Below, one piece after another: positions 1 through 64,000 of a stretch of DNA of 64,000 nucleotides; position 1 is the stretch's first letter; every line of letters starts with the position of its first letter. The notes beneath the pieces are model-generated. The model was not told the origin of the DNA and made no database searches. It was given only the letters and a program-made list of their open reading frames with translations. This stretch comes from Sporichthya brevicatena (GTDB taxonomy: Bacteria > Actinomycetota > Actinomycetes > Sporichthyales > Sporichthyaceae): assembly GCF_039525035.1 (NCBI RefSeq), contig NZ_BAAAHE010000049.1:17488-81487 (forward strand), given 5' to 3'. The position numbers and the translations under genes were made by a program.

Positions 1-110
1 GTCCGGGCCCTTAACGACCCGGAGCCCGGATCGGGCGTTTCCGCCGTCTCCGGGCCCGGGCCCAGGGTCACCGCTTCCGGTGCCTCACATCAGATCCACC
101 TCTGCCAGGT

Positions 111-147
111 CTTCCCGGACAGGCCGGGGGGGTGCCCGCCCGGGAAG
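111..147 (-). terminator. Possible terminator of the chaplin-like gene
   Basis: CTTCCCGG (111-118) and CCGGGAAG (140-147) form a perfect 8-bp stem about 40-80 bp past the stop codon of the chaplin-like gene. The loop is GC-rich and could add inner pairs. There is no U-tract, which is common for actinobacterial terminators, so this is a structural guess only. Confidence 0.35.
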
Positions 148-189
148 AGTGTTCCCGGCGTGAGCGGATCTGAGCTTGTTCCGTCGGTG

Positions 190-1113
190 TCAGCTCTCCG
201 AGCCGACGCGGCGACGCAGGGCGACGCCACCGGCCACGAGGGCCATGCCGAACGGGATGAGCGCGAGGCCGGCCGCACCGGTGTGCGGGAGGGTCGCGCC
301 GCGGACGGCGGAGGGACGGTCCGTGCTCACGCCGAGAACGTCACCGTCGCCGTTGGTGTTGGTCGCCTCGACCTCGCAGGTCGCGTCCGCGTCGCCGAGG
401 ACGGCCAGGCCGCAGACGGTGACCGGAACGTTGGCGTCCAGGCCGTTCAGCAGGTTCAGGCCGGAGACCAGACCGCTGTTCCCGTCCGAGCTGCTGTCGC
501 CGCTCGAGCCGAGCAGGTCGCTGTCGTCGTCGTCGCTGTCGCCGCTGCCGGAGTTCGCCGCACGGACGTCGGCCTCGCAGTCGGCGTTGCCGAGGACGCC
601 CAGGCCGCAGACCGTCACGGGGACGTTCAGCTGCGCGTTGTTCAGCGCGTTCGCGCCGGCAACCAGGCCCTCGTTGTCGTCGGCCGAGGAGGTGCCCCCG
701 CCGCCGCCGCTGTTCGAGGAGCGAACCTCGCAGTCACCCTCGCCACGGGCGAGCAGGGCGCCCACGCCGCAGACGGTGACCGGCACGTTGGCCTGGAGGT
801 TGTTGCCGACGTTGGCGCCCGAGACCAGGCCGCTGTTGTCGTCGGCGGAGGACTTGCCGCTGGAGCCGGAGCCCGAGCCACTGCCCTCGTTCGTGGTCTT
901 CACGGTGTTCTTGCCCTCGCCGACGCCGAGGACGCCCGCGCCACCGACGGTGACCGGAACGTTCAGCTGAACGTCGTTGAGCAGGTTGAGGCCGGAGACC
1001 AGGCCGTTGTTGCCGTCCGCCTTGGAATCGGCGTGGACGGTGGGGGCGCCAAGCACGAGGGCGGCACCCGCGGAAAGGAGCACGGCTCCCTTGACCTTCT
1101 TCGAGGCTCGCAT
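190..1113 (-). CDS. Chaplin-like four-repeat cell-wall protein with LPxTG sorting signal
   Basis: A 307-aa secreted surface protein. An N-terminal signal peptide (about residues 1-28) is followed by four repeats of about 44 aa (roughly 32-75, 90-133, 145-188, 210-253). Each repeat has a GLVSG...N..NVPVTVCG core like the hydrophobic, amyloid-forming chaplin domain, and they are joined by Gly/Ser/Asp linkers. Repeats 2-4 each keep two Cys; repeat 1 has Gly in place of the first and no second. The C-terminus has LPHTG (275-279), a hydrophobic segment and an Arg-rich tail, a sortase substrate signal. A strong GGAGGGG site precedes the ATG. Known long chaplins carry two domains and coat aerial hyphae; four is unusual. 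The surface role is inferred from the family. Confidence 0.8.
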   Translation of the reverse strand: MRASKKVKGAVLLSAGAALVLGAPTVHADSKADGNNGLVSGLNLLNDVQLNVPVTVGGAGVLGVGEGKNTVKTTNEGSGSGSGSSGKSSADDNSGLVSGANVGNNLQANVPVTVCGVGALLARGEGDCEVRSSNSGGGGGTSSADDNEGLVAGANALNNAQLNVPVTVCGLGVLGNADCEADVRAANSGSGDSDDDDSDLLGSSGDSSSDGNSGLVSGLNLLNGLDANVPVTVCGLAVLGDADATCEVEATNTNGDGDVLGVSTDRPSAVRGATLPHTGAAGLALIPFGMALVAGGVALRRRVGSES

Positions 1114-2453
1114 TGAAGCCCCTCCTTCGAGTTCACGTTGGGTCGTTATCAGGGTCAGGTGTGGTGCGGTATTGCTCTTCCGGCCCTGCCCCGTGTGCAG
1201 GACCGACCGGCCTGGTGGCCGTTCGGACGGTCAGCCCAGGGGGCTACCGTCCTGCCGGCTCGGCGCCGACCGCGGCTCCTGCCGCGCTGACGCGGGGCGA
1301 CACTCCCGTTGTCAGAACGCCGATCGGGGCAGGTGCCGTCGTCGTCGGGGTCCTGGCGGACCCGTTCAATGACGACACCGGGGGCTCAACCGACGGGGTC
1401 GTCGGCTGGAGAAGACCGCCCATCACACCTCGGGCGGGTTCACCGACCTTCCCGGCCGCCGCGTGAGCGGCCCGGACAGCCGATGAGACCGAGTAGCCGG
1501 CCACCGCGATGGCGCCCGGAACAACCCGTCCCTCGATTCCATACATGGACATACATTCGCATTCAGGGGTGGGAGCGTTACTGAGGTTGGTTCGGATTTG
1601 CACCAACCCGTACCGTTCCCGCCGCCCGGCACGCCCGGACAACCCGTGAACACCGATCTGTGCTCTCCTCCGCCAGGAGTTGAGGTCCTGTGGACCCGCG
1701 CCCCTGGCCCGATCGCTGCCGAAACCCCCTGCAGCGACGATCCCTACCGCGCCCCCCGCGGCCTCCCACCGAGCCACCGGAGTCTGGCGGCCGGCCGGAG
1801 TAGGACGAGTCGAGCGATTCCCCGCCGCAACCGAGGTTGCGCCGGAGACGACCGCTCGGGTCGGCCCGCACGCGTGCGAGCGCGAAGCGAGGCGCATCTG
1901 CCTGCTCTTCGCGTCCATCGTGCGTTCCTCCCCAGTTCCTTCCGCTCGGGTGAGCGGAGGGGTGCCTCCCCGCCCCGTCAGCCCCTTGTGTCGATAGGGA
2001 TAAAAGGGATTAACGGTGCAAGTGAGGCGATCGGTCTGTTGGAGAGTAGCTGCGCCCAAAAGGGCCTTCCACCCAGCCAACGGAGATGACCGTTCAAAGT
2101 CTCCGGAAACGACCAGAGTCCGTTCGGCCATCAGCGATTACGACAAGTAATCAGAACCCCACCCTCAGTCGATCGGACGACCCCTCCCTAGGCCGTTCGA
2201 CCGGGCATTACTGATCGTGCACCTTCCCCCCCGAATGGCGCAGGGAAACGCGAAAAACTGTGACGTGCCCGTTCCGTCCCAGTACGGGCGTGCCTGTTGT
2301 GGTAACTGTGAGTCAAGTGACTCATGTGACCAGGACCACGCGGCGGTGACGGTCGGGGAGCACCGAATCCGAGGGAGATTACGGTGCGTTAGGCAAAGAA
2401 GGTTCGGCTTCGTCCGATGCGCCCGGACCGGGCGGGGCCCTCCGGGGCCGCCG
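1114..2453. other. 1.34-kb intergenic region with no convincing gene
   Basis: No reading frame here shows the strong third-position G/C bias of the neighbours. The best candidate is a minus-strand frame from ATG 1918 to 1244 (224 aa) with a GGGGAGG site a few bases upstream, or a shorter internal start giving about 100 aa rich in Ala, Thr and Pro. Neither resembles a known family and GC3 is clearly lower than in real genes. The stretch upstream of 1918 on the minus strand has short GC hairpins (such as the CCGCTC/GAGCGG stem near 1945-1958). It probably contains the long leader and promoter of the chaplin-like gene. Confidence 0.4.
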
Positions 2454-3089
2454 TCAGCGCGCTTCGGCGTCCGGGTCCTCGTCCTCGGGGCCGAAGCCGG
2501 CCCACGAGACGCGGTAGGCGCCGGGGCCCGCACCGGAGCCGTCGTCCTCGTCGGCCGGGGCGACGGCGATCAGGTCCGGGGTGAACAACATCGCGCAGAT
2601 CTCCCGGTACAGCCAGTCGGGCTGGGAGATGAACGGCACCCGGGACAGGGCCTGGTCCTTACCGGCGGACTCCATGATGAAGGCGCCGTAGCCGAGCAGC
2701 CGGCCGGGCACCGAGCGCTCGTAGCGCATGTCGGTGACCTTGCCCATCGGCATCATGTCGACCTGCCGCAGGATGATGCCGTGGACGAGCATCACCCGCT
2801 TGTTGGTGATGACGAACCGGTAGAACCACCAGTCGAGCAGCGCCCAGGCCAGGTAGAAGCAGGTGCCGGACCAGGCCAGCCAGATCAGGTCCCGGGCGCC
2901 CGCGGCCGAGGTCGGCAGGGCGATGTCGAGGAACAGCGCCGCGGCGAACCCCCCGAAGAAGACCGCCAGGGGCGTCGCCATCGCCGCGTAGTGGCGGCGC
3001 TGCACGATGACCACCCGCTCCGCGGGCAGCAGGTACTTGCCGACGAGGTACGTCCCGGGCGTCCGGGGCGGGGCGACGGTGGCCGTCAT
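2454..3089 (-). CDS. PH-domain (bPH2) membrane protein
   Basis: A 211-aa membrane protein. Two hydrophobic segments (about residues 37-58 and 67-90) precede a bacterial Pleckstrin-homology domain (about 91-170) with the usual ITNKRVMLVHG start and the basic GKVTDMRYER segment. This is the YdbS/DUF304 group, thought to act at the membrane surface; the ligand is unknown. The C-terminus is an acidic tail. It lies 11 nt behind the small gene at 3101-3286 and is probably co-transcribed with it. Confidence 0.8.
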   Translation of the reverse strand: MTATVAPPRTPGTYLVGKYLLPAERVVIVQRRHYAAMATPLAVFFGGFAAALFLDIALPTSAAGARDLIWLAWSGTCFYLAWALLDWWFYRFVITNKRVMLVHGIILRQVDMMPMGKVTDMRYERSVPGRLLGYGAFIMESAGKDQALSRVPFISQPDWLYREICAMLFTPDLIAVAPADEDDGSGAGPGAYRVSWAGFGPEDEDPDAEAR

Positions 3090-3100
3090 GGCGGACGCCG

Positions 3101-3286
3101 TCAGCTGCTGCCGAGGTTCTCGGTGAACGTGAAGAAGCTGTCGACGAACGAGGTCGTGCCGCCCGAGATCCCGTCCCAGGCGTTCCCGACGGCCTCGGCG
3201 GACCGCGCGGGCTGCTGTGTCAGCGCCACCAGGATGAAGACCAGCAGCGCGAACGCGACGACTGGATGCTTACGCAACGCCGACAC
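3101..3286 (-). CDS. Small single-pass membrane or exported protein (61 aa)
   Basis: This 61-aa protein starts at GTG 3286 with GGGGGAAAG just upstream. Residues 8-22 are strongly hydrophobic, followed by a short polar tail with an Asp/Ser/Phe-rich segment; it could be a signal anchor or be cleaved near ARSAEA. It is not a family I can name. It is the first gene of a probable two-gene unit with the PH-domain protein, so a shared membrane role is plausible but unproven. Confidence 0.6.
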   Translation of the reverse strand: MSALRKHPVVAFALLVFILVALTQQPARSAEAVGNAWDGISGGTTSFVDSFFTFTENLGSS

Positions 3287-3433
3287 GTCTTTCCCCCAGC
3301 GATCGATGGACGCGGATGATCTTGGTCCGAGCGTACACGGGGCACACTACGACAAGACCTCACATGTCACAATGACCACACGAGTAACACGGTCTGTCCG
3401 CGTGGCGCACCGTCGGGGAGCTAGCGTCGGCAC

Positions 3434-4561
3434 GTGTCCAGCCCCTCGTCGGTTGCTGTGGTGGCCGAGTCCCGCCCGGGTGAGCGACGGGTGGCCCTGG
3501 TCCCGGAATTGGCCGGCCGGCTGCGAGCGCGGGGCTTCAGGGTCGCGGTCGCAGCCGGGGCCGGCCTGGCAAGATCATCTCCCGACCTCGCGTACACAAA
3601 CGCCGCCGTTCGGGTGACGCCGGACCCCGTCCCGGGTGCCGACGTTCTGCTCTCGGTGAGGCCGCCACGGCCGGACGACGTCCGCCGGCTCGCCCCCGGC
3701 GCGCTCACCATCTCCTTCCTTCCCGTGCGCGAGGAGCGCGCGCTGGTCGAGCTGCTGCGCGACCGCGGCATCACTGCGCTCTCGCTGGACCTGCTGCCGC
3801 GTACCTCCGCGGCCCAGCCGATGGACGCGCTCACCTCCCAGGCCCTGGTCACCGGGTATCGGGGAGTCCTGGTGGCCGCCGAGCGACTGCCCCGCTTCTT
3901 CCCCGGCTTCGTCACCGCGGCCGGGACGCTGCCCCCGGCGCGGGTGCTCGTCCTCGGCGCCGGGGTGGCGGGCCTCCAGGCGATCGCGACCGCCCGCCGG
4001 CTCGGGGCGGAGGTCGCGGCCTACGACGTGCGGGCCTCGGCGCCGGCGGAGGTGGGCAGCCTCGGGGCGGAGTTCCTCGACCTCGGGCTGCCGCCGCTGA
4101 CCGGCGCCGCCGGGTACGCCCGGGTGATGGACCCCGACCGGGCCGCCCGGCAGGCCGACCTCCTCACCCCGCACGTCGCCGCCGCCGACGCCGTGATCAC
4201 GACCGCGGCGGTCCCCGGCCACCCCGCCCCCGTCCTCGTCACCCGGGCGATGGTCGCGGCGATGCGGCCCGGTTCGGTCGTCGTCGACCTCGCGGCCGAG
4301 TCCGGCGGGAACGTCGAGGGCGTCCGGCCCGGGGTGGAGCAGGTCGTCGGTGACGGCGTCCTCCTCTGGGGCGGGGCGGACGTGCCGAGTCAGCTGCCGG
4401 AGGCCGCGAGCCGTCTCTACGCCGCGAACGTCGTCGCCCTGCTCGAGCACCTCGGGCCCGAGGGCGTGCGCTCCCCCGACCTCACCGACGAGATCCTCGC
4501 CGCCTGCTGCGTCACCCACGCCGGCGTGATCCGGGGCCCGGCCGCGGAGCTGCTGGCGTGA
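3434..4561 (+). CDS. pntA: NAD(P) transhydrogenase alpha-type subunit, domain I only
   Basis: A 375-aa soluble protein matching domain I (NAD(H)-binding) of proton-translocating transhydrogenase, the AlaDh/PNT fold. The RQD loop for hydride transfer is present (R123, Q128, D131), as are the Rossmann motif GAGVAG (175-180) and the mobile-loop Tyr (Y228). In membrane transhydrogenases this domain binds NADH and passes hydride to domain III. It starts at GTG 3434 and its stop overlaps the next start (GTGA, 4558-4561), so the two are translationally coupled. No gene for the membrane domain (PntAB or the N-terminal part of PntB) is present. Confidence 0.85.
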   Translation: MSSPSSVAVVAESRPGERRVALVPELAGRLRARGFRVAVAAGAGLARSSPDLAYTNAAVRVTPDPVPGADVLLSVRPPRPDDVRRLAPGALTISFLPVREERALVELLRDRGITALSLDLLPRTSAAQPMDALTSQALVTGYRGVLVAAERLPRFFPGFVTAAGTLPPARVLVLGAGVAGLQAIATARRLGAEVAAYDVRASAPAEVGSLGAEFLDLGLPPLTGAAGYARVMDPDRAARQADLLTPHVAAADAVITTAAVPGHPAPVLVTRAMVAAMRPGSVVVDLAAESGGNVEGVRPGVEQVVGDGVLLWGGADVPSQLPEAASRLYAANVVALLEHLGPEGVRSPDLTDEILAACCVTHAGVIRGPAAELLA

Positions 4562-5133
4562 GTACGGATGCCGCCGTCGACGCTGTCGCGGCCGCGCTCG
4601 CCCGCGCCCGCCGAGTCGTCCTCGTCCCCGGCTACGGGCTCGCGGTCGCACAGGCGCAGCACGCCCTCGCGCACCTCGCGGGGACGCTGCGCCGGCGCGG
4701 GACGGCGGTCGAGATCGCGCTGCACCCGGTCGCGGGTCGGATGCCGGGACAGCTCAACGTCCTCCTCGACGCCGCCGGAGTTCCGTGGTCGGACCTGCGG
4801 GACCTCGACGGAGTCGAGCTCGCCCGCGCCGACTTCGACGGAGTCGACGTCGCCCTGCTCGTCGGTGCCAACGACGTGGTGAACCCGGACCTCGGCATGC
4901 CGGTGTTCCCGGTGGGACGGGCGCGCCGGGTCGTCGCGCTGCTGCGCTCGGCCGGGCCCGGGTTCGCCGGGGTCGCGAATCCGGTCCTGGCGCGCGCGAA
5001 CGTGCTGCTCGGCGACGCGCTCGAACTACTCCGCGAGACCGAACAGGCGGTCGCCCGCGTCGCCCAGCCCGGGGACGATGTAGCCGACGTCGTTGAGCCG
5101 TTCGTCGAGGCCGGCGACCACGACCGAGACTGA
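4558..5133 (+). CDS. Transhydrogenase beta-type domain III without membrane domain
   Basis: A 191-aa protein containing only the NADP(H)-binding domain III of PntB. It has the [12 protein letters not shown] fingerprint, the [15 protein letters not shown] segment and GANDVVNP, then a shortened GMPVF region. Normal PntB is about 450 aa with several transmembrane helices before this domain; none are encoded here. The homologous fold ends near residue 168. The last residues (about 169-191) are read antisense through the end of upp, so the natural stop may have been lost. With the gene before it, it would make a dI-dIII pair with no proton channel. Whether it catalyses soluble hydride exchange is untested. 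Confidence 0.8.
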
Positions 5134-5697
5134 CTTCACGTCAGATCCGAGCGCCTCCTCGACGTGCGCCAGGCCCTCAGGGGCGGCCAGCAGGCACAGG
5201 GCGCACACCGACTCGGCCCCGCGCTCCAGGAGGTACTGCGCCGCCATGACGAGCGTGCCGCCGGTCGCCAGCATCGGGTCCAGCACATAGCACTGCCGGC
5301 CGGACAGGTCGGTGGGCAACCGCTCGGCGTAGGTGCTCGCCAGGAGCGTCCGCTCGTCGCGGACCAGGCCGAGGAACCCGACCTCGGCGGTCGGGAGGAG
5401 CCGCATCATCCCGTCGAGCATGCCGAGCCCGGCCCGCAGGATCGGCACCACGAGCGGCTTCGGCGCCGCCAGGCGAACCCCGGCCGCGGGCGCGAGCGGT
5501 GTCTGCACCGTGACCGGTTCGACCCGCACGTCCCGGGTCGCCTCGTACGCCAGCAGGGTCACGAGTTCGTCGCACAGCAGCCGGAACGTGGGGGCCGGGG
5601 TCGCGGCGTCGCGGAGCGCCGTGAGCTTGTGCGCGACCAGCGGGTGGTCCACCACGTGGGCGCGCAGGGCGCCCGCCGAGCCCGGGGAATCCGACAT
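5026..5697 (-). CDS. upp: Uracil phosphoribosyltransferase
   Basis: A 223-aa type I phosphoribosyltransferase converting uracil and PRPP to UMP (pyrimidine salvage, cytosol). The PRPP loop [10 protein letters not shown] spans about 139-148, and the C-terminus has the [12 protein letters not shown] uracil-binding signature that closes the family. Length matches the usual 205-225 aa. Its 3' end overlaps the oppositely oriented transhydrogenase gene by 108 bp. Confidence 0.95.
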
Positions 5698-5794
5698 GGC
5701 CGCAGGCTCTCACGGCGGCCGGAGGTTTGCGCCCCTGCCCGGCGGGGCTCGGATCTGTCAGGATCAGGATCACCCGTCGGGTCAGGAGTCGGTT

Positions 5795-6283
5795 ATGCCG
5801 AGCGAAGCGACTGATTTCGCGGTGGTCGTCTATCGCGAGGACGACCGCTGGCAGGCCACCGCGTTGCCTGCCTCGGCCGGCCAGGACCTCGACTCGCTCG
5901 TCGAGGCGACGCAGCGTCAGGCGGCCGACGGGGACGCGATCGGGTTCGTCTCGATCGAGGACGACTTCTTCGTCGCGGTGCGGGTCCAGGGCCCGGACGT
6001 CTCCCTGTTGTTGTCGGACGTCACAGCGGCCGGTGAGTCGCCGGTCGCCGGCGAGGTCCTCGAGGCGCTCGACCTTCCGTTGCCCGGACCCGACGAGGAC
6101 GAACGGGTGCAGCCGGCCGGGAATCTCCAGATCTTCGCCGATCTGGGGCTGTCGGCCATGGAGCTCGGCGCGTTGTGCGACGACCTCGACCTGTATCCGG
6201 ATGAGATGCTCGACAGCATCGCCGCGCGACTCGGCTTCGCGGAGCCGTACCGTCGTGCACTGAATGCCGCGCTGGCCGATTGA
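5795..6283 (+). CDS. tRNA adenosine deaminase-associated protein (first copy)
   Basis: 162 aa, starting at ATG 5795 behind CAGGAG. It belongs to the actinobacterial family found next to tadA: an N-terminal beta-rich half (FAVVVYREDDRW) and a C-terminal helical half (FADLGLSAMELGALCDD...YPDEML). No catalytic motif is evident. It is the first of four same-strand genes ending in tadA and a membrane protein. The role is inferred only from that conserved association. Confidence 0.75.
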   Translation: MPSEATDFAVVVYREDDRWQATALPASAGQDLDSLVEATQRQAADGDAIGFVSIEDDFFVAVRVQGPDVSLLLSDVTAAGESPVAGEVLEALDLPLPGPDEDERVQPAGNLQIFADLGLSAMELGALCDDLDLYPDEMLDSIAARLGFAEPYRRALNAALAD

Positions 6284-6304
6284 CGCTTGCTGGGGAGCGA
6301 GAAC

Positions 6305-6841
6305 GTGGGGTACTTCGCCGCCGTGCTGACCCGTACCGAGGACGGGTGGGACGCCAACGAGATCGATCTCGACGAGATCGATGACCTGACCGACCTCGCC
6401 GACGCGATGCGTGAGTCGTCGGGGGACGCCGATCCGGAGTCGACCTCGCTGCTCTTCTTCGAGCAGGAGGACGCCTGGTTCGCGGTCGTCCGCGTCGACG
6501 GGGAGGAGGACCCGCGGGTCTTCGTCTCCGACAGCGACGCCGTCGGCCACTCGGCCTACGCCGAGATGCTGCTCGAGGCCGCGGGGGGCAGCGGGACCGC
6601 GCTCGCGGTCGAAGAGCTCGACGTCGAGCCCGAGGAGAGCGCCGACGACGACGACGCGGACGACGAGCCCGAGGACCTCGACGCCGGTCCGGTCGGCGAC
6701 ACCGAGCTGCTCACCGACCTCGGCACCGACGGCGAGACGCTGCTCTCCCTCTGCGCGAAGGAAGGCATGCTCCCGTCGGAGATCCTGACCGCGTTGGCGG
6801 AGGCGGCCGGGGCCGGCGAGGCACTGGAGTCCGTGCGCTGA
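6305..6841 (+). CDS. tRNA adenosine deaminase-associated protein (second copy)
   Basis: 178 aa from GTG 6305, preceded by GGGGAG; a TTG at 6287 would add six residues but lacks a good ribosome site. The fold matches the previous gene (GYFAAVLTRTEDGW start, TDLGTDGETLLSLCAKEG...PSEIL end), with an Asp/Glu-rich insert near residues 110-135. Two tandem paralogs suggest a heterodimer or subfunctionalised pair. tadA starts 2 nt after its stop. Confidence 0.75.
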   Translation: MGYFAAVLTRTEDGWDANEIDLDEIDDLTDLADAMRESSGDADPESTSLLFFEQEDAWFAVVRVDGEEDPRVFVSDSDAVGHSAYAEMLLEAAGGSGTALAVEELDVEPEESADDDDADDEPEDLDAGPVGDTELLTDLGTDGETLLSLCAKEGMLPSEILTALAEAAGAGEALESVR

Positions 6842-6843
6842 AC

Positions 6844-7353
6844 GTGGTGCGGGCCGCCTGGGAGCCCGCGATGCGCGACGCGCTCGCGGAGGCCCGTGCG
6901 GCGGTGGCGACCGGCGACATCCCCGTCGGTGCCGTCGTGCTCGACGCCGACGGCACCGTGATCGGGCGCGGCCGGAACCGGCGCGAGGCCGACGGCGACC
7001 CGACCGCCCACGCGGAGGTCCTCGCCCTGCGCGAGGCCGCGGCGGCCCGGGGCGAGTGGCGCCTCGACGGCTGCACCCTCGTCGTCACGCTCGAGCCGTG
7101 CACGATGTGCGCCGGCGCGATCGGACTGTCGCGGGTGACGCGCGTCGTCTACGGCGCGACCGACGCGAAGGCCGGGGCCGTGGAGTCGCTCTGGGACGTC
7201 CTGCGCGACCGCCGGCTCAACCACCGGCCCGAGGTCGTCACCGGCGTCCTCGACGCCGAGTGCGCCGCCGTGCTGTCGGAGTTCTTCGCCGGACAACGCT
7301 TGTCGGGGCCGGGCACCGGTCGAAAGACTGCCGACATGAAGGACGTCTCGTGA
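6844..7353 (+). CDS. tadA: tRNA-specific adenosine deaminase
   Basis: 169-aa zinc deaminase that makes inosine at the wobble position of tRNA-Arg(ACG). The zinc site is H56-A-E58 with P85-C86-x2-C89, standard for TadA/CDA enzymes. It starts at GTG 6844 and its TGA overlaps the next GTG (7350-7353), so it is coupled on both sides. Length and motifs are complete. Confidence 0.93.
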   Translation: MVRAAWEPAMRDALAEARAAVATGDIPVGAVVLDADGTVIGRGRNRREADGDPTAHAEVLALREAAAARGEWRLDGCTLVVTLEPCTMCAGAIGLSRVTRVVYGATDAKAGAVESLWDVLRDRRLNHRPEVVTGVLDAECAAVLSEFFAGQRLSGPGTGRKTADMKDVS

Positions 7354-7706
7354 GCGGCTGGGGACCACCGCCGGCGGAAGAGTCACCCGCCCCACGGAAG
7401 AAGCGGCCCTGGACCGCGGTCCTGCTGGCCGGGATCGGCGGGGTGCTGCTCTCCGTCGCGGCCGCCATCGTGGCCGCCACCGTGCTCGCGCTGCTGGTCT
7501 GGCAGCTGCTGGCGAACATCGTCATGGTGATCTTCGTCCAGGAGCTCGAGTGGTACGGCCCGAGCGTCTACACGGCCGGCGGGAACCTGTGGTGGTACAT
7601 GCTCGGGATCGGCGCCGTGGGGGCGGCAACGTTCTTCGCGGGCATGACGATGCTCGACCGCGCGGGCACTCCCCTGCGCCGTCCCGGACGACGTCGTCCG
7701 GCCTGA
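7350..7706 (+). CDS. Two-helix membrane protein coupled to tadA
   Basis: 118 aa from GTG 7350 overlapping the tadA stop. A Pro-rich cytoplasmic start is followed by two hydrophobic segments (about 24-50 and 80-100) and an Arg-rich tail. Not a family I recognise. Coupling to tadA may be incidental. It ends 25 bp before the tRNA-Ser gene. Confidence 0.7.
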   Translation: MSGWGPPPAEESPAPRKKRPWTAVLLAGIGGVLLSVAAAIVAATVLALLVWQLLANIVMVIFVQELEWYGPSVYTAGGNLWWYMLGIGAVGAATFFAGMTMLDRAGTPLRRPGRRRPA

Positions 7707-7731
7707 CCCACCGCTTGATATCGTCTCCGGC

Positions 7732-7819
7732 GGTGGCGTGTCCGAGCGGCCGAAGGAGCACGCCTCGAAAGCGTGTGATGTGCAAGCATCCGTGGGTTCA
7801 AATCCCACCGCCACCGCCA
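7732..7819 (+). tRNA. tRNA-Ser (CGA)
   Basis: Acceptor GGTGGCG (7732-7738) pairs with CGCCACC (7809-7815). The T arm is GTGGG-TTCAAAT-CCCAC. The anticodon loop CTCGAAA sits between CACGC and GCGTG and gives anticodon CGA. The long variable arm is typical of tRNA-Ser. Discriminator G and CCA are encoded (7816-7819). Its 3' end is the attachment site of the element that follows. Confidence 0.95.
7796..7819 (+). repeat. attL: 24-bp direct repeat at tRNA-Ser 3' end
   Basis: From the T-arm GTTC to the encoded CCA, these 24 bp recur exactly at 17152-17175; sequence diverges on both sides. The tRNA stays intact because the repeat restores its 3' end. It is the left attachment core of the integrated element. 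Confidence 0.92.
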
Positions 7820-7896
7820 ACCCCGGCGACGTTTCCGCAGGTGAGAGCCTTGTGGGACGTCGCCGGAGTCGTTAAATCGGCGTTCTGGTCACGAAA

Positions 7897-7911
7897 GTGG
7901 TCACAGAAACT
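7897..7911 (+). repeat. Left integrase arm-type repeat
   Basis: GTGGTCACAGAAACT occurs here and again at 17012-17026, about 80-150 bp inside each end. A related GGTCAC copy lies at 7887-7892. Such arm repeats flank the core in tyrosine-recombinase elements and bind the integrase N-domain; the role here is inferred from position. The integrase stop codon begins at its last base. Confidence 0.6.
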
Positions 7912-9113
7912 CAGGGCATCTGCGGCAACGCAGGGGCCGCAGCGGGCACGATGAGGGCCGCCACCCGGGCCGCCGCAGCGGCCTGCATGTCGAGATCGAC
8001 ATGCGAGTAGGTGTCGAGGGTGATCGACACGTTGGCATGCCCCAGCCGCTCCTGGACGATGCGCGGGTGCACGCCCGCCTTGAGGGCCAGGGTCGCGTGA
8101 GTATGCCTGAGGTCATGAAGGCGAATGCGCGGAAGGCCGGCAGCACGGGCTGCTTTGCCGAACTGGTAGCTGATCGTCTTGGGGTGGATCGGCGTGCCGT
8201 CCGCCGCGCACACCACCAGATCCTGGTCGTCGTAGCCCGCGCCGAATCGCAATCGCTCCTCCAGCTGGCGGGTGCGGTGCACGCGGACGGCGGCGACGGT
8301 GGCCGGGTCCAGCGCCACCGTTCGACGGCCCTTCGCGGTCTTGGGGGTGCCCCAGGCCATGCCCGGCGATCCTCTGCGCTGCACGTCGGTGGTGATGAGC
8401 GTGCGGACTACGCGCAGCGTGCCCGCGTCCAGGTCGAGATCGCTCCACCGCAAGCCGAGGACCTCCCCGCGTCGCATGCCCGTGGTGGCCAGTAGCCACC
8501 AGCACACCCGCAGGGGGTCCTCATCCACCGAGTCGAGGAAGGTGCGGAGCTGGGCGGCGGTCCAGGTCGGGAGATCGTTGCGGCGGACGGTGCGCGGCGG
8601 GTCGGCCGCGTCGGCGGGATTGCGGACGACCGCCTGCCAGCGCACGGCGTCGCGGAAGGCTCGGTGCAGGATCGCCGCGACGTAGGCGACCGAGCGCGGG
8701 CTGAGTGCCCGGTGCTCGTCGTCCCCGGAGAGCAGCGCGCCGTAGAGGGCGTTGAGCTGGGTCGGGTCGACCTCCTGGAGCGGGACCCGGCCAATCGGGC
8801 GGCCGGCGATGTGCAGCCGCACGTTGCGGCGATAGGACTCGAACGTCCCTGGCTTCACCGTGTGCTCGACCGTCGGCAGCCAGGTCTGCTGCAGGAACTC
8901 GGCCAGCGTTTGGCGGTTCGGGGAGACATAGGTCCGCTGTTCGAGCGAGCCCAGGATGCGGGTGAGCTCGGCCTGCGCGGCCTTCTGCGTCGCGAAGCCC
9001 CGCCGGCGGGTCTGTTTGCGCTCGGCACCGGCACCGATGTCGACGACGAGGTACCAGGTTCCGTTGGCCGACTGGCGGACGCTGCCGCGCCGGCCGACGC
9101 CAGACGTCGGCAT
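7911..9113 (-). CDS. int: Tyrosine recombinase / site-specific integrase
   Basis: A 400-aa phage-type integrase. An N-terminal AP2-like arm-binding region (about 10-55) and a SAM-like core-binding domain (about 65-160) precede the catalytic domain with R214 (TGMRRGE), H333-x2-R336 (HDLRH), H359 (LGHA) and nucleophile Y369. It should integrate the element into the tRNA-Ser 3' end and, with Xis, excise it. It points toward attL, the common arrangement. The excisionase gene is 99 bp upstream on the same strand. Confidence 0.95.
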   Translation of the reverse strand: MPTSGVGRRGSVRQSANGTWYLVVDIGAGAERKQTRRRGFATQKAAQAELTRILGSLEQRTYVSPNRQTLAEFLQQTWLPTVEHTVKPGTFESYRRNVRLHIAGRPIGRVPLQEVDPTQLNALYGALLSGDDEHRALSPRSVAYVAAILHRAFRDAVRWQAVVRNPADAADPPRTVRRNDLPTWTAAQLRTFLDSVDEDPLRVCWWLLATTGMRRGEVLGLRWSDLDLDAGTLRVVRTLITTDVQRRGSPGMAWGTPKTAKGRRTVALDPATVAAVRVHRTRQLEERLRFGAGYDDQDLVVCAADGTPIHPKTISYQFGKAARAAGLPRIRLHDLRHTHATLALKAGVHPRIVQERLGHANVSITLDTYSHVDLDMQAAAAARVAALIVPAAAPALPQMP

Positions 9114-9212
9114 GGATATCTCCCTCCGCTGGATGACGGGCCACGGTCGCGGTCTGCCTGCAGGGCCCGTGCTTGCGGTGATGAGGCAGGGTACGACTGG
9201 TTGCCGACGGGA

Positions 9213-9446
9213 TCAGCCGGGCGAGTGGTCGTCGGGGTCGACGCGGCCGGCGGCGACGAAGGCGTCGAGATCGCCGGCGTCGAAGCGGACGTAGCGGCCG
9301 ACCTTGTAGAAGCGGATGCGGCGTTCGGCGATGAGTCGGCGGACGAAACGCACAGGCGTGCCGAGCCGTTCAGCGGCCTGGGGGACGCTGAGCAGGCCCC
9401 CGGGGATCGGGTCCTGCTCGGGTCGGGGGTGCGGGATGGCGGGCAT
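9213..9446 (-). CDS. xis: Excisionase-type helix-turn-helix protein
   Basis: A 77-aa MerR/Xis-like DNA-binding protein: LLSVPQAAERLG forms the helix-turn-helix, followed by FVRRLIAERRIRFYKVGRYVRF, the wing typical of excisionases, and a D-LDAF end. It lies upstream of and in the same direction as the integrase. Its likely role is to bend DNA and direct excision. The iterated repeats immediately upstream (9481-9626) are good candidates for its binding sites. Confidence 0.85.
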   Translation of the reverse strand: MPAIPHPRPEQDPIPGGLLSVPQAAERLGTPVRFVRRLIAERRIRFYKVGRYVRFDAGDLDAFVAAGRVDPDDHSPG

Positions 9447-9480
9447 GGTTGGTCCTCTGCAGTCGGGGTCAGTACCGGCC

Positions 9481-9626
9481 TTGGCCGGGATGCTTCAGAT
9501 AGGCAGGGTGCCGAGTAGCGATTGCCCGGATGCTTGCCCGCGAGCGCGGGTGGGTTGTCAGGATCCTTGCCATCGGTGGTCCTCCGGTTGTCCGGACCCT
9601 TGCCCACACGGCAGCCTGATTGTCCG
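9481..9626 (+). repeat. 33-bp-spaced iterons upstream of xis
   Basis: Near-identical units of the form TTGyCmGGAtsCTTGCCc begin at 9522, 9555 and 9588 (exactly 33 bp apart). A fourth partial unit starts at 9620, and a divergent one at 9481 is 41 bp before the first. Thirty-three bp is about three helical turns, so bound proteins would lie on one face of the DNA. They occupy the gap between the relaxase stop (9762) and xis start (9446). Likely binding sites for Xis or for a transfer or replication protein. Confidence 0.65.
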
Positions 9627-9715
9627 TCACTCTCCTTTGGCGCCCGTGGCGATCCGAGCAGCTCCGTGCCCGTCCACGGTCACCGATTCTCGGCCTGGCC
9701 GGTAGTTGCCGACCT

Positions 9716-9737
9716 GTTATCCAGGGAGCTGGATAAC
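9716..9737. other. Perfect 9-bp inverted repeat downstream of the relaxase
   Basis: GTTATCCAG and CTGGATAAC are separated by four bases (GGAG), giving a perfect hairpin 25 bp past the relaxase stop codon. AT content is higher than nearby. It could terminate the relaxase transcript or be the hairpin of the element's oriT. No T-run follows on the minus strand, so the choice is open. Confidence 0.55.
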
Positions 9738-9761
9738 CCCGTCAGCTCACCGCCGATCCCG

Positions 9762-12700
9762 CTACCTGCCGACGCCGGGGCCGTCGCCGCGGGTGGGGCC
9801 GTGGTCCCAGCCAAGTCCGCGGTCGCGGTGGCGGCGGGCGGAGGCGTCCTGGAGTTCGCTGGCCCGTCGGGTTCGGGTGCCGGGTTCGCGGCGCGTGGTT
9901 TCCCGAAGTGCTTCGCGCATGGCTTCGCGCCATTCCTCGCTCGGGGCTGCGGTGAGGGAGCCGTCGGGTCGGTCGCGGCTGGCTCGGCGGGCGGCGATGG
10001 CGCGGGCCTGGTTGTCGATGTTGCGTTGACGGGTATCGGCCTCGACCCGGCGGGATAGGACGCTGATTTCGCGGTCCAGGGTGCCCCAGTCCGACCAGGT
10101 CTGGTTCACCGCGGCCCGGCCGGTGGTGATGGTCTCGGTCAGGGTGCGCTGGCGGCCGCGGCGCCAGGCCGGGGTGCGGGCCAGTTCGTCCCGGGCCTCG
10201 TCCAGGACGTGGCGCTGCCGCTGCTGCGCGCGGGCGAGTTCCTCGCGCTGGGTCTGCTTGTGGGCGAGCAGGTCGGCGCGGGCGGCGTGCTCGGCCGAGG
10301 TCACCGGCTGCTCGGCGCGGCGGTCGGCCTCGGCGAACCGGGCGTACTGCTCGCGCAGGGCCAGCTCGCGGGCCCGATCCCGGACAACGCTGGCGGCGTC
10401 CTGCCCGCCGGTGCGGGCCAGCGCGGTGGCCAGCACCTCGTGCGCCCGCTGCTCGAGGCGGGCCTCCCGCGCGCCGACGGCGACCGGCGACAGACCACGA
10501 CCCGGCCCGTGACCAGGGACGTGACCGGGCCCGTGGTGTTCGGGGTCCGTGGTGGGGTCGGGGGTGATGTAGGCGTGGTTGGCCTGCCGGCCGCGGGTCA
10601 GCGCGACGTAGAGGTGTTCGCGGTCGATCCCGGGCCTCACCAGCACCAGGCCGACGTCGACGGTGGCGCCCTGGGCGGCGGTGATGGTGGTGGCCCACCC
10701 GTACTCGGCGTGCGCGGCCACATAGGCGGCCGGGAGGAACGCCCGCCCACCCCGGTCGAGGTGCTCGACTAGCAACCCCGCGTCGTCGGTGTGCAGGACA
10801 CGCCAGCGGTCGCCGTTGCGGACATGCCCCCGGGCCTGGGGTCGGTCGTGGTCGTGGTCGCCGGTGACGGGCAGGGTGCGGTCGTTGCGGCGGGTCCGCA
10901 GCACGTCGCCGGTCTGCCAGTCCCGCTCCCCGATCCGCACCGCGGGGCCGTGGACTTCCCCACCGGCTTGGGCCGTGGCCCGGGCCAGCGCGTTCAGGGC
11001 GTCGACGTCGGCGCGGGTGCGGGCCATCATCAACACCTCCCGCGCCGGGGTCGTGGACGTGTCCGGCGAGGAATGTCCACCTGCGTGCTCGTCGGTCGGA
11101 TCCCCTGTTTGTGCGCCCGGTTGTCCGGCGAGCGCTCCCGTCCCGACGGGTTGGTCGGATGCTTGCTCGACTGCTTGCTCGGCGCCGCGCTCGGCTGGCG
11201 GTCGCGTCCCGCGTTCGCGGACCCAGTGGTCGTGCACAGCGGTGAGGGCGGTGTCGGCGTCCGGGCAGGGGTGAAGCCGCTGTTGATCCCGGTACGTCCT
11301 CAGTGCGGTGGGGTCCCCGGCGCGGAGGGCGAGGGAGGCGGTGGCTTCCCACTTGTGGTGGAAGCGGTGCACGGTGCCGAGTTCGTGCCCGTGGCCCGCG
11401 CGGGCGAGGGCGGCGAGCATCCCGCCGGGGCCGTTGATCACCCCGATCTGGGCCGGGTCACCCACCAGCACGACCTTGGCCGCCCCGACCGCCGCGGCGG
11501 AGATGAGTTCGTCCAGGTCGACGGTGCTGGCCATCGAGGCCTCGTCCAGGATCACCACGCTCGTAGGGTTGAGCACAGTGCGCTCCCGCAGGTCCCCGGT
11601 CAGGATCGCCCGCCGCTGGTGGTTGACCCGCCACTTCGCCAGCGTGTCCGCGACCCCGCCGGTGGCCGCGGCCAGTTCCGCGGCAGCCCGGGCGGAGGGG
11701 GCGAGCCCGATCACCCGGTACCCGGCGGCCGCCCAGGCCCGCGCCGCCGCCCCTAGCGTGGCGGTCTTGCCCGCCCCGGCCGGGGCGGTCAGCACCGACA
11801 GGAAATCCCCACCGACGGTCAGGGCCTGCACGGCCGCCCGCTGCCCAGCGTCCAATCCAGCACCGGGGCCGGCAGGGTGCCCAGCATGGGACGCTGTGCC
11901 GGCGGCGGCGGTGGTGAGCGCCGCGGCGACGGCCGCGTCGTGGACGCGGCCGTACCCGCCCGCGCGGCCGCGGCGGGCCAGGTCCAGGATCCGTTCCTCG
12001 GATGCGAGCACGTCCGCGCCGGCCCACCGCGCATCCGAGGCCCGCGGCGTCACCCCCTGCGACCGGCGACCGACCGGCACGGCCGCGTCCAAACCGAGGG
12101 CCTGATCGGTCAGGGTCTCGACCGCGGACAGCACCGCGTCGGCGCCGCGGGCATCGACCGGGAGACGGGCCGCGACCTGGGCGACGACATCGGCGCGGGA
12201 GAACGTGGACCGCGCCCCGGCGGCCGCCGCGACCGCGTCGACGGTCACCGCGTCCATCACGGCGCCCATCACGGCGTGAGCGGCCTGCGCTGCAGCATCC
12301 CCAGGGGCCAGGGGCTGGGTGGCCGGGTGGGCCACGGCGGCCGCGCGGACCTGGGCGAGGACCTCGGGCGGGCGGTGCCCGGCGCGTTCGGCCTCGGCGG
12401 CCCAGGTCTCGTGCAGCGTGCCCGGGTCGGGGTGGGTCTTGCCCGGCCGGGTCTTGAGCACCGCGGTCTTGGTCACCGCCACCCGCTCGCCAGCAGTCAA
12501 CGAGCGGCCGAGGGATTTCTCGTACTGGGCGATCTTGGCCGCCGCCTCGGGTTCGATTTGCGCGGTCCGTTTCGACCACAATTTCAACAAGCCCGCGGGG
12601 ATCCCGCTGATTTCGGCTTGGCCGTGCGCGTTCGGTGCATCGAAAACAACCCCGAGGCGGGAATGCAATTCACTGCGCAGCGCGGCCTGATAAACCGTGC

Positions 12701-13292
12701 CGGCCGACTTCTTGTGGTGATACAGCTCCGTCGCGTCCAGGGTGCGCCACCGCCCATCGGCGCAGAACACCTTGTTCACCACCAGCGCGTGGGTGTGCAG
12801 CTGTGGATCCCCGCACCGGCTTGTGCGGTGCTCGAACAACGCCGCCGCCAGGCCCGCGGTGGCGACCTGCTTCACCCCGTCCACCCCGCGGCGGGAGAAC
12901 GAGGCGTGGGTGTCCAGGTAGGACAACGCCGCATCCACGGCCGCCCGGTGCGCGGCCCGCACCTCCCCCGCCATCGCGCGATCTCCGAGTGCCCACAGGG
13001 AACTGACGCTCTTCGGGGCCGAGAACGTCAAATCGAACCCGGTCACCGCATCGTGGCGCCACGCCCGCCCGAGCCGCTGCCCGGTGACCGAATGAAGAGC
13101 CCGGGCGAACAGAGCCTCCAGCTGCGCCTCGCTCACCCGGGCGCCCGGCTCCAGGCCCAACGCGGCCACGCCGCGGCCCGACCAGCGACCCGGGGCCTCC
13201 CCGGCCCCGATGTAGTAGTCCGTGGCCGCGCACGCCACCCCGGCCGTGTAGTACCCCCACGACGACGTCCCGATCTTCGCCGAACTCAACAC
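9762..13292 (-). CDS. MobF-family relaxase-helicase (TrwC/TraA type)
   Basis: A 1176-aa conjugative relaxase from GTG 13292 (homologs begin around this LSSAKIG...WGYY segment; a longer frame to 13406 exists). The TrwC domain has paired catalytic tyrosines Y14/Y15 and Y26/Y27 and the metal-binding histidines H155, H166 and H168 in the GDPQLHTH motif. A RecD-like superfamily I helicase follows, with Walker A APAGAGKT (about 503-510) and LDEAS further on. The C-terminus is a long Arg/Glu-rich coiled region. It should nick oriT, pilot the strand and unwind DNA during transfer. Length is usual for the family. Confidence 0.93.
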   Translation of the reverse strand: MLSSAKIGTSSWGYYTAGVACAATDYYIGAGEAPGRWSGRGVAALGLEPGARVSEAQLEALFARALHSVTGQRLGRAWRHDAVTGFDLTFSAPKSVSSLWALGDRAMAGEVRAAHRAAVDAALSYLDTHASFSRRGVDGVKQVATAGLAAALFEHRTSRCGDPQLHTHALVVNKVFCADGRWRTLDATELYHHKKSAGTVYQAALRSELHSRLGVVFDAPNAHGQAEISGIPAGLLKLWSKRTAQIEPEAAAKIAQYEKSLGRSLTAGERVAVTKTAVLKTRPGKTHPDPGTLHETWAAEAERAGHRPPEVLAQVRAAAVAHPATQPLAPGDAAAQAAHAVMGAVMDAVTVDAVAAAAGARSTFSRADVVAQVAARLPVDARGADAVLSAVETLTDQALGLDAAVPVGRRSQGVTPRASDARWAGADVLASEERILDLARRGRAGGYGRVHDAAVAAALTTAAAGTASHAGHPAGPGAGLDAGQRAAVQALTVGGDFLSVLTAPAGAGKTATLGAAARAWAAAGYRVIGLAPSARAAAELAAATGGVADTLAKWRVNHQRRAILTGDLRERTVLNPTSVVILDEASMASTVDLDELISAAAVGAAKVVLVGDPAQIGVINGPGGMLAALARAGHGHELGTVHRFHHKWEATASLALRAGDPTALRTYRDQQRLHPCPDADTALTAVHDHWVRERGTRPPAERGAEQAVEQASDQPVGTGALAGQPGAQTGDPTDEHAGGHSSPDTSTTPAREVLMMARTRADVDALNALARATAQAGGEVHGPAVRIGERDWQTGDVLRTRRNDRTLPVTGDHDHDRPQARGHVRNGDRWRVLHTDDAGLLVEHLDRGGRAFLPAAYVAAHAEYGWATTITAAQGATVDVGLVLVRPGIDREHLYVALTRGRQANHAYITPDPTTDPEHHGPGHVPGHGPGRGLSPVAVGAREARLEQRAHEVLATALARTGGQDAASVVRDRARELALREQYARFAEADRRAEQPVTSAEHAARADLLAHKQTQREELARAQQRQRHVLDEARDELARTPAWRRGRQRTLTETITTGRAAVNQTWSDWGTLDREISVLSRRVEADTRQRNIDNQARAIAARRASRDRPDGSLTAAPSEEWREAMREALRETTRREPGTRTRRASELQDASARRHRDRGLGWDHGPTRGDGPGVGR

Positions 13293-13864
13293 CCGAATAA
13301 CCCCACCCAGACTGCCCACGTTGCGGACAACCGTACATTCCAAGAATGCACATGTCTGACGATTTTTGGGCGGGCGTGATTGGACGGCCGAGAGAGGGAA
13401 AGGCACGGATAATCATGGCTGGTAGCGGGGAATAGCAGCGAATCAAGAGTGACGAAGAATCGTCGAGAAGACAACTGGCGATTGGGCGTGCCGCATGCGT
13501 GCGAGCACTGAGTTGCCCGGGGTGGGCGGCGGGAGGGGGCCAGATCACTCGACCGAACACAGCCGCCTACGCTCGGCGTGCGGGCTCTCGAACTTGACCG
13601 GACAGGTGGCGTCGGTGAGCCCTCATCGGCGGCGGTGACCAGCCCCCACCTCAAGTAGGAAGACCTGTATGGGGTCGCGGGTCCATGTGCCCGACATGCT
13701 TCCGCACCTCGCCGATCATCCGTTGTGCGGCCTTATCCACTGTTCGACCGAACCGCGAATCAGTCGTTCGTTAGGCAACCGAACCGAGCAAACCCTCGTC
13801 TCACAGGCAAGCGGCTCATGCCGCTCCGCCCAAGCAGTTGCGGACATCAGACGGGGGATCAGTT
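13293..13864. other. 572-bp intergenic region between divergent genes
   Basis: No convincing gene. It should hold the promoters of the relaxase (leftward) and of the secreted protein (rightward). A small palindrome CATTC-CAA-GAATG lies at 13336-13348, 44 bp before the relaxase start, and could be an operator. An origin of transfer may also lie here, since oriT often precedes the relaxase gene, but I see no long inverted repeat. Confidence 0.5.
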
Positions 13865-14446
13865 GTGAGGAGAAACGTCCGACTTGGCGCTGGAGCGCTG
13901 GCCTTTGCCGGCCTGTTCGCGGCGCTCTACGGGGCTCCGGCTGCCGCGCAGGTCGAGAAGACGCTCACGGTCGCGGACGAGAGCCGGAACGAACCTCGCC
14001 CGGCAGCCAACCCGAACCTGGGCACCACCGGAAAATGGATGAAGGCCGACGGTTCAGGGACCGAGGAGCCGGCTGCGCTCTTCGGCAGCGCCTGCACGCC
14101 CTACACCGGGATCGACCAGCCCCACCCCTCGGCCACCGGCTGGGCCGTCTCCGCCCACGGATGGTGGAACAAGGGGAACTGCACCAAGCCGACCGCAAAG
14201 GTCCGCGCCTGCCTGTACGAGTGGTACGTCGCGAACGGCAACGGGTACTGGCACCAGAAGGCCTGCAACACCTCGACGCTGAAGACCTACACCCCCTACG
14301 GCCAACGCACCACCGTCCGACGCGACTGCGAAGACAGCGCCACGACGGGTTGGCGCAACGAGGTCGACGTCGACGTCATCGACGAGGGCGACACCGCCGA
14401 GAAGTGGTACTTCGAGAACAACGTGCCGTGCCGGGTGTACTCCTGA
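13865..14446 (+). CDS. Secreted six-cysteine protein (element cargo)
   Basis: 193 aa from GTG 13865 with a GGGGG site upstream. A classic signal peptide (two Arg after Met, hydrophobic core, cleavage near AAA-QVEK at about 28-29) leads a mature domain with six Cys, which probably form three disulfides. The pattern (HGWWNKGNC... ACLYEWYV... DCEDSATTGWRNEVDVDVI) resembles small secreted actinobacterial proteins of unknown function. It is likely extracellular. It is divergent from the relaxase and is cargo of the mobile element. Confidence 0.75.
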   Translation: MRRNVRLGAGALAFAGLFAALYGAPAAAQVEKTLTVADESRNEPRPAANPNLGTTGKWMKADGSGTEEPAALFGSACTPYTGIDQPHPSATGWAVSAHGWWNKGNCTKPTAKVRACLYEWYVANGNGYWHQKACNTSTLKTYTPYGQRTTVRRDCEDSATTGWRNEVDVDVIDEGDTAEKWYFENNVPCRVYS

Positions 14447-14549
14447 TCCGACCCGCGCGCAGATCTCACCCGGCCGCGAGCTACACCGAGGCCGGGTGAG
14501 AATGGTGCGGCCGTAGACCCCGTACCAGCTCCGCCCTGGAGGGCGCCGA

Positions 14550-15446
14550 GTGACCGAACAGGCTCCCCACCCAGCTGCGCTGCCCGGGTCCGATCACCCC
14601 ACCGGCGCGATGGTCGCTGCGATCTACGGCGACCTGACGCCGCACCCGTGGCTGCCCGCCGACCTTGACACCGACGATGCGCTGACCGCGCGCATGATCG
14701 ACCACTCGATGGCCATGGGATGGCTCGATGGCCGCGGCCCGGTGCCCGTCACCGCGGGCCAGGCGAATCACGCGCTGGGCGGGGCACCCGGCCTATGGGT
14801 GCTGAACGACGCCGGACGCGAACACCCCCACGGGTCCACCACCCCGCCGCTGGTCGCCTGGTTCCACGCGAACATCCGCCCCGTCCACCCCGACCGGCCG
14901 CTGCCGACCGAGCCTTTCCTCCGGTGCGCTGGTGACGCGCTGAACCGGATAGGACACCTGAACGTACAGGCCGTGCAGATACTGCTGCCGATCCAGATGC
15001 TCAACACCTCACCGCGACTGGATCCCGTGAACCAGCCCTCACTGCTGACCAGCGGACGGTTCCACGGAGGTGACCCCACCGCCGCCACCGACGTGGTCCT
15101 CAGCCTGGACAGCGGGCAAGAGCCGTGGGCGGCAACGATGGCGGCTGGACTCTGCGAACAGGCCGGCATCGGTGACCCCCCGATCCTCGTGCTCCACGAG
15201 CACCTGCCCACTGACACCGCGCGGATCGCTCCGCCGTTCGGCGACTGGCTCTGGAAGGGCCCCCCGCTGCATCGGGTAACTGCCCGCGGGACCCTCGCCG
15301 AATGGTCCTTGGACACGGTCGGGTGGTTGGGCGCCCACCTCGCCGACCAGAGCGCACGCAACGGCGGCACATGCCCTGCCCTATTCACCATCCGCCGCGA
15401 CGATCCTGCATTCGACGCCGCCGTACCCGCGCCACCAGGGAACTAG
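14550..15446 (+). CDS. Unknown 298-aa protein (element cargo)
   Basis: Starts at GTG 14550 with GGAGG about 12 nt upstream. A soluble, Pro- and Trp-rich protein with no signal peptide, membrane helix or motif I recognise. Codon bias is good, so it is a real gene. Its place between transfer genes and the XRE pair suggests accessory cargo. Function unknown. Confidence 0.7.
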   Translation: MTEQAPHPAALPGSDHPTGAMVAAIYGDLTPHPWLPADLDTDDALTARMIDHSMAMGWLDGRGPVPVTAGQANHALGGAPGLWVLNDAGREHPHGSTTPPLVAWFHANIRPVHPDRPLPTEPFLRCAGDALNRIGHLNVQAVQILLPIQMLNTSPRLDPVNQPSLLTSGRFHGGDPTAATDVVLSLDSGQEPWAATMAAGLCEQAGIGDPPILVLHEHLPTDTARIAPPFGDWLWKGPPLHRVTARGTLAEWSLDTVGWLGAHLADQSARNGGTCPALFTIRRDDPAFDAAVPAPPGN

Positions 15447-16027
15447 TTGGTGCCGCTTCCCGGCCTCGACGTCGTCCGCGCCCGACGGTGGTGCATCGAC
15501 CCGGCGGGCTGACGACACGTCACCCGACGCCGAGCGCCGATGACACGGGCCTCGCGGGAGGCCGGATCCCTGCGGGCGGCCGGTGCATGCGCTGCCGACA
15601 CGCCGCACGACCCCAAGGTTGGGTGTGATCACCTGAGCTGGCCCCAGGGTCGTCAGACGCAAGCAGCGACGTCCCCGACCTCACCCACCCCGCCCGGCCC
15701 AGCACCCTGCCCACGCCAGCGCGCGGCCTGCTCATGCCCACCCCAGCTGTCGGCGCACCCCGTGCGCGGCCTACCCGAACCAGTCGGCCCACAAGACCGG
15801 GCGCTGCGACGGCGCGCTCAGCGTGACCGATCCGGCACGGCGCCGGATCAACCGGACGACCACTCCCGTCCCGCCCGAACAGGTAGAAACACCCACCCGA
15901 CCAGACGATCAAGAGTCCGATTCGTCCGATCCCGACAGACCCGGTAACGGGGATCAATCCCGGCACGGATCGGCCTCGGCGACCTTCCCGCCGCGGCAGA
16001 CCAGCCGTCGCCGGAGCAGGCCCCGGC
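15447..16027. other. 581-bp region with no recognisable feature
   Basis: Overlapping weak frames on both strands, none with a good start site or family resemblance. It separates the 298-aa gene (plus strand) from the stop of the XRE gene (minus strand). It may contain decayed cargo; I saw no strong terminator hairpin. Confidence 0.45.
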
Positions 16028-16468
16028 TCAGGCGGCGCTGTTCGTACCCAGGACCGCGCGCTCGGTGACCGTCACGCCCAACGCGTCGGCCACGTCGCAG
16101 ATGCGTGCCAGGCTCGCTGACCGGTAGCCGGTGGACTCGTAGCGCTGGACCTGCTGCTCGGCGACACCTAGTGCATCGGCGAGCTGGCGCTGGGTCCATC
16201 CCCGGGCGATGCGCGCCTTGACCAGCAGGGTAGCCACCTCGGCCAGGGAACCGGCCTCGAAGGTCGTGACCTGCCCCGAGCGGAGCAGGTCGTACTCGGC
16301 AAGCTCGGCGCGCAGGTCGTCGGCCTGGGCCCGGACGGCGTCCAGTTCGAGCTGAGCCAGCTTCGCCGCATGCCCGGTCGCGCTCTTGGTCTCCAGGTTC
16401 GCCGCGGCCTCCTCGAACGTGGCCAGGTGCGCCTTGGTCGCGCGGTACTGCACCTCGTTGGTGATCAC
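16028..16468 (-). CDS. XRE-family helix-turn-helix protein (candidate antitoxin)
   Basis: 146 aa from GTG 16468, overlapping the upstream stop codon by 4 nt. The N-terminal two thirds is an Ala/Glu/Leu-rich probable coiled coil (about 15-60) with an AELAEYDLLRSG segment as in HigA-like antitoxins. Residues about 80-135 form the XRE helix-turn-helix (ARGWTQRQLADALGVAEQQVQRYE). It probably binds the palindrome at 16901-16925 and autoregulates the pair. Confidence 0.8.
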   Translation of the reverse strand: MITNEVQYRATKAHLATFEEAAANLETKSATGHAAKLAQLELDAVRAQADDLRAELAEYDLLRSGQVTTFEAGSLAEVATLLVKARIARGWTQRQLADALGVAEQQVQRYESTGYRSASLARICDVADALGVTVTERAVLGTNSAA

Positions 16469-16899
16469 GGCGTCTCTCCGATCCTCAGCACGACGATCCC
16501 CTTCCGGCCGGTGTCCCGGTCGTTGCGGAAGAACTCCGCGAAGCTCAACCCAGAGCCGGTTTCGACGACGTTCGGGAACAGCTCGCCACCGAAGCGCTGC
16601 TTTTGCGAGACGCGGCCGCCGGACAGGTCCAGCAGCAGCGGGTCCAGCACCTCCAGGTCGACGCCGTCGGTGTCCCAGCAGGCATCGAAGTCCGCCGGCT
16701 CGTCCTTCGCGGTGACGAAGCTGCCGTTGAGCCACACCCGCTTGCACCCGGCGGCGACCAACAGATCGATCGCCTCGGCGAGCCCATCCAGCAGGCGCCG
16801 TCGGCGCTCGTTCCACCCGAAGCGCTCCACGATCTCCTGCCAGTCGGCCTCGTACTCGCCGTCCGGGAGCCGGCCCACGGGATCGAACGGCGGCAGCAC
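16465..16899 (-). CDS. Minimal nucleotidyltransferase-like protein (DUF6932-like)
   Basis: 144 aa from GTG 16899. It has the signature of the DNA polymerase beta-like nucleotidyltransferase fold: G59-S60, nine residues, then D70-F-D72. The rest resembles DUF6932 (PPFD start, WNERRRRLLDGL, GSFVTAKDEPADFDACWD). Members may transfer a nucleotide to RNA or protein. The palindrome starts 2 bp before the GTG with no room for a ribosome site, suggesting a leaderless mRNA. With the XRE gene it forms a likely toxin-antitoxin or defence pair; which member is toxic is unknown. Confidence 0.75.
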   Translation of the reverse strand: MLPPFDPVGRLPDGEYEADWQEIVERFGWNERRRRLLDGLAEAIDLLVAAGCKRVWLNGSFVTAKDEPADFDACWDTDGVDLEVLDPLLLDLSGGRVSQKQRFGGELFPNVVETGSGLSFAEFFRNDRDTGRKGIVVLRIGETP

Positions 16900-16900
16900 A

Positions 16901-16925
16901 GCACAACAATATCATTGTGTTGTGC
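16901..16925. promoter_or_regulatory. Operator palindrome of the nucleotidyltransferase/XRE pair
   Basis: GCACAACA (16901-16908) and TGTTGTGC (16918-16925) are perfect 8-bp arms around a 9-bp AT-rich centre, ending 2 bp before the first start codon. Position and AT-rich core fit an autoregulatory XRE operator overlapping the promoter. Confidence 0.7.
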
Positions 16926-16988
16926 CCATCGATCTTGGGTATCACGAGCGGCCAAACCGCCGCCGTCAGCCCGGCCCTGCGACCGCCT

Positions 16989-17026
16989 TGGTCACGGGAG
17001 TGGTCACGCGAGTGGTCACAGAAACT
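16989..17026 (+). repeat. Right integrase arm-type repeats
   Basis: TGGTCAC-type units occur at about 16989, 17000 and 17012. The last, GTGGTCACAGAAACT (17012-17026), is identical to 7897-7911 near attL. Consistent with integrase arm sites 126 bp inside attR. Confidence 0.6.
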
Positions 17027-17151
17027 ACGGGCAACGTCGGTTTCCAGCGGTCCGCTTCGGAGGGGCCTCGACCAGCAAATGGCGTTTGAGCTGCGTAAAC
17101 ACAGAGCTGTAAGCCAAAGGGGGACAACAGCGGACACCCGGCTGTCAGAGT

Positions 17152-17175
17152 TCAAATCCCACCGCCACCGCCAGC
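17152..17175 (+). repeat. attR: second copy of the tRNA-Ser 3' repeat
   Basis: Identical for 24 bp to 7796-7819, without the rest of a tRNA. It marks the right boundary of the mobile element. Confidence 0.92.
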
Positions 17176-17537
17176 TCACCAGCACGAACGCCGGGCGACC
17201 CCGTGAGGGGAGCCCGGCGTTCTGGTGTCCGGTCTCAGCTGCGGTCTCATCTGCCCGCAATCACGTCGCGGCGCTCGGCCGCCGGACAAACGCAACCCTG
17301 CGGCGATTCGGCCTCGACCATGCCGTCCGCTACCGAGGTCACAGGCCGGCCGTGCGCCGCCTGTCGTCGCGTGAAGCGGCCATCCGCTGGGCGTACATCG
17401 TCCTGTTCGTGGTGAGCTCACCCGCTACGTGCTCGCGGCCATGCCCCACATTGCCTGCGACGCCCAAGATCGCCTTCCGTCCGTACCCCGTCAGAGCCTG
17501 GATCCGCCGTCGCGGAGCGTTCCAGCCCGGGGCGGAT
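17176..17537. other. Region past attR with paired GGTCTCA repeats
   Basis: No gene is supported. Two GGTCTCA units at 17231-17237 and 17243-17249 (12-bp spacing) match a pair with the same spacing at 18181-18199. This looks like one end of an older element inserted at the same tRNA. Confidence 0.5.
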
Positions 17538-17879
17538 CTACTCGGAGGCGTTCGGTTCGTCACCCCAGCCGGTGCGGTCGGTCCAGTAGCGCGGCTTGCG
17601 CCGCGTGTGCGCGACCGCGAGAACGCGGATCACGTCATCGATCACCAGATAGGCCACCCGATACGGGAAGCGGCGCACCGCGGCCTGGCGCACCGGCAGG
17701 TCGACCGGGAAGCCGGAGATCAACGGGGCCGCATCGGGCCACTGGTCGATGTCGCAGACAGCGGCCTCGACCGCCGCAAGGAACGCCGACCCGAGACCGG
17801 GATGCTGATCGTCGTACCAGTGCGCCGCGTCGGTAAGTTCGGCAGCGGCCTCCGACTCGAAGAGGACCCTGCGCTTCAC
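17538..17879 (-). CDS. parE: ParE/RelE-family toxin
   Basis: 113 aa. The pattern VLFESEAAAELTDAAHWYDDQHPGLG...FLAAVEAAVCDI..WPDAAP and the RRFPYRVAYLVIDDVIRVLAVAHTRRKPRYW end is typical of ParE-like toxins, which poison gyrase, or RelE mRNA nucleases of the same fold. It starts inside the antitoxin stop (ATGA, 17876-17879). The Arg/His-rich end is intact, so it is probably functional. Confidence 0.88.
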   Translation of the reverse strand: MKRRVLFESEAAAELTDAAHWYDDQHPGLGSAFLAAVEAAVCDIDQWPDAAPLISGFPVDLPVRQAAVRRFPYRVAYLVIDDVIRVLAVAHTRRKPRYWTDRTGWGDEPNASE

Positions 17880-18121
17880 CGCTCGGCAAGACGCGTGGCC
17901 AGGCCGTCGCGGACGTCCTGCCAGGGAGTGCCGGCCGAGTCGCCGTCCACGACCCGGCGCGCACGGGCTGCCAGTTCCGAGGCCCAGTCGTCATCGACGA
18001 CCTGAGGGTCGTCGCCCGCCTCGCCGTCCAGGCTCGCCAACAACACCGCCGCGACTCCGGCCCGCTCAGAGGGGGGCAGGGCCAAGGCGTGCTGGAGGAG
18101 GTCGTGCGGCTCGCTGGTCAC
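17876..18121 (-). CDS. Addiction-module antitoxin (TIGR02574-like)
   Basis: 81 aa, the usual partner of ParE in this layout: LLQHALALPPSERAGVAAVLLASLDG is the family signature, followed by an acidic middle and a helical end. It is transcribed first and coupled to the toxin by an ATGA overlap. It should neutralise the toxin and probably autorepress. Confidence 0.85.
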   Translation of the reverse strand: MTSEPHDLLQHALALPPSERAGVAAVLLASLDGEAGDDPQVVDDDWASELAARARRVVDGDSAGTPWQDVRDGLATRLAER

Positions 18122-18180
18122 ATCTGTGAGTGTAGGCCGCGCCGCCGACGAAGGCCCAGGATCGCCGTCGCGACCGGTCT

Positions 18181-18200
18181 GGTCTCATCTCCGGTCTCAT
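18181..18200 (+). repeat. Second GGTCTCA repeat pair
   Basis: GGTCTCAT at 18181-18188 and 18193-18200, 12 bp apart, match the spacing and sequence of the pair at 17231-17249. Together the pairs bracket the ParE module. Interpreted as integrase arm sites left by an earlier element. Confidence 0.5.
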
Positions 18201-18235
18201 TCGTGGACGTCCCGTGGACGTCCACCGCGGCTCCG

Positions 18236-19021
18236 TCAGAGCGCGGCTTCGAGGCGGGCGCCGACCTCGCGGTAGCGGCTGACCGGGATCAGGTGGACGC
18301 CGGCGTAGGCGCCGCTGTCGCGGAGGGCGAGGACCTGCTCGCACGCGGCCTCCACGCCGGCGGCCGGGTCCCGGCGGACGCGCTCGACGAGCTCGGCCGG
18401 GATGTGGATGTCGGGGATGGACGCCCGGAGCCGCTCGGCCATGGTCGTGCTCGCGAGCACCATCACCCCGGCGTAGACCGGCAGGTCGACGGGGTTCTCC
18501 TCGCGCCAGCGCACCAGCGCCTCGGTGGAGTAGCTGACCTGGACGAAGGCGAAGTCGGCTTGCTGCTTCCAGCGCGGGAACCGGCGCCCGAGCCCGGCGG
18601 TGACGCCGAGGCGGAACGGGCCGACCCCGTCGAAGGCGGGGCGGTCGGTGGTCGCGCGGGCCTCCTCCAGCATCGCGCCCACCGTGAGCTCGCTGGTCCG
18701 GTCGCCGGCCGTCGGCTTGTCACCGTGGACGAACAGGAACTGGTCGACCCCGTACGCGGCCGCGGTGAGCAGGTCCCGGCGGAAGCCGAGCAGGTTGCGG
18801 TCACGGGCGTTCACGCACGCCACCGACCGGCCCCCCATCGCCTCGACCTCGTGCGCCACGGCGATGCTCGAGACGGTCGCCCGGCCGATGTGGTTGTCCG
18901 GGATCAGGAACGCGTCCGCGATCGGCGCGAGCACCCCGATCTGGTGGCGGACGTGCTTGAGGTCCGGCCGGGTGGGCGGCTCGACCTCGCAGATGACGCG
19001 GAAGTCAGACTCGTCAGGCAC
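18236..19021 (-). CDS. Methylenetetrahydrofolate reductase-like protein
   Basis: 261-aa TIM-barrel protein of the MetF superfamily. It has the CEVEPP start, the NHIGRATVSS and VACVNARDRN segments, VHGDKP near the flavin site, and the KQQADFAFVQVSYSTEAL strand that corresponds to MetF's conserved Q/F region. The true MetF partner genes are absent. It is probably an FAD-dependent folate enzyme or a divergent relative; the exact substrate is uncertain. Confidence 0.75.
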   Translation of the reverse strand: MPDESDFRVICEVEPPTRPDLKHVRHQIGVLAPIADAFLIPDNHIGRATVSSIAVAHEVEAMGGRSVACVNARDRNLLGFRRDLLTAAAYGVDQFLFVHGDKPTAGDRTSELTVGAMLEEARATTDRPAFDGVGPFRLGVTAGLGRRFPRWKQQADFAFVQVSYSTEALVRWREENPVDLPVYAGVMVLASTTMAERLRASIPDIHIPAELVERVRRDPAAGVEAACEQVLALRDSGAYAGVHLIPVSRYREVGARLEAAL

Positions 19022-19060
19022 GGCAGGAACCTAGCCGCCCCGGGGCAACGAGGGTCGGCG

Positions 19061-19708
19061 TCAGGCGTCGAGTTCGAGCGCGGGCATCGGGCGGTGGGCG
19101 ATCTCGGTCGCCTCGGCGGCGGGGACGCCGAAGGCGCGGAGCATCATCTCGGCGCCCGCGGAGTCGGCGTCGGGACCGAAGCGGCCGGCGAGGACGCCCT
19201 TGATCGCGGCGAAGCCCGCGGCGGAGACCGAGGTCAGCGCGAGTTCGAGGTCCCCGATGGCGAAGCGGCCAGTCTCCATCCCGCGCTCCAGGGTCTTGCG
19301 CGCGTAGGGGAGCAGGGACTCCTCGAACTTGGTGTCGGCGCCCTCGAGTTTGGTCATCACCGCGGCGAGCTCGGGCTGCTCGGCGGCGAAGCGGACGAAG
19401 CGGCGGTAGGCGAACGCTGCGGTCTCGGCGGCGTCGTCGAACTCCAGCGCCTTGGTGCCGATCATCGCGGACACGCTGGCCATCACCTCGAGCAGGACGG
19501 CCTCGACGAGGGCTTCCTTGGACTCGAAGTGGCTGTAGAAAGTGCCGAACCCGATGTCGGCGCGTTCGGTGACGTCACCGATCCGCAGGTTGGCCTCGCC
19601 GCCCTCGGCGAGCACCTGGCGCGCCGCCGCGAGCAGCCGCTCCCGCGCCTCGGTCTTGCGGCGCTCACGGCGCCCCTCTTTCGGCGCCTTCGGTTCCGCT
19701 TTCTCCAC
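19061..19708 (-). CDS. TetR-family regulator
   Basis: 215 aa. The N-terminal helix-turn-helix (ARERLLAAARQVLAEGG...IGDVTERADIGFGTFYSHFESKEAL) is classic TetR, with a variable ligand domain after it. It is divergent from the FAD oxidoreductase gene, 71 bp away, and probably represses it through the palindrome between them. Confidence 0.88.
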   Translation of the reverse strand: MEKAEPKAPKEGRRERRKTEARERLLAAARQVLAEGGEANLRIGDVTERADIGFGTFYSHFESKEALVEAVLLEVMASVSAMIGTKALEFDDAAETAAFAYRRFVRFAAEQPELAAVMTKLEGADTKFEESLLPYARKTLERGMETGRFAIGDLELALTSVSAAGFAAIKGVLAGRFGPDADSAGAEMMLRAFGVPAAEATEIAHRPMPALELDA

Positions 19709-19745
19709 GTCCGAACGATGCCACAGGCGAATGAACTTTCAAACT

Positions 19746-19759
19746 TGATTTGCGAATCA
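19746..19759. promoter_or_regulatory. Candidate TetR operator
   Basis: TGATT-TGCG-AATCA inverted repeat in an unusually AT-rich stretch between the TetR gene and the divergent oxidoreductase gene. Likely overlaps both promoters. Short arms, so moderate support. Confidence 0.5.
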
Positions 19760-19779
19760 GGTAGGCGGAGGATGTGTGC

Positions 19780-21384
19780 ATGACCACACCGCTGCAGTCC
19801 TCCCAGCAGTACGACGTCGTCATCGTCGGCGCGGGCCACAACGGCCTCACCGCCGGCTGCTACCTGGCCAAGGCCGGGAAGCGGGTGCTGATCGTCGAGG
19901 CCTCGCCGCAGTTCGGCGGGATGACGGCCACGAACGCCACGCTCCCGGAGGCGCCGAACCACCTGTTCAACGAGGGCGCGATCCAGCTCACCGGCATCTT
20001 CCGGCTCTCCGGGGTCGCGGAGGAGCTGGAGCTGTACAAGTACGGGCTGCGCGAGATCCCGGTCGACCCGGCGCACATCCAGCTCGCCCCCGACGGCAGC
20101 TCGCTCGCGATCTGGAAGGACGCGAGCAGGACCGCCGACGAGCTGCGGTACTTCTCCCCGAAGGACGCGCGGGCGTGGCTGGAGATGTCGAACGCCATGT
20201 ACTACGCGATGGGTCCGGTCATCGAGTACATGAAGGTCCACCCGACGCGGCCGCTGAGCAAGGAGCTGCTGAAGGAGACGGCGAAGGCGGTCCCGCACCT
20301 GCGCAAGATGTGGGGTCTCAAGCACATCGTCGGGGCGTCCCACTTCGAGTTCCTCGACGAGACCTTCGAGTCCCCGCTGCCCAAGGGCGCCCTGTCGGCG
20401 ATGGCGGCTTTCTCGCAACTCAAGCTCGACATGACCGCCTGGGCGATGATCTACCTCGGCATCGTGCAGCGCGTCGCCAACGCGATGCCGATCGGCGGCA
20501 CGGCCGCCCTGCCGAAGGCACTGCACGCCTGCTTCGTCGCGCACGGCGGCGAGGTCCGCCTCTCCGCGCCGGTCGCCGAGCTCAAGGTCGAGGGCGACCG
20601 CGTCGCCGCGGTGGTGCTGGAGTCCGGCGAGACGATCCGCGCCCGCGAGGGTGTGATGACGACGTGCAACCCGATCATCACCCTGACCAAGCTGCTCCCG
20701 CCGGGCACGTTCGGCTCCAAGCTCGAGGCCCGGGCCAAGGACATCCCGATCCGCAAGACCCACGCCACCTCGCTGAAGATCAACGTCGCGACCAGCGGCA
20801 AGATCACGATGGAGAAGCACCGGCAGTGGCGTAAGGACAAGCTCGACCCGACCGGGATCCTCGTCGCCTGGGCGACCCTCGAGGAGCAGAGCGCCGCCTG
20901 GGACGCCACCGTCCGCGGCGAGTGGTACTCGCCGATGCCGGTCCACTGCTCGATCGTCCCGAGCCGGGTCGACCCGACCCAGGCCCCCGAGGGGGGCGAC
21001 ACGTTCTGGCTGTGGTCGGGCATCCCGCCGGTGAACCCGGTCGTGCCGTGGGAGCAGGTCCGCCACGAGGTCGGCCAGGCCGTCATCAAGGACGCGTCGC
21101 AGTACTACGTCGGCCTCGACACCTACGAGATCGGCCGCACCGTGCTGTGCGGCCCCGACCTGGAGGCGCGCTTCAACGCCCCGGCCGGGAACGTCTACCA
21201 CGTCGACCCGCTCATCACGCGGTTCGGACCGATGCGCCCGGCCCCCGGGTTCGGCCGGTACCGGACGCCGCTCAAGGGCCTCTACCTCTCCGGCGCGGGC
21301 ACGCACCCGACCGGTGGTGTCTGCTCGCTGCCGGGCAAACTCGCCGCGCAGACGCTGCTCGGGGACCTGGCCAAGGGGAAGTGA
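19780..21384 (+). CDS. Phytoene desaturase-like FAD oxidoreductase
   Basis: 534 aa from ATG 19780, chosen over GTG 19774 because GGCGGAGG lies 7 nt before it. An N-terminal Rossmann motif (VVIVGAGHNG at 13-22) and EAS at the end of the second strand bind FAD. The C-terminal GLYLSGAGTHPTGGV closes the FAD site, as in CrtI/CrtO/PYROXD2 proteins. The substrate is unknown; no carotenoid genes adjoin it. Probably under TetR control. Confidence 0.82.
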   Translation: MTTPLQSSQQYDVVIVGAGHNGLTAGCYLAKAGKRVLIVEASPQFGGMTATNATLPEAPNHLFNEGAIQLTGIFRLSGVAEELELYKYGLREIPVDPAHIQLAPDGSSLAIWKDASRTADELRYFSPKDARAWLEMSNAMYYAMGPVIEYMKVHPTRPLSKELLKETAKAVPHLRKMWGLKHIVGASHFEFLDETFESPLPKGALSAMAAFSQLKLDMTAWAMIYLGIVQRVANAMPIGGTAALPKALHACFVAHGGEVRLSAPVAELKVEGDRVAAVVLESGETIRAREGVMTTCNPIITLTKLLPPGTFGSKLEARAKDIPIRKTHATSLKINVATSGKITMEKHRQWRKDKLDPTGILVAWATLEEQSAAWDATVRGEWYSPMPVHCSIVPSRVDPTQAPEGGDTFWLWSGIPPVNPVVPWEQVRHEVGQAVIKDASQYYVGLDTYEIGRTVLCGPDLEARFNAPAGNVYHVDPLITRFGPMRPAPGFGRYRTPLKGLYLSGAGTHPTGGVCSLPGKLAAQTLLGDLAKGK

Positions 21385-21485
21385 CCCGGGGCCGCCACCA
21401 GGCGGCACTCAGGAAGTAGTCAGGTGTGACCGGTTGCGGCCGGGGCAGTCCGGCGGGGACATCAACCGCCCTTTCGGAGGTACCT

Positions 21486-21791
21486 ATGCCCCGGTCGCCA
21501 CTCGCCCGCCGCACCGTCGCCGTCGCCGCCGCTGTCATCCTCGGCTCCGGCCTGCTCGCGGGGTGCGGAGACGATGACGACGACAACCCCGGCGTCGGCC
21601 AGCAGATCAGCGACACGGCCGACGACCTCAAGAACGACGCCGAGGACAAGGCCGGTGACGCGAAGGACAAGGCCGGCGACGCCAAGGACGACGCCAAGGA
21701 CAAGGCCGGCGACGCCAAGGACAAGGCCGGCGACGCCAAGGACGACGCCAAGGACAAGGCCGGCGACGTGCAGGACGACGTGCAGAACTAG
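21486..21791 (+). CDS. Lipoprotein with KAGDAKD repeats
   Basis: 101 aa from ATG 21486, GGAGG 6-10 nt upstream. A lipobox LLAGC (Cys27) anchors it to the outer face of the membrane. The mature part is almost all charged repeats of the form DKAGDAKD/DDAKDKAGDAKD, whose DNA is repeated nearly exactly. Such amphipathic repeats resemble LEA-like or YtxH-like helices and may protect the envelope; this is inference. A strong terminator follows. Confidence 0.8.
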   Translation: MPRSPLARRTVAVAAAVILGSGLLAGCGDDDDDNPGVGQQISDTADDLKNDAEDKAGDAKDKAGDAKDDAKDKAGDAKDKAGDAKDDAKDKAGDVQDDVQN

Positions 21792-21815
21792 CGCCGAGCG
21801 GTCGCGAGACACGAA

Positions 21816-21842
21816 ACGGCCCCCGCCGGTGGCGGGGGCCGT
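21816..21842 (+). terminator. Strong intrinsic-type terminator
   Basis: A perfect 12-bp GC-rich stem (ACGGCCCCCGCC with GGCGGGGGCCGT) and a 3-nt loop, 24 bp after the lipoprotein stop, followed by TGTTGTGT. It may also serve the convergent DnaJ-domain gene, which ends 24 bp further on. Confidence 0.85.
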
Positions 21843-21866
21843 TGTTGTGTCGCGTGACGGGAGTGG

Positions 21867-22208
21867 TCAGTACACCTCGACGACGACCGTGAGGTCGCCG
21901 AATCCGTCCGGCGCCGGAGCGCTCACCCGCGGAACCCGGAACCGGCGGCCGCTCGTCGTCCCCGGGGGAACCCGGAGTCGAACGACCGTGCCCGGTGCGG
22001 GCACCTTGATCAGAGCCCCGTGCGCGGCCTCGGTGGCCGAGATCGGCACCACGAGGACCAGTTCGGATCCCTGCCGTTCGAACCGCGGTGTCGGTGCGGT
22101 CTTCGGCACGGTCTTCAGCGCCGGCGCCGAGCCACCCGGGCGGGAGGCGGGCACGACGGGGCGAGGCTGGGACCAGTACTCCCGTTCTAGCCACGTCATC
22201 GCTGTCAT
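21867..22208 (-). CDS. Orphan DnaJ C-terminal substrate-binding domain protein
   Basis: 113 aa from ATG 22208 (GGAAGGAG 7 nt before it; ATG 22214 is too close to the site). Residues about 45-113 match DnaJ C-terminal domain II: VVPISATEAAHGALIKVPAPG..VRLRVPPGTTSGRRFRV...GDLTVVVEV. There is no J domain, Gly/Phe region or zinc finger, so it cannot stimulate DnaK alone. It may bind unfolded protein or dimerise with a full DnaJ. Confidence 0.7.
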   Translation of the reverse strand: MTAMTWLEREYWSQPRPVVPASRPGGSAPALKTVPKTAPTPRFERQGSELVLVVPISATEAAHGALIKVPAPGTVVRLRVPPGTTSGRRFRVPRVSAPAPDGFGDLTVVVEVY

Positions 22209-22489
22209 GCTCATACTCCTTCCCCCTCCGACCTCTCCGTACTCCAGCGTGACTCTCGAAGCGCACGGATGTGTTGCGTCGGAGTGAAATTCGTAAGACG
22301 GCCGGGCGGCGGATTGCTCCCTCGCCCGGATCTCCCCACCACGCCAACGAGTCGGCGCCGCCGATGGTGCCCGGCGACCAGCCCACTCCGAGCCCGGAGC
22401 GGTGTCAAGGCGTGGCCCCCGACGGAGCCGGAACGTCCCGGACATACGGGTAGATTCCCCGAGGCAGCTCGAGGAAGGTCCCGATCCGC

Positions 22490-23437
22490 GTGCAGCTGGA
22501 TCTCGTCCCGGAGATCGTCGTCCTCGGCCTGACCGTGGCGGCGCTCTACGGCATGCTTCCGGTCGCGATCGTGCTGACCTACCGGATCAGCCGGACGATC
22601 GCGTTCGTCCACGGCGGCATCGCGATCTTCGGCGCGCTGACCTACGCCTACCTGGCGCGCGGCCCGGCCGGCACCACCGCGGAGGACTTCGGCCGCAACG
22701 ATCCGATCGTCGCGACCAAGCTCGCGCTGCTGCTCACGATCGTCGGCGGGGCGGTCGTCGGCGTCGCGTTCGGGGCGCTGGTCATGTCCCGCTGGATGGC
22801 GGAGCTGCCCGGTATGACGTTGACGGTCGTCTCGATCGCGGGGCTGCTGGTCATCGGCAATCTGTCCGGCTACTACATCCGCCCGGGCGGGCTCTCGAGC
22901 ACGCCGAGCCCGTTCGGGGACGGCGGGACGCGGGTCGGCGACGTCGTCGTCACGAACCACCGCTTGGCGGCGTTCGTCCTGCTGTGCGTGCTGGTCGCCG
23001 GGCTCGCCCTGTTCCTGTCCCGGACCTACACCGGGCTGGCCATCCGCGCGATCGCCGACGACGTGGAGGCGAGCGTCTGGTGCGGCGCCAAGCTCCGGCT
23101 GATCGGCACCGGGGTCTACGGCGTCTCGGGCGCGGTCGCCGCTCTCGCCGGCGCCATGTACGCCGCGGCCGTCGCCGAACCCGTCGACGGACTGCTCCTG
23201 CTGATGGTGCGCGGGATGCTCATCGCCGTCGTCGGCGGACTGCGGAGCCTGCCGCTGGCGCTCGCCGGGGCGGTCGTCTACGGCATCCTCGAGACGGCCC
23301 TGGTCGTCGGATTCTTCGGCGAGGTCACCGCGGGGACCCGCGAGATCACGCTGTCGTGCACGCTGCTGGCGCTGATCGTGATCGCGGCCCGGTTCCGGCG
23401 CGAGACGTTCTTCCTGCTCGAACGGCGGCAGGCGTGA
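22490..23437 (+). CDS. livH: ABC transporter permease, LivH type
   Basis: 315-aa polytopic membrane protein with about eight hydrophobic segments, from GTG 22490. FVHGGIAIFGALTYAYLA and the IRAIADDVEASVWCGAKLRLIGTGVYGVSGAVAALAG region are the LivH permease signature of hydrophobic amino-acid type transporters. Its stop overlaps the next GTG (23434-23437). Imports an unknown solute with the two proteins that follow. Confidence 0.85.
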   Translation: MQLDLVPEIVVLGLTVAALYGMLPVAIVLTYRISRTIAFVHGGIAIFGALTYAYLARGPAGTTAEDFGRNDPIVATKLALLLTIVGGAVVGVAFGALVMSRWMAELPGMTLTVVSIAGLLVIGNLSGYYIRPGGLSSTPSPFGDGGTRVGDVVVTNHRLAAFVLLCVLVAGLALFLSRTYTGLAIRAIADDVEASVWCGAKLRLIGTGVYGVSGAVAALAGAMYAAAVAEPVDGLLLLMVRGMLIAVVGGLRSLPLALAGAVVYGILETALVVGFFGEVTAGTREITLSCTLLALIVIAARFRRETFFLLERRQA

Positions 23438-25407
23438 CGAGCGTGGCCCCGGACATCTTCGAGGGGCTGGAGACCAAGTCCCGCCCGGTCGTGCGGGCGA
23501 TGAGCAGTCCGGCCTCGCTGGTCCTCACCGGGCTGCTCGTCGCGTGGGGTCTGTGGATGGCGGACTACCGGGTCTTCGGGCTGACCGCCGCGATCCCGGT
23601 GGCGATCCTGGGCCTCGGCCTGCTCGTGCTGCAGGGCTGGGCGCGGGAGATCTCGCTCGCCTCGGCCGGGGTGTTCGCCTCGGCGATGTACTACGCCAAC
23701 TGGCTCGACCGCGACGACCAGGGCAAGGGTCTGCCGTGGATCGTCGCGGCCCTGATCGCGGTCGCGATCGCCACCGCGTTCATGGCGGGCCTCGCGCTCG
23801 TCTCGGGGCGGCTGCCGACGATCTACCTCGTCATCCTCACTCTCGGCCTGCAGGTGACGATCGAGAAGACGATCTACCCGATCGGCTACCTGTCCGGCGG
23901 GGTCTCCGGCGGCAACGGCGGGGCGCCGCTGGTGAACCCGAGACCGGAGCCGCTCGGCCTCGACCTCGTCGACGACCGGATCTTCTACTTCTTCGCGCTC
24001 GCCTGGCTGGCGGTCGTTCTCGTGCTGCTCATCCGGCTGCGGCGCAGCCCGGCCGGGCTCGCCTTCCTGGTCGTCGGGTCGAACCGGCAGTCCGCGGCGG
24101 CGCTCGGCATCCCGCCCGTGCGGTTCCGGGTGCTGGCGTTCACCCTCGCCGGCTTCCTCGCCGGGGTCGGCGGCGTCCTCGGGTCGATGTTCTACGTGAC
24201 GCCGCCGTTGTTCCTCGGCTGGGACGTCGAGACCTCGCTGCTGCTGCTCTGCATCCCGGTGCTCGCGGGCGTCGACTCGATGGCGGCCGTGATCGTCGTC
24301 GCCGCGTACCTGTACGTGATGCCGATCGAGCTCGAGCGCTGGGACATCGAGCAGAGCTTCATCGCCTCGGTCGCGCTCGGGTTCGGCGCGCTGTTCGGGG
24401 CACGCGGCGTCGGCGGGCGGATGCAGGACCTGGAACGCCGGCGGCGATACGGCAAGCGCCGGCAGCGGACCCGGCGCAAGCGTCTGGCGACCGCGGTGCT
24501 GCGGGAGTCCGCCGGGCTCGCGGACGAGAACGCCGGCGTCCTGAGCCCCGCCGAGCGCAGCGCGTGCCTCGAGGTGCTGGAGCGCTGGCTGCCGCCGCGG
24601 CCCGAGAGCGGGACCGCGCTGCGCACCACCGACGTCCGCCTGGCATTCGGGCCGATCCGCGCACTGACCGGGGCGAGCATCGAAGTGCCGGTCGGGCAGA
24701 TGGTCGGGCTGATCGGTCCCAACGGCGCCGGCAAGACGACGCTGTTCGACGTCGTCTCCGGATTCACCGCGCCGGACTCCGGCACCGTCGAGCTGTTCGG
24801 TCGCGATGTCACCCGCACGAGTGCGTGGGACCGCTCGCGGCTCGGCATGACCCGGACGTTCCAGAACACGCGCGTCATCCCGGAGCTCACCGCCGGGGAC
24901 AACATCTGCGGCGGGGCGTGGGCGGCGGTGCGGGCGCGGACCGCGTCGTTCGTCGCGGGTCGCCCGTCGGCGTGGGCCGCGCTGCGCGAGGCCGAGGAGG
25001 CCGGGTACGCGGCAGCGCGACTGCTCGACGTCCACACCTACTGGGACGAGCGGGTCGGGACGCTGGAGTTCTCCGCCCGGCGCCGGGTCGAGATCGCCCG
25101 CGCCCTGGTCGCCGGCCCCCGCCTGCTCCTGCTCGACGAGCCCGCGGCCGGGCTCGACCCCGCGTCGTCGTCGGCGATGTTCTCGCTGATCCGTCGGCTG
25201 CACAGCGATCTCGGGCTCTCGGTCCTGATCGTCGAGCACTACGTCAAGGCCGTGCTCGACAGTTGCGACTCCGTCCACGTCCTCGCCGAGGGACGCGTAC
25301 TCGCGACGGGCACGCCGGCCGAGATCGCGGCGAACACCGAGGTGCAGCAGCGGTACCTCGGCACGCGCCTGGACTACCTCGACGGCCTGGAGCCCGCCCG
25401 TGACTGA
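23434..25407 (+). CDS. LivM permease fused to LivG ATPase
   Basis: 657 aa from GTG 23434. Residues about 25-330 are a LivM-type permease; after a basic linker (331-395) comes a LivG ATPase with Walker A GPNGAGKT (428-435), Q-loop TFQNTR and Walker B LLLLDEPAAGLDP. The usual signature motif is replaced by LEFSARRR before VEIARALV. Fusion of these two subunits is uncommon but recurs in actinobacteria. Its end overlaps livF by 8 nt. Confidence 0.83.
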   Translation: MTSVAPDIFEGLETKSRPVVRAMSSPASLVLTGLLVAWGLWMADYRVFGLTAAIPVAILGLGLLVLQGWAREISLASAGVFASAMYYANWLDRDDQGKGLPWIVAALIAVAIATAFMAGLALVSGRLPTIYLVILTLGLQVTIEKTIYPIGYLSGGVSGGNGGAPLVNPRPEPLGLDLVDDRIFYFFALAWLAVVLVLLIRLRRSPAGLAFLVVGSNRQSAAALGIPPVRFRVLAFTLAGFLAGVGGVLGSMFYVTPPLFLGWDVETSLLLLCIPVLAGVDSMAAVIVVAAYLYVMPIELERWDIEQSFIASVALGFGALFGARGVGGRMQDLERRRRYGKRRQRTRRKRLATAVLRESAGLADENAGVLSPAERSACLEVLERWLPPRPESGTALRTTDVRLAFGPIRALTGASIEVPVGQMVGLIGPNGAGKTTLFDVVSGFTAPDSGTVELFGRDVTRTSAWDRSRLGMTRTFQNTRVIPELTAGDNICGGAWAAVRARTASFVAGRPSAWAALREAEEAGYAAARLLDVHTYWDERVGTLEFSARRRVEIARALVAGPRLLLLDEPAAGLDPASSSAMFSLIRRLHSDLGLSVLIVEHYVKAVLDSCDSVHVLAEGRVLATGTPAEIAANTEVQQRYLGTRLDYLDGLEPARD

Positions 25408-26071
25408 CGCGATCCTCGCCGTGGAGGACCTGGTCGCCGGCTACGGCGGTCAGGCCGTGCTGCACAAGGTGACGCTCGAGGTCCGGCCCGGCGAGGTCGT
25501 CTCCCTGCTCGGCGCGAACGGTGCCGGGAAGTCGACGCTGCTCAAGACGATCGTCGGCACCGTCCCGGTGATCGGTGGCTACATCCGCCTCGACGGTGTC
25601 GGTATCTCGACGTGGTCACCGCACCGTCGCGTCGCCGCCGGCATCGGGCTCTCGCCCGAGGGCCGGCGCATCTTCGCCAATCTCACGACCGAGGAGAACC
25701 TGCTGATGGGCGCGGCCTCCCTGCCGCGGGCCCGCAAGCGCGACGGCCTCGGCCGCGCGTTCGCCCTGTTCCCCGTCCTCGCCGAGCGCCTGAACCAGAA
25801 GGCCGGCACGCTGTCCGGCGGCGAGCAGCAGATGGTCGCGATCGCCCGGGCGATGATGTCCGCCCCGAAGCTCCTGCTGGTCGAGGAACCCTCGCAGGGA
25901 CTCGCCCCCGTCGTCGTCGACTCGGTCTACGCCACCCTGCGCGAGATCGCCGACGACGGCGTCGCCGTCCTCGTCGCCGAGCAGTTCCAGCAGGTCCATG
26001 AGGACGCCAGCGACCGGATCCTCGTCATCGACAAGGGCACGATCGTCCCCGACCGCCACCGGTCCCGCTGA
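25400..26071 (+). CDS. livF: ABC transporter ATPase, LivF type
   Basis: 223 aa. Walker A GANGAGKST, signature LSGGEQQMVAIARAM, Walker B LLLVEEPSQGLAP. The residue before the catalytic Glu is Glu, where Asp is usual. It completes the LivH-LivMG-LivF set. No substrate-binding protein is encoded nearby, so it may use one from elsewhere. Confidence 0.88.
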   Translation: MTDAILAVEDLVAGYGGQAVLHKVTLEVRPGEVVSLLGANGAGKSTLLKTIVGTVPVIGGYIRLDGVGISTWSPHRRVAAGIGLSPEGRRIFANLTTEENLLMGAASLPRARKRDGLGRAFALFPVLAERLNQKAGTLSGGEQQMVAIARAMMSAPKLLLVEEPSQGLAPVVVDSVYATLREIADDGVAVLVAEQFQQVHEDASDRILVIDKGTIVPDRHRSR

Positions 26072-26093
26072 TCACCCGGACGCTGACACCCCG

Positions 26094-26948
26094 TCAGCCG
26101 CCGAGGGTGTCGATGACGCCGTCGAGGTCGGAGAGCTGCTGGTCGAGCGAGGTCGCCGCGGGCGGCGGGATCTCGGTCCCCGGGTCGTCGCTGCCCCCGG
26201 TCGTCGCCACCACGGCACCGACCACGACACCGACCGCGAGCAGCGCCCCCACGACGGCGAGGACGACCTTCGCACTCGGCCGACGCCGGTAGCGGTCCTC
26301 GGGCGCCGGCGGCAGCTCGGTGGCCACCGGGATCGGCTGCGTCTGCGCCGCCGGGGCCGGGAGCGGGAACAGCGGTGGCGCCTCGGCGACCGCGCCGGCC
26401 TCGACCGGCGGGAACGGCGGTGCCGGAGCCGGGACCGGAGCAGCGGTCGGAGCCGACGGGGTCGGAGCGGGTGGGGTCGGAGCGGGTGGGATCGGAGCGG
26501 GTGGGGTCGGGGTGTCGTCGACGGTCCGGGCCCGCGGGACGGGGGCGCCGCCGAGCAGGGCGAGGGCCTCGCTCGCGGAGCCGGGGCGCAGGACGGGCTC
26601 GTCGGCGGTGAGCATGCCGATCAGGACCATCACCGGCGCGGAGGCGTCCGGGCCCGCGGCGGCGGCGAGCACCTGCCCGCAGGCGAGCAGGTCAGCACTG
26701 ACGTCGTCGCTGCTCGGAACCGCGTCCGGGGCGGCGCCGCGCTGGGTGCCGATCTTCGAGCTGTGGAGCCGACCCTCGCCGTCGAGGCGGACGGTGTCCG
26801 GACGCAGGTCCCGGTGCACCGTCCCCTTCGCGTGGAGCTGGGCGAGCATGTCCAGCAGGTCGCGGGCGAGCTGCGCCAGCTCGTCGCGGCCGAGCGGCCC
26901 GGACTGCAGGCGGTCGGCGAGCGTCCCGCCGAGGTGGTCAGTGCGCAC
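26094..26948 (-). CDS. Membrane-anchored pseudokinase
   Basis: 284 aa from GTG 26948 (GGGAGG upstream, start inside the preceding gene's end). It matches only the C-lobe of a Ser/Thr kinase: HRDLRPDT at 45-52 and a position-for-position match to the neighbouring kinase. The entire N-lobe with the ATP loop and VAIK Lys is missing; the catalytic Asn is T52 and the DFG motif is K65-I-G. A Pro-rich linker, one transmembrane helix (about 235-260) and a short outside tail follow. It cannot be an active kinase; a scaffolding or regulatory role is likely. Confidence 0.8.
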   Translation of the reverse strand: MRTDHLGGTLADRLQSGPLGRDELAQLARDLLDMLAQLHAKGTVHRDLRPDTVRLDGEGRLHSSKIGTQRGAAPDAVPSSDDVSADLLACGQVLAAAAGPDASAPVMVLIGMLTADEPVLRPGSASEALALLGGAPVPRARTVDDTPTPPAPIPPAPTPPAPTPSAPTAAPVPAPAPPFPPVEAGAVAEAPPLFPLPAPAAQTQPIPVATELPPAPEDRYRRRPSAKVVLAVVGALLAVGVVVGAVVATTGGSDDPGTEIPPPAATSLDQQLSDLDGVIDTLGG

Positions 26949-27582
26949 CGGAGCCTCCCGAACGCTTGTCGCGGTTCCGGTCCTTCTTCTTCTCGGCCTT
27001 CTGCTTCTCGGCCTTCTGCTTCTCGGCCTGCTTGCGCTCGGCCTCGGCCTTCTCGCGCTCGGCCTTCTCCTGAGCCTCACGCTCGGCGAGCCGCTTCTCG
27101 ATGTACTCGGCGAGGCGTTCGCGGAGCATCTCGCTGAAGCGGGCACCGGTCTCGCCCTGCAGGATCTGCTCCGGGCTGAGCGCCGGTGTGACCGGGGCGG
27201 CCACCGGAGCCGGTTCGGGCGTGGGCTCCGGCGTCGCGGTCGGTGTGGGCTCCGGCGTCGGGAGAACGACGTCGGCCATCACCTTCGTCGCGATGGCGTC
27301 GGCGTGCGCGAGCAGACCCGCGGCCTCGCTGTCGGTCAGCTCCCCGGCGTCGAGCAGGCGCTCAACCTCGGCGCGGAACGACTCCACCGCCGCGATCGCT
27401 GCGTCACGGTCGGAGCTGTCCGCGGCCGCACGCACCTGGGCGACCCGCTCGTGCAGCAGCTCCTGCGACGCCGCACCCAGCGTGGTCGACGCCCCGTCAC
27501 ACCCGGCCAACGCGAGCACGGCGAGGCCGGCCACCACCATCCGACCGCACGCAGGCAGCCGTCGTCCTTGTCGCGCAAGCAT
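26938..27582 (-). CDS. Lipoprotein with Lys/Glu-rich coiled tail (copy A)
   Basis: 214 aa from ATG 27582 behind GGAGGGGG. Lipobox Cys28 (LALAGC). A helical domain (about 35-105) is followed by a Pro/Thr linker, then a highly charged Lys/Glu/Gln coil (160-214). It is paralogous to the lipoprotein at 28826-29377 (matching FRAEVERLLDAGELTDSEAAGLLAHADAI and FRADVASLLERGQLTPDQAVALLGHADAV). Overlaps the pseudokinase by 11 nt. Confidence 0.78.
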   Translation of the reverse strand: MLARQGRRLPACGRMVVAGLAVLALAGCDGASTTLGAASQELLHERVAQVRAAADSSDRDAAIAAVESFRAEVERLLDAGELTDSEAAGLLAHADAIATKVMADVVLPTPEPTPTATPEPTPEPAPVAAPVTPALSPEQILQGETGARFSEMLRERLAEYIEKRLAEREAQEKAEREKAEAERKQAEKQKAEKQKAEKKKDRNRDKRSGGSGAH

Positions 27583-27737
27583 GCGCGTCCCCCTCCGTCG
27601 CCTACAACGCCCCCCGGCGCCGCCCGGATCCGGGCGTTCTGACGGTGTCTCTGCATCCACGAAAGCACGGGGAGTGGCCGTTCGTCCCGAGACTTGCGGC
27701 ATTCGAGTACATCGTGAAGGTCACTCAGAATCACCTC

Positions 27738-28829
27738 TCAGCGACGGACCGCTTCGATCGCCGCATCGAGTCCGTCGAACTGCTGCGACAGCGATCCCTG
27801 CGGCGGAACCGGGACATCGCGGGGCGCTTCCGACTTGCCGGACGTGAGCACGACACCGGCCGTGACCAGCACGACCGCGGCCGCCACGCCGGCGATCAGC
27901 ATTCGCGGCGGGGTGTGCGCGGAGGTCCGCACCGGCGGCGCCGAGCGGACCGGCAGGGTCGGGGCCGGCACCGGCGGCGCCGGCCGCGCCTGGGCCGGGA
28001 TGCTCGGCCGCGCCGCGACGATCGGTGACGTCGGTTCCCCGCCGGCGAGCAGGGCGAGCGCCTCGACGGCCGAGGACGGGCGGCGCGCGGGATCGTCCTG
28101 CGTGAGCCGGGCGATCAGCGCGTGCACCGGCGGCGAGACGTCGTCGCCCGCGCTCTCGGCGAGCAGCACCCCGCACGAGTACAGGTCGCTGCGGACGTCC
28201 GCCGGATCGCCGGCGAGCACCTCGGGCGCGAGGTAGCGCTGCGTGCCGACCAGCTCGCCGGTGCCCGTGACACGCGTCCCGTCCGCGAGCTGTGCGACGC
28301 CGAAGTCGGTGAGGCGGACGCGGCCGTCGGTGCCGAGCAGGACGTTGGCCGGTTTCAGGTCGCGGTGCAGCACCCCGGCGTCGTGCAGGTGGGTCAGCGT
28401 GCCGAGCAAGTCCCGCGCGAGCGCCGTGAGGTCCCAACGATCGAGGCCGCCGGTGGAGATGCGGTCGGCCAGCGTGCCGCCGGGGACGTACTCCATCGCC
28501 AGGTACGGCCGCTCGTCGCCGTCCTCCACGGAGGCGTCGAGCACGGAAGCATTGAGGATCCGCACCACGCCCGGATGGTCGAGCGAGGCGGCGAGCTTGG
28601 CCTCCCGCGCGAACCGCGCGACGAAGGCGGGGTCGAGCGCGAGGGAGTCCGAGAGGATCTTCAGCGCGACCTCACGCCCGGTGACCGTGTCGTCGGCGAC
28701 CCACACCGACGCCATCCCGCCCGTGCCGAGCAGGCGCAGCAGCAGGTAGCGGCCGTCACGGCCGAAGCGTTGACCGGCGACGACGTGCACCCAGCCGGTG
28801 CGGGTCAGCGGTTCGGCGCCGGCGGTCAT
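27738..28829 (-). CDS. Transmembrane Ser/Thr protein kinase (PknB-like)
   Basis: 363 aa. All kinase motifs are intact: glycine loop GTGGMAS (35-41), Lys57 (ALK), HRDLKPAN (155-162), DFG (175-177), APE (201-203). A Pro-rich linker leads to one transmembrane helix (about 310-330) and a short extracellular tail whose end (LSQQFDGLDAAIEAV) resembles the pseudokinase tail (LDQQLSDLDGVIDTL). No PASTA domains. Start ATG overlaps the upstream lipoprotein stop by 4 nt. The outside tail is too short to be a usual sensor, so the lipoprotein may be the sensor. Confidence 0.9.
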   Translation of the reverse strand: MTAGAEPLTRTGWVHVVAGQRFGRDGRYLLLRLLGTGGMASVWVADDTVTGREVALKILSDSLALDPAFVARFAREAKLAASLDHPGVVRILNASVLDASVEDGDERPYLAMEYVPGGTLADRISTGGLDRWDLTALARDLLGTLTHLHDAGVLHRDLKPANVLLGTDGRVRLTDFGVAQLADGTRVTGTGELVGTQRYLAPEVLAGDPADVRSDLYSCGVLLAESAGDDVSPPVHALIARLTQDDPARRPSSAVEALALLAGGEPTSPIVAARPSIPAQARPAPPVPAPTLPVRSAPPVRTSAHTPPRMLIAGVAAAVVLVTAGVVLTSGKSEAPRDVPVPPQGSLSQQFDGLDAAIEAVRR

Positions 28830-29377
28830 GCGCGCCCCCGCTCGTCACGGCCGCGATCCCGGTCCCGGTCCCGGCGGTGCTCGCGCGCCTGGTCCTTCAG
28901 CCGCTGGGCGATCCGCCCGCGCAGCAGCGTCCAGAACGAGGACAGCTCGTCCCGGTCCGGAGTCCGGGCGACGGTCTGTTTCCGTGGCTTCGGCTGCGCC
29001 TTCGTGACCACGTGGGGTCTCGGAGTCGGCGCGGGCGTCGGCGGCCGCACCTCCGACGAGATCTGCACCGCGACGGCGTCGGCGTGCCCGAGCAACGCCA
29101 CCGCCTGGTCGGGGGTGAGCTGCCCGCGCTCGAGCAGGCTCGCGACATCGGCGCGGAACTGCGCCAGCGCGGTGCGCGCCGCGTCGGGGTTGTCGAGCAC
29201 GGCCGCCGCGCGCATCGCGGCGACGCGTCCGTGCAGATCGGTGGCATCGGCGGCGGCCAGCCCGGTGGTGCCACCGGAGCAGCCGGCGAGCCCCAGCGGC
29301 ACGGCCAACGCCAGACCGGCCGCGACCCGGCGCCACGAGCGCGCGGACCACCTCGAACGTGCGGACACTACGGACAC
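28826..29377 (-). CDS. Lipoprotein with Arg-rich tail (copy B)
   Basis: 183 aa from GTG 29377 with GGGGGG 6-11 nt upstream (ATG 29401 would add eight residues but its site is too close). Lipobox Cys33 (LGLAGC). A helical domain, a Pro-rich linker and a strongly basic Arg/Asp tail follow. Paralog of copy A. Coupled to the kinase by an ATGA overlap, so kinase and lipoprotein are likely partners. Confidence 0.75.
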   Translation of the reverse strand: MSVVSARSRWSARSWRRVAAGLALAVPLGLAGCSGGTTGLAAADATDLHGRVAAMRAAAVLDNPDAARTALAQFRADVASLLERGQLTPDQAVALLGHADAVAVQISSEVRPPTPAPTPRPHVVTKAQPKPRKQTVARTPDRDELSSFWTLLRGRIAQRLKDQAREHRRDRDRDRGRDERGRA

Positions 29378-29547
29378 GGACTTCCCCCCAACCGAGCGCA
29401 TGCGCCCCCTTTCGCGCCCCCCGGCGCCGTCCTCCCCAGGACGTTCCGACGGTGTACCCGCTCGGTCGGGAGCCGAATCATCGGATTTGTCCACCGCCGA
29501 AAAGCTCGCCGGGCGCAGTGTCGGTCGGCGCGCCTAGGGTGGGCCGC

Positions 29548-29820
29548 ATGTGCCGCAACATCCGGACCCTGCACAACTTCGCGCCACCCGCGACGCCGGA
29601 GGAGATCGCCGCCGCCGCCCTGCAGTACGTGCGCAAGATCAGCGGGACGACCAAGCCCTCGGCCGCCAACGCCGCCGCGTTCGAGCGCGCGGTCGCTGCG
29701 GTGACCGCCGCCTCGGCCCAGTTGCTCGACGAACTCGTCACCTCCGCGCCGCCGAAGGACCGCGAGGTCGAGGCCGCCAAGGCCAGGGCGCGCGCCGCGG
29801 TGCGGTACGGCAACGCGTGA
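29548..29820 (+). CDS. DUF2277 protein
   Basis: 90 aa from ATG 29548, the conserved start (MCRNIRTLHNF). Nearly the whole sequence matches the family, ending PPKDREVEAAKARARAAVR. It has an N-terminal Cys and basic helices; function unknown. Its stop overlaps the RecQ start (GTGA, 29817-29820). Confidence 0.88.
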   Translation: MCRNIRTLHNFAPPATPEEIAAAALQYVRKISGTTKPSAANAAAFERAVAAVTAASAQLLDELVTSAPPKDREVEAAKARARAAVRYGNA

Positions 29821-31916
29821 GTCCCTCCGCCGGCGAAGCGGCGCTGACGCAGGTCCTCACCTCCCTCGCCGGGCCCGCCGCCCGGCCGCGCGCGGACCAG
29901 ATCGAGGCCGTCGACGCGCTGCTCACCGGGCGCCGCGTGCTGCTGGTGCAGGCGACCGGCTGGGGCAAGTCCGCCGTGTACTGGGCGGCCGCGTCCGCCC
30001 TGCGCGCCGCCGGCCGCGGGCCGACGCTCGTCATCTCGCCACTGCTCGCGCTGATGCGGGATCAGGTCGCCGCCGCCGAGCGGGCCGGGCTGCGCGCGGC
30101 CACCGTCAACTCCGCCAACGTCGACGACTGGCAGGCGATCTTCGACGACCTCGCCGCCGATCGCGTCGACGTCCTGCTCGTCTCGCCGGAGCGCCTGGCC
30201 AACCCGAAGTTCGCCGACCGCGCGCTGCCGCTGCTCGCCGGCGCGGGGCTGCTCGTCATCGACGAGGCGCACTGCATCTCGGACTGGGGCTTCGACTTCC
30301 GGCCCGACTACCAGCGCCTCACGCGGCTGCTCGCGCGCCTGACCGAAGGCGCTCCGGTGCTCGCGACGACCGCCACCGCCAACGGCCGCGTGACCGAGGA
30401 CGTCGCCGCCCAGCTCGGCCCCACGACACTCGTGCTGCGCGGCCCGCTCGCCCGCGCCACCCTCAAGCTCTCGGTGGTCCCCGGCCTCGGCGGCGTGCAG
30501 CGCTTCGCGTGGGTCGCCGACGCGCTCGCCACGCTCCCCGGGTCGGGAATCGTCTACGGCCTGACCGTCGACGCCACCACCTCGCTCGCGGAGTTCCTGC
30601 GCAGCCAGGGCCACAACGTCGCCGCGTACACCGGCGCGACGCCGCCGGAGGAACGCGCCCGCATCGAGGCCGCGTTGCGCGCCAACGAGCTCAAGGCCGT
30701 GGTGGCCACCTCCGCCCTCGGCATGGGGTACGACAAGCCCGACCTCGGCTTCTGCGTCCACGTCGGGTCGCCGGACTCCCCCGTCGCGTACTACCAGCAG
30801 GTCGGCCGGGCCGGCCGCGCGCTGCCGCCGGAGCTCGCCGCCCTGGGCGCGGTCGGCGTGCTGCTGCCCGCGGCGGAGTCGGACCCGCGGATCTGGGACT
30901 ACTTCGCGACCGCGACCATCCCCGACCCGCAGGCCGCCCGGCAGGTGCTCGGGCTGCTCGACGCGCTCGCCGAGGCGCAGGGACCCGACGCGACGATGTC
31001 CGTGCCGGCGATCGAGGCCGAGACCGGCCTGCGCCGTGGCCGCCTCGAGGCTCTGCTGAAGACGCTGCACGTCGACGGCGCCGTCGAGCGCAAGGGCTCC
31101 GGCTGGTGCTCGACCGGCACGGGCTGGACCTACGACGCCGCGAAGTACGACCGCATCGTCGAGGCCCGGCGCGCGGAGGCCGACCTGATGCGGACCTACG
31201 CCGCCGGCCACCGGTGCCTGATGGAGGTGCTGACCGAGGCCCTCGACGACCCGGCCGCGGGGCCGTGCGGGCGCTGCTCGGTCTGCACCGGCGAGCTCCC
31301 GGCCCCGGGCGCGGGGCCCTCACCCGCGGCGCTGGCCGCCGCGACCCGGCACCTGCGGGGGCGGCACCACGTCCTCGAGCCGCGCAAGATCTGGCCCTCC
31401 GGCGTCGCGCGCAAGGGCCGCCTCGCCGGGGTGGAGCCCGGCCGCGCGGTCGCGTTCGCCGACGACCCGGCGTGGCTGGAGCTGATCGCGGAGCTCGCCG
31501 GCCCGGACGCCGACCCGTCCGAGGAGCTGCGGACGGCGCTCGTCGACGTCCTCAAGGCGTGGGCGAAGGACTGGGCCGAGCGGCCCGTCGCCGTCGTCCC
31601 GGTACCGAGCCGGCGCCGGCCCCGTCGGGTCGCGGGGATGGCGGCGCACATCGCCGCGGTCGGGCGGCTCCCGCTGCTCGACGTCCTGACGGTCAGCGGT
31701 CCCGCGCCGGAGGCGGACGTCGCCTCGGCGGCCCGGGTCTCCGGCCTGCTCGCCGGGCTCGCGGTCTCCCCCGACGCACCCGCGCTGCCGGACGGACCCG
31801 TCCTGCTCGTCGACGACGTCAGCCGCACCGGCTGGACCCTCACCGTCGCGGCCGCGCTCCTGCGCGACGCCGGGGCGGGCCCGGTCCTTCCGTTGGTCGG
31901 TCACCGGCTGCCCTGA
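29817..31916 (+). CDS. RecQ-family helicase with C-terminal phosphoribosyltransferase domain
   Basis: 699 aa from GTG 29817. Walker A QATGWGKS (45-52), DEAH (149-152), the helicase C-terminal half and a RecQ-like zinc segment (C...CGRCSVC) are present. After about residue 500 comes a domain ending in VLLVDDVSRTGWTLTVAA, the PRPP-binding loop of ComF-like phosphoribosyltransferases. It should unwind DNA 3' to 5'; the attached PRTase suggests nucleotide sensing or salvage at damaged DNA. The fusion recurs in actinobacteria. Confidence 0.87.
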   Translation: MSPSAGEAALTQVLTSLAGPAARPRADQIEAVDALLTGRRVLLVQATGWGKSAVYWAAASALRAAGRGPTLVISPLLALMRDQVAAAERAGLRAATVNSANVDDWQAIFDDLAADRVDVLLVSPERLANPKFADRALPLLAGAGLLVIDEAHCISDWGFDFRPDYQRLTRLLARLTEGAPVLATTATANGRVTEDVAAQLGPTTLVLRGPLARATLKLSVVPGLGGVQRFAWVADALATLPGSGIVYGLTVDATTSLAEFLRSQGHNVAAYTGATPPEERARIEAALRANELKAVVATSALGMGYDKPDLGFCVHVGSPDSPVAYYQQVGRAGRALPPELAALGAVGVLLPAAESDPRIWDYFATATIPDPQAARQVLGLLDALAEAQGPDATMSVPAIEAETGLRRGRLEALLKTLHVDGAVERKGSGWCSTGTGWTYDAAKYDRIVEARRAEADLMRTYAAGHRCLMEVLTEALDDPAAGPCGRCSVCTGELPAPGAGPSPAALAAATRHLRGRHHVLEPRKIWPSGVARKGRLAGVEPGRAVAFADDPAWLELIAELAGPDADPSEELRTALVDVLKAWAKDWAERPVAVVPVPSRRRPRRVAGMAAHIAAVGRLPLLDVLTVSGPAPEADVASAARVSGLLAGLAVSPDAPALPDGPVLLVDDVSRTGWTLTVAAALLRDAGAGPVLPLVGHRLP

Positions 31917-31962
31917 CCCGCGGCCGGGCCCGACGGAGCCGAAAAGGCGGAAGGATGACGGC

Positions 31963-33147
31963 ATGGCCCTCGAGATCCGCGCACTCGGCGAGCACGACGA
32001 CGCCGCGGCTTGGCAGCTCTCCCGACTGGCCTTCGGCGGGCCCGTGGAGCGACCGGCGGCCCGGCGGCCCACCCCGGCCGCGGGCGCACACGCGCTCGGT
32101 GCCGTCGACGGCGGGCGGCTGATCGGCAAGGCCGTCGGGCTCGAGCACGCGTACTTCTACGGCGCCCACGCCGTGCCGGCGGTCGGCATCGCCGGGGTGG
32201 CGATCGCCCCGGAGTACCGCGGCGGCGGCGTGCTGCGCGAACTCCTCGGCCCGGTGCTGGCGCAGGCCCGCGAACGCGGCGCGGCGGTGTCGGCGCTGTT
32301 CCCCACGACCGCGGTCCCCTACCGGCGGCTGGGGTGGGAGCTCACCGGCGTCCTGCGCTGGACGGCGGTGCCGACCGCGGCGCTGGCGGCCGAACGCCGA
32401 CCCGCGAATGTGACGGTGCGTCCGGCGGAGGAGTCCGACGTCCCGGCGATCCTCGGCGCCTACTGCGCATGGGCCGCGGACGGCGCGGGCATGCTCGCGC
32501 GCACCGGGCCGCTGTTCGACCACACCCCGGCCGCCGTCCTCGCCGGCCACGACGGGTTCACGGTCGCCGAGGGCCCGGCCGGCGTCGAGGGCTACGCGAG
32601 CTGGGACCGCCAGGGCGGGTACGACGAGCACGGCGTCCTCTCGGTGGCCGACCTCGTCGCGCACACCCCGCGCGCCCTGACCGCACTGCTCGCGATGCTC
32701 GGGACCTGGCGCAGCGTCGCGCCGACCCTGCACCTGCGGCTGCGCGCCGACGACCCCGCGTGGCTCGTGACCGGTCTCGCCGGCGCCCGCACGCACTCCG
32801 AGCAGCCGTGGATGCTGCGCCTGGTCGACGCCCGCGCCGCGTTCCAGGCCCGCGGCTGGCCCCACGCCCTCGCCGGGTCGGTCGACCTGGACCTCGCCGA
32901 CGACCTCTGCCCGTGGAACGCCGGGCCGCACCGCCTCACGCTCGAGGGCGGGCGCGGGACGCTCACCCCCGGCGGTGACGGCACCGTGCACCTCGGGCCG
33001 GGTGGGCTCGCCGCGATCTACGCCGGCGCCCGGACCCCGGCCGTCCTGCGCCGCGCGAATCTGCTCTCCGGCGGCGACGAACGCACCGACGCGTTCCTCA
33101 CCGCCGCGACCGCGGGCCCCGCGCCGTCGCTGCTCGACTACTTCTGA
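31963..33147 (+). CDS. eis: Eis-family GNAT acetyltransferase
   Basis: 394 aa. A tandem-GNAT plus SCP-like architecture: AGVAIAPEYRGGGVLRELL is the acetyl-CoA motif, and the C-terminal residue is Phe (LLDYF), whose carboxylate acts as the general base in Eis. Known Eis proteins acetylate aminoglycosides or lysines of other substrates at multiple sites. Length is normal. It stands alone, 46 bp after recQ. Confidence 0.85.
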   Translation: MALEIRALGEHDDAAAWQLSRLAFGGPVERPAARRPTPAAGAHALGAVDGGRLIGKAVGLEHAYFYGAHAVPAVGIAGVAIAPEYRGGGVLRELLGPVLAQARERGAAVSALFPTTAVPYRRLGWELTGVLRWTAVPTAALAAERRPANVTVRPAEESDVPAILGAYCAWAADGAGMLARTGPLFDHTPAAVLAGHDGFTVAEGPAGVEGYASWDRQGGYDEHGVLSVADLVAHTPRALTALLAMLGTWRSVAPTLHLRLRADDPAWLVTGLAGARTHSEQPWMLRLVDARAAFQARGWPHALAGSVDLDLADDLCPWNAGPHRLTLEGGRGTLTPGGDGTVHLGPGGLAAIYAGARTPAVLRRANLLSGGDERTDAFLTAATAGPAPSLLDYF

Positions 33148-33187
33148 GCCACGTCTGAGCTACTTCTGAACTACGTCGCAGGCGCTG

Positions 33188-34282
33188 TCAGTACATGAGC
33201 AGGCGCGGGACCACGACGCTCTCGAGGTGGTCCCAGCCGGCGATGCCGACGTGGCCGGTCTCCCAGTCGGCGAGCGGGACGTCGAGCACCGCGCCGGCCG
33301 CCGGGTCGTAGACCACGACGGCGTCGTCGCGGGCGGAGAACGCGAGCACGACGTGCCGGTCGACGTGCCGGCCGACGTACACCGGGACCGGGACGCCGGC
33401 GGTCACCCCGCGCAGGACGGCGTCGAGGCAACGGCGCAGGTGCACCGGGTCGCTGCCGTCGACCGGGACCCAGCCGTAATGAGCCCCCGTCAGATTCGGG
33501 AAGCGGTTCAGGAAGGCGGCCAGGGCCCAGGGCGGGGACCCGAGGGCGCGCGGCCACGGCACCGGACCGAGCGCCTTGCGCGTCAGCGCCTCGTGCACCG
33601 CGTGCTGCTGGCTGCGGAACCGCTGCTCGAACGGCAGGCCGTCGCCCGAGCGCTCCGGCTGCAGGTGTTCACCGCTGGTGAGCCACAGTGCGTAGGCCGG
33701 GTCGAGCAGCACCCGGGTGAGGATCGCGCAGGTCGGTCCGCACGTGGTCGGGCTGAGCTGGCGCAGCCGCAGCGGGGCGCCGTCGTCGTCGACGAACGTG
33801 GCCGGCCCCGCCAGGCCGGTGAGCACGCCGAGGTGCCGGTGCAGCCACTTCGCGTCCTTGGCGTGGGACGCCACGGCGGCGGCGAGCTGCTCGACCGCGC
33901 GCGGTCCCTGACCGGTCGCGAGCATCGCGACCAGGTAGGTGCTCAGCGCGAGCGAGGCGCCGCTCAGAGCCTTGGTGACGGTCTCGCGGCCCTCGACCCC
34001 GGCCGTGGTGAGCCGGTCGGCGGCGAGCACGAGGCGGTACGGCGTGAGGATCGGACTCCCGTCGGCGCGGCGCACCTCCTCGACGGCGGCGAGCCCGGCG
34101 GGCCCGAGCAGGCCGGCGAGGTGCTCCCGGGCCCGGCCCAGCGCGACGTCGGAGACGACGGGTGCGGGCGGGGCCTCCGGGTCCAGCACCCCGAGGGCGG
34201 CGTCGAGCGGCCCGGCCCCGGCCGCGGGTCCGCGCCGCAGGCCGGACTTCACGCGGTGCACCACGGTCCACAGCTCCGGCAT
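33188..34282 (-). CDS. Predicted papain-like (C39-type) cysteine peptidase-fold protein
   Basis: 364 aa, soluble. I do not recognise the family by name, but the second half has the C39/papain-like layout: Q175 (oxyanion), C181 in SPTTCGPTC, H310 in GRHVDRHVV and D326 in YDPAAG. The first 170 residues are helical and unassigned. It could be a cytoplasmic peptidase or amidase. No signal peptide. Convergent with eis, divergent from nothing obvious. Confidence 0.6.
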   Translation of the reverse strand: MPELWTVVHRVKSGLRRGPAAGAGPLDAALGVLDPEAPPAPVVSDVALGRAREHLAGLLGPAGLAAVEEVRRADGSPILTPYRLVLAADRLTTAGVEGRETVTKALSGASLALSTYLVAMLATGQGPRAVEQLAAAVASHAKDAKWLHRHLGVLTGLAGPATFVDDDGAPLRLRQLSPTTCGPTCAILTRVLLDPAYALWLTSGEHLQPERSGDGLPFEQRFRSQQHAVHEALTRKALGPVPWPRALGSPPWALAAFLNRFPNLTGAHYGWVPVDGSDPVHLRRCLDAVLRGVTAGVPVPVYVGRHVDRHVVLAFSARDDAVVVYDPAAGAVLDVPLADWETGHVGIAGWDHLESVVVPRLLMY

Positions 34283-34377
34283 CTCGACAGCCTGTCATTT
34301 CGCTGAGAGAGGTCCAAACGCCCGCCCGCAGACCGGCCCCTGGACCGGCCCTCGGACCGGCCCCTCAGCCTGGCCCT

Positions 34378-35730
34378 TCAGTTCGGCAGCAGGACGCCGG
34401 GATTGAGCGTCCCGGTCGGATCGAACGCCGACTTCACCGCGCGCCACACGGCGATCTCCTCGGCCGAGCGCACCAGCGGCAGCCACCGCTGCTTCGCGCG
34501 GCCGATGCCGTGCTCGGCGCTGATCGACCCGCCGGCCGCGGCGACCAGGCGCAGCACGGCGTCGTCCGCGTCCTCGTCGGCCGGGTCGAGACCCGTGACG
34601 TTCAGGTGCAGGTTGCCCTCGCCGACGTGGCCGAAGATCCACGCCCGGGCGTCCGGGCGGAGGCGCGCGAGCTCGGCGGTCACCTCCGCGACGAAGCCGG
34701 CGAGGGCCGGCAGCGGGAGCGCGACGTCGAGCTTGTGCGGGATCCCGACCCGGCCGATCGACTCGGTGTGCAGCTCCCGGTAGGCCCACAGCCGCCGGGC
34801 GTCCGCGGCGTCGACCCCGGCGGCCACGTCGGCGACGCCGGGGACGTTCTCGACCAGCTCCCCGAGCAGGCTCCCCGCGTCGGCGGCCGCGGTCACCTCG
34901 ACGAGCAGCAGCACCGGCGGGTTCGACGCGAACGGCGGCGACATCCCGTGCTGCTCGCAGACCAGCGCGACGCCGGGGGCGAACATCAGCTCGAGCACCT
35001 CGACGGCGGGCTCGCGGCGCAGGGTCGCCGCGGCGGCGACGGCCGCGGGCAGGTCGGCGAAGCCGAGCAGTGCGGTGGCCCGGTCGGCGGGGTCGGGGAG
35101 CAGCCGCAACCGGGCCGCGGTCACGACCGCGAGCGTCCCCTCGCTGCCGCAGATCCACCGGGGGAGGTCGTAGCCGCTGTTGTCCCGGGTCAGGCCACCG
35201 CGACGGGAGATCACGGCGCCGGTCGTCAACACCGCCTCGACGTCGATCAGCTGGGCGCGAGTGTCGCCGAGCCGGACGGCGCGCAGCCCGGCGGCGTTGG
35301 TCGCGATCGTGCCGCCGATCGTCGCGGTGTCCCGGCTCGCGAGGTCGACGCCGTAGCGCAGCCCGGCGGCCCGGGCAGCGACCTGGACGGCCCCGACCGT
35401 GGCGCCCGCTCCGGCGACGACCGACCCGGCGACGTCGTCGACCTCGACGGTGTCCAGGCGCCGCAGGTCGAGCACCACCGCACCGCGGGGAACGGCGCCC
35501 CCGACCAGCCCGGTGTTACCGCCCTGTGGCACCACGCTCACCCCGGCGTCGACGCAAATGTGCAACACGGCTCGAATTTCCGCGGCATTGTGCGGCGCGA
35601 CAACAAAAGGTGCGGAACCGGTCCATCGCCCCGTCCAATCCGTGACGTGTGACGACAAATACCCCGCTTGCACATGAGAGGGACCAACCGCCGCTTTCAG
35701 GGCATCCGCGAGATCGTCCACGTTCGGCAC
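34378..35730 (-). CDS. FAD-binding oxidase, GlcD / D-2-hydroxyacid dehydrogenase type
   Basis: 450 aa. A PCMH-type FAD domain (VVPQGGNTGLVGGAVP, SRDTATIGGTIATNAAGLRAVRLGDTR) and the C-terminal FAD-linked oxidase domain with HVGEGNLHLN and SAEHGIG are complete. Members oxidise D-lactate, glycolate or D-2-hydroxyglutarate. The substrate cannot be told here. Confidence 0.88.
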   Translation of the reverse strand: MPNVDDLADALKAAVGPSHVQAGYLSSHVTDWTGRWTGSAPFVVAPHNAAEIRAVLHICVDAGVSVVPQGGNTGLVGGAVPRGAVVLDLRRLDTVEVDDVAGSVVAGAGATVGAVQVAARAAGLRYGVDLASRDTATIGGTIATNAAGLRAVRLGDTRAQLIDVEAVLTTGAVISRRGGLTRDNSGYDLPRWICGSEGTLAVVTAARLRLLPDPADRATALLGFADLPAAVAAAATLRREPAVEVLELMFAPGVALVCEQHGMSPPFASNPPVLLLVEVTAAADAGSLLGELVENVPGVADVAAGVDAADARRLWAYRELHTESIGRVGIPHKLDVALPLPALAGFVAEVTAELARLRPDARAWIFGHVGEGNLHLNVTGLDPADEDADDAVLRLVAAAGGSISAEHGIGRAKQRWLPLVRSAEEIAVWRAVKSAFDPTGTLNPGVLLPN

Positions 35731-35879
35731 CTACCGCTACCTCCGAGATCCAAAAGGGATACCCGACACCAATTTCCCCCCTTACGGAGGACTCCCTGGG
35801 GAAGGGAATCGGCGTTAGGTTGGGCTTTCCAGTTCGCATTCGGGAGCGAACCGGAGTTCAGGGACGAAGGGTGCACGTG

Positions 35880-36791
35880 ATGCTCGCAGGTCTGCGCACG
35901 GTGTGTGCCACCTCAGCGGTCGCCTTGGTGGCGGCGGTCGCTCCCATGGGCACCGCCACCGCCGTCGAGTCGGCCCCCGCGGCCGCGACGAAGGCCGTCG
36001 ACAAGAAGTCCAGTCCGCCGATGGTCACCTTTACGATCTCGGAGGACCGCACCGTCATCGAGGGTGCGCTCACCCAGCCGGCGGGGCCGCTTCGCCTGCG
36101 CGTCCTGGCCGAGGACGAGGACCACCTGCTCTCCCTCTTCCAGTTCAAGCCCGGCTACACCGTCAAGCAGATGCGCGCCGACACCCGTGCCCTGGGCCGG
36201 ATGTACCGCGAGGGCGGCGAGGACAACGCCAAGGCCGTCAAGCGGATGCAGCGCAACACGATCACCTACGGCGGCGCCAACGCCAGCATGGGTTCGATGG
36301 CGACCGCGATCGTCAACCTCAAGCCCGGCAACTACTACATCAGCGACAACGTCGGCCCGCCCGGAGGCCACCTCTACAAGCTGAAGATCGTCCCCGGCAA
36401 CAACCCGGCGCCGCTGCCCAAGGGCGTCCCGGTCATCAAGATGACCGGCGACAACGAGTACAAGGGCGCGAGCCGCCTGCCGGCGACCGGCACCGTCGAG
36501 ATCGTCAACGCCATGCGCAAGGGCCACGAGTGGCTGCAGGCGGCGTTCCTCGAGGTCCAGCCCGGCACGACCGAGGAGCAGGTCGCGAACCTGTTCCGCG
36601 GCACCGGCGACGGCGGGTTCGTCCTCTCCGGCTACGCGGGCGGCGACACGCTCTCCCCCGGCAACCGCCAGTTCCTGAAGTACTCGGTGGAGCCCGGGAC
36701 CTACGCGCTGATCTGCTTCTTCCCGGACCCGAACAACCCCGGGTCGACCTACGTCGCTGACGGCATGGTCCGCATCATCACGATGGACTGA
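35880..36791 (+). CDS. Secreted protein of unknown function
   Basis: 303 aa from ATG 35880 (GTG 35877 also possible; GAAGG precedes both). Signal peptide about 1-27, cleaved near ATA-VES. The mature part is beta-rich with NYYISDNVGPPGGHLYKLKIV and SVEPGTYALICFFPDP, a cupredoxin-like pattern but lacking an obvious copper ligand set. A terminator follows at 36823. Confidence 0.72.
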   Translation: MLAGLRTVCATSAVALVAAVAPMGTATAVESAPAAATKAVDKKSSPPMVTFTISEDRTVIEGALTQPAGPLRLRVLAEDEDHLLSLFQFKPGYTVKQMRADTRALGRMYREGGEDNAKAVKRMQRNTITYGGANASMGSMATAIVNLKPGNYYISDNVGPPGGHLYKLKIVPGNNPAPLPKGVPVIKMTGDNEYKGASRLPATGTVEIVNAMRKGHEWLQAAFLEVQPGTTEEQVANLFRGTGDGGFVLSGYAGGDTLSPGNRQFLKYSVEPGTYALICFFPDPNNPGSTYVADGMVRIITMD

Positions 36792-36822
36792 CCAGCACCC
36801 CGAACCCTCCGACACCACTCGA

Positions 36823-36852
36823 CGAAGGGCGCGGCGAAAGCCGCGGCCTTCG
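36823..36852 (+). terminator. Terminator of the secreted protein gene
   Basis: A 13-bp stem with one G-G mismatch around a GAAA tetraloop, 31 bp after the stop and followed by TTGT. Confidence 0.75.
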
Positions 36853-36905
36853 TTGTCGGAAGGGATCCGTCCCGGCCCGGACCCGCGGCGTACCGTAAGA
36901 GCGCA

Positions 36906-37046
36906 ATGACCGATCCCGACCGCCCCGTGATCCCCGACCGCAGCGAGGACGACTCCGACCGCGGTTGGGGCGACGACCGTCCCGGCGAGGGCGACGCCCA
37001 CGAGGAGTGGCTGCGCCGCCAGCGCCCGCCCCACCACGGGGACTGA
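36906..37046 (+). CDS. Small acidic protein (46 aa)
   Basis: ATG 36906 to TGA 37046. Rich in Asp, Glu, Arg and Trp (SDRGWGDDRPGEGDAHEEW then RRQRPPHH). It resembles short conserved actinobacterial proteins of unknown function. Codon bias supports it. Confidence 0.6.
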   Translation: MTDPDRPVIPDRSEDDSDRGWGDDRPGEGDAHEEWLRRQRPPHHGD

Positions 37047-37087
37047 GGGCCCGCGCGGCCGGGCGATGACGCCGTTCGGGTGAACGC

Positions 37088-37981
37088 CTAGGTGCGCAGG
37101 ATCGCCTCGACCAGATCGACGAGGGCGTCGTCGCCCGCCCCGAGCAGGCCCGCGAGCGCGTGGAAGTCGTGCCAGAGCCCGGGGTAGTCCCGGTGGTCGA
37201 CGGTCACCCCGGCGGCGCGGGCCCGCTCGACGAGCTCCAGGCCGTCCGGCCGCAGGATGTCGTCGCCGGCGGTGTGCACCACGAGCGGCGGCAGCCCGGC
37301 GAGGTCGCCGTGGAGCGGAGACGCACGCCAGTCGTCGCTGGCGCCGCCGACGTAGTCGCGCGCGAAGCCGAGCACCGCGGCGCGGCTGAGCAGCGGGTCC
37401 GGGTCGTCGCCCGACCGCCAGGACGCCCCGGCGGTGAGGTCCACCCACGGACAGATCAGCGCGGCGCAGCGCGGCCGCTCCCCCTCGTCCCGCAGGCGCA
37501 TCGCCAGGGCGAGGGCCATGCCCGCCCCGGCCGAGTCGCCGCCGAGGATGATCCGTTCCGCCGGCGTCCCGCCCGTGCGCAGTGCGCGGTAGGCGGCGAC
37601 CCCGTCGTCGAAGGCGGCCGGGAAGGGGTGCTCGGGCGCGAGGCGATAGTCCAGGCCGAGCACCGGCAGGCCGGTGCCGACCGCGAGCCGGACGAACCCC
37701 GGGCGGTGCGAGCTCGGCGACCCGACGACGTACCCGCCACCGTGGAAGTAGAGGACTGCTCCCTGCTCGCGGGGCTTGGGGTCACCCGGCGGGTCGACGC
37801 GCAGCGCGGGCACGCCGCCGATGCGACCCCAGCTCGCCCGCGTCCCCCCGGGGCGCGGCATCGAGCCGGCGACGAGGTCGAGCGCGGCCCGGCGCACCGG
37901 TCTGGGCAGCCGGGGGGCGACGCTGAGCTCACGGACGAGAGGCAGTGTGGCCCGGACCACCGGGGCAGGGAGACGGAGCAC
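37088..37981 (-). CDS. Alpha/beta hydrolase, hormone-sensitive lipase type
   Basis: 297 aa. HGGG oxyanion motif (YFHGGGYVVG), nucleophile in GDSAG, catalytic Asp in TAGDDIL and His in WHDF. The family hydrolyses short-chain esters and lactones. Cytosolic. Divergent from the cobalamin riboswitch unit. Confidence 0.88.
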   Translation of the reverse strand: MLRLPAPVVRATLPLVRELSVAPRLPRPVRRAALDLVAGSMPRPGGTRASWGRIGGVPALRVDPPGDPKPREQGAVLYFHGGGYVVGSPSSHRPGFVRLAVGTGLPVLGLDYRLAPEHPFPAAFDDGVAAYRALRTGGTPAERIILGGDSAGAGMALALAMRLRDEGERPRCAALICPWVDLTAGASWRSGDDPDPLLSRAAVLGFARDYVGGASDDWRASPLHGDLAGLPPLVVHTAGDDILRPDGLELVERARAAGVTVDHRDYPGLWHDFHALAGLLGAGDDALVDLVEAILRT

Positions 37982-38023
37982 GCCTCGACCCTAGGCAACC
38001 CGAGCGGTAGGGTCGAGACGCGC

Positions 38024-38111
38024 GAGGGCCCGGGGAAGCCGGTGAAAGTCCGGCACGGTCGCGCCACTGTGTGCTCCGAGCGATCGGGGCGAGTCAGGAC
38101 ACCGGCCCTCA
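38024..38111 (+). promoter_or_regulatory. Cobalamin riboswitch
   Basis: GAGGGCC...GGCCCTC form the closing stem; inside lie the AAGCCGGTGAAAGTCCGGC element and the GCCACTG B12 box, with GAGTCAGGA near the 3' side, all conserved in adenosylcobalamin riboswitches. It lies just upstream of cbtB and should shut down the cobalt transporter when B12 is plentiful. Confidence 0.9.
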
Positions 38112-38156
38112 CGATGCCGCCCCAGCAGTGGGACGCACGATCCCCAAGGAGCCGAC

Positions 38157-38378
38157 GTGAGCAGCACGACCCCGACCGCCCGCACCCACGAGACCGCGAC
38201 GCCGCTGGTCCTCCCGACCTCGGCCGCGATGACGTGGCTGCTCGGGACGACGGTCGTCGCGATGATCGTCTACTACTTCATCGGCGTGGAGCAGGGCGCG
38301 ACCGCCGTGTTCAGCGGGGCGCAGGTCCACGAGCTCATCCACGACGCGCGTCACTTCCTCGGCTTCCCCTGCCACTGA
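38157..38378 (+). CDS. cbtB: Cobalt transporter subunit CbtB
   Basis: 73 aa from GTG 38157, AAGGAG upstream. One transmembrane helix (about 24-43) and a C-terminal His-rich end (VHELIHDARHFLGFPCH) that binds metal. With cbtA it makes the B12-regulated cobalt importer predicted in many bacteria. Confidence 0.92.
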   Translation: MSSTTPTARTHETATPLVLPTSAAMTWLLGTTVVAMIVYYFIGVEQGATAVFSGAQVHELIHDARHFLGFPCH

Positions 38379-38409
38379 CCCTTCGGGTCCTACCTGAGGG
38401 GAACCACCC

Positions 38410-39279
38410 GTGGAGAAGAAGCTCATCTTCAGCGGGCTGCTCGCCGGTGCCGTCGGTGGCTTGGCGTCGTGGATCTTCGCGCTGATCTTCGCCGAGCCGC
38501 TGATCGACCGTGCGATCGCCTACGAGGACGGACTGGCCGCCGCGCAGGAGGCGCTCGATCGCGCCGCCGGCTTCGAGGTCGTCGCCGATGACGGCGGCGA
38601 CATCGTCAGCCGGGGCATCCAGTCCAGCCTCGGCCTCGGTATCGGGCTCGTGGCCTTCGGCCTCGCGCTCGGTGCGCTGTACGCGGTCACCTACACCGTC
38701 TGCCTCGGCCGCACCGGCCGGATCCGGGCCCGGCAGCTCGCGCTGCTCGTGGCCGCGGCCGGCTTCGTGACGGTCTCGCTGATCCCGTTCATCCGGTACC
38801 CGGCCAACCCGCCGGCCGCCAGCAACGACGACACGATCGACGACCGCGCCGGCCTGTTCCTGCTGACGCTCGTCATCGGTGTGCTCGCCGCGGTGATCGC
38901 CACCGCGGTCGGGCAGCGCCTGCAGCCGCGGTTCGGGACCTGGAACGCCGCGCTGCTCGCCGGCGCCGGGTTCGTCGCCGTCATCGCGGTCGCGCTCCTG
39001 CTGCTCCCGCCGCTGGGGCACCTCGACGCGAACGAGCTGGCGAACGGCGGGGAGCGGGCGACCGAGACTCCGCGCGCCCTGCGCGACCCCGACGGCAACA
39101 TCGTGTTCCCGGGCTTCCCGGCCGACGTGCTCGCGGAGTTCCGCGTCTACGCGATCGCCGCCCAGGCCCTGCTCTGGGGCGTCATCGGCGTCGTGTTCGC
39201 CCCGCTCGCCGACCGGCTGCTCCGCTCCGGTCAGCGTCCCGAGGTCGCTCCGCCGCCGCGGGAGTCCGTCGGGGTCTGA
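38410..39279 (+). CDS. cbtA: Cobalt transporter subunit CbtA
   Basis: 289 aa from GTG 38410. Five to six membrane segments and the LIFSGLLAGAVGGLASWIFA start of the family. It partners CbtB, 31 bp after it, under the riboswitch. Its 3' end overlaps the convergent FhuF-like gene by 49 bp. Confidence 0.9.
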   Translation: MEKKLIFSGLLAGAVGGLASWIFALIFAEPLIDRAIAYEDGLAAAQEALDRAAGFEVVADDGGDIVSRGIQSSLGLGIGLVAFGLALGALYAVTYTVCLGRTGRIRARQLALLVAAAGFVTVSLIPFIRYPANPPAASNDDTIDDRAGLFLLTLVIGVLAAVIATAVGQRLQPRFGTWNAALLAGAGFVAVIAVALLLLPPLGHLDANELANGGERATETPRALRDPDGNIVFPGFPADVLAEFRVYAIAAQALLWGVIGVVFAPLADRLLRSGQRPEVAPPPRESVGV

Positions 39280-40016
39280 CGCCCCAGCAGAACACAATCG
39301 CCGCAGTACCCGCCGCCGGGAACCTGGTAGTACAGGCAGCAGGTACTGCGGCGAAATGCTGTTCCGGCGAAGGTGCCGACGCCGTCCAGCGGCTCCTGCG
39401 CGACGAGCCGGGTGCCGACGGCGAGCGCGACCGCGGCGTGCGCGGGTGCCGCCGCGCCGAGCATCTTGACCGCGCCGGCCGCCGCGGACGCCACGTTGCC
39501 CCACAGCAGCCGCTGCGACACCCCACCCGTCGCCGCGATCGCGGTGGTCAGTGCCGCGACCGGTCCGGTCGACAGCTGGGTGGACAGCGCGTCGGCGACC
39601 GCGGCCGGGTCGTCGTGCGCGACCGCGGTGCCCGTGGGTTCGGGCAGCGTGAGCGGCACCGGGCCCAGGACGTCGCGCCACCACAGACCGCCCAGGTCCG
39701 GGACGATCCCGCCCAGCAGCGCCGTCCCGAGGACCGGGGAGATCAGCCGCGACGCCAGCCCGAGGTGGGCGAGCGACGCGGCCGCGCGCGGCGGCACCTC
39801 CTCGAGCGGCAGACCACCACGCTCGGCGATGCCGGTGCGGATCGCGGCGATCCGCGCGCGGGTGACGTCAGCGTCGTCGGTCAGGTCGGAGAACGGCCGC
39901 CAGATCGGGGCGCCGTCCGCGGACGTCGCCGGCGGGGGGTCGGTGTCGAGGGCGAAGAACGGTCCGAGCGCCGACGCGGCGGCGAGGGCGTCGAGGACCT
40001 GCACGTCAGTGGCCAA
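39231..40016 (-). CDS. FhuF-like (2Fe-2S) ferric-siderophore reductase
   Basis: 261 aa. The C-terminus has the Cys-Cys...Cys-x2-Cys motif (STCCLYYQ...GYCGDC) that binds the FhuF 2Fe-2S cluster. It likely reduces ferric siderophores in the cytosol. The start may be TTG 40016 or GTG 40004; both fit. Overlaps the DinB-like gene by 11 nt. Confidence 0.83.
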   Translation of the reverse strand: MATDVQVLDALAAASALGPFFALDTDPPPATSADGAPIWRPFSDLTDDADVTRARIAAIRTGIAERGGLPLEEVPPRAAASLAHLGLASRLISPVLGTALLGGIVPDLGGLWWRDVLGPVPLTLPEPTGTAVAHDDPAAVADALSTQLSTGPVAALTTAIAATGGVSQRLLWGNVASAAAGAVKMLGAAAPAHAAVALAVGTRLVAQEPLDGVGTFAGTAFRRSTCCLYYQVPGGGYCGDCVLLGRQTPTDSRGGGATSGR

Positions 40017-40512
40017 GCAGACCCCGCACGTAGGCCGCCTGCCCGGCGTGCTGGAGACAGTCGTCGGCGACGCTGACCAGCCGCACCCCGAGCGTGACCG
40101 GCGGGTCGTAGGAGGTGTCGACGACGCGGTCGAGGTCGGCGGCGCTCAACGTCCCGAGGTACTCGGCGGTGCGGGCGTCGACGGCCTCGAGGTAGGGCAG
40201 GAGGTCGCTCGCGCTCTGCGGTCGGACCGCCGCGACCTGCTCGGTGGTGTGGCCGTAACCGATGTCGTCGGGATCGGCGCTCAGGCCCAACCGGCCGGCG
40301 TGATCTCCGCCGGTCCACACCTGCGAGTTTCCCGAGACCTCGCCGACCTGATGGTCCAGCACTCGAGTGAGATGCCACACGAGCCAGCCGATGTGATTGG
40401 CCGTCGGGGCGGGGCGCGCGTTCAGCGCATCAGCATCCAAACCGTCGATCGCACCCTTCGCCAGCGGGGCGATTCGACCGTACAACTCGCGCAACAAGTC
40501 GGAGATCTCCAT
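40006..40512 (-). CDS. DinB/mycothiol-type four-helix protein
   Basis: 168 aa from ATG 40512 (GGAAGG about 8 nt upstream); a GTG at 40551 is less likely. The DUF664/DinB pattern with NHIGWLVWHLTRVLDHQV and DDCLQHAGQAAYVRG places three His as in metal-dependent, mycothiol-using enzymes. Substrate unknown. Confidence 0.78.
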   Translation of the reverse strand: MEISDLLRELYGRIAPLAKGAIDGLDADALNARPAPTANHIGWLVWHLTRVLDHQVGEVSGNSQVWTGGDHAGRLGLSADPDDIGYGHTTEQVAAVRPQSASDLLPYLEAVDARTAEYLGTLSAADLDRVVDTSYDPPVTLGVRLVSVADDCLQHAGQAAYVRGLLGH

Positions 40513-40594
40513 GCCCTGCACCTTCCCCACTTCTCGTGTGGCATCGTCCACAGGCCGTTGATCAGTCGTCAGATCTTGTTGTTACGATGCCCTC

Positions 40595-41179
40595 GTGGCT
40601 AAATCTGACGCTCCGAAAGTCAAGCTCCGCACCGTCGACAAGCGCGTCGCCGGGCGTCGAGCGACCGAGACCCGGGACCGCATCCTCGAGGCACTGAGCA
40701 CCCTGCTCGGTTCGATGTCGTACCGCAACGTGCGGGTCACCGACGTCGTGCGCGAGGTCGGCACGTCGCCCGCGACGTTCTACCAGTACTTCGCCGACGT
40801 CGAGACCGCCGTGCTGGCGCTCGCTCAGGACACCGCGAAGGAGTCCACCGGTCTGAAGACCGCGGGCGCCGGCGCTCGCACCGCGGGTGCTGCGGTGGAC
40901 CAGGTGATCGCCGCCGTGGCCGCGTTCGTGAAGCAGAACGGCGCGCTGCTGCGGGTCATCGACACGGCGGCCGCCGAGGGCGACAAGCGCTTCGTGAAGG
41001 TTCGCCAGACCGTGGTGGGCAACGCCGCCGCCGGTCTCGCCGTCGTGGGCGGCAAGACCAAGGAGGTGGCGAGCAACGCCGAGGTCCTCGCCGCGCTGCT
41101 GCTGGCCGGGCCGTCCGACGCTGCTGCCGCGCGCCGCCTCGTGCACTGGGGCCTCACCGGGCGCAAGCCGACGGGTTGA
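40595..41179 (+). CDS. TetR-family regulator
   Basis: 194 aa with a TetR helix-turn-helix (RDRILEALSTLLGSMSYRNVRVTDVVREVGTSPATFYQYFADVETAV). Divergent from the DinB-like gene. Its stop overlaps the next TTG start (41176-41179), so it is coupled to the MarR-like gene. Confidence 0.88.
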   Translation: MAKSDAPKVKLRTVDKRVAGRRATETRDRILEALSTLLGSMSYRNVRVTDVVREVGTSPATFYQYFADVETAVLALAQDTAKESTGLKTAGAGARTAGAAVDQVIAAVAAFVKQNGALLRVIDTAAAEGDKRFVKVRQTVVGNAAAGLAVVGGKTKEVASNAEVLAALLLAGPSDAAAARRLVHWGLTGRKPTG

Positions 41180-41604
41180 TCCCGACCGACCGACCGCTGG
41201 GGTACTGGGTCAAGCACCTCGACAACCTGCTCGAGACCTCGCTCGACCGCGTACTGGCCCGCAGCGGCATACGACGGCGGCACTGGCAGGTGCTCAACGT
41301 CCTGCGTGAGGGGCCCCGGGACCGGGCGCAGATCGCCGAGGCGATGTTGGCGTTCTGGCTCCCGGCCTCCGTCACGCAGACCGATGTCGTCGACGATCTC
41401 GTCCGGCGTGGCTGGGCCGAGATCGACGGCGACCTCTACGCCCTCACCTCCGACGGTGAGGAGGCGCACTCGCGGGTGTCCCTCGACGTCGCCACGCTGC
41501 GCGCGCAGGTGACGCAGGGTTTCTCCGCGGACGAGTACGCGGCGGTCGTCAACGCGCTCGCGAGGATGGCCGAGAACCTCGAAGGTTCAGAGCAGGGGCG
41601 GTAG
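41176..41604 (+). CDS. MarR-like winged-helix regulator
   Basis: 142 aa from TTG 41176. A winged helix (RRHWQVLNVLREGPRDRAQIAEAM...TQTDVVDDLVRRGWAE) with the TSDGEEAH beta wing as in MarR. Its end overlaps the convergent TetR gene by 18 bp. Role unknown. Confidence 0.75.
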   Translation: MIPTDRPLGYWVKHLDNLLETSLDRVLARSGIRRRHWQVLNVLREGPRDRAQIAEAMLAFWLPASVTQTDVVDDLVRRGWAEIDGDLYALTSDGEEAHSRVSLDVATLRAQVTQGFSADEYAAVVNALARMAENLEGSEQGR

Positions 41605-42285
41605 CGGCAGGTCGGGGTCGAGTTCGACCCCGACACTCGCCAGCGCGGTGGAGATCATCGCCCAGGTCCACGCGGACAGGTGCTCGACGATCACGTCGGC
41701 GGCCTCGGCCCCGTCGGCGCTGCCCTCCGGGCCGCCCTGCTCGGTCCAGCGCTCGCTGACCGACTCGACCATGCCGACCACTGCATAGGCGATGGTCTCG
41801 GTCGTCTGATTCTCGACGCCCACCAGCGACAGATAGGCGCCGAACAGCCGCGTGAGGTGGTCGGCGACCGCGCGGCGCACCCCGGCGTAGCCGTCGAGCG
41901 CGCCGTCGTCGTCGTCCGGCCGCGCGTGCCGGCGCAGGTAGGCGTACAGATTGCGGTTCTCCGCGAGCCATCCGACGTGCGCGGCGATCGCGCCGCGGAT
42001 CATCTGCCGCGCCGAGCCCTCGGGGCGCCAGAGCGGTTCCAGCTCGGCGACGATCATGCCCGCGACGCGGGCGGAGATCGCCCGCTCGAGGTCCGCGCGG
42101 TCGGTGAAGTGCCGATAGACCCGCGTGCGGGCGACGCCGGCCTCGGCCGCGAAGTCCTCCAGGGACGCGTTCGGGCCCTGCTGCGCGATCACGCGCAGCG
42201 CGGAGTCGACGAACTCCGCCTGACGGCGTTCACGCTGCCCCGCCCACCGAGCGGCCTGGCCGGACAGGGGTTCGGGGCTCGTCAC
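41587..42285 (-). CDS. TetR-family regulator of the AurF-like oxygenase
   Basis: 232 aa from GTG 42285. TetR domain (FVDSALRVIAQQGPNASLEDFAAEAGVARTRVYRHFTDRADLE). Upstream in-frame codons to 42315 fall in the operator, so they are unlikely starts. Divergent from the oxygenase and flanked by two matching palindromes, so it probably represses both. Confidence 0.85.
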   Translation of the reverse strand: MTSPEPLSGQAARWAGQRERRQAEFVDSALRVIAQQGPNASLEDFAAEAGVARTRVYRHFTDRADLERAISARVAGMIVAELEPLWRPEGSARQMIRGAIAAHVGWLAENRNLYAYLRRHARPDDDDGALDGYAGVRRAVADHLTRLFGAYLSLVGVENQTTETIAYAVVGMVESVSERWTEQGGPEGSADGAEAADVIVEHLSAWTWAMISTALASVGVELDPDLPLPPLL

Positions 42286-42308
42286 GGCCAACAGCCTAGC
42301 CAATGACT

Positions 42309-42355
42309 GGTACATGGCGTACCGTGTAGCGGGTAAGAGTGGTACGGGATGTACC
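42309..42355. promoter_or_regulatory. Two matching TetR-type operators
   Basis: GGTAC-ATGGC-GTACC (42309-42323) and GGTAC-GGGAT-GTACC (42341-42355, arms extend to GTGGTAC/GTACCAC) are perfect inverted repeats with identical 5-bp spacers, 32 bp apart (three helical turns). They sit between divergent tetR and aurF-like genes. Confidence 0.8.
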
Positions 42356-42375
42356 ACCTTTGATGGGAGGGCCTC

Positions 42376-43293
42376 ATGACCCCGCCGCTCAACCCGCTGT
42401 CCGGCACCGAGCTCGAGACGCGCCGGGAGCACGTCGCCGGCCGGCTGCTCGAGTCCTCCGCGCGGCACTCGTTCGACCCGATCACCGAGGTCGACTGGGA
42501 CGCGCCGCTCGTCGAGGGCCTGCCGTTCATGCCGTTCGAGCGGATGTCGCTGTACGGCACCGAGCTGTGGGAGGGCCTGACCCACGCCCAGCGCGTCGAG
42601 CTCTCGAAGCACGAGTTCGCCTCGGGCATGCAGGTCGGGCTCTGGTTCGAGCTGATCCTCATGCAGCTGCTCGCCCGGTACGCCTACGACCTGGACCCGC
42701 GCAGCTCTCACGCGCAGTACGCCCTCACCGAGCTCGGCGACGAGACCCGGCACTCGATCATGTTCGCCCGGGCCGCGGACAAGCTCGGCGTCCCGCACTA
42801 CAAGCCGGCCCGCCTCACGCACGAGCTGTCGCGCCTCGCGAAGGCGACGATGGGCGGTCCGTCCATGTTCGGCGCCGTGCTGGTCGCCGAGGAGACGACC
42901 GACCGCATGCAGCGCGTGATGATGGACGACGAGAACATCCAGCCGCTGTTGCGTCAGGTCAACCGGATCCACGTGATCGAGGAGGCCCGGCACGTGCGGT
43001 TCGCCCGCGACGAGGTCGTGCACCGCATGGCGGGGATGAACGTCGTGAGCCGTGAGTTCCACCGGCACGTCTGCGCGGTCATCTCCTTCATGATCATCGA
43101 CTCGATGATCGACCCCCGCGTCTACACCTCCGTCGGCATCTCGCCGCGGGAGGGCCGGGCCGCTGCGCTGGCCAACCCGCACTACCAGGACACGCGGCGC
43201 TGGATGGCGGAGAAGATCACCGCCTTCCTCCGCGAGAACGGGCTGATCGGCGGCCCGTCGACGGCGATCTGGAAGCGCGCGTACCTGATCTGA
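42376..43293 (+). CDS. AurF-like diiron N-oxygenase
   Basis: 305 aa from ATG 42376 (GGGAGG upstream). Two iron-ligand segments of the family are present: ELGDETRHSIMFAR and EEARHVRFARDEVVH, with an earlier acidic helix. AurF oxidises aryl amines to nitro groups; related proteins may act differently. No biosynthetic cluster surrounds it; its role may be detoxification. Confidence 0.8.
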   Translation: MTPPLNPLSGTELETRREHVAGRLLESSARHSFDPITEVDWDAPLVEGLPFMPFERMSLYGTELWEGLTHAQRVELSKHEFASGMQVGLWFELILMQLLARYAYDLDPRSSHAQYALTELGDETRHSIMFARAADKLGVPHYKPARLTHELSRLAKATMGGPSMFGAVLVAEETTDRMQRVMMDDENIQPLLRQVNRIHVIEEARHVRFARDEVVHRMAGMNVVSREFHRHVCAVISFMIIDSMIDPRVYTSVGISPREGRAAALANPHYQDTRRWMAEKITAFLRENGLIGGPSTAIWKRAYLI

Positions 43294-43320
43294 CCGGCGG
43301 CGCGTGCAAGACTGCGCGCC

Positions 43321-43752
43321 GTGGAGACGCTGGCCCCGGTACGACTGCAACGGCTGGCCAGCTTCCTGCCGTGGGCGTTGGTGTCACTGATCCTGCTGTG
43401 GGGCGGTCAGCTCGGCTCCGACACGTCGGACAAGGTGATCGGGTTCGGCGGTGCCGCGATCCTCGCGGTGGTGTCCTACCGCGCCGCGCGGATGCGGCTG
43501 ATGCTCGGCGACGAGGTCGTGATCGTCGGCTGGTTCCGCACGCGCCGGGTGCCGTGGTCCGAGGTCGAGCGGTTCGTCGTCACCGAGCGCGGGCTGGCGA
43601 TGCGGATGCGCGGCGGTCTGGAGGAGCAGATCCCCGCGTTCCCGATGGGCGGGTGGTTGTTCCGGTCGATGCGGGACTCGATGCGGGCGGACCTCGAGCG
43701 GGTCTGTGCCCAGGCGGAGCAGGCCCGCCGCGGCCGGCGGGGCCGTAGGTAA
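43321..43752 (+). CDS. PH-domain small membrane protein
   Basis: 143 aa from GTG 43321, 27 bp after the oxygenase. Two hydrophobic segments (about 13-55) then a bacterial PH-like domain (VVIVGWFRTRRVPWSEVERFVVTERG). Basic tail. Function unknown. Confidence 0.75.
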   Translation: METLAPVRLQRLASFLPWALVSLILLWGGQLGSDTSDKVIGFGGAAILAVVSYRAARMRLMLGDEVVIVGWFRTRRVPWSEVERFVVTERGLAMRMRGGLEEQIPAFPMGGWLFRSMRDSMRADLERVCAQAEQARRGRRGRR

Positions 43753-43937
43753 GGCGCACCCCGGGACTGTGTGATCTCCACGCGGCCGCCGGAATGGGGC
43801 CGGTCAAGTCCTGATCTGTCCGGGTTTCTGACGGTCTGACCAGCGGTAACGTCGGCCGGGCAGTTCCTGCCGACCCTTGTCGGATCGCCTGACAGGCCGT
43901 CCGAACCCGTCTTACCCTCGGCTCGGGGGGAGTTGTC

Positions 43938-44510
43938 ATGCGTTCTTCGTGGCTTGCCGCGGCCTCGGTCGCGCTGTTGGCATGCCTGGGCGCGTGTTCG
44001 TCCGACGGGGACTCCACGTCCGTCGAGGCCGCGTCCGTCGCCGCCACGCCGACGCCCGAGCCGACCCCGGTGGACCCCTTCGCATGGACCGACGTCGAGT
44101 ACGAGGACTACCTCGAAGCGGCGAAGGAACTGGGCCTGCGTCCCGACGTCCTCGTGCCCCAGGCCGGCTTCAGTTCCGGGCTCGGCGCGCTCTGCCGCAG
44201 CTCCGCCGAGGAACTCGCGGCCATGCGCTCCGCCCACGCCGAGTACACGCAGGACACGGACCGGTACGCGACCGCGAAGTACCTCAGCGACGAGATCGGC
44301 CTCCGCCTCGGGCTCGCGTGCCCGCAGCGCATGGGTGACTGGACCGAGGCCTCGATGGAGCGCGACTCGGAGACGGACGCGGAGAACAGCACCGTCACCG
44401 ACGAGGACCTCGCCCGGGCCGCCGAGGAGGAGGCCAACAACAGCGGGGACGAGCCGTACGCGCACGAGACGGAACTGACGACTCCTCAGGCCACCCACGC
44501 GCCGGAGTAG
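43938..44510 (+). CDS. Lipoprotein of unknown function
   Basis: 190 aa from ATG 43938. Lipobox LGAC (Cys20), a Thr/Pro linker, then an acidic helical domain with two further Cys (CRSS, ACPQ). Not a named family. Overlaps the convergent gene by 25 bp. Confidence 0.7.
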   Translation: MRSSWLAAASVALLACLGACSSDGDSTSVEAASVAATPTPEPTPVDPFAWTDVEYEDYLEAAKELGLRPDVLVPQAGFSSGLGALCRSSAEELAAMRSAHAEYTQDTDRYATAKYLSDEIGLRLGLACPQRMGDWTEASMERDSETDAENSTVTDEDLARAAEEEANNSGDEPYAHETELTTPQATHAPE

Positions 44511-45418
44511 ATGACCAGGTTCGTGATGCCGCCGATGGAGCCCAGCTCGCCCTGCGGATCGGACGGGTCGAACCAGGCGAGCTGGCTGCCGGTCGGGTCG
44601 CCCGTGCGCCGGACGAGCAGCCGGCTGCCGTCCGGGTTCCACGCGAGCGGTTGCGACAGTCCCAGCTGCAGCTGCTTGCCCGCGACCGGGTCGAGCAGGA
44701 TCAACGCCGCGGACGGGTCGTCACCCTTCTTGCGTTCGACGTTGTTCATCGCGACGGCGATGTAGCGCGAGGTCGGACCCCACAGCAGCTCACCGATGTC
44801 GCCGGAGATCGCCATTTCGCGGGTGGCTCCGTCCGCCGCACGGATGACCACGGACTCCCGGCCGTTCTTGCGGGTGCGCACCAGCGCGACCTGGCCGTCG
44901 GGGCCGGGCGCGGAACTGATCAGGTTGTCCTCGGTCTGGAACAGCGTGGACTTCACCTGCAGCGTCTCGTCGAAGAGAAGCGTGCGGTTCACCCGCAGGT
45001 CCTCCTCCGGCACGAGCACGTCGTCGAACATCAACGTGTGGTTGTCGACGAAGGACGGGTTGTAGGCGAACGGCCGGCCCAGCCCGGGGATCTCGGTGAG
45101 ATCGCCGGCGGGTGTGACGAGGGCGAGCTGGTCGACCGCGCCGTCGGCGGCGGCGACCACGACGCGGCCGTCCAGGGCGTCGACCGTGGAGATCTTCTTG
45201 TCGTGCGTGATCCGGACGGCGGTCAGCGGGTCGAGCGTGACCCCGTAGAGGTCGGCGGCGAGCGGGTCGTTCGACTCGCTGGCCACCACGACGAGGTCGA
45301 AGCTGCTCAGCGGCCGGGGGCCGTCGGCGGCGGCCGCCCCGTCGTCCCCGCACGCGGCCAGTCCCAGCAGCAGGGCGGCCGCGCACAGGGCGGCGACGAA
45401 CGGACGAAGGGGGCGCAT
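44486..45418 (-). CDS. Beta-propeller-like lipoprotein
   Basis: 310 aa. Lipobox LAAC (Cys23). The mature part has TolB/WD-like repeats (ISGDIGELLWGPTSRYIAVAM, QPLAWNPDGSRLLVRR). Probably a surface-anchored sensor or binding protein. Function unknown. Confidence 0.72.
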   Translation of the reverse strand: MRPLRPFVAALCAAALLLGLAACGDDGAAAADGPRPLSSFDLVVVASESNDPLAADLYGVTLDPLTAVRITHDKKISTVDALDGRVVVAAADGAVDQLALVTPAGDLTEIPGLGRPFAYNPSFVDNHTLMFDDVLVPEEDLRVNRTLLFDETLQVKSTLFQTEDNLISSAPGPDGQVALVRTRKNGRESVVIRAADGATREMAISGDIGELLWGPTSRYIAVAMNNVERKKGDDPSAALILLDPVAGKQLQLGLSQPLAWNPDGSRLLVRRTGDPTGSQLAWFDPSDPQGELGSIGGITNLVIYSGAWVA

Positions 45419-45465
45419 GCGGTCATCGTGACCGGACCTCGTTACGCCCGTGTGTCCGCCGTGGT

Positions 45466-46059
45466 TCAGTAGGCCGAGGCCTCCACCACACGGAACGTCG
45501 AGGCGGCCAGCGCGTCCGCGGTCGCCCCGGTGTGGTTGGCGAAGAGCCGAACGCTCGTCGCCTGACCCGGGGTCAGGGCCGTCGTGAACACCGCGTCGAG
45601 GGTCACGCGTCGGCCCGCCTCGTCGAGCGCCTCCACCGTGACGTTGTACGCCAGCGTCCGCTCCGAGGTGTTGGTCAGCGTGACCGGGAGCCCGCCCGCG
45701 GCGTACGTCCCGAGGCTGACGCCGAGGTCGCGGGCGAGGACGTGGGCCGTCGCGGCCCCGTTCGCCTTCGCCGCCCGGGTCGGTGCGCCGCTGTCACCGG
45801 CGAGGGAGACCGCGGCCAGCAGACCGGCCACCGCGAGCACCGCGGCGCCGGCGACGCCGAGGCTGAGCCGGAGTCGCGAGGGCCCGACCGGCGTCGGCGC
45901 GGCCGGAGCGGGCGCGAGCAGGCGCTGAGCGCTCGGCGGTGCGCCGATCAAGCGTTCCAACGTCTCGTCCCGGCTCGGCGTGGCCTGGCCGGGCACGCCC
46001 ATCACCAGCGTGAGGTCCACGGACTCCAACGGATCGATCTGACGCTCGTACGGACTCAC
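45466..46059 (-). CDS. Single-pass membrane protein with extracellular domain
   Basis: 197 aa from GTG 46059 with GGGGGG upstream. A cytoplasmic head, one transmembrane helix (about 62-85), and a beta-rich outside domain (LPVTLTNTSERTLAYNVTVEALDEAG) of FxLYD-like type. Function unknown. Confidence 0.65.
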   Translation of the reverse strand: MSPYERQIDPLESVDLTLVMGVPGQATPSRDETLERLIGAPPSAQRLLAPAPAAPTPVGPSRLRLSLGVAGAAVLAVAGLLAAVSLAGDSGAPTRAAKANGAATAHVLARDLGVSLGTYAAGGLPVTLTNTSERTLAYNVTVEALDEAGRRVTLDAVFTTALTPGQATSVRLFANHTGATADALAASTFRVVEASAY

Positions 46060-46241
46060 AATCCCCCCCGAGATCGTGCCCAGGACGCCGCAGCCACCCC
46101 CACGGCGCGTGCCGGACCGGGACGCTGCCACGCGGGGTGCGCGGGGGCCAGGGGCCGTGGTGCGTGTGGGTGAGCCCGTCTCCGCCCGTGGCGGGACAAA
46201 TCCCGATGAAGCGCCGGCGCCGCCCGCCGTACAGTGACGCC

Positions 46242-46796
46242 GTGGGGGCCGTCTTCGAGGAGATCGACGAGACCCTCGCGGCCTGGATCGCCGAGCAGCC
46301 GATGTTCTTCGTGGCGACGGCACCGTTGGCCGGCGATGGCCTGGTCAACGTCTCGCCGCGCGGACACGACACGTTCTCCGTCCTCGGCCCGCACCGCGTC
46401 GGCTGGGTGGACTACACCGGCAGCGGGGTCGAGACCGTCGCGCACCTGCGTGAGAACGGGCGCATCTGCGTCATGTTCTGCGCGTTCGGGGCGAGCCCCC
46501 GGGTGGTGCGCCTGCACGGCCGCGGGTCGGTCCACCTGCCCGGGACGCCGGAGTTCGACGAGGTCGCCGCGCAGCACCCGTCCCACCCCGGCACCCGCGC
46601 CGTGGTCACCGTCGACGTCCGGCGGATCAGCGACGCCTGCGGCTTCGGGGTCCCGGTGATGGACCTCCTCGCCGAGCGCAGCACGCTCCGGGTCCTCGCC
46701 GACCGCGCCGCCCCCGGCCAGATGGCCGAGTACCGGGCGAGGTCCAACGCCCGCAGCATCGACGGGCTCCCCGGGATGCCCGACGTCGCTCCCTGA
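46242..46796 (+). CDS. Pyridoxamine-phosphate-oxidase-fold flavoprotein
   Basis: 184 aa from GTG 46242, the start used by homologs (VFEEIDETLAAWIAEQPMFFVATAPL); ATG 46206 would add 12 residues. The split-barrel motif NVSPRGHDTF binds FMN or F420. Members reduce varied substrates. Function not resolved. Confidence 0.8.
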   Translation: MGAVFEEIDETLAAWIAEQPMFFVATAPLAGDGLVNVSPRGHDTFSVLGPHRVGWVDYTGSGVETVAHLRENGRICVMFCAFGASPRVVRLHGRGSVHLPGTPEFDEVAAQHPSHPGTRAVVTVDVRRISDACGFGVPVMDLLAERSTLRVLADRAAPGQMAEYRARSNARSIDGLPGMPDVAP

Positions 46797-46807
46797 CGAC
46801 ACCAGCG

Positions 46808-46896
46808 CGGAGGGCCAGGGATTCGAACCCTGGAGGACGATCACTCGCCCTAGCGGTTTTCAAGACCGCCGCACTAGGCCACTATGCGAGCCCTCC
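46808..46896 (-). tRNA. tRNA-Ser (UGA)
   Basis: GGAGGGC acceptor pairs with GCCCTCC across 46808-46896. The anticodon loop CTTGAAA between GCGGT and ACCGC gives TGA. The variable arm is long. CCA is not encoded. No integrase or duplicated 3' end lies next to it. Confidence 0.92.
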
Positions 46897-46985
46897 TACC
46901 CGCGCCTTCCTCTGCACAGGTAGGGCACGGTCCGGCCGAGGACAGGCCTCGGCCTCGGCCAGTCTCCCACGCGCAGCCGCGCGGA

Positions 46986-47681
46986 TCAGTGCCGTGCGCC
47001 CACGTACTGCTCCGCGAGCAGGTCCGTGTCGAGCTCGGACGGCTCACCGGCGAAAGCGACACGTCCGCGGTTCATGAGAAAGACGTAGTCCGCCACCTGT
47101 AGAGCGCGGCTCACGTACTGCTCCACGAGCAGCAGACTCGCGCCTGAGGACGCGAGCAGGGCGAGGAAGTCGAAGATCTCGTCGACGACCTTCGGGGCGA
47201 GCCCCATGCTCACCTCGTCGAGCAGGACGAACCGGGGGTTCTGCACGTAGGCCCGGGCGAGCGCGAGCATCTGTTGCTCGCCGCCACTCATGGTGCGCGC
47301 AACCTGCTCCATCCGTTCCCCCAGGCGCGGAAACGCGCTCACCGCACGCTCGAGCGCCTCGTCCTCCCGGCCCGGGACCGATTGCAGCACGAGATTGTCG
47401 CGCACCGTCAGGGTCGGGAAGATGCCGCGGCCCTCCGGAACATGGCAGACACCCCGCGCGACAAGCTGGTGCGGCGACCGGCCGGTGACGTCCTGGTCGT
47501 CGATCGTCATCCGGCCCGCCGTCGGCTTCAACAACCCGCTGGCGACGCGGAGCAGCGTGGTCTTGCCGGCACCGTTGGGTCCGAGCAGCGCAACGACGCT
47601 GGACGGCGGGACCTGCAGGTCCACCCCCCGCAGGACCGGGGTGCCGGCGTAACCGGCGTCAATGCCCCGTAGCTCAAGCAT
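46986..47681 (-). CDS. livF: ABC transporter ATPase, LivF type (second system)
   Basis: 231 aa. Walker A GPNGAGKTT, signature MSGGEQQMLALARAY, Walker B VLLDEVSMGLAP. Overlaps livG by 8 nt. The last gene of the transport unit that starts at 55702. Confidence 0.9.
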   Translation of the reverse strand: MLELRGIDAGYAGTPVLRGVDLQVPPSSVVALLGPNGAGKTTLLRVASGLLKPTAGRMTIDDQDVTGRSPHQLVARGVCHVPEGRGIFPTLTVRDNLVLQSVPGREDEALERAVSAFPRLGERMEQVARTMSGGEQQMLALARAYVQNPRFVLLDEVSMGLAPKVVDEIFDFLALLASSGASLLLVEQYVSRALQVADYVFLMNRGRVAFAGEPSELDTDLLAEQYVGARH

Positions 47682-48477
47682 CCGCGGCCTCCAGCTCTTC
47701 GAGGTCGCCCTGGGTCCCGAGATACGCAGACCGGACGAGTTCGGAGTTCGCGACTTCGCTCGGGGTTCCCTCGAAGATGGGCTTCCCGAAGTCGAGCACG
47801 TGGATGTAGTCGCACGTGCTCATGACGAGGCTCATGTCGTGCTCGACGATGAGAATGCCGACGTTCCGGTCGGCGACGAGCGTCGTCAGGATCGAGCCGA
47901 ACTCCTCGGTCTCACCGCCGTCCAGGCCGGAGCTCGGTTCGTCCAGCAGCATGATGGGAAACTCACCGGCGATACAACGGGCGAGCTCGACCAGCCGACG
48001 CTGACCCGTGCTCAGATCCGCCGGCCGCTGGGCGGCGAAGGCGGTGATTCCGCACATCTCCATGGCCGAGTCCGCGAGCCGGCGCAGCTGTTCGGCCTGC
48101 GCCCGTCGGCCGAAGAAGTGGGCGAACGGGTTGCGTCCCGCCATCCCTGCTTCCTTGCCGAGCGACACGTTCTCCCGGACCGTCAGGGTGTCGAACAGCT
48201 CCATGCGCTGATAGGTGCGCCCGAGACCCTTGAGGGCACGCGCCTGCGGCGGGAGCTTGGTGATGTCCTCGCCGAACAGGTACACCCGCCCGGAGGTGGG
48301 CCGGACCACGCCGGTGCACGCGTTGAACGTCGTGGTCTTACCGGCACCGTTCGGCCCGATCAGGCCCGTGATGCGGCCGCGCGGAGCGGTCAGCGTCTGA
48401 CCGTCCACGGCGGTCAGACCGCCGAAGCGGACCACCACCTTGTCGACCCGGAGACCGTCGACGTCCACGGTGCTCAT
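47674..48477 (-). CDS. livG: ABC transporter ATPase, LivG type (second system)
   Basis: 267 aa from ATG 48477, overlapping the binding-protein stop by 4 nt. Walker A GPNGAGKTT, Q-loop TYQRME, signature LSTGQRRLVELAR, Walker B IMLLDEPSSGLD. Together with livF and the LivH-LivM fusion it forms a complete importer. Confidence 0.9.
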   Translation of the reverse strand: MSTVDVDGLRVDKVVVRFGGLTAVDGQTLTAPRGRITGLIGPNGAGKTTTFNACTGVVRPTSGRVYLFGEDITKLPPQARALKGLGRTYQRMELFDTLTVRENVSLGKEAGMAGRNPFAHFFGRRAQAEQLRRLADSAMEMCGITAFAAQRPADLSTGQRRLVELARCIAGEFPIMLLDEPSSGLDGGETEEFGSILTTLVADRNVGILIVEHDMSLVMSTCDYIHVLDFGKPIFEGTPSEVANSELVRSAYLGTQGDLEELEAADA

Positions 48478-50000
48478 GAGTTGCACACCGGCTTGTTCCC
48501 GGTCGGCGACGTGACCCCGTCCTTGCCGATGCGCAGCGCGGAGTAGCAGTTCACGAACGGGGCAACTTTGCCGCGGGTGAACGTCATCGGCGGGATCAGT
48601 CCACCGAGCGTCTCGTTCTTCAGGCTGTAGACGCCGTCGAGGATGATGGCGGTCGTGATCGTGCCCGACCTGATCGCGAGTGGCAGGTTCTCGATCGCGC
48701 GGGCGAAGTACAGGGCGTCCACCCAGCCGTACATCATGGGCTGGTCCTGGGCGACCTTGCCGGTGTACTTCTTGAAGGCCGCATGGAACTCGTCGAGTGC
48801 CGGGGTGCCGGTGCCGACGTAGGGCGCGTGCGGAGCACCGACGTAGAGCGATGCAGCACGAACATTGGGGTCGGCCACAACGCTCGGCGCGATCGTAATA
48901 CTGACCGACACCAGCGGGGGGGCGTAGCCGATGTTCTTACAGTTACGGGCCGCCCGCTGCACCGACGAGGCGTCGACCGACAGGAACAACACCTCGACAC
49001 CGGCCGCCTTCGCTCCCTGGCACGCCGAGGTAAAGTCGGTCTGGGTTAGCGAGACCGCTTGCTTGAAGGCCACCGTTCCCTTGGCGAAATCCGCCATCTC
49101 CTCGAAATGATCATTGATCGTGCCGCAGGCCGACGCCTCCACGCAGTACAGCAACCCGAACTTGCTGAGGCCGGTCGCCTTCGCCACCGTCGCCATGGGA
49201 CCACCGAAAACGGGCACCCCACTCCCGCCGATCGGGAACACATTGGGGTCCGTGTACCACTCGGGCGCCACCTGGTCGCCGCCGATGATGGGGACACCAA
49301 GTCGCCGCGCTTCAGCGGCGGCGGCCGCCATCACGATCTCCTCATTGAGGCCAACCAGTGCGACGGCCTTCTTGTTCTTCACCAGGTCGTTGATGTTCGC
49401 CGCGGCCTTGGACGGGTCCGAGCCGTCGTCCTTCTGATGCAGGATCACCGGGTGGCAGGCGATGCCGCCTCGGTCATTGAGGTACTTGACACCGACCGCG
49501 AGCCCGACGCGGATGTTGCCCGTCGACTGGCCGACCAGTCCGCTGAACGCACCGGTCTGACCGATGACGATCGGCGACAGCGACTTCGTGCACTTCCCGC
49601 TCGTGGTGGTCGCCGCCCTGTTGGGGTCCTTCGCACCCGTACCGGGCTTCTGCCCGGTGGCCGTCCCGGTGCCGGTCGTCCCGGTCCCGGTCGCCGCAGC
49701 CGTTCCGGTTCCGGTCGCCGGCCCGGTCGCCGTCCCCGGCGTGGTGGCGTCCGTCGTCGTCGGCACGGCGCCACCGGCGCCACCCGTCCCGGTGGCCCCG
49801 AGGTCACCGACGGCACCGGTGCCGAGGTCCGAGGCACCGGTGCCGGTGCCGGTGACGCCCTCGATCGTCGCCCCCTGGGACGCGGCGTTCACGACCTCGG
49901 AGTCCGAGACGCGAATCCCGCACCCGGCGAGAAGGCCTACGGCGGCGGCGAACACGACCGCCTTCTTCAACCGGGGCGCGAGGAACTGATGGGACGTCAT
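48474..50000 (-). CDS. Substrate-binding lipoprotein of the second importer
   Basis: 508 aa from ATG 50000 (GGAGG upstream). Lipobox LLAGC (Cys27). Residues about 45-125 are a Gly/Thr/Ala repeat linker, unusual in length. From about 140 on is a type I periplasmic-binding fold (IVIGQTGAFSGLVGQSTG...GVKYLNDRGGI). Binds the imported substrate at the cell surface; substrate unknown. Confidence 0.88.
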   Translation of the reverse strand: MTSHQFLAPRLKKAVVFAAAVGLLAGCGIRVSDSEVVNAASQGATIEGVTGTGTGASDLGTGAVGDLGATGTGGAGGAVPTTTDATTPGTATGPATGTGTAAATGTGTTGTGTATGQKPGTGAKDPNRAATTTSGKCTKSLSPIVIGQTGAFSGLVGQSTGNIRVGLAVGVKYLNDRGGIACHPVILHQKDDGSDPSKAAANINDLVKNKKAVALVGLNEEIVMAAAAAEARRLGVPIIGGDQVAPEWYTDPNVFPIGGSGVPVFGGPMATVAKATGLSKFGLLYCVEASACGTINDHFEEMADFAKGTVAFKQAVSLTQTDFTSACQGAKAAGVEVLFLSVDASSVQRAARNCKNIGYAPPLVSVSITIAPSVVADPNVRAASLYVGAPHAPYVGTGTPALDEFHAAFKKYTGKVAQDQPMMYGWVDALYFARAIENLPLAIRSGTITTAIILDGVYSLKNETLGGLIPPMTFTRGKVAPFVNCYSALRIGKDGVTSPTGNKPVCNS

Positions 50001-50065
50001 ATAGAGCCTCCGACGTACTGCGGTGCTGCTGAAAAGGGATAGCGCGGTCGTTGGGTGGGCCGTTG

Positions 50066-52072
50066 CTACTTGCGCGACAGCTGTTTCCTGGAGCGCCGGC
50101 CCGGACTGGGGGCGCCACGGCTCGCCGGACCCGAGCTGTTCGACGACCGAGGGGTCCGGGTCGTCACCGGGCCGCGCACCACCGGTGCGCAGACCTCCGC
50201 TCGGCCGCGGAGCACGGGGTCTTCGAGTCGCTCCGCGGCCTCGGCCGCCTCGCGACGGAAGAAGTTGTCGAGCCCGCCGGCGGAGGTCGCCGCCGCGACG
50301 AGAGCCGCGACCCCGAACAGCAACTGCAGGGCGAGGTACGCGTCAGGATCGTCGACGTACCCGGGCACGACGTACAGCAGGATCGGCGCGACGACGGCGA
50401 TCGTCAGTGTCCGACGGCCGGAGATCGCCATGACGGCCAACACGATCAACGACTGAACGTAGTTGAAGCTCTCCTGGTTCACCGCGCCGAAGTTCGCCGC
50501 GTACGTGGCACCGCTGATGCCGGCCAGGAAGGTCGACACGCAGAAGACCGCCGTCCGCGTGATGTTGACGCTGAGCCCGAGGGTGGTCAGGCCGTCGGGC
50601 GAGTCGGCCATCGCCCGGAGCAGACGGCCCATGCGCGACCGTTCGAGGAGCAGCACCACGCCGAGCGCGGCGACCCCGATGGCCAGCAACAGGTAGTAGT
50701 AGCCGGTGTTGGACTCCAGGGCATCGATCGGCGGGCGGGCGGTGTCGAGACTGCCGAAGCCGAACATCCACGACTTGTTGTAGCCGTACTGCGCCAGCAG
50801 GATCCCGAAGCCGAGCGTCGCCAGGCCGAGATACAGGCCGGACAGCCGGATCGCCGGGATCGCGATCAGCGCACCCGCCGGCACCGCCATCAGACCGCCG
50901 AGCAGGACGGCGAATCCCCACGGGACACCGTTCGCCACCAGGTGACCGAACCCGACCGCTCCGATCGCCGCGAACCCGACGTGGCACAGCGAGATCTGCC
51001 CGGAGGTCCGGACCAGCAGGGCGAGGGAGAGGAAGAGGACGAACTGCGCCATCGCCGTGTTCCACAGCGGCAGGCGCGACCCCACCAGGTGCGGGACGAG
51101 CAGGGCGCCCACGGCCAGGGCGACGTAACCGGCCGCTCGCGTGCGCCCGGAGAAGGGGCTCACCGGCGGCGGCTTCAGCTTGACGTGCTGCCCGATCTCG
51201 ACGAGCGAGCCACGCGGCATCACCAGCAGCGCGATGAACAGCACGAGGAACGGCACGTTGATGTCGAGGCCCTGCAAGTTCGGGTGCGCGCTGATCTGCT
51301 TGCTCAGCACCTGCTGAAGCAGACCGACGAACAAGCCGCCGACGAGACAGAGGGGCAGGCTGCGGAAACGCGCGAGGGCCGCGGCGCCGAACGACTGGAT
51401 GACCAGCAGCGACAGGATGTTGACGTCGAGCTGGTTCTGGGTCGAGGCGAAGAGCACCCCGGAGGTCGCGGCGAAGATGCTGCCGATGATCCAGGCGGTC
51501 CGCCGGACCCGGGTCGGCGAGGTGCCCGCGAGGTCCAGCAGTCGCGGATCGTCGACCACGCCGCGCATCGCGGTGCCGATGCGCGTCGCACGGAAGAACA
51601 CGAAGAGACCGACGGCGGCGGCGATCGCGAGGGTGAGGTCGAGGATCGCGTCCCATCCGACGGAGACGCCGCCGATGGAGAACACCTCGTCGCGTGGCAG
51701 GAACGGCTCGAAGTCGCGCGACTGCTCCCCGAAGATGAGACCGGCGGTGGCGCGGATCGCGAGGAGGATCCCGACCGTGCCGACGATCTTGTACGAGATG
51801 TGGACCGGAGCCAGCGCGACGGCGACCCGTTCCAACAGGACGCCGGCGACGACCCCGAAGACCAGAACGGCGAGGACTGCCGCGACCGGCCACGGGAGCC
51901 CGGCCTCCTGACGCACGCCGTAGAACACGAACGCCGCGGCGGCGCAGACGGCGCCGTGACCGAAGTTGAACAGGCCACTGGTCTTGTACGTGAGGACGAG
52001 CCCCATCGCCGAGAGGCCGTAGATCGAGCCGACGGTCAGACCGATGATCAGGTAAGGGGTCCACTCGCTCAT
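50066..52072 (-). CDS. Fused LivH-LivM permease
   Basis: 668 aa from ATG 52072 (overlapping the upstream stop, ATGA). Residues about 1-290 are LivH-like (GLVLTYKTSGLFNFGHGAV); 330-610 are LivM-like (SLCHVGFAAIGAVGFGHLVA). A disordered basic tail follows. One polypeptide thus makes the whole pore of the importer. The other system in this window fuses LivM to LivG instead. Confidence 0.88.
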   Translation of the reverse strand: MSEWTPYLIIGLTVGSIYGLSAMGLVLTYKTSGLFNFGHGAVCAAAAFVFYGVRQEAGLPWPVAAVLAVLVFGVVAGVLLERVAVALAPVHISYKIVGTVGILLAIRATAGLIFGEQSRDFEPFLPRDEVFSIGGVSVGWDAILDLTLAIAAAVGLFVFFRATRIGTAMRGVVDDPRLLDLAGTSPTRVRRTAWIIGSIFAATSGVLFASTQNQLDVNILSLLVIQSFGAAALARFRSLPLCLVGGLFVGLLQQVLSKQISAHPNLQGLDINVPFLVLFIALLVMPRGSLVEIGQHVKLKPPPVSPFSGRTRAAGYVALAVGALLVPHLVGSRLPLWNTAMAQFVLFLSLALLVRTSGQISLCHVGFAAIGAVGFGHLVANGVPWGFAVLLGGLMAVPAGALIAIPAIRLSGLYLGLATLGFGILLAQYGYNKSWMFGFGSLDTARPPIDALESNTGYYYLLLAIGVAALGVVLLLERSRMGRLLRAMADSPDGLTTLGLSVNITRTAVFCVSTFLAGISGATYAANFGAVNQESFNYVQSLIVLAVMAISGRRTLTIAVVAPILLYVVPGYVDDPDAYLALQLLFGVAALVAAATSAGGLDNFFRREAAEAAERLEDPVLRGRAEVCAPVVRGPVTTRTPRSSNSSGPASRGAPSPGRRSRKQLSRK

Positions 52073-52536
52073 CGGTTGCACGCTCCGCACAGCCTGAGTC
52101 CCCGCGCGGCCGCGTCGGCCGCGCTCACGACGCTCACCTGCTTGCCGCGCACCAGCAGGCAGGTGTCCCGGTGGAGTCGAGTCATGCTCGCCGTCGCCAC
52201 GAAGACGACGTCGCTGTCACGGGCGCCGCTGACGACACGCGCACGCCGACGGGGATCGAGCGTCTCGACGCGCAGCACCTGCGAGGTCTCGCTCGATCCC
52301 GCGTGGACGGTGCGGACGCCGATCAGCAGCCAGTAGGCCATGACGACGCCCATCACCAGGACGCAGGTGATCGCTCCGACCAGCCACGGGACCTGGTCCT
52401 GGTACGCGGGCTCACCGCTGAGGAAGTACCAGCACACGCCGAGGCCGATCAGCCCCAGCGCCGCGAGCGCACCGAGGGTGCGCGTCTGCCGCTGCTGCCA
52501 GGGTTGCTCGTCGTCCCAGCGGACCGTCTCCGCCAT
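52069..52536 (-). CDS. Membrane protein with Ada-like Cys/His metal site
   Basis: 155 aa. Two transmembrane helices (about 22-40 and 50-72). The cytoplasmic end has H122-x3-C126 and C150-x2-C153, the ligand set of Ada-type zinc sites. Not a named family. Lies between permease and Rieske genes with 1-4 nt overlaps, so it is likely part of the same system. Role unknown. Confidence 0.65.
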   Translation of the reverse strand: MAETVRWDDEQPWQQRQTRTLGALAALGLIGLGVCWYFLSGEPAYQDQVPWLVGAITCVLVMGVVMAYWLLIGVRTVHAGSSETSQVLRVETLDPRRRARVVSGARDSDVVFVATASMTRLHRDTCLLVRGKQVSVVSAADAAARGLRLCGACNR

Positions 52537-52889
52537 CAGTGCTGCTTCGACAGCTCGACGGCGGCGTCCACCGAGGTCGACACCGCAGGGGCGGCGATGA
52601 AGCCGTTCTCCAGGCGCGGACTCTCGAACTCCTCACGCAGCATCAGACGCAGGCCACGCAGCTCACGCCATTCGTCACGCAGGTCCGCCGAGATCCAGAT
52701 CGCGGCGGCGGCGCCGACGAGGCACACGCCCAGCAGGCCGCCCGAGACGATGTAGGGCAGTTGCTTGGAGACGTACGGCGTGCTGGAGACACCGATCCAC
52801 CCGATGAGCAGGGAGATCAGGCCGACGATGAGAGCGCCGATGGCCAGCGAGCGGTCCCACTGCGTCCGCGCCCAGGTCAGTAGTGCCAT
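52536..52889 (-). CDS. Small two-helix membrane protein
   Basis: 117 aa from ATG 52889 (GGGAG about 9 nt before; TTG 52898 would overlap the upstream stop). Two hydrophobic segments (about 13-35 and 46-68) then a helical tail. Function unknown; part of the operon by 1-nt stop/start overlap (TGATG). Confidence 0.6.
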   Translation of the reverse strand: MALLTWARTQWDRSLAIGALIVGLISLLIGWIGVSSTPYVSKQLPYIVSGGLLGVCLVGAAAAIWISADLRDEWRELRGLRLMLREEFESPRLENGFIAAPAVSTSVDAAVELSKQH

Positions 52890-52894
52890 TGCAC

Positions 52895-54265
52895 TCAAGC
52901 TCCCATCTTGCGGACCGCGGCCGCGGCGACCGCGACGGCGGAGATGGCGACGAACAATAGGTAGAACAGGCTCAGGTCGTACTGGAAGGCGCGGGTGACG
53001 GCCGCCGGCTCGGCGCTCACGCCTCCGCCGGCGAAGTTCACCGTCGGGATCGTCCCCGCCGGCGTCGTCGTCAGGCCGGCACCGGCCAGCGCGGCGAGGT
53101 CGGCCGTGGCGACGTCCGTGCTGGGCAACGTCGCACCCGCCGCATCCGTCGAACCCGACGTGGAGTCGACGGTGTCGATCGCCGCGTCGGCGTCGCCGCG
53201 GAACATGTCGACCGCCGCGATGGACCGACCGAAGACCACCGTCATCTCGGTGGGGCCGTTGTAGTACTGGTTCGCCGGCGGTGCCGCCATCGTGTAGGAG
53301 AACGCCACGGTGGGCGCCACGATGCCGGTGGCGAAGTTCTGCGCGCCCTGGAACGTCATCGTGATGCCCTGCGCTTTGAGCGCGTCGACCACGGGCTTGT
53401 GCGGCAGCGCGTACGTGGTCGACGCACCGTTCGGCCCCTCGGCCGGCATCGTGACGACGAACGTCCCGTTGACGAACCCGAGCTCGGGCTCGTGCAGCGT
53501 GGTGCCGCCCATCGGGAGGGGCATCGGCGGGAAGGTGAGCGGCGGCAGCTGCGGGGCGCCGGGGATCGGGACCGGGATCGGCGCCGACGTCGGCGTCGTC
53601 GGCGGGATCGGGATGGACAGACCCGGCACGGAGATCCGCGAGATCGACAGGTGGGACGTCCGGGTGAGCTCGCCGTTGGACGAGTCACCGATGACGGTCG
53701 CCTCGGAGCGCACGCCGGTGACCTGGAAGTAGTCGAGCACGGTCGCGCCGGTCATGGTCCGGGCGTCGGACCGCACGCTGTTGTCGGCCAGGCGCTCGAC
53801 GGTCGCGGTCGCGTTCGACCCGTAGCCGTCGGTGCCGACGACGCCGCGACCCCGGGCCAGCGACGAACCGCTCTCGGCCCGCAGCGAGACACCCGGGAGG
53901 TCCTGGCTCTTCGGGGTGTCGCCGGCCTGCGTCGCCACGTACATCGGGTACTGCGGCGTGGGGAAGCCGGCGAGGGCACCGGCGGTACCGGGCAGGCCCG
54001 TCGCCGTGTCGCCCGGGTACGGGAAGGACGCGTAGGCGTCGGAGTCCCCGAGGCTCGCGAGGTGCGCGTGCCCGACCGGCCCGGCTCCCTGCGGGATGAT
54101 CCCGAGGGGCACGGACTCGTTGGAGAACGTGATGTCGACGCCGTAGGCGTCGGCGAACGCGTCGAAGGTGACGTCGGACGCCGCGGCCTGCGTGGTCGCC
54201 AGCAGCGGCGCGACCACGAGCAGAGCCGCCGCACCCGATACGGCCACCTTGGTCCGCCTACGCAC
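52895..54265 (-). CDS. Exported, C-terminally membrane-anchored protein
   Basis: 456 aa. Signal peptide about 1-29, then a large outside domain rich in Gly, Ser and Pro, including a Pro-rich stretch near 218-250, and a C-terminal transmembrane helix (about 430-450). Not a family I recognise. Its place in a transport and oxygenase operon suggests substrate capture at the surface. Confidence 0.68.
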   Translation of the reverse strand: MRRRTKVAVSGAAALLVVAPLLATTQAAASDVTFDAFADAYGVDITFSNESVPLGIIPQGAGPVGHAHLASLGDSDAYASFPYPGDTATGLPGTAGALAGFPTPQYPMYVATQAGDTPKSQDLPGVSLRAESGSSLARGRGVVGTDGYGSNATATVERLADNSVRSDARTMTGATVLDYFQVTGVRSEATVIGDSSNGELTRTSHLSISRISVPGLSIPIPPTTPTSAPIPVPIPGAPQLPPLTFPPMPLPMGGTTLHEPELGFVNGTFVVTMPAEGPNGASTTYALPHKPVVDALKAQGITMTFQGAQNFATGIVAPTVAFSYTMAAPPANQYYNGPTEMTVVFGRSIAAVDMFRGDADAAIDTVDSTSGSTDAAGATLPSTDVATADLAALAGAGLTTTPAGTIPTVNFAGGGVSAEPAAVTRAFQYDLSLFYLLFVAISAVAVAAAAVRKMGA

Positions 54266-54428
54266 GGCGACCCAGATCCCGCGCCGGACGCAGCCGCGAG
54301 CGACGCCACGCGGTCCACGTGTTGATGCCTTCGCGATTGGCCAGTGCCCGCAGACTGGTGGGGCCGTAGCGACGGCGGGCGTACACCGGCACCGCCACCG
54401 CGAGAGCCACGAGCAAAGGTCGCTTCAC
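54258..54428 (-). CDS. Small basic membrane-associated protein (56 aa)
   Basis: GTG 54428 overlaps the Rieske stop (GTGA) and its own stop overlaps the next start by 8 nt, so it is a genuine coupled gene. One short hydrophobic stretch (5-15) and a very basic tail. Function unknown. Confidence 0.6.
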   Translation of the reverse strand: MKRPLLVALAVAVPVYARRRYGPTSLRALANREGINTWTAWRRSRLRPARDLGRRA

Positions 54429-55702
54429 GCGTCCTCCTCCATCACCTTCGGGGTCCCGTTCGAATCGGCCCGGTGAGTCGTGTCCGGGGCGTTCTCCCGA
54501 CCACGGACCCGGATCCCCGCCCGCAGCCCGTTGCTGCGGATGTTGTCGCCTTCCAGCTGGTACTGACTCTCGATGCGGCTGTCCCACAACCGGCGGAAGC
54601 GGATGAGCCCGCGGTCTTCCTTCGAGTAGGGCGGGTTCTCGGGTTCGCGGCGGTGCATCATCAGGCCCGCGTCCTGGATCGCCGTGGACCAGTTGCCGAG
54701 GCCCGCGACGAAACCGGTGAGCTTCTCGATCGGCTTACCGACGACCGGGACCTTCACCTTCGGCACGAGAGTGATGTCCATGACGTAGTGCGTGTCCGCG
54801 TCGACCGGAAGCCAGCAGGCGATGATCGTGCCGAGGATCCGCGGCCGGCCGGCGAACCGCACGAGATGGATGCTCCCGCCCCAGCACGTCGACATGACGT
54901 TGTCCGAGACCGGCGTCAGCAGGTTCACGACCTCGCGGCGGACGAAGCGGCGGGCGATGTTCTCGGCACCGAGCCAGGGGCGCCGCTCGTGGATCGCGTT
55001 CTCCATCTCCATGGTGGTCGCGGTCTCGGCGTGGATGATCGTGTCGCCCCATGCGCCGGTGTCGTGCGCGATCGCGAAGTGCATGCCGTCGCAGAGGTTC
55101 TCGCCGAACCACTTTGCCGGGAACGGAAGGAACCACCGGTGATGGTGGAAGGTGACGTCGTCCGGCGTCGCGCCGATCTTGCTGAGGAACGACAGGAAGT
55201 CCGGGAAATCGATGTCCGGCTCACCCGCCCCGTTCCAGAGGAACAGCGCGCCGTGCTTCTCCACGACCCGGTAGCTCGGCAGGCAGGCGTTCTTGCGCGG
55301 CGCGTCCGGCCCGGGCTGGCTGTGGACCCGGCCCTCCGCGTCGAACTGCCACCCGTGGAAGCCGCAGCGCAGCGTGTTGTCGACCACGCTGCCCCCGTAG
55401 CCGAAGTGGGCACCGAGGTGCGGGCAGTGGCCCGCCTGGCAGTGAACGACGCCGTTCCCGTCACGCCACAGAACGAGGTCGCGTTCCAGCACCCTCAGCG
55501 GTACGACCTGGTTCTTCTTGACGTCGCAGGAGAATGCGATCATCCACCAGGACTTCGGGTACGCCGGATTGACCGCGGCGTAGGCCGGGCCCGCGGCGGG
55601 CGCGGGCACGTCCCGTGAGACAGCCGTGGTCCGGGCGGTCGAGACTCCAGCCGGTACGCCGGTGGCGTCAGCTGGTCGCGCTGGCGTCGCGTCGATACTC
55701 AT
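54425..55702 (-). CDS. Rieske non-haem iron oxygenase (KshA-like)
   Basis: 425 aa from ATG 55702. Rieske cluster ligands C93-x-H95 and C113-x2-H116; mononuclear iron ligands D205, H208 and H213 (DGMHFAIAH). Members hydroxylate steroids or aromatic and alicyclic acids using an external reductase; none is encoded here. First gene of the transport unit, so uptake and first oxidation are co-expressed. Confidence 0.87.
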   Translation of the reverse strand: MSIDATPARPADATGVPAGVSTARTTAVSRDVPAPAAGPAYAAVNPAYPKSWWMIAFSCDVKKNQVVPLRVLERDLVLWRDGNGVVHCQAGHCPHLGAHFGYGGSVVDNTLRCGFHGWQFDAEGRVHSQPGPDAPRKNACLPSYRVVEKHGALFLWNGAGEPDIDFPDFLSFLSKIGATPDDVTFHHHRWFLPFPAKWFGENLCDGMHFAIAHDTGAWGDTIIHAETATTMEMENAIHERRPWLGAENIARRFVRREVVNLLTPVSDNVMSTCWGGSIHLVRFAGRPRILGTIIACWLPVDADTHYVMDITLVPKVKVPVVGKPIEKLTGFVAGLGNWSTAIQDAGLMMHRREPENPPYSKEDRGLIRFRRLWDSRIESQYQLEGDNIRSNGLRAGIRVRGRENAPDTTHRADSNGTPKVMEEDA

Positions 55703-55715
55703 GCACGTCCTGTCC

Positions 55716-55762
55716 GCTACAAATTGATAGCTTACTTTATTTAGCCGCAGGGCCACTGTCAA
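55716..55762 (-). promoter_or_regulatory. Promoter and operator of the transport unit
   Basis: On the minus strand, TTGACA (55757-55762), a 17-bp spacer and TAAAGT (55734-55739) form a near-consensus sigma-70-type promoter. An imperfect palindrome GCTA..AATT..TAGC (55716-55731) covers the likely transcription start, a good repressor site. AT-rich compared with its surroundings. Confidence 0.75.
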
Positions 55763-55785
55763 GAAAAAATGTGCCCGTGGTCACA

Positions 55786-56823
55786 CTACGGCGGCCGGGG
55801 TCCGGCACCCACCGCCGCAGCGATCTCGGCCACGACTCGGGCCGTCGTGGGCACGCTGACCAACGACTCGGCGAACGGCACGGGCGTGTCGGTTCCGCCC
55901 AGCCGCAGCACGGGTCCGTCGAGGCCGCCGAACAGCTCGCTGGAGATCACCGCGGCGATCTCGGCGCCGGGGCCGGCCGTGGTGGTCGCCGAGTGCACGA
56001 CCGCGGCCCGCCGGGTCCGCGCAACCGAGGCCAACACGGTCTCCGAGTCCCACGGGGACAACGTCCGCAGGTCGATGACCTCGATCTCGACACCCTGCTC
56101 GGCGAGCTTCTCCGCCGCCTTCAGCACGGTCCGGACCTGCGCGCCGTAGGTGATCGCAGTCAGGTCCCGGCCCTCGCGTCGCACCGCCGCCCGGCCCAGG
56201 GGAATGCGGTAGTCCGCGAGCTCGACCTCCTCCTTGGGCGAGAACAGGAGGTTCGAGTGCTCGACGAACAGGCAGGGGTCCGGATCGAAGATGCAGGACA
56301 GCAGCAGGCCCTTGGCGTCGCTCGGGGTCGAGGGCATCACGACCTTCAGCCCCGGCACGTGCATGAACCACGCCTCGAGCTCCTGGGCGTGCTGCGCACC
56401 GAAGCGCGAACTGCCGACCGTGGTCCGCACCGTGAGCGGAACCGGCGTCGCTCCCCCGGTCATGTAGCGCAACTTCGCCGCGTGATTGACCAGCTGATCC
56501 ATGGCCACGGTCACGAAGTCGAAGAACATGATCTCCGCAACGGGCCGGTACCCGCCCAGAGCCGCCCCGATGGACGCTCCGACGATCGCCTGCTCGGCGA
56601 TCGGCGTGGTGCGCACCCGGTGGGCGCCGTGCTTGGTGGACAGGCCGTTCGTCACCTTGAAGACACCACCCGCGGGGTCGGCGATGTCCTCGCCCAGCAG
56701 GATGACCTTCTCGTCGAGTCCCAACGCGATGTCCAGGGCGTTGCGCAGCGCCGCGGCCGTGTTCATCGCCTTGCTCGTGGGCTGGCTCGTGGGCTGGCCG
56801 GCCGGTGCTTCCGTCTGGCTCAT
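55786..56823 (-). CDS. 2-oxoacid dehydrogenase E1 beta subunit
   Basis: 345 aa from ATG 56823 (GTG 56829 also overlaps the alpha stop). Transketolase pyrimidine domain (LGEDIADPAGGVF...EQAIVGASIGAALGG) and C-terminal domain are complete. Pairs with the alpha subunit to make a thiamine-diphosphate E1. No E2 or E3 genes are in the window. Confidence 0.9.
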   Translation of the reverse strand: MSQTEAPAGQPTSQPTSKAMNTAAALRNALDIALGLDEKVILLGEDIADPAGGVFKVTNGLSTKHGAHRVRTTPIAEQAIVGASIGAALGGYRPVAEIMFFDFVTVAMDQLVNHAAKLRYMTGGATPVPLTVRTTVGSSRFGAQHAQELEAWFMHVPGLKVVMPSTPSDAKGLLLSCIFDPDPCLFVEHSNLLFSPKEEVELADYRIPLGRAAVRREGRDLTAITYGAQVRTVLKAAEKLAEQGVEIEVIDLRTLSPWDSETVLASVARTRRAAVVHSATTTAGPGAEIAAVISSELFGGLDGPVLRLGGTDTPVPFAESLVSVPTTARVVAEIAAAVGAGPRPP

Positions 56824-56825
56824 CG

Positions 56826-57824
56826 TCACACCCCTGCAGTCATCGCGAACACGTCGGTGAACATCTCGGCCGGCTCCGGTGGCGGACTGCTCTTCGCGAA
56901 CTCGAACGCACCGTTCACGAGCGCGGCGGCTCGCTCGTCGATCTCCTGCGCAGCTGCCTCGTCGACCTCGCCCCGCTCCAGCAGCCAGGCGCGGAAGCTC
57001 GGCGCCGGGTCGCGGGCGAGGGCGGCGTCGAAATCGGTGGCGGGCATGTAGGAGTAGTCGGTGGCTCCGGTGTGCCCGGACAGCCGGTAGGTCCGGCACT
57101 CGACGAAGGCGGGGCCCCCGCCGGCGCGGACGGCGTCGACCGCGCTCCGCAACGTGTTCCAGGTCGCCACCGGGTCGAAGCCGTCGACGCTGTAGGCCGT
57201 CACCCCGTATCCCCCGGCCCGGCCCGCGAAGTCCGGGTTGGCGGCGTACTCCGCGACCGGCGTGTGCTCGGCCCACCCGTTGTTCTGGCAGAGGAAGACG
57301 ACCGGGAGCCGCCAGAGCGCCGCGAGGTTCATCGCCTCGTGGAAGGCACCGATCGACGTGGCACCGTCGCCGAAGGTCACCAGCGTCACGCGGTCGATGC
57401 CGTCGAGCTGGGAGGCGAGGCCGAGCCCGGTCGCGATCGGAAGGCCCGAACCGACGATTCCGGTCGTCATCATGAATCCGACCTCGAGGTCCTGCAGGTG
57501 CATGGGGCCGCCCTTGCCCTTCGACGTCCCCGTGATGCGCCCGTAGGCCTCCGCGACGATGGCGTCCAGGGACGCTCCCTTGGCCACCGCGTCGCCGAGA
57601 TTGCGGTAGGTCGAGACCAGGTAGTCGGTCCGGCGCAGGACCACTCCCATCGCGGCGCACACGGCCTCGAGCCCGCGCACCGGGTAGAAGGTCGCGTTCA
57701 GCCCGCCGGCCCGGACCTCCTCCCGCAGCCGGTCGTCGGCCAAGGTGATGGTCTTCATCGTCAGGTACATCTCGCGCAGCTGCGCGGAACTGGGCGTCTC
57801 CGCCCCGTCGACACTGGTGCTCAT
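56826..57824 (-). CDS. 2-oxoacid dehydrogenase E1 alpha subunit
   Basis: 332 aa from ATG 57824 (AAGGGA 6 nt upstream). The thiamine-diphosphate motif GDGATSIG...NN is intact, and HLQD and the phosphorylation-loop region match AcoA/PdhA. Acts with the beta subunit to decarboxylate a 2-oxoacid. Confidence 0.9.
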   Translation of the reverse strand: MSTSVDGAETPSSAQLREMYLTMKTITLADDRLREEVRAGGLNATFYPVRGLEAVCAAMGVVLRRTDYLVSTYRNLGDAVAKGASLDAIVAEAYGRITGTSKGKGGPMHLQDLEVGFMMTTGIVGSGLPIATGLGLASQLDGIDRVTLVTFGDGATSIGAFHEAMNLAALWRLPVVFLCQNNGWAEHTPVAEYAANPDFAGRAGGYGVTAYSVDGFDPVATWNTLRSAVDAVRAGGGPAFVECRTYRLSGHTGATDYSYMPATDFDAALARDPAPSFRAWLLERGEVDEAAAQEIDERAAALVNGAFEFAKSSPPPEPAEMFTDVFAMTAGV

Positions 57825-57838
57825 CCCTATCCCTTGCA

Positions 57839-58981
57839 CTAGAGACCCAGCCGCTGCGCGGCCAGCTCGCGATGATGGGCCGGATCCCCGAAGAGCACGC
57901 GTGAGGTCTGCGCGCGCTTGAAGTACAGGTGTGCGGGGTGTTCCCAGGTGAATCCGATGCCGCCGTGGACCTGGATGTTCTCCGCGACCACCCAGGCGAA
58001 GGCGTCGGAGCAGTAGGCCTTCGCGATGCTCGCCGCGAGGGGGCCGTCCTGCGCGCCGTCAGCGAGCGCCCACATCGCGTAGTAGGCCAGGGACCGCGCG
58101 GACTCCACCTGAACCAGCATGTCGGCGCAGCGGTGCTTGATGGCCTGGAAGGTTCCGATGGGACGGCCGAACTGCTCCCGCGTGCACGCGTACTCCCTGG
58201 CCATCTCCATGGCCCGTGACGCTCCACCGACCTGTTCGGCGGCCAGGGCGACGGCCACGCAGTCGAGCATGTGCTCGACCGCGGGTCCTGCGGCGCCGTC
58301 CTCGCCCACCAGTTCCGCGGGGACGTCGGCCAACTCCAGACCGGCCTGTCGCCGCGTCAGGTCGATGGTGCTCATCTCCCGACGGGCCAGGCCGGGGGCG
58401 TCGCCAGGCACGGCGAACACGCTCGGCCCGTCGCCGGTCCGGGCGACCACGAGCACCAGATCGGCGAGAGCTCCGTCGAGCACGAACATCTTGCGTCCGT
58501 CGAGGCGCCAGCCGGAGCCGGTGGAGCGGGCGGTCAGCGTCACGCTGCCGGCGCCCCACTGGGCGCTGTCCTCCGCGATCGCCACCGCCACCAGCAACGA
58601 GCCGTCCGCGATGCCCGGCAGGTACTTGGTCATCGCCGTCCGGTCCCCGAGGGCCAGCAGCAGGTTCGCCGCCATCGCGACCGACGAGAAGTAGGGCCCG
58701 CAGAACAACGCTCGGCCCATCTCCTCGAAGACGATGCCGGTCTCGACCGCTCCTCCCCCGGCGCCGCCGAACTCCTCGGGGATGGCGAGCGACGTCAGGC
58801 CGAGCTGGACGCTGAGCCTCTTCCAGACCTGCGGGTCGTACCCCTCCGAGGTCTCCATGGCGCGCCGCACCGCGGATTCCGACGAGTGGTGCTCGAGGAA
58901 CTGACGCACCGTCGACCGGAGATCCTGCTGTTCCTGGGTGAACGCAAGGTCCGTCTTGGTGGGTGACGGGGTGACGGTCAT
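57839..58981 (-). CDS. Acyl-CoA dehydrogenase
   Basis: 380 aa from ATG 58981, overlapping the SDR stop by 4 nt. Has the N-terminal helical domain, the IAEDSAQWGAGSVTL mid domain and the C-terminal REQFGRPIGTFQAIKHRCADM segment. Forms a 2,3-unsaturated acyl-CoA with FAD. Some residues of the C-terminal half resemble the steroid-type (FadE-like) group. Confidence 0.9.
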   Translation of the reverse strand: MTVTPSPTKTDLAFTQEQQDLRSTVRQFLEHHSSESAVRRAMETSEGYDPQVWKRLSVQLGLTSLAIPEEFGGAGGGAVETGIVFEEMGRALFCGPYFSSVAMAANLLLALGDRTAMTKYLPGIADGSLLVAVAIAEDSAQWGAGSVTLTARSTGSGWRLDGRKMFVLDGALADLVLVVARTGDGPSVFAVPGDAPGLARREMSTIDLTRRQAGLELADVPAELVGEDGAAGPAVEHMLDCVAVALAAEQVGGASRAMEMAREYACTREQFGRPIGTFQAIKHRCADMLVQVESARSLAYYAMWALADGAQDGPLAASIAKAYCSDAFAWVVAENIQVHGGIGFTWEHPAHLYFKRAQTSRVLFGDPAHHRELAAQRLGL

Positions 58982-59712
58982 CGGAGGAAGTAACCCCCGT
59001 CCAGCGTGAGCACCTGGCCGGTCATCCACGAGGCCCGCTCGCTGGTGACCCAGTCGACCGCGTTCGCGATGTCCTCCGGCCGGCCGATGCGCCCGAGCGG
59101 AGTGCGCCGGGCCAGGGCCTCGATCTCCTTCTCCGGCACCAGCGACCGCATCAGCGGGGTGTCGACGAGACCCCCGGACACGGCGTTGACCGTGGTCCCC
59201 TTCTTCGCGAGCTCCGAGGCCAGGTAGACGACCAGGCTCTCCAGCGCCGCCTTCGACGGCCCGATGGCGCCGTAGCCCTCGACGTACCGGTGCGACCACG
59301 GTGACGTCAGGGCGACCAGACGTCCGTTGTCGCGACCGCGCTCGGCCATTTCCTGACCCAGCCAGAGCAGAGGGGCCGTGTTCGTGGCGAGCACGTCGGC
59401 CCACGTCTCCTCGCTCACCCGCAGGGGACTCTGCAGCTTCGCGGCGACCGCGGCGAACACGACGATGTCGATGCCACCGGCGGCCGTGACGACCTCGTCG
59501 ACGAGTGCTGCCACCCCCGCACGGGTCCGCACGTCGGAGGGGAGAACCGTGACGTCGAGACCTTGTTCCTTCATCTCGAGCGCGAAGGCCTGCGCGGCAG
59601 CGTGGTCACTCAGGTAGCTGGCGAAGACCGGACCGTGCGCGGCGAGCACCCGCGTGGTTGCCGCACCGATGCCCTTGATGCCGCCGACGACGAGAGAGAC
59701 GCGTTGCGTCAC
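58978..59712 (-). CDS. SDR oxidoreductase with FabL-like Y-x6-K motif
   Basis: 244 aa from GTG 59712. NAD-binding VGGIKGIG (9-16). The catalytic pair is Y147 and K154, separated by six residues, as in FabI/FabL enoyl-ACP reductases and unlike the usual YxxxK of SDRs; VNAVSGGLVDT also resembles FabL. It may reduce an enoyl thioester. Coupled on both sides. Confidence 0.8.
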   Translation of the reverse strand: MTQRVSLVVGGIKGIGAATTRVLAAHGPVFASYLSDHAAAQAFALEMKEQGLDVTVLPSDVRTRAGVAALVDEVVTAAGGIDIVVFAAVAAKLQSPLRVSEETWADVLATNTAPLLWLGQEMAERGRDNGRLVALTSPWSHRYVEGYGAIGPSKAALESLVVYLASELAKKGTTVNAVSGGLVDTPLMRSLVPEKEIEALARRTPLGRIGRPEDIANAVDWVTSERASWMTGQVLTLDGGYFLR

Positions 59713-60743
59713 GACGCCTCTCCCACCGGGTAGAACTGCGCCGCCCACTTGCGCAGCGCCCGGAACGCCGGGGCCTCCTCGGGGGCCATCGGGGCATTCG
59801 CGCGGTAGCGCATGTTCTCCCAGATCGGGATGTCGTTGTTGAGCTGGTCGTGCTGGAGCTCGATCAGGGCGTTCATGCGGTCGGTCATCGTTCCCGGGGA
59901 CGCCGGGTCCTGCCGGACCCAGACCGAACCACGCAGGGCACTGCGCTGCCCCAGCAGCGGCGTCGTCGCCTGGATCTCCAGGTGGGTGAGCTCGCCGTCG
60001 ACGCTGAAGGCACCGAGCATCAGGCCCAGACCGAAGGCCCACATGTCGAGCTGGGCGGGCTTGCGCCCGTCGAAGCGCTGCGAACAGCGGAAGATGTGGC
60101 CGTCCGCGCCGTAGTCGATGATGACGCTGCCGTGCGCCGCGGCGTGCACGAACTGGAAGTGCGCCGAGTCCACGATGTTCTCGACGACCAGCTGCGGGTG
60201 CAGGCGAACCGACGGCCAGAGGTGCACCCCCGCCGGGAAGAGCGGGAAGTAGTCGCTGGAGTCGAACTCCTTCACCCAGTGGTCGATCGGCAGCGGCTCC
60301 CAGGCCGGTTCGCCGCCGGCGGCGTCGTGCCAGACGACGATCAGACCGTCGATCTCCCGGACCGGCCAGCTCTTCAGGGTCAGGTTCGGCATCACCTTGG
60401 TGCTGTAGGGGATGCAGGCGTTGCGGCCCTCGGCGTCGAACTCCCAGCCGTGGAACGGGCAGGCCAGGCGGTCCCCCCGCATCACCCCGCCGACGCCGAG
60501 GTGCGCACCGAGGTGCGGGCAGTAGGCGTCGTACACCCGCAGGTCGCCGGCCTCGCCGCGGCAGGCGACCAACTGGTGCCCGAAGGCTTCGGCTGCGAGT
60601 ACGCCGTTCGGTCCGACCTCCTCGGACCACGCGAGCTGGAACCACCCGGTGGGTTCGCACGCGTAGGGCCAGCCTTCGCGCCGATCCATCTCCTCGGACG
60701 GTCGAAGTTGGTGGTTCGGCGGCGTGGTGGGAATCAACGTCAC
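59709..60743 (-). CDS. Second Rieske non-haem iron oxygenase
   Basis: 344 aa from GTG 60743 (GAGG upstream). Ligands C75-x-H77, C95-x2-H98 and D192, H195, H200 are complete. First gene of the oxidation unit. Its sequence differs well from the oxygenase at 54425, so each probably acts at a separate step. Confidence 0.87.
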   Translation of the reverse strand: MTLIPTTPPNHQLRPSEEMDRREGWPYACEPTGWFQLAWSEEVGPNGVLAAEAFGHQLVACRGEAGDLRVYDAYCPHLGAHLGVGGVMRGDRLACPFHGWEFDAEGRNACIPYSTKVMPNLTLKSWPVREIDGLIVVWHDAAGGEPAWEPLPIDHWVKEFDSSDYFPLFPAGVHLWPSVRLHPQLVVENIVDSAHFQFVHAAAHGSVIIDYGADGHIFRCSQRFDGRKPAQLDMWAFGLGLMLGAFSVDGELTHLEIQATTPLLGQRSALRGSVWVRQDPASPGTMTDRMNALIELQHDQLNNDIPIWENMRYRANAPMAPEEAPAFRALRKWAAQFYPVGEAS

Positions 60744-60782
60744 TACTGACCTCGTCTCTGGGCGCGGTGAGGCCGCATCCGA

Positions 60783-60811
60783 ATAATTAACTACGCGCTC
60801 AGTATTGTCAA
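60783..60811 (-). promoter_or_regulatory. Promoter of the oxidation unit
   Basis: Minus strand: TTGACA (60806-60811), 17-bp spacer, AATTAT (60783-60788), giving a start about 30 nt before GTG 60743. The divergent TetR gene begins 55 bp away, so its product probably binds here. Confidence 0.72.
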
Positions 60812-60865
60812 CCAGGTGGCTCTTTCCCTGCCTGTTGCGAAGCCGATGGTGGGTAGCATGACCGA

Positions 60866-61540
60866 ATGGCCAGGACCCCTCGCGCTCCACGGAAAGTGAC
60901 CAGGAACGGATCTCCGGGCTCGGTCCCCTTGGGACGTCCCCCCGCCGGGGACTCCGCCGTGACGCGGGCTCGGATTCTGAAGGTTGCACGGACCGAGTTC
61001 GGCCAGAACGGGTACAGCGGCACCACGACGAAGGCGATCGCCGAGGGCGCGGACCTCACCATCGGCGCGCTGTACTACTACTTCCCGACCAAGCACGATC
61101 TGTTCCTGACGGTCTATAAGGACGTCTTCGAGAACGTGACCGAGAAGTTCGAGACCGCGACCGACGGCGTTGACGGCCTGGCCGCGAAGATCTGCGCGAT
61201 CATGGACGTGGTCGTCCAGATGAACGTCGACGACCCGTCCCTGGCGACCTTCGCGTCTGTGGCTCCGATCGAGATCCACCGGCACGAAGGGCTGGCGGCA
61301 CAGACTCGCCGGGAGAGCCGCGCGCTGCATCGTCTGTTCGAGAAGATGATCGCGAGCGCGCCGGAGGAGCTCGCGCCGGACACGACGCCCGAAGATGTCG
61401 TGACCCTGCTGATGGCGATGATGGCGGGTCTGTCGCAGATGGGCGCGACCGCCAGCCGAGCCACCCACCGGCAGGCGGCCGACGCCTTCAAGAAGCTGCT
61501 GCACGGGCACCTGCTGGAAGGGACCGGAGTCCGCTCGTAG
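60866..61540 (+). CDS. TetR-family regulator of the catabolic locus
   Basis: 224 aa. TetR helix-turn-helix (RARILKVARTEFGQNGYSGTTTKAIAEGADLTIGALYYYFPTKHDLF). The N-terminus has a basic extension. Divergent from the oxidation unit and convergent with the aldehyde dehydrogenase unit; most likely represses the former until substrate or its CoA ester binds. Confidence 0.87.
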   Translation: MARTPRAPRKVTRNGSPGSVPLGRPPAGDSAVTRARILKVARTEFGQNGYSGTTTKAIAEGADLTIGALYYYFPTKHDLFLTVYKDVFENVTEKFETATDGVDGLAAKICAIMDVVVQMNVDDPSLATFASVAPIEIHRHEGLAAQTRRESRALHRLFEKMIASAPEELAPDTTPEDVVTLLMAMMAGLSQMGATASRATHRQAADAFKKLLHGHLLEGTGVRS

Positions 61541-61581
61541 CGTTCGCGCACCTGAACTCTAAGGCCGCTCACGCGCCGGGC

Positions 61582-63090
61582 TCAGGGAGCCACGAGCGCC
61601 CACAGGTGCTCGTTCTTGGACGGCGTCAGGTCGAGGTAGACGACCTTCTCCTCCAGGTACGCCTTGAAGCCACTCTCGCCGTTCTCCCGGCCGGAGCCAC
61701 TCATCTTCATGCCGCCGAAGGGCGTCTGCGGGGAGAGCATGTTGTGGTCGTTGATCCACACCGTGCCCGCCCGGACGCGCCCCGCCACGTCCAGCGCCCG
61801 GCGCCGGTCGTTGCACCACACCGAGGCCGCCAGACCGAACTGCGTGTCGTTGGCGACCTGCACCGCCTCGGCGTCGTCGGCAACCTTCAGGATCGAGACG
61901 ACCGGTCCGAAGATCTCCTCGCGGGAGATGCGCATCCGGGGTGTCGCCCCGACGAACACGGTTGGCTTCACGTAGAAGCCGTTCTCGAGCCCGGACGGAC
62001 GGCCCCCCGGCAGCACGGCGACCGCACCCTCCTCCGTCCCGAGTTGGACGTAGCCCTCGATGCGGTCGCGGGCCGCCGCGGACACCACCGGACCGAGGTC
62101 CGTCGCGAAGTCGTCCGTGGGCCCGACCACGAGCTTGTCCGCCCGGGCGGCGAAACGCTCGACGAACTCGTCGTGCACGCGCGCGTTCACCAGGACCCGG
62201 GAGGCGCAGGTACACATCTGACCCGACAGGAACAGGGTGGACCAGATCACGCCGTCGACCGCCGATTCGATGTCGACATCGTCCAGGACGAGCGCCGGGC
62301 TCTTCCCACCGAGCTCGAGAGTCAGCCGCTTGAGGTTGCCGGACGCGAGCTGGGCGATCCGCTGACCGGTCGCGGTGCCACCGGTGAACGTCACCATGTC
62401 GACGTGGTCACTGGACACCAGCGCCTCGCCGACGGTCCCGCCGCCGGTGACGACGTTGAGCACCCCCGGGGGAATGTCCGCCTCGGCGAACGCCCGGGCC
62501 AGCTCCATCGCCGTGGACGGCGCCAGTTCCGACGGCTTCAGCACGACGGTGTTGCCGGCCAGGAGCGCCGGCCAGACCTTCCACATCGCCAGGATCAGCG
62601 GTCCGTTCCAGGGAGTGATGGCACCCACTACCCCGAGCGGTTCGTAGCTGATCGTCGTGGAACCGAACGGTCCGCCGGGGACCGGCCCGGTCGTCACCGG
62701 CTGACCGGAGGTGAACGAGAACTTCGTCGCGAGGTCCGCGATCCCCATCGCGAAGCCCAGCGCACCCGGCACCATGAACGAGGTCGCCTGACGGATCGTC
62801 GCTCCGTTGTCCTGGTACTCGATGGCGGAGAGCTCCGGGACTCGTCCGCCCAGGATCTCCAGCACCCGACCCAGCCGTTGTGCCCGCTCGGCAACCGGCA
62901 TCGAGGGCCAGGGCCCGGCGTCGAAGGCGCGCCGCGCCGCGGCCACCGCGGCCTCGAGATCAGCGACCGTCCCGTCGACGAAGGAGGCCACCTCCGCGCC
63001 GGTCGCGGGATTCACGCTGGCGAAGCGACGGGACGCGGTGCCGTCGACGAACTCGCCGCCGACGAAGAGCTGATAGTCGCGCGTCGGCAT
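61582..63090 (-). CDS. Aldehyde dehydrogenase
   Basis: 502 aa from ATG 63090. N162 (PWNGP), E259 (LELGGKS) and C293 (GQMC) are the catalytic set. NAD(P)-dependent oxidation of an aldehyde to an acid. Follows the enoyl-CoA hydratase by 4 nt. Confidence 0.92.
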   Translation of the reverse strand: MPTRDYQLFVGGEFVDGTASRRFASVNPATGAEVASFVDGTVADLEAAVAAARRAFDAGPWPSMPVAERAQRLGRVLEILGGRVPELSAIEYQDNGATIRQATSFMVPGALGFAMGIADLATKFSFTSGQPVTTGPVPGGPFGSTTISYEPLGVVGAITPWNGPLILAMWKVWPALLAGNTVVLKPSELAPSTAMELARAFAEADIPPGVLNVVTGGGTVGEALVSSDHVDMVTFTGGTATGQRIAQLASGNLKRLTLELGGKSPALVLDDVDIESAVDGVIWSTLFLSGQMCTCASRVLVNARVHDEFVERFAARADKLVVGPTDDFATDLGPVVSAAARDRIEGYVQLGTEEGAVAVLPGGRPSGLENGFYVKPTVFVGATPRMRISREEIFGPVVSILKVADDAEAVQVANDTQFGLAASVWCNDRRRALDVAGRVRAGTVWINDHNMLSPQTPFGGMKMSGSGRENGESGFKAYLEEKVVYLDLTPSKNEHLWALVAP

Positions 63091-63094
63091 GTGC

Positions 63095-63847
63095 CTACTC
63101 CTTGGGTACGACGCCGTTGGTTCGCCAGTGGTACGAGCGATGCGCCGTCTCCTCCGACGTGAAGTAGGGCGCGAAGTCCCAGACATTCGGTGTCGGTCGC
63201 ATCGTGTGGAGCGTGCGCTTCCACACGGTCCGGCTCGCTCGGTCGGTACGCTGGATCGCCGCGACCACTGCGGCCACCTCGGTGTCGAGGTCCGCCTCGT
63301 CGACGCAACGCGCGATCAGTCCGATGCGCTCGGCCTCGACCCCGTCGATCTCCTTCGCCGTGTACATCAGGTCGGCGGCCCGCTCCCGGCCGACCTTGGA
63401 GGTCAGACGCAACGGGATGAACGGATCCGGCCGGCCACGCAGCAGTTCCGGACACCGGAAGCGTGCCGTGCGGGCCGCGACCGTGATGTCCGCACACAGC
63501 GACAGCAGGAGTCCACCGGCGTGCGCCGGTCCCTGAACTCGGGCGACGACGAGCTTGGAGATCCCCTCGAGGGACTCGGTCAGGTCGATGCCGCTGGCGA
63601 GCATGGTCCAGGCCTGCTCCACCGTCATCGTGCTCGGCCCGTGCTCGCGCAGGTCGCCGCCGGAGGAGAAGGCCGGGCCCTCACCGCTCAACACGATGAC
63701 GTCGATGTCCGGGTCGGCATCGAGGTTCTTCAACCCCGCGCAGAGGTGCTCCCGCATGGACGTCGAGAGCGAGTTGGCCTTGTCGGGGCGTGACATCACC
63801 AGGTGTCCGACCGACCCGTCCTGCCAGACCTTGACCGGATCACTCAT
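63095..63847 (-). CDS. Enoyl-CoA hydratase/isomerase
   Basis: 250-aa crotonase-fold protein. Oxyanion-hole segments SSGGDL and GPAHAGGLLL are present; the catalytic Glu position follows in FRCPELL. The usual second Glu is not clear, so it could be an isomerase or hydratase. Part of the locus by close spacing. Confidence 0.87.
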   Translation of the reverse strand: MSDPVKVWQDGSVGHLVMSRPDKANSLSTSMREHLCAGLKNLDADPDIDVIVLSGEGPAFSSGGDLREHGPSTMTVEQAWTMLASGIDLTESLEGISKLVVARVQGPAHAGGLLLSLCADITVAARTARFRCPELLRGRPDPFIPLRLTSKVGRERAADLMYTAKEIDGVEAERIGLIARCVDEADLDTEVAAVVAAIQRTDRASRTVWKRTLHTMRPTPNVWDFAPYFTSEETAHRSYHWRTNGVVPKE

Positions 63848-63871
63848 CGTGCGCCCCCTGTTGTCGTGAAC

Positions 63872-64000
63872 TCATGACCCCACATAGCGGTCCAACATTC
63901 CTGCGAAGTGCCGAATGCGGCTCTCCTGGTACGAGGCGAGTGCCAGTGACGGCTTGACGGAGGCCAACAGTCCCCGCTGCACCGGTCCGAGGTTCGCCAT
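63872..64000 (-). CDS. C-terminal end of an unidentified protein (truncated by window)
   Basis: The last 42 codons of a minus-strand frame, open at the window edge (an ATG happens to be the first codon). The end is helical and basic (GLLASVKPSLALASYQESRIRHFAG...). It stops 24 nt before the hydratase start, so it is likely the preceding operon gene. Product not recognised. Confidence 0.55.
   Translation of the reverse strand: MANLGPVQRGLLASVKPSLALASYQESRIRHFAGMLDRYVGS

Follow-up and report, generated by a model that had tools for sequence, protein, structure and literature searches.

An apparently tandem-duplicated lipoprotein-kinase module, found in a 64,000-nucleotide window of the 5.2-Mb genome of the actinobacterium Sporichthya brevicatena, contains one kinase copy, pseudokinase A, that lacks the whole N-lobe together with key catalytic residues and is under purifying selection. 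Our best reading is that pseudokinase A is a maintained, non-catalytic, lipoprotein-linked receptor or adaptor, of which we infer the partner and the output. The four genes of this soil bacterium are read from the minus strand in the order lipoB, kinB, lipoA, pseudokinase A, with an overlap of a few bases inside each lipoprotein-kinase pair (Table 1). The lipoB frame more probably begins at the ATG at 29401, which is homologous to the lipoA ATG at 27582, than at 29377, where a GTG offers a possible alternative start.

Table 1. Features of the locus and related loci (window positions; leader positions are the genome place minus an offset of 17487)
Feature	Position	Strand	Description	Genome place
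lipoB	28826..29401	-	LAGC lipobox lipoprotein; its domain is a paralogue of the three-helix domain predicted for lipoA; Pro-rich spacer, then Arg/Asp-rich end	
kinB	27738..28829	-	complete Ser/Thr kinase, TM helix, short C-terminal outside tail SLSQQFDGLDAAIEAVRR	
lipoA	26938..27582	-	lipoB paralogue; residues 37-104 predicted as three-helix domain and 137-208 as long charged helix, with a Pro-rich spacer between them	
pseudokinase A	26094..26948	-	starts with a GTG inside the end of lipoA; residues 1-134 are a C-lobe remnant, followed by Pro-rich linker, TM and tail SLDQQLSDLDGVIDTLGG	
leader upstream of lipoB	29417..29451	-	35-nt element	C49:46904-46938
leader upstream of lipoA	27610..27644	-	35-nt element	C49:45097-45131
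pair C			third lipoprotein-kinase pair, beside moeA-like gene	L042:7246-8803, L043:8197-9781, L041:1-1292
small conserved protein	29359-29820	+	MCRNIRTLHNF..., resembling DUF2277; between divergent lipoB and RecQ-like helicase; kept in all three Sporichthya genomes	
192-aa reading frame	21867-22445	-	end resembles DnaJ C-terminal domain; J domain not visible	

The start of pseudokinase A is a GTG at 26948 with a good ribosome-binding site (GGGAGG-5 nt-GTG). It overlaps the lipoA stop by 11 nt, and pseudokinase A is therefore probably translationally coupled to lipoA. The first residues, MRTDHLGGTLADRL, align with the hinge of kinB, EYVPGGTLADRI, and the whole N-lobe is missing. An in-frame upstream N-lobe is impossible, since lipoA itself is encoded there, and a sequencing or frameshift artefact was ruled out by the presence of the same start in three genomes. 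Within the C-lobe, HRDLKPAN and TDFG of kinB are replaced by HRDLRPDT and SKIG, while the TM helix and tail are retained. The alignment thus agrees with the initial annotation, which described a copy A without an N-lobe, with Asn changed to Thr in the catalytic loop and DFG to KIG, and with a TM helix and a similar outside tail. Additionally, the activation segment and the APE motif are deleted in the pseudokinase A of the window species, a loss that the initial annotation did not record.

Pseudokinase A and kinB are 44% identical in the alignment. A two-sequence BLASTP recovered the tail only, and a profile search linked the two proteins with an E value of 1e-36. The Pfam match of pseudokinase A covers profile positions 82-135 only and lies below the cut-off. 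Foldseek placed the predicted model among Ser/Thr kinases, including PknB and PknG, with modest confidence in the C-lobe (mean pLDDT 56, core about 65-85). A complete two-lobe fold is not present in any of the three species, each of which lacks the N-lobe. Kinase homology combined with loss of the catalytic Lys, the Asn and the DFG Asp identifies copy A as a pseudokinase, predicted to be without catalysis.

The sibling kinase is intact, as had been claimed for copy B. The kinB protein matches the Pkinase profile with an E value of 8.4e-42 and carries GTGGMASV, VALK, HRDLKPAN, DFG and GTQRYLAPE, the Gly loop, VAxK, HRDxxxxN, DFG and APE motifs of a Ser/Thr protein kinase. Its alphaF-alphaG region is shortened; about 27 residues around helix G are missing from kinB, from kinC and from kinase D, all with their other motifs intact. 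Pair C, to which kinC belongs, adjoins the moeA-like gene in all three Sporichthya genomes, and kinase D is a further kinase just upstream of a penicillin-binding-protein-like gene (L044; the kinase is also in L008).

An N-lobe-less, KIG-bearing frame follows lipoA in the window genome and in the two other Sporichthya genomes sampled, two of the three being close relatives and the third a metagenome-assembled genome (MAG). All three proteins begin at the hinge, directly after lipoA, and read SSKIG; the third-species contig ends inside the gene, before the tail. Absence or random decay in relatives, which the initial annotation had named as evidence against its proposal, is not what these genomes contain. 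The metagenome bin Sporichthya sp. MGR_bin378 belongs to the same genus as the window genome.

Between the two closest genomes, pseudokinase A had a whole-gene dN/dS of 0.197, compared with 0.127 (kinB), 0.141 (lipoA) and 0.077 (livF, a neighbouring gene). By segment of pseudokinase A, the ratio was lowest between hinge and KIG (0.041) and in the tail (0.079, with a single nonsynonymous change in 34 codons), and higher in the part of the C-lobe after KIG (0.43) and in the linker (0.32). The excess of silent changes was significant for the whole gene (Fisher p = 4e-12), for hinge to KIG (7e-8) and for the tail (0.014), and not significant for residues 68-134 alone. All indels in the gene between these two genomes are in frame. 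Pseudokinase A is under purifying selection, and pseudogene status was ruled out by dN/dS.

The proposal that a duplication was followed by conversion of one copy to a pseudokinase is supported by a tree of the kinase region, where A joins B at 98/99, the three A proteins sit together on a long branch and kinC falls outside A and B. The third-species A is sister to the other two A proteins, and therefore the A/B split precedes the three species. In the third species, lipoA and pseudokinase A are present and pair B is missing at the locus, the contig running uninterrupted through RecQ, the small conserved gene, lipoA and pseudokinase A; no kinB orthologue was found elsewhere in this assembly, a MAG of 94% completeness in which the locus contig has low coverage. 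Its pseudokinase A retains GSPNYLAPE, which is deleted in the other two, and has HCD for HRD, and therefore motif loss differed between lineages.

A 35-nt leader, CGTCNNNACGNCC-N(2-12)-GGNCGNCGCCGGGGGG, with a partly palindromic core, precedes lipoA or lipoB in every instance (two copies in each close genome, one in the third), and none was found elsewhere in the 13 genomes searched. Its bases lie in a different reading frame in the third species, indicating a nucleotide element rather than an N-terminal extension. This arrangement suggests shared control of A and B, possibly through a DNA operator or an RNA hairpin. The search for known RNA families found none in the leader; the only match, mir-718, lay elsewhere and below the gathering score. 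Predicted leader folds were not consistently more stable than shuffles, and therefore we claim only the duplicated sequence. With one leader in front of each lipoprotein gene, a precise loss of pair B from the third species could be explained by recombination between the two copies.

The two lipoproteins are 40% identical (E 6e-22), which, together with the Arg/Asp-rich end of one and the charged helix of the other, upholds the description of both kinases as following paralogous lipoproteins with charged ends. AlphaFold2 predicts the three-helix domain and the long charged helix of lipoA, and leaves the Pro-rich spacer disordered. A FIMAH domain (PF22888) was rejected for lipoA, at 18.3 bits against a cut-off of 24.8, and lipoB gave no match. 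The window genome holds no FIMAH domain above threshold, and in this class the family occurs mostly inside other large proteins. The best PDB matches to the lipoprotein fold were helical bundles like ribosomal protein bS20, at E 0.02 or worse, and homology was not accepted. Two further matches in the same genome (L072 and L073, frames of 569-603 aa) look like HNH-type proteins and were dropped.

Searching with a profile of the lipoproteins gave nine confident homologues, spread over two further families of the class; each of the nine overlaps or directly adjoins a kinase gene, with the kinase coming first. The linked kinases carry a short amphipathic tail soon after the TM helix, with the motif [LMF]xx[LIM][DEHQM]xx[VIA] near the C-terminus. 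It is present in 15 of 15 lipoprotein-linked kinases from three families, a set that includes closely related sequences; the same searches gave 38 kinases without such a link, and none of them carries it. The pattern was adjusted to the linked kinases once an initial form had missed five of them, so that the test lies in the 0 of 38 and not in the 15 of 15. The tail presumably packs on the lipoprotein helical domain.

Based on these results, we propose that the ancestral module comprised a lipoprotein outside and a single-pass kinase with an outside C-terminal amphipathic tail, and that it would have been duplicated in tandem in the ancestor of these Sporichthya genomes. From the copy A kinase the N-lobe has gone up to the hinge, together with the catalytic Asn and the metal-binding DFG, as the alignment shows, and the purifying selection that we measured maintains what is left. 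Evolution preserves a halved copy devoid of catalytic residues, and pseudokinase A is for this reason probably a non-enzymatic partner or decoy rather than junk. The lipoA helical domain most likely binds the tail of pseudokinase A, in the way that lipoB and lipoC would bind those of kinB and kinC, because the tail motif is found only in lipoprotein-linked kinases. There is perhaps an even chance that pseudokinase A, with its tail so engaged, tunes its active sibling kinases as a competitor or partner; its inner binding surface would be the most constrained part of the C-lobe remnant, from the hinge to the catalytic-loop region. More tentatively, pseudokinase A may represent a C-lobe-only, membrane-spanning type of pseudokinase that acts as a lipoprotein decoy or adaptor receptor to tune sibling Ser/Thr kinases with the same outside tail.

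The initial annotation had suggested a decoy or co-receptor. That role is still plausible, because A keeps the tail common to lipoprotein-linked kinases, whereas a version dedicated to kinB is weakened by the third species, which appears to retain A without pair B; this argues that A is not solely for kinB. All three species have kinC, which makes it a more general candidate partner than kinB, and the likelier one in the third species if A acts on a kinase there. Known kinase dimers form back-to-back through the N-lobe or front-to-front through alphaG. Both regions are missing in pseudokinase A, so a kinase-like heterodimer would need another surface.

A different possibility, which we consider rather improbable though worth weighing, is a scaffold, in which the C-lobe remnant and Pro-rich linker would bring a cytosolic protein to the membrane in a lipoA-controlled manner and leave kinase activity untouched. 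Both the persistence of pseudokinase A where kinB is missing and the concentration of constraint between hinge and KIG would fit such a role. TxxD sequences resemble FHA-binding sites, and TVDD follows the C-lobe in two species, but TxxD is missing in the third and no linked partner gene was found at the locus. A precedent is MviN, a pseudokinase that recruits FhaA once its tail has been phosphorylated (PMC12599244), but MviN has a full pseudokinase fold. It is unlikely that the TM helix and tail alone matter as a membrane partner of lipoA, the C-lobe being a passive plug; the strongly constrained tail and the conserved lipoprotein agree with such a stub, but constraint on the hinge-to-KIG segment is no weaker than on the tail. 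Very unlikely is a relic, a duplicate in decay that happens to retain its C-terminal half; the stepwise catalytic loss between lineages would suit it, but the selection test already disfavours it, indels are in frame only and A is kept in all three species, one of them lacking pair B.

The preferred reading, a non-catalytic receptor or adaptor, can be compared with described pseudokinases. Like pseudokinase A, the actinobacterial groups ActPs1-3, including MviN, have lost canonical kinase motifs (PMC12599244). A C-terminal TM helix is common in ActPs2 and ActPs3, and about 60% of ActPs1 lack helix G, a region also shortened in kinB, kinC and pseudokinase A. ActPs1 often carries a PQQ-type domain. 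The hallmark of ActPs3, the group of MviN, is an activation-loop deletion, which pseudokinase A shows in two species and not in the third. In contrast to pseudokinase A, none of ActPs1-3 is described without a whole N-lobe; the family-specific constraint of ActPs3/MviN lies on an N-lobe dimer interface, which pseudokinase A cannot have. Lipoprotein pairing is likewise not described for ActPs1-3, and the word lipoprotein is absent from that paper (PMC12599244). EssB/YukC is similarly a single-pass membrane pseudokinase with degraded motifs and a shortened activation loop (PMC12599244); unlike pseudokinase A it belongs to the type VII secretion machine, and no type VII secretion genes were seen next to the locus. 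A literature search under the phrase 'lacks the N-lobe' found no papers on N-lobe-less pseudokinases.

In the GlnH-GlnX-PknG system, a binding protein outside the cytoplasm is likewise proposed to control a Ser/Thr kinase on the other side of the membrane; GlnH binds solutes, and the TM protein, GlnX, is separate from the kinase (PMC6069109, PMC9769921). Here, in contrast, the TM helix is part of the kinase, and the lipoprotein domain is small and helical; the system is a functional analogy and not a relative.

It is not settled how bacterial Ser/Thr kinases receive signals from outside the cell. In three actinobacterial families, the pairing with a lipoprotein and the tail motif define a testable receptor type beyond PASTA kinases. 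The kinase/pseudokinase pair, with one outside tail motif and paralogous lipoproteins, provides a compact natural comparison in which a shared input side is joined to an active kinase in one copy and to a pseudokinase in the other.
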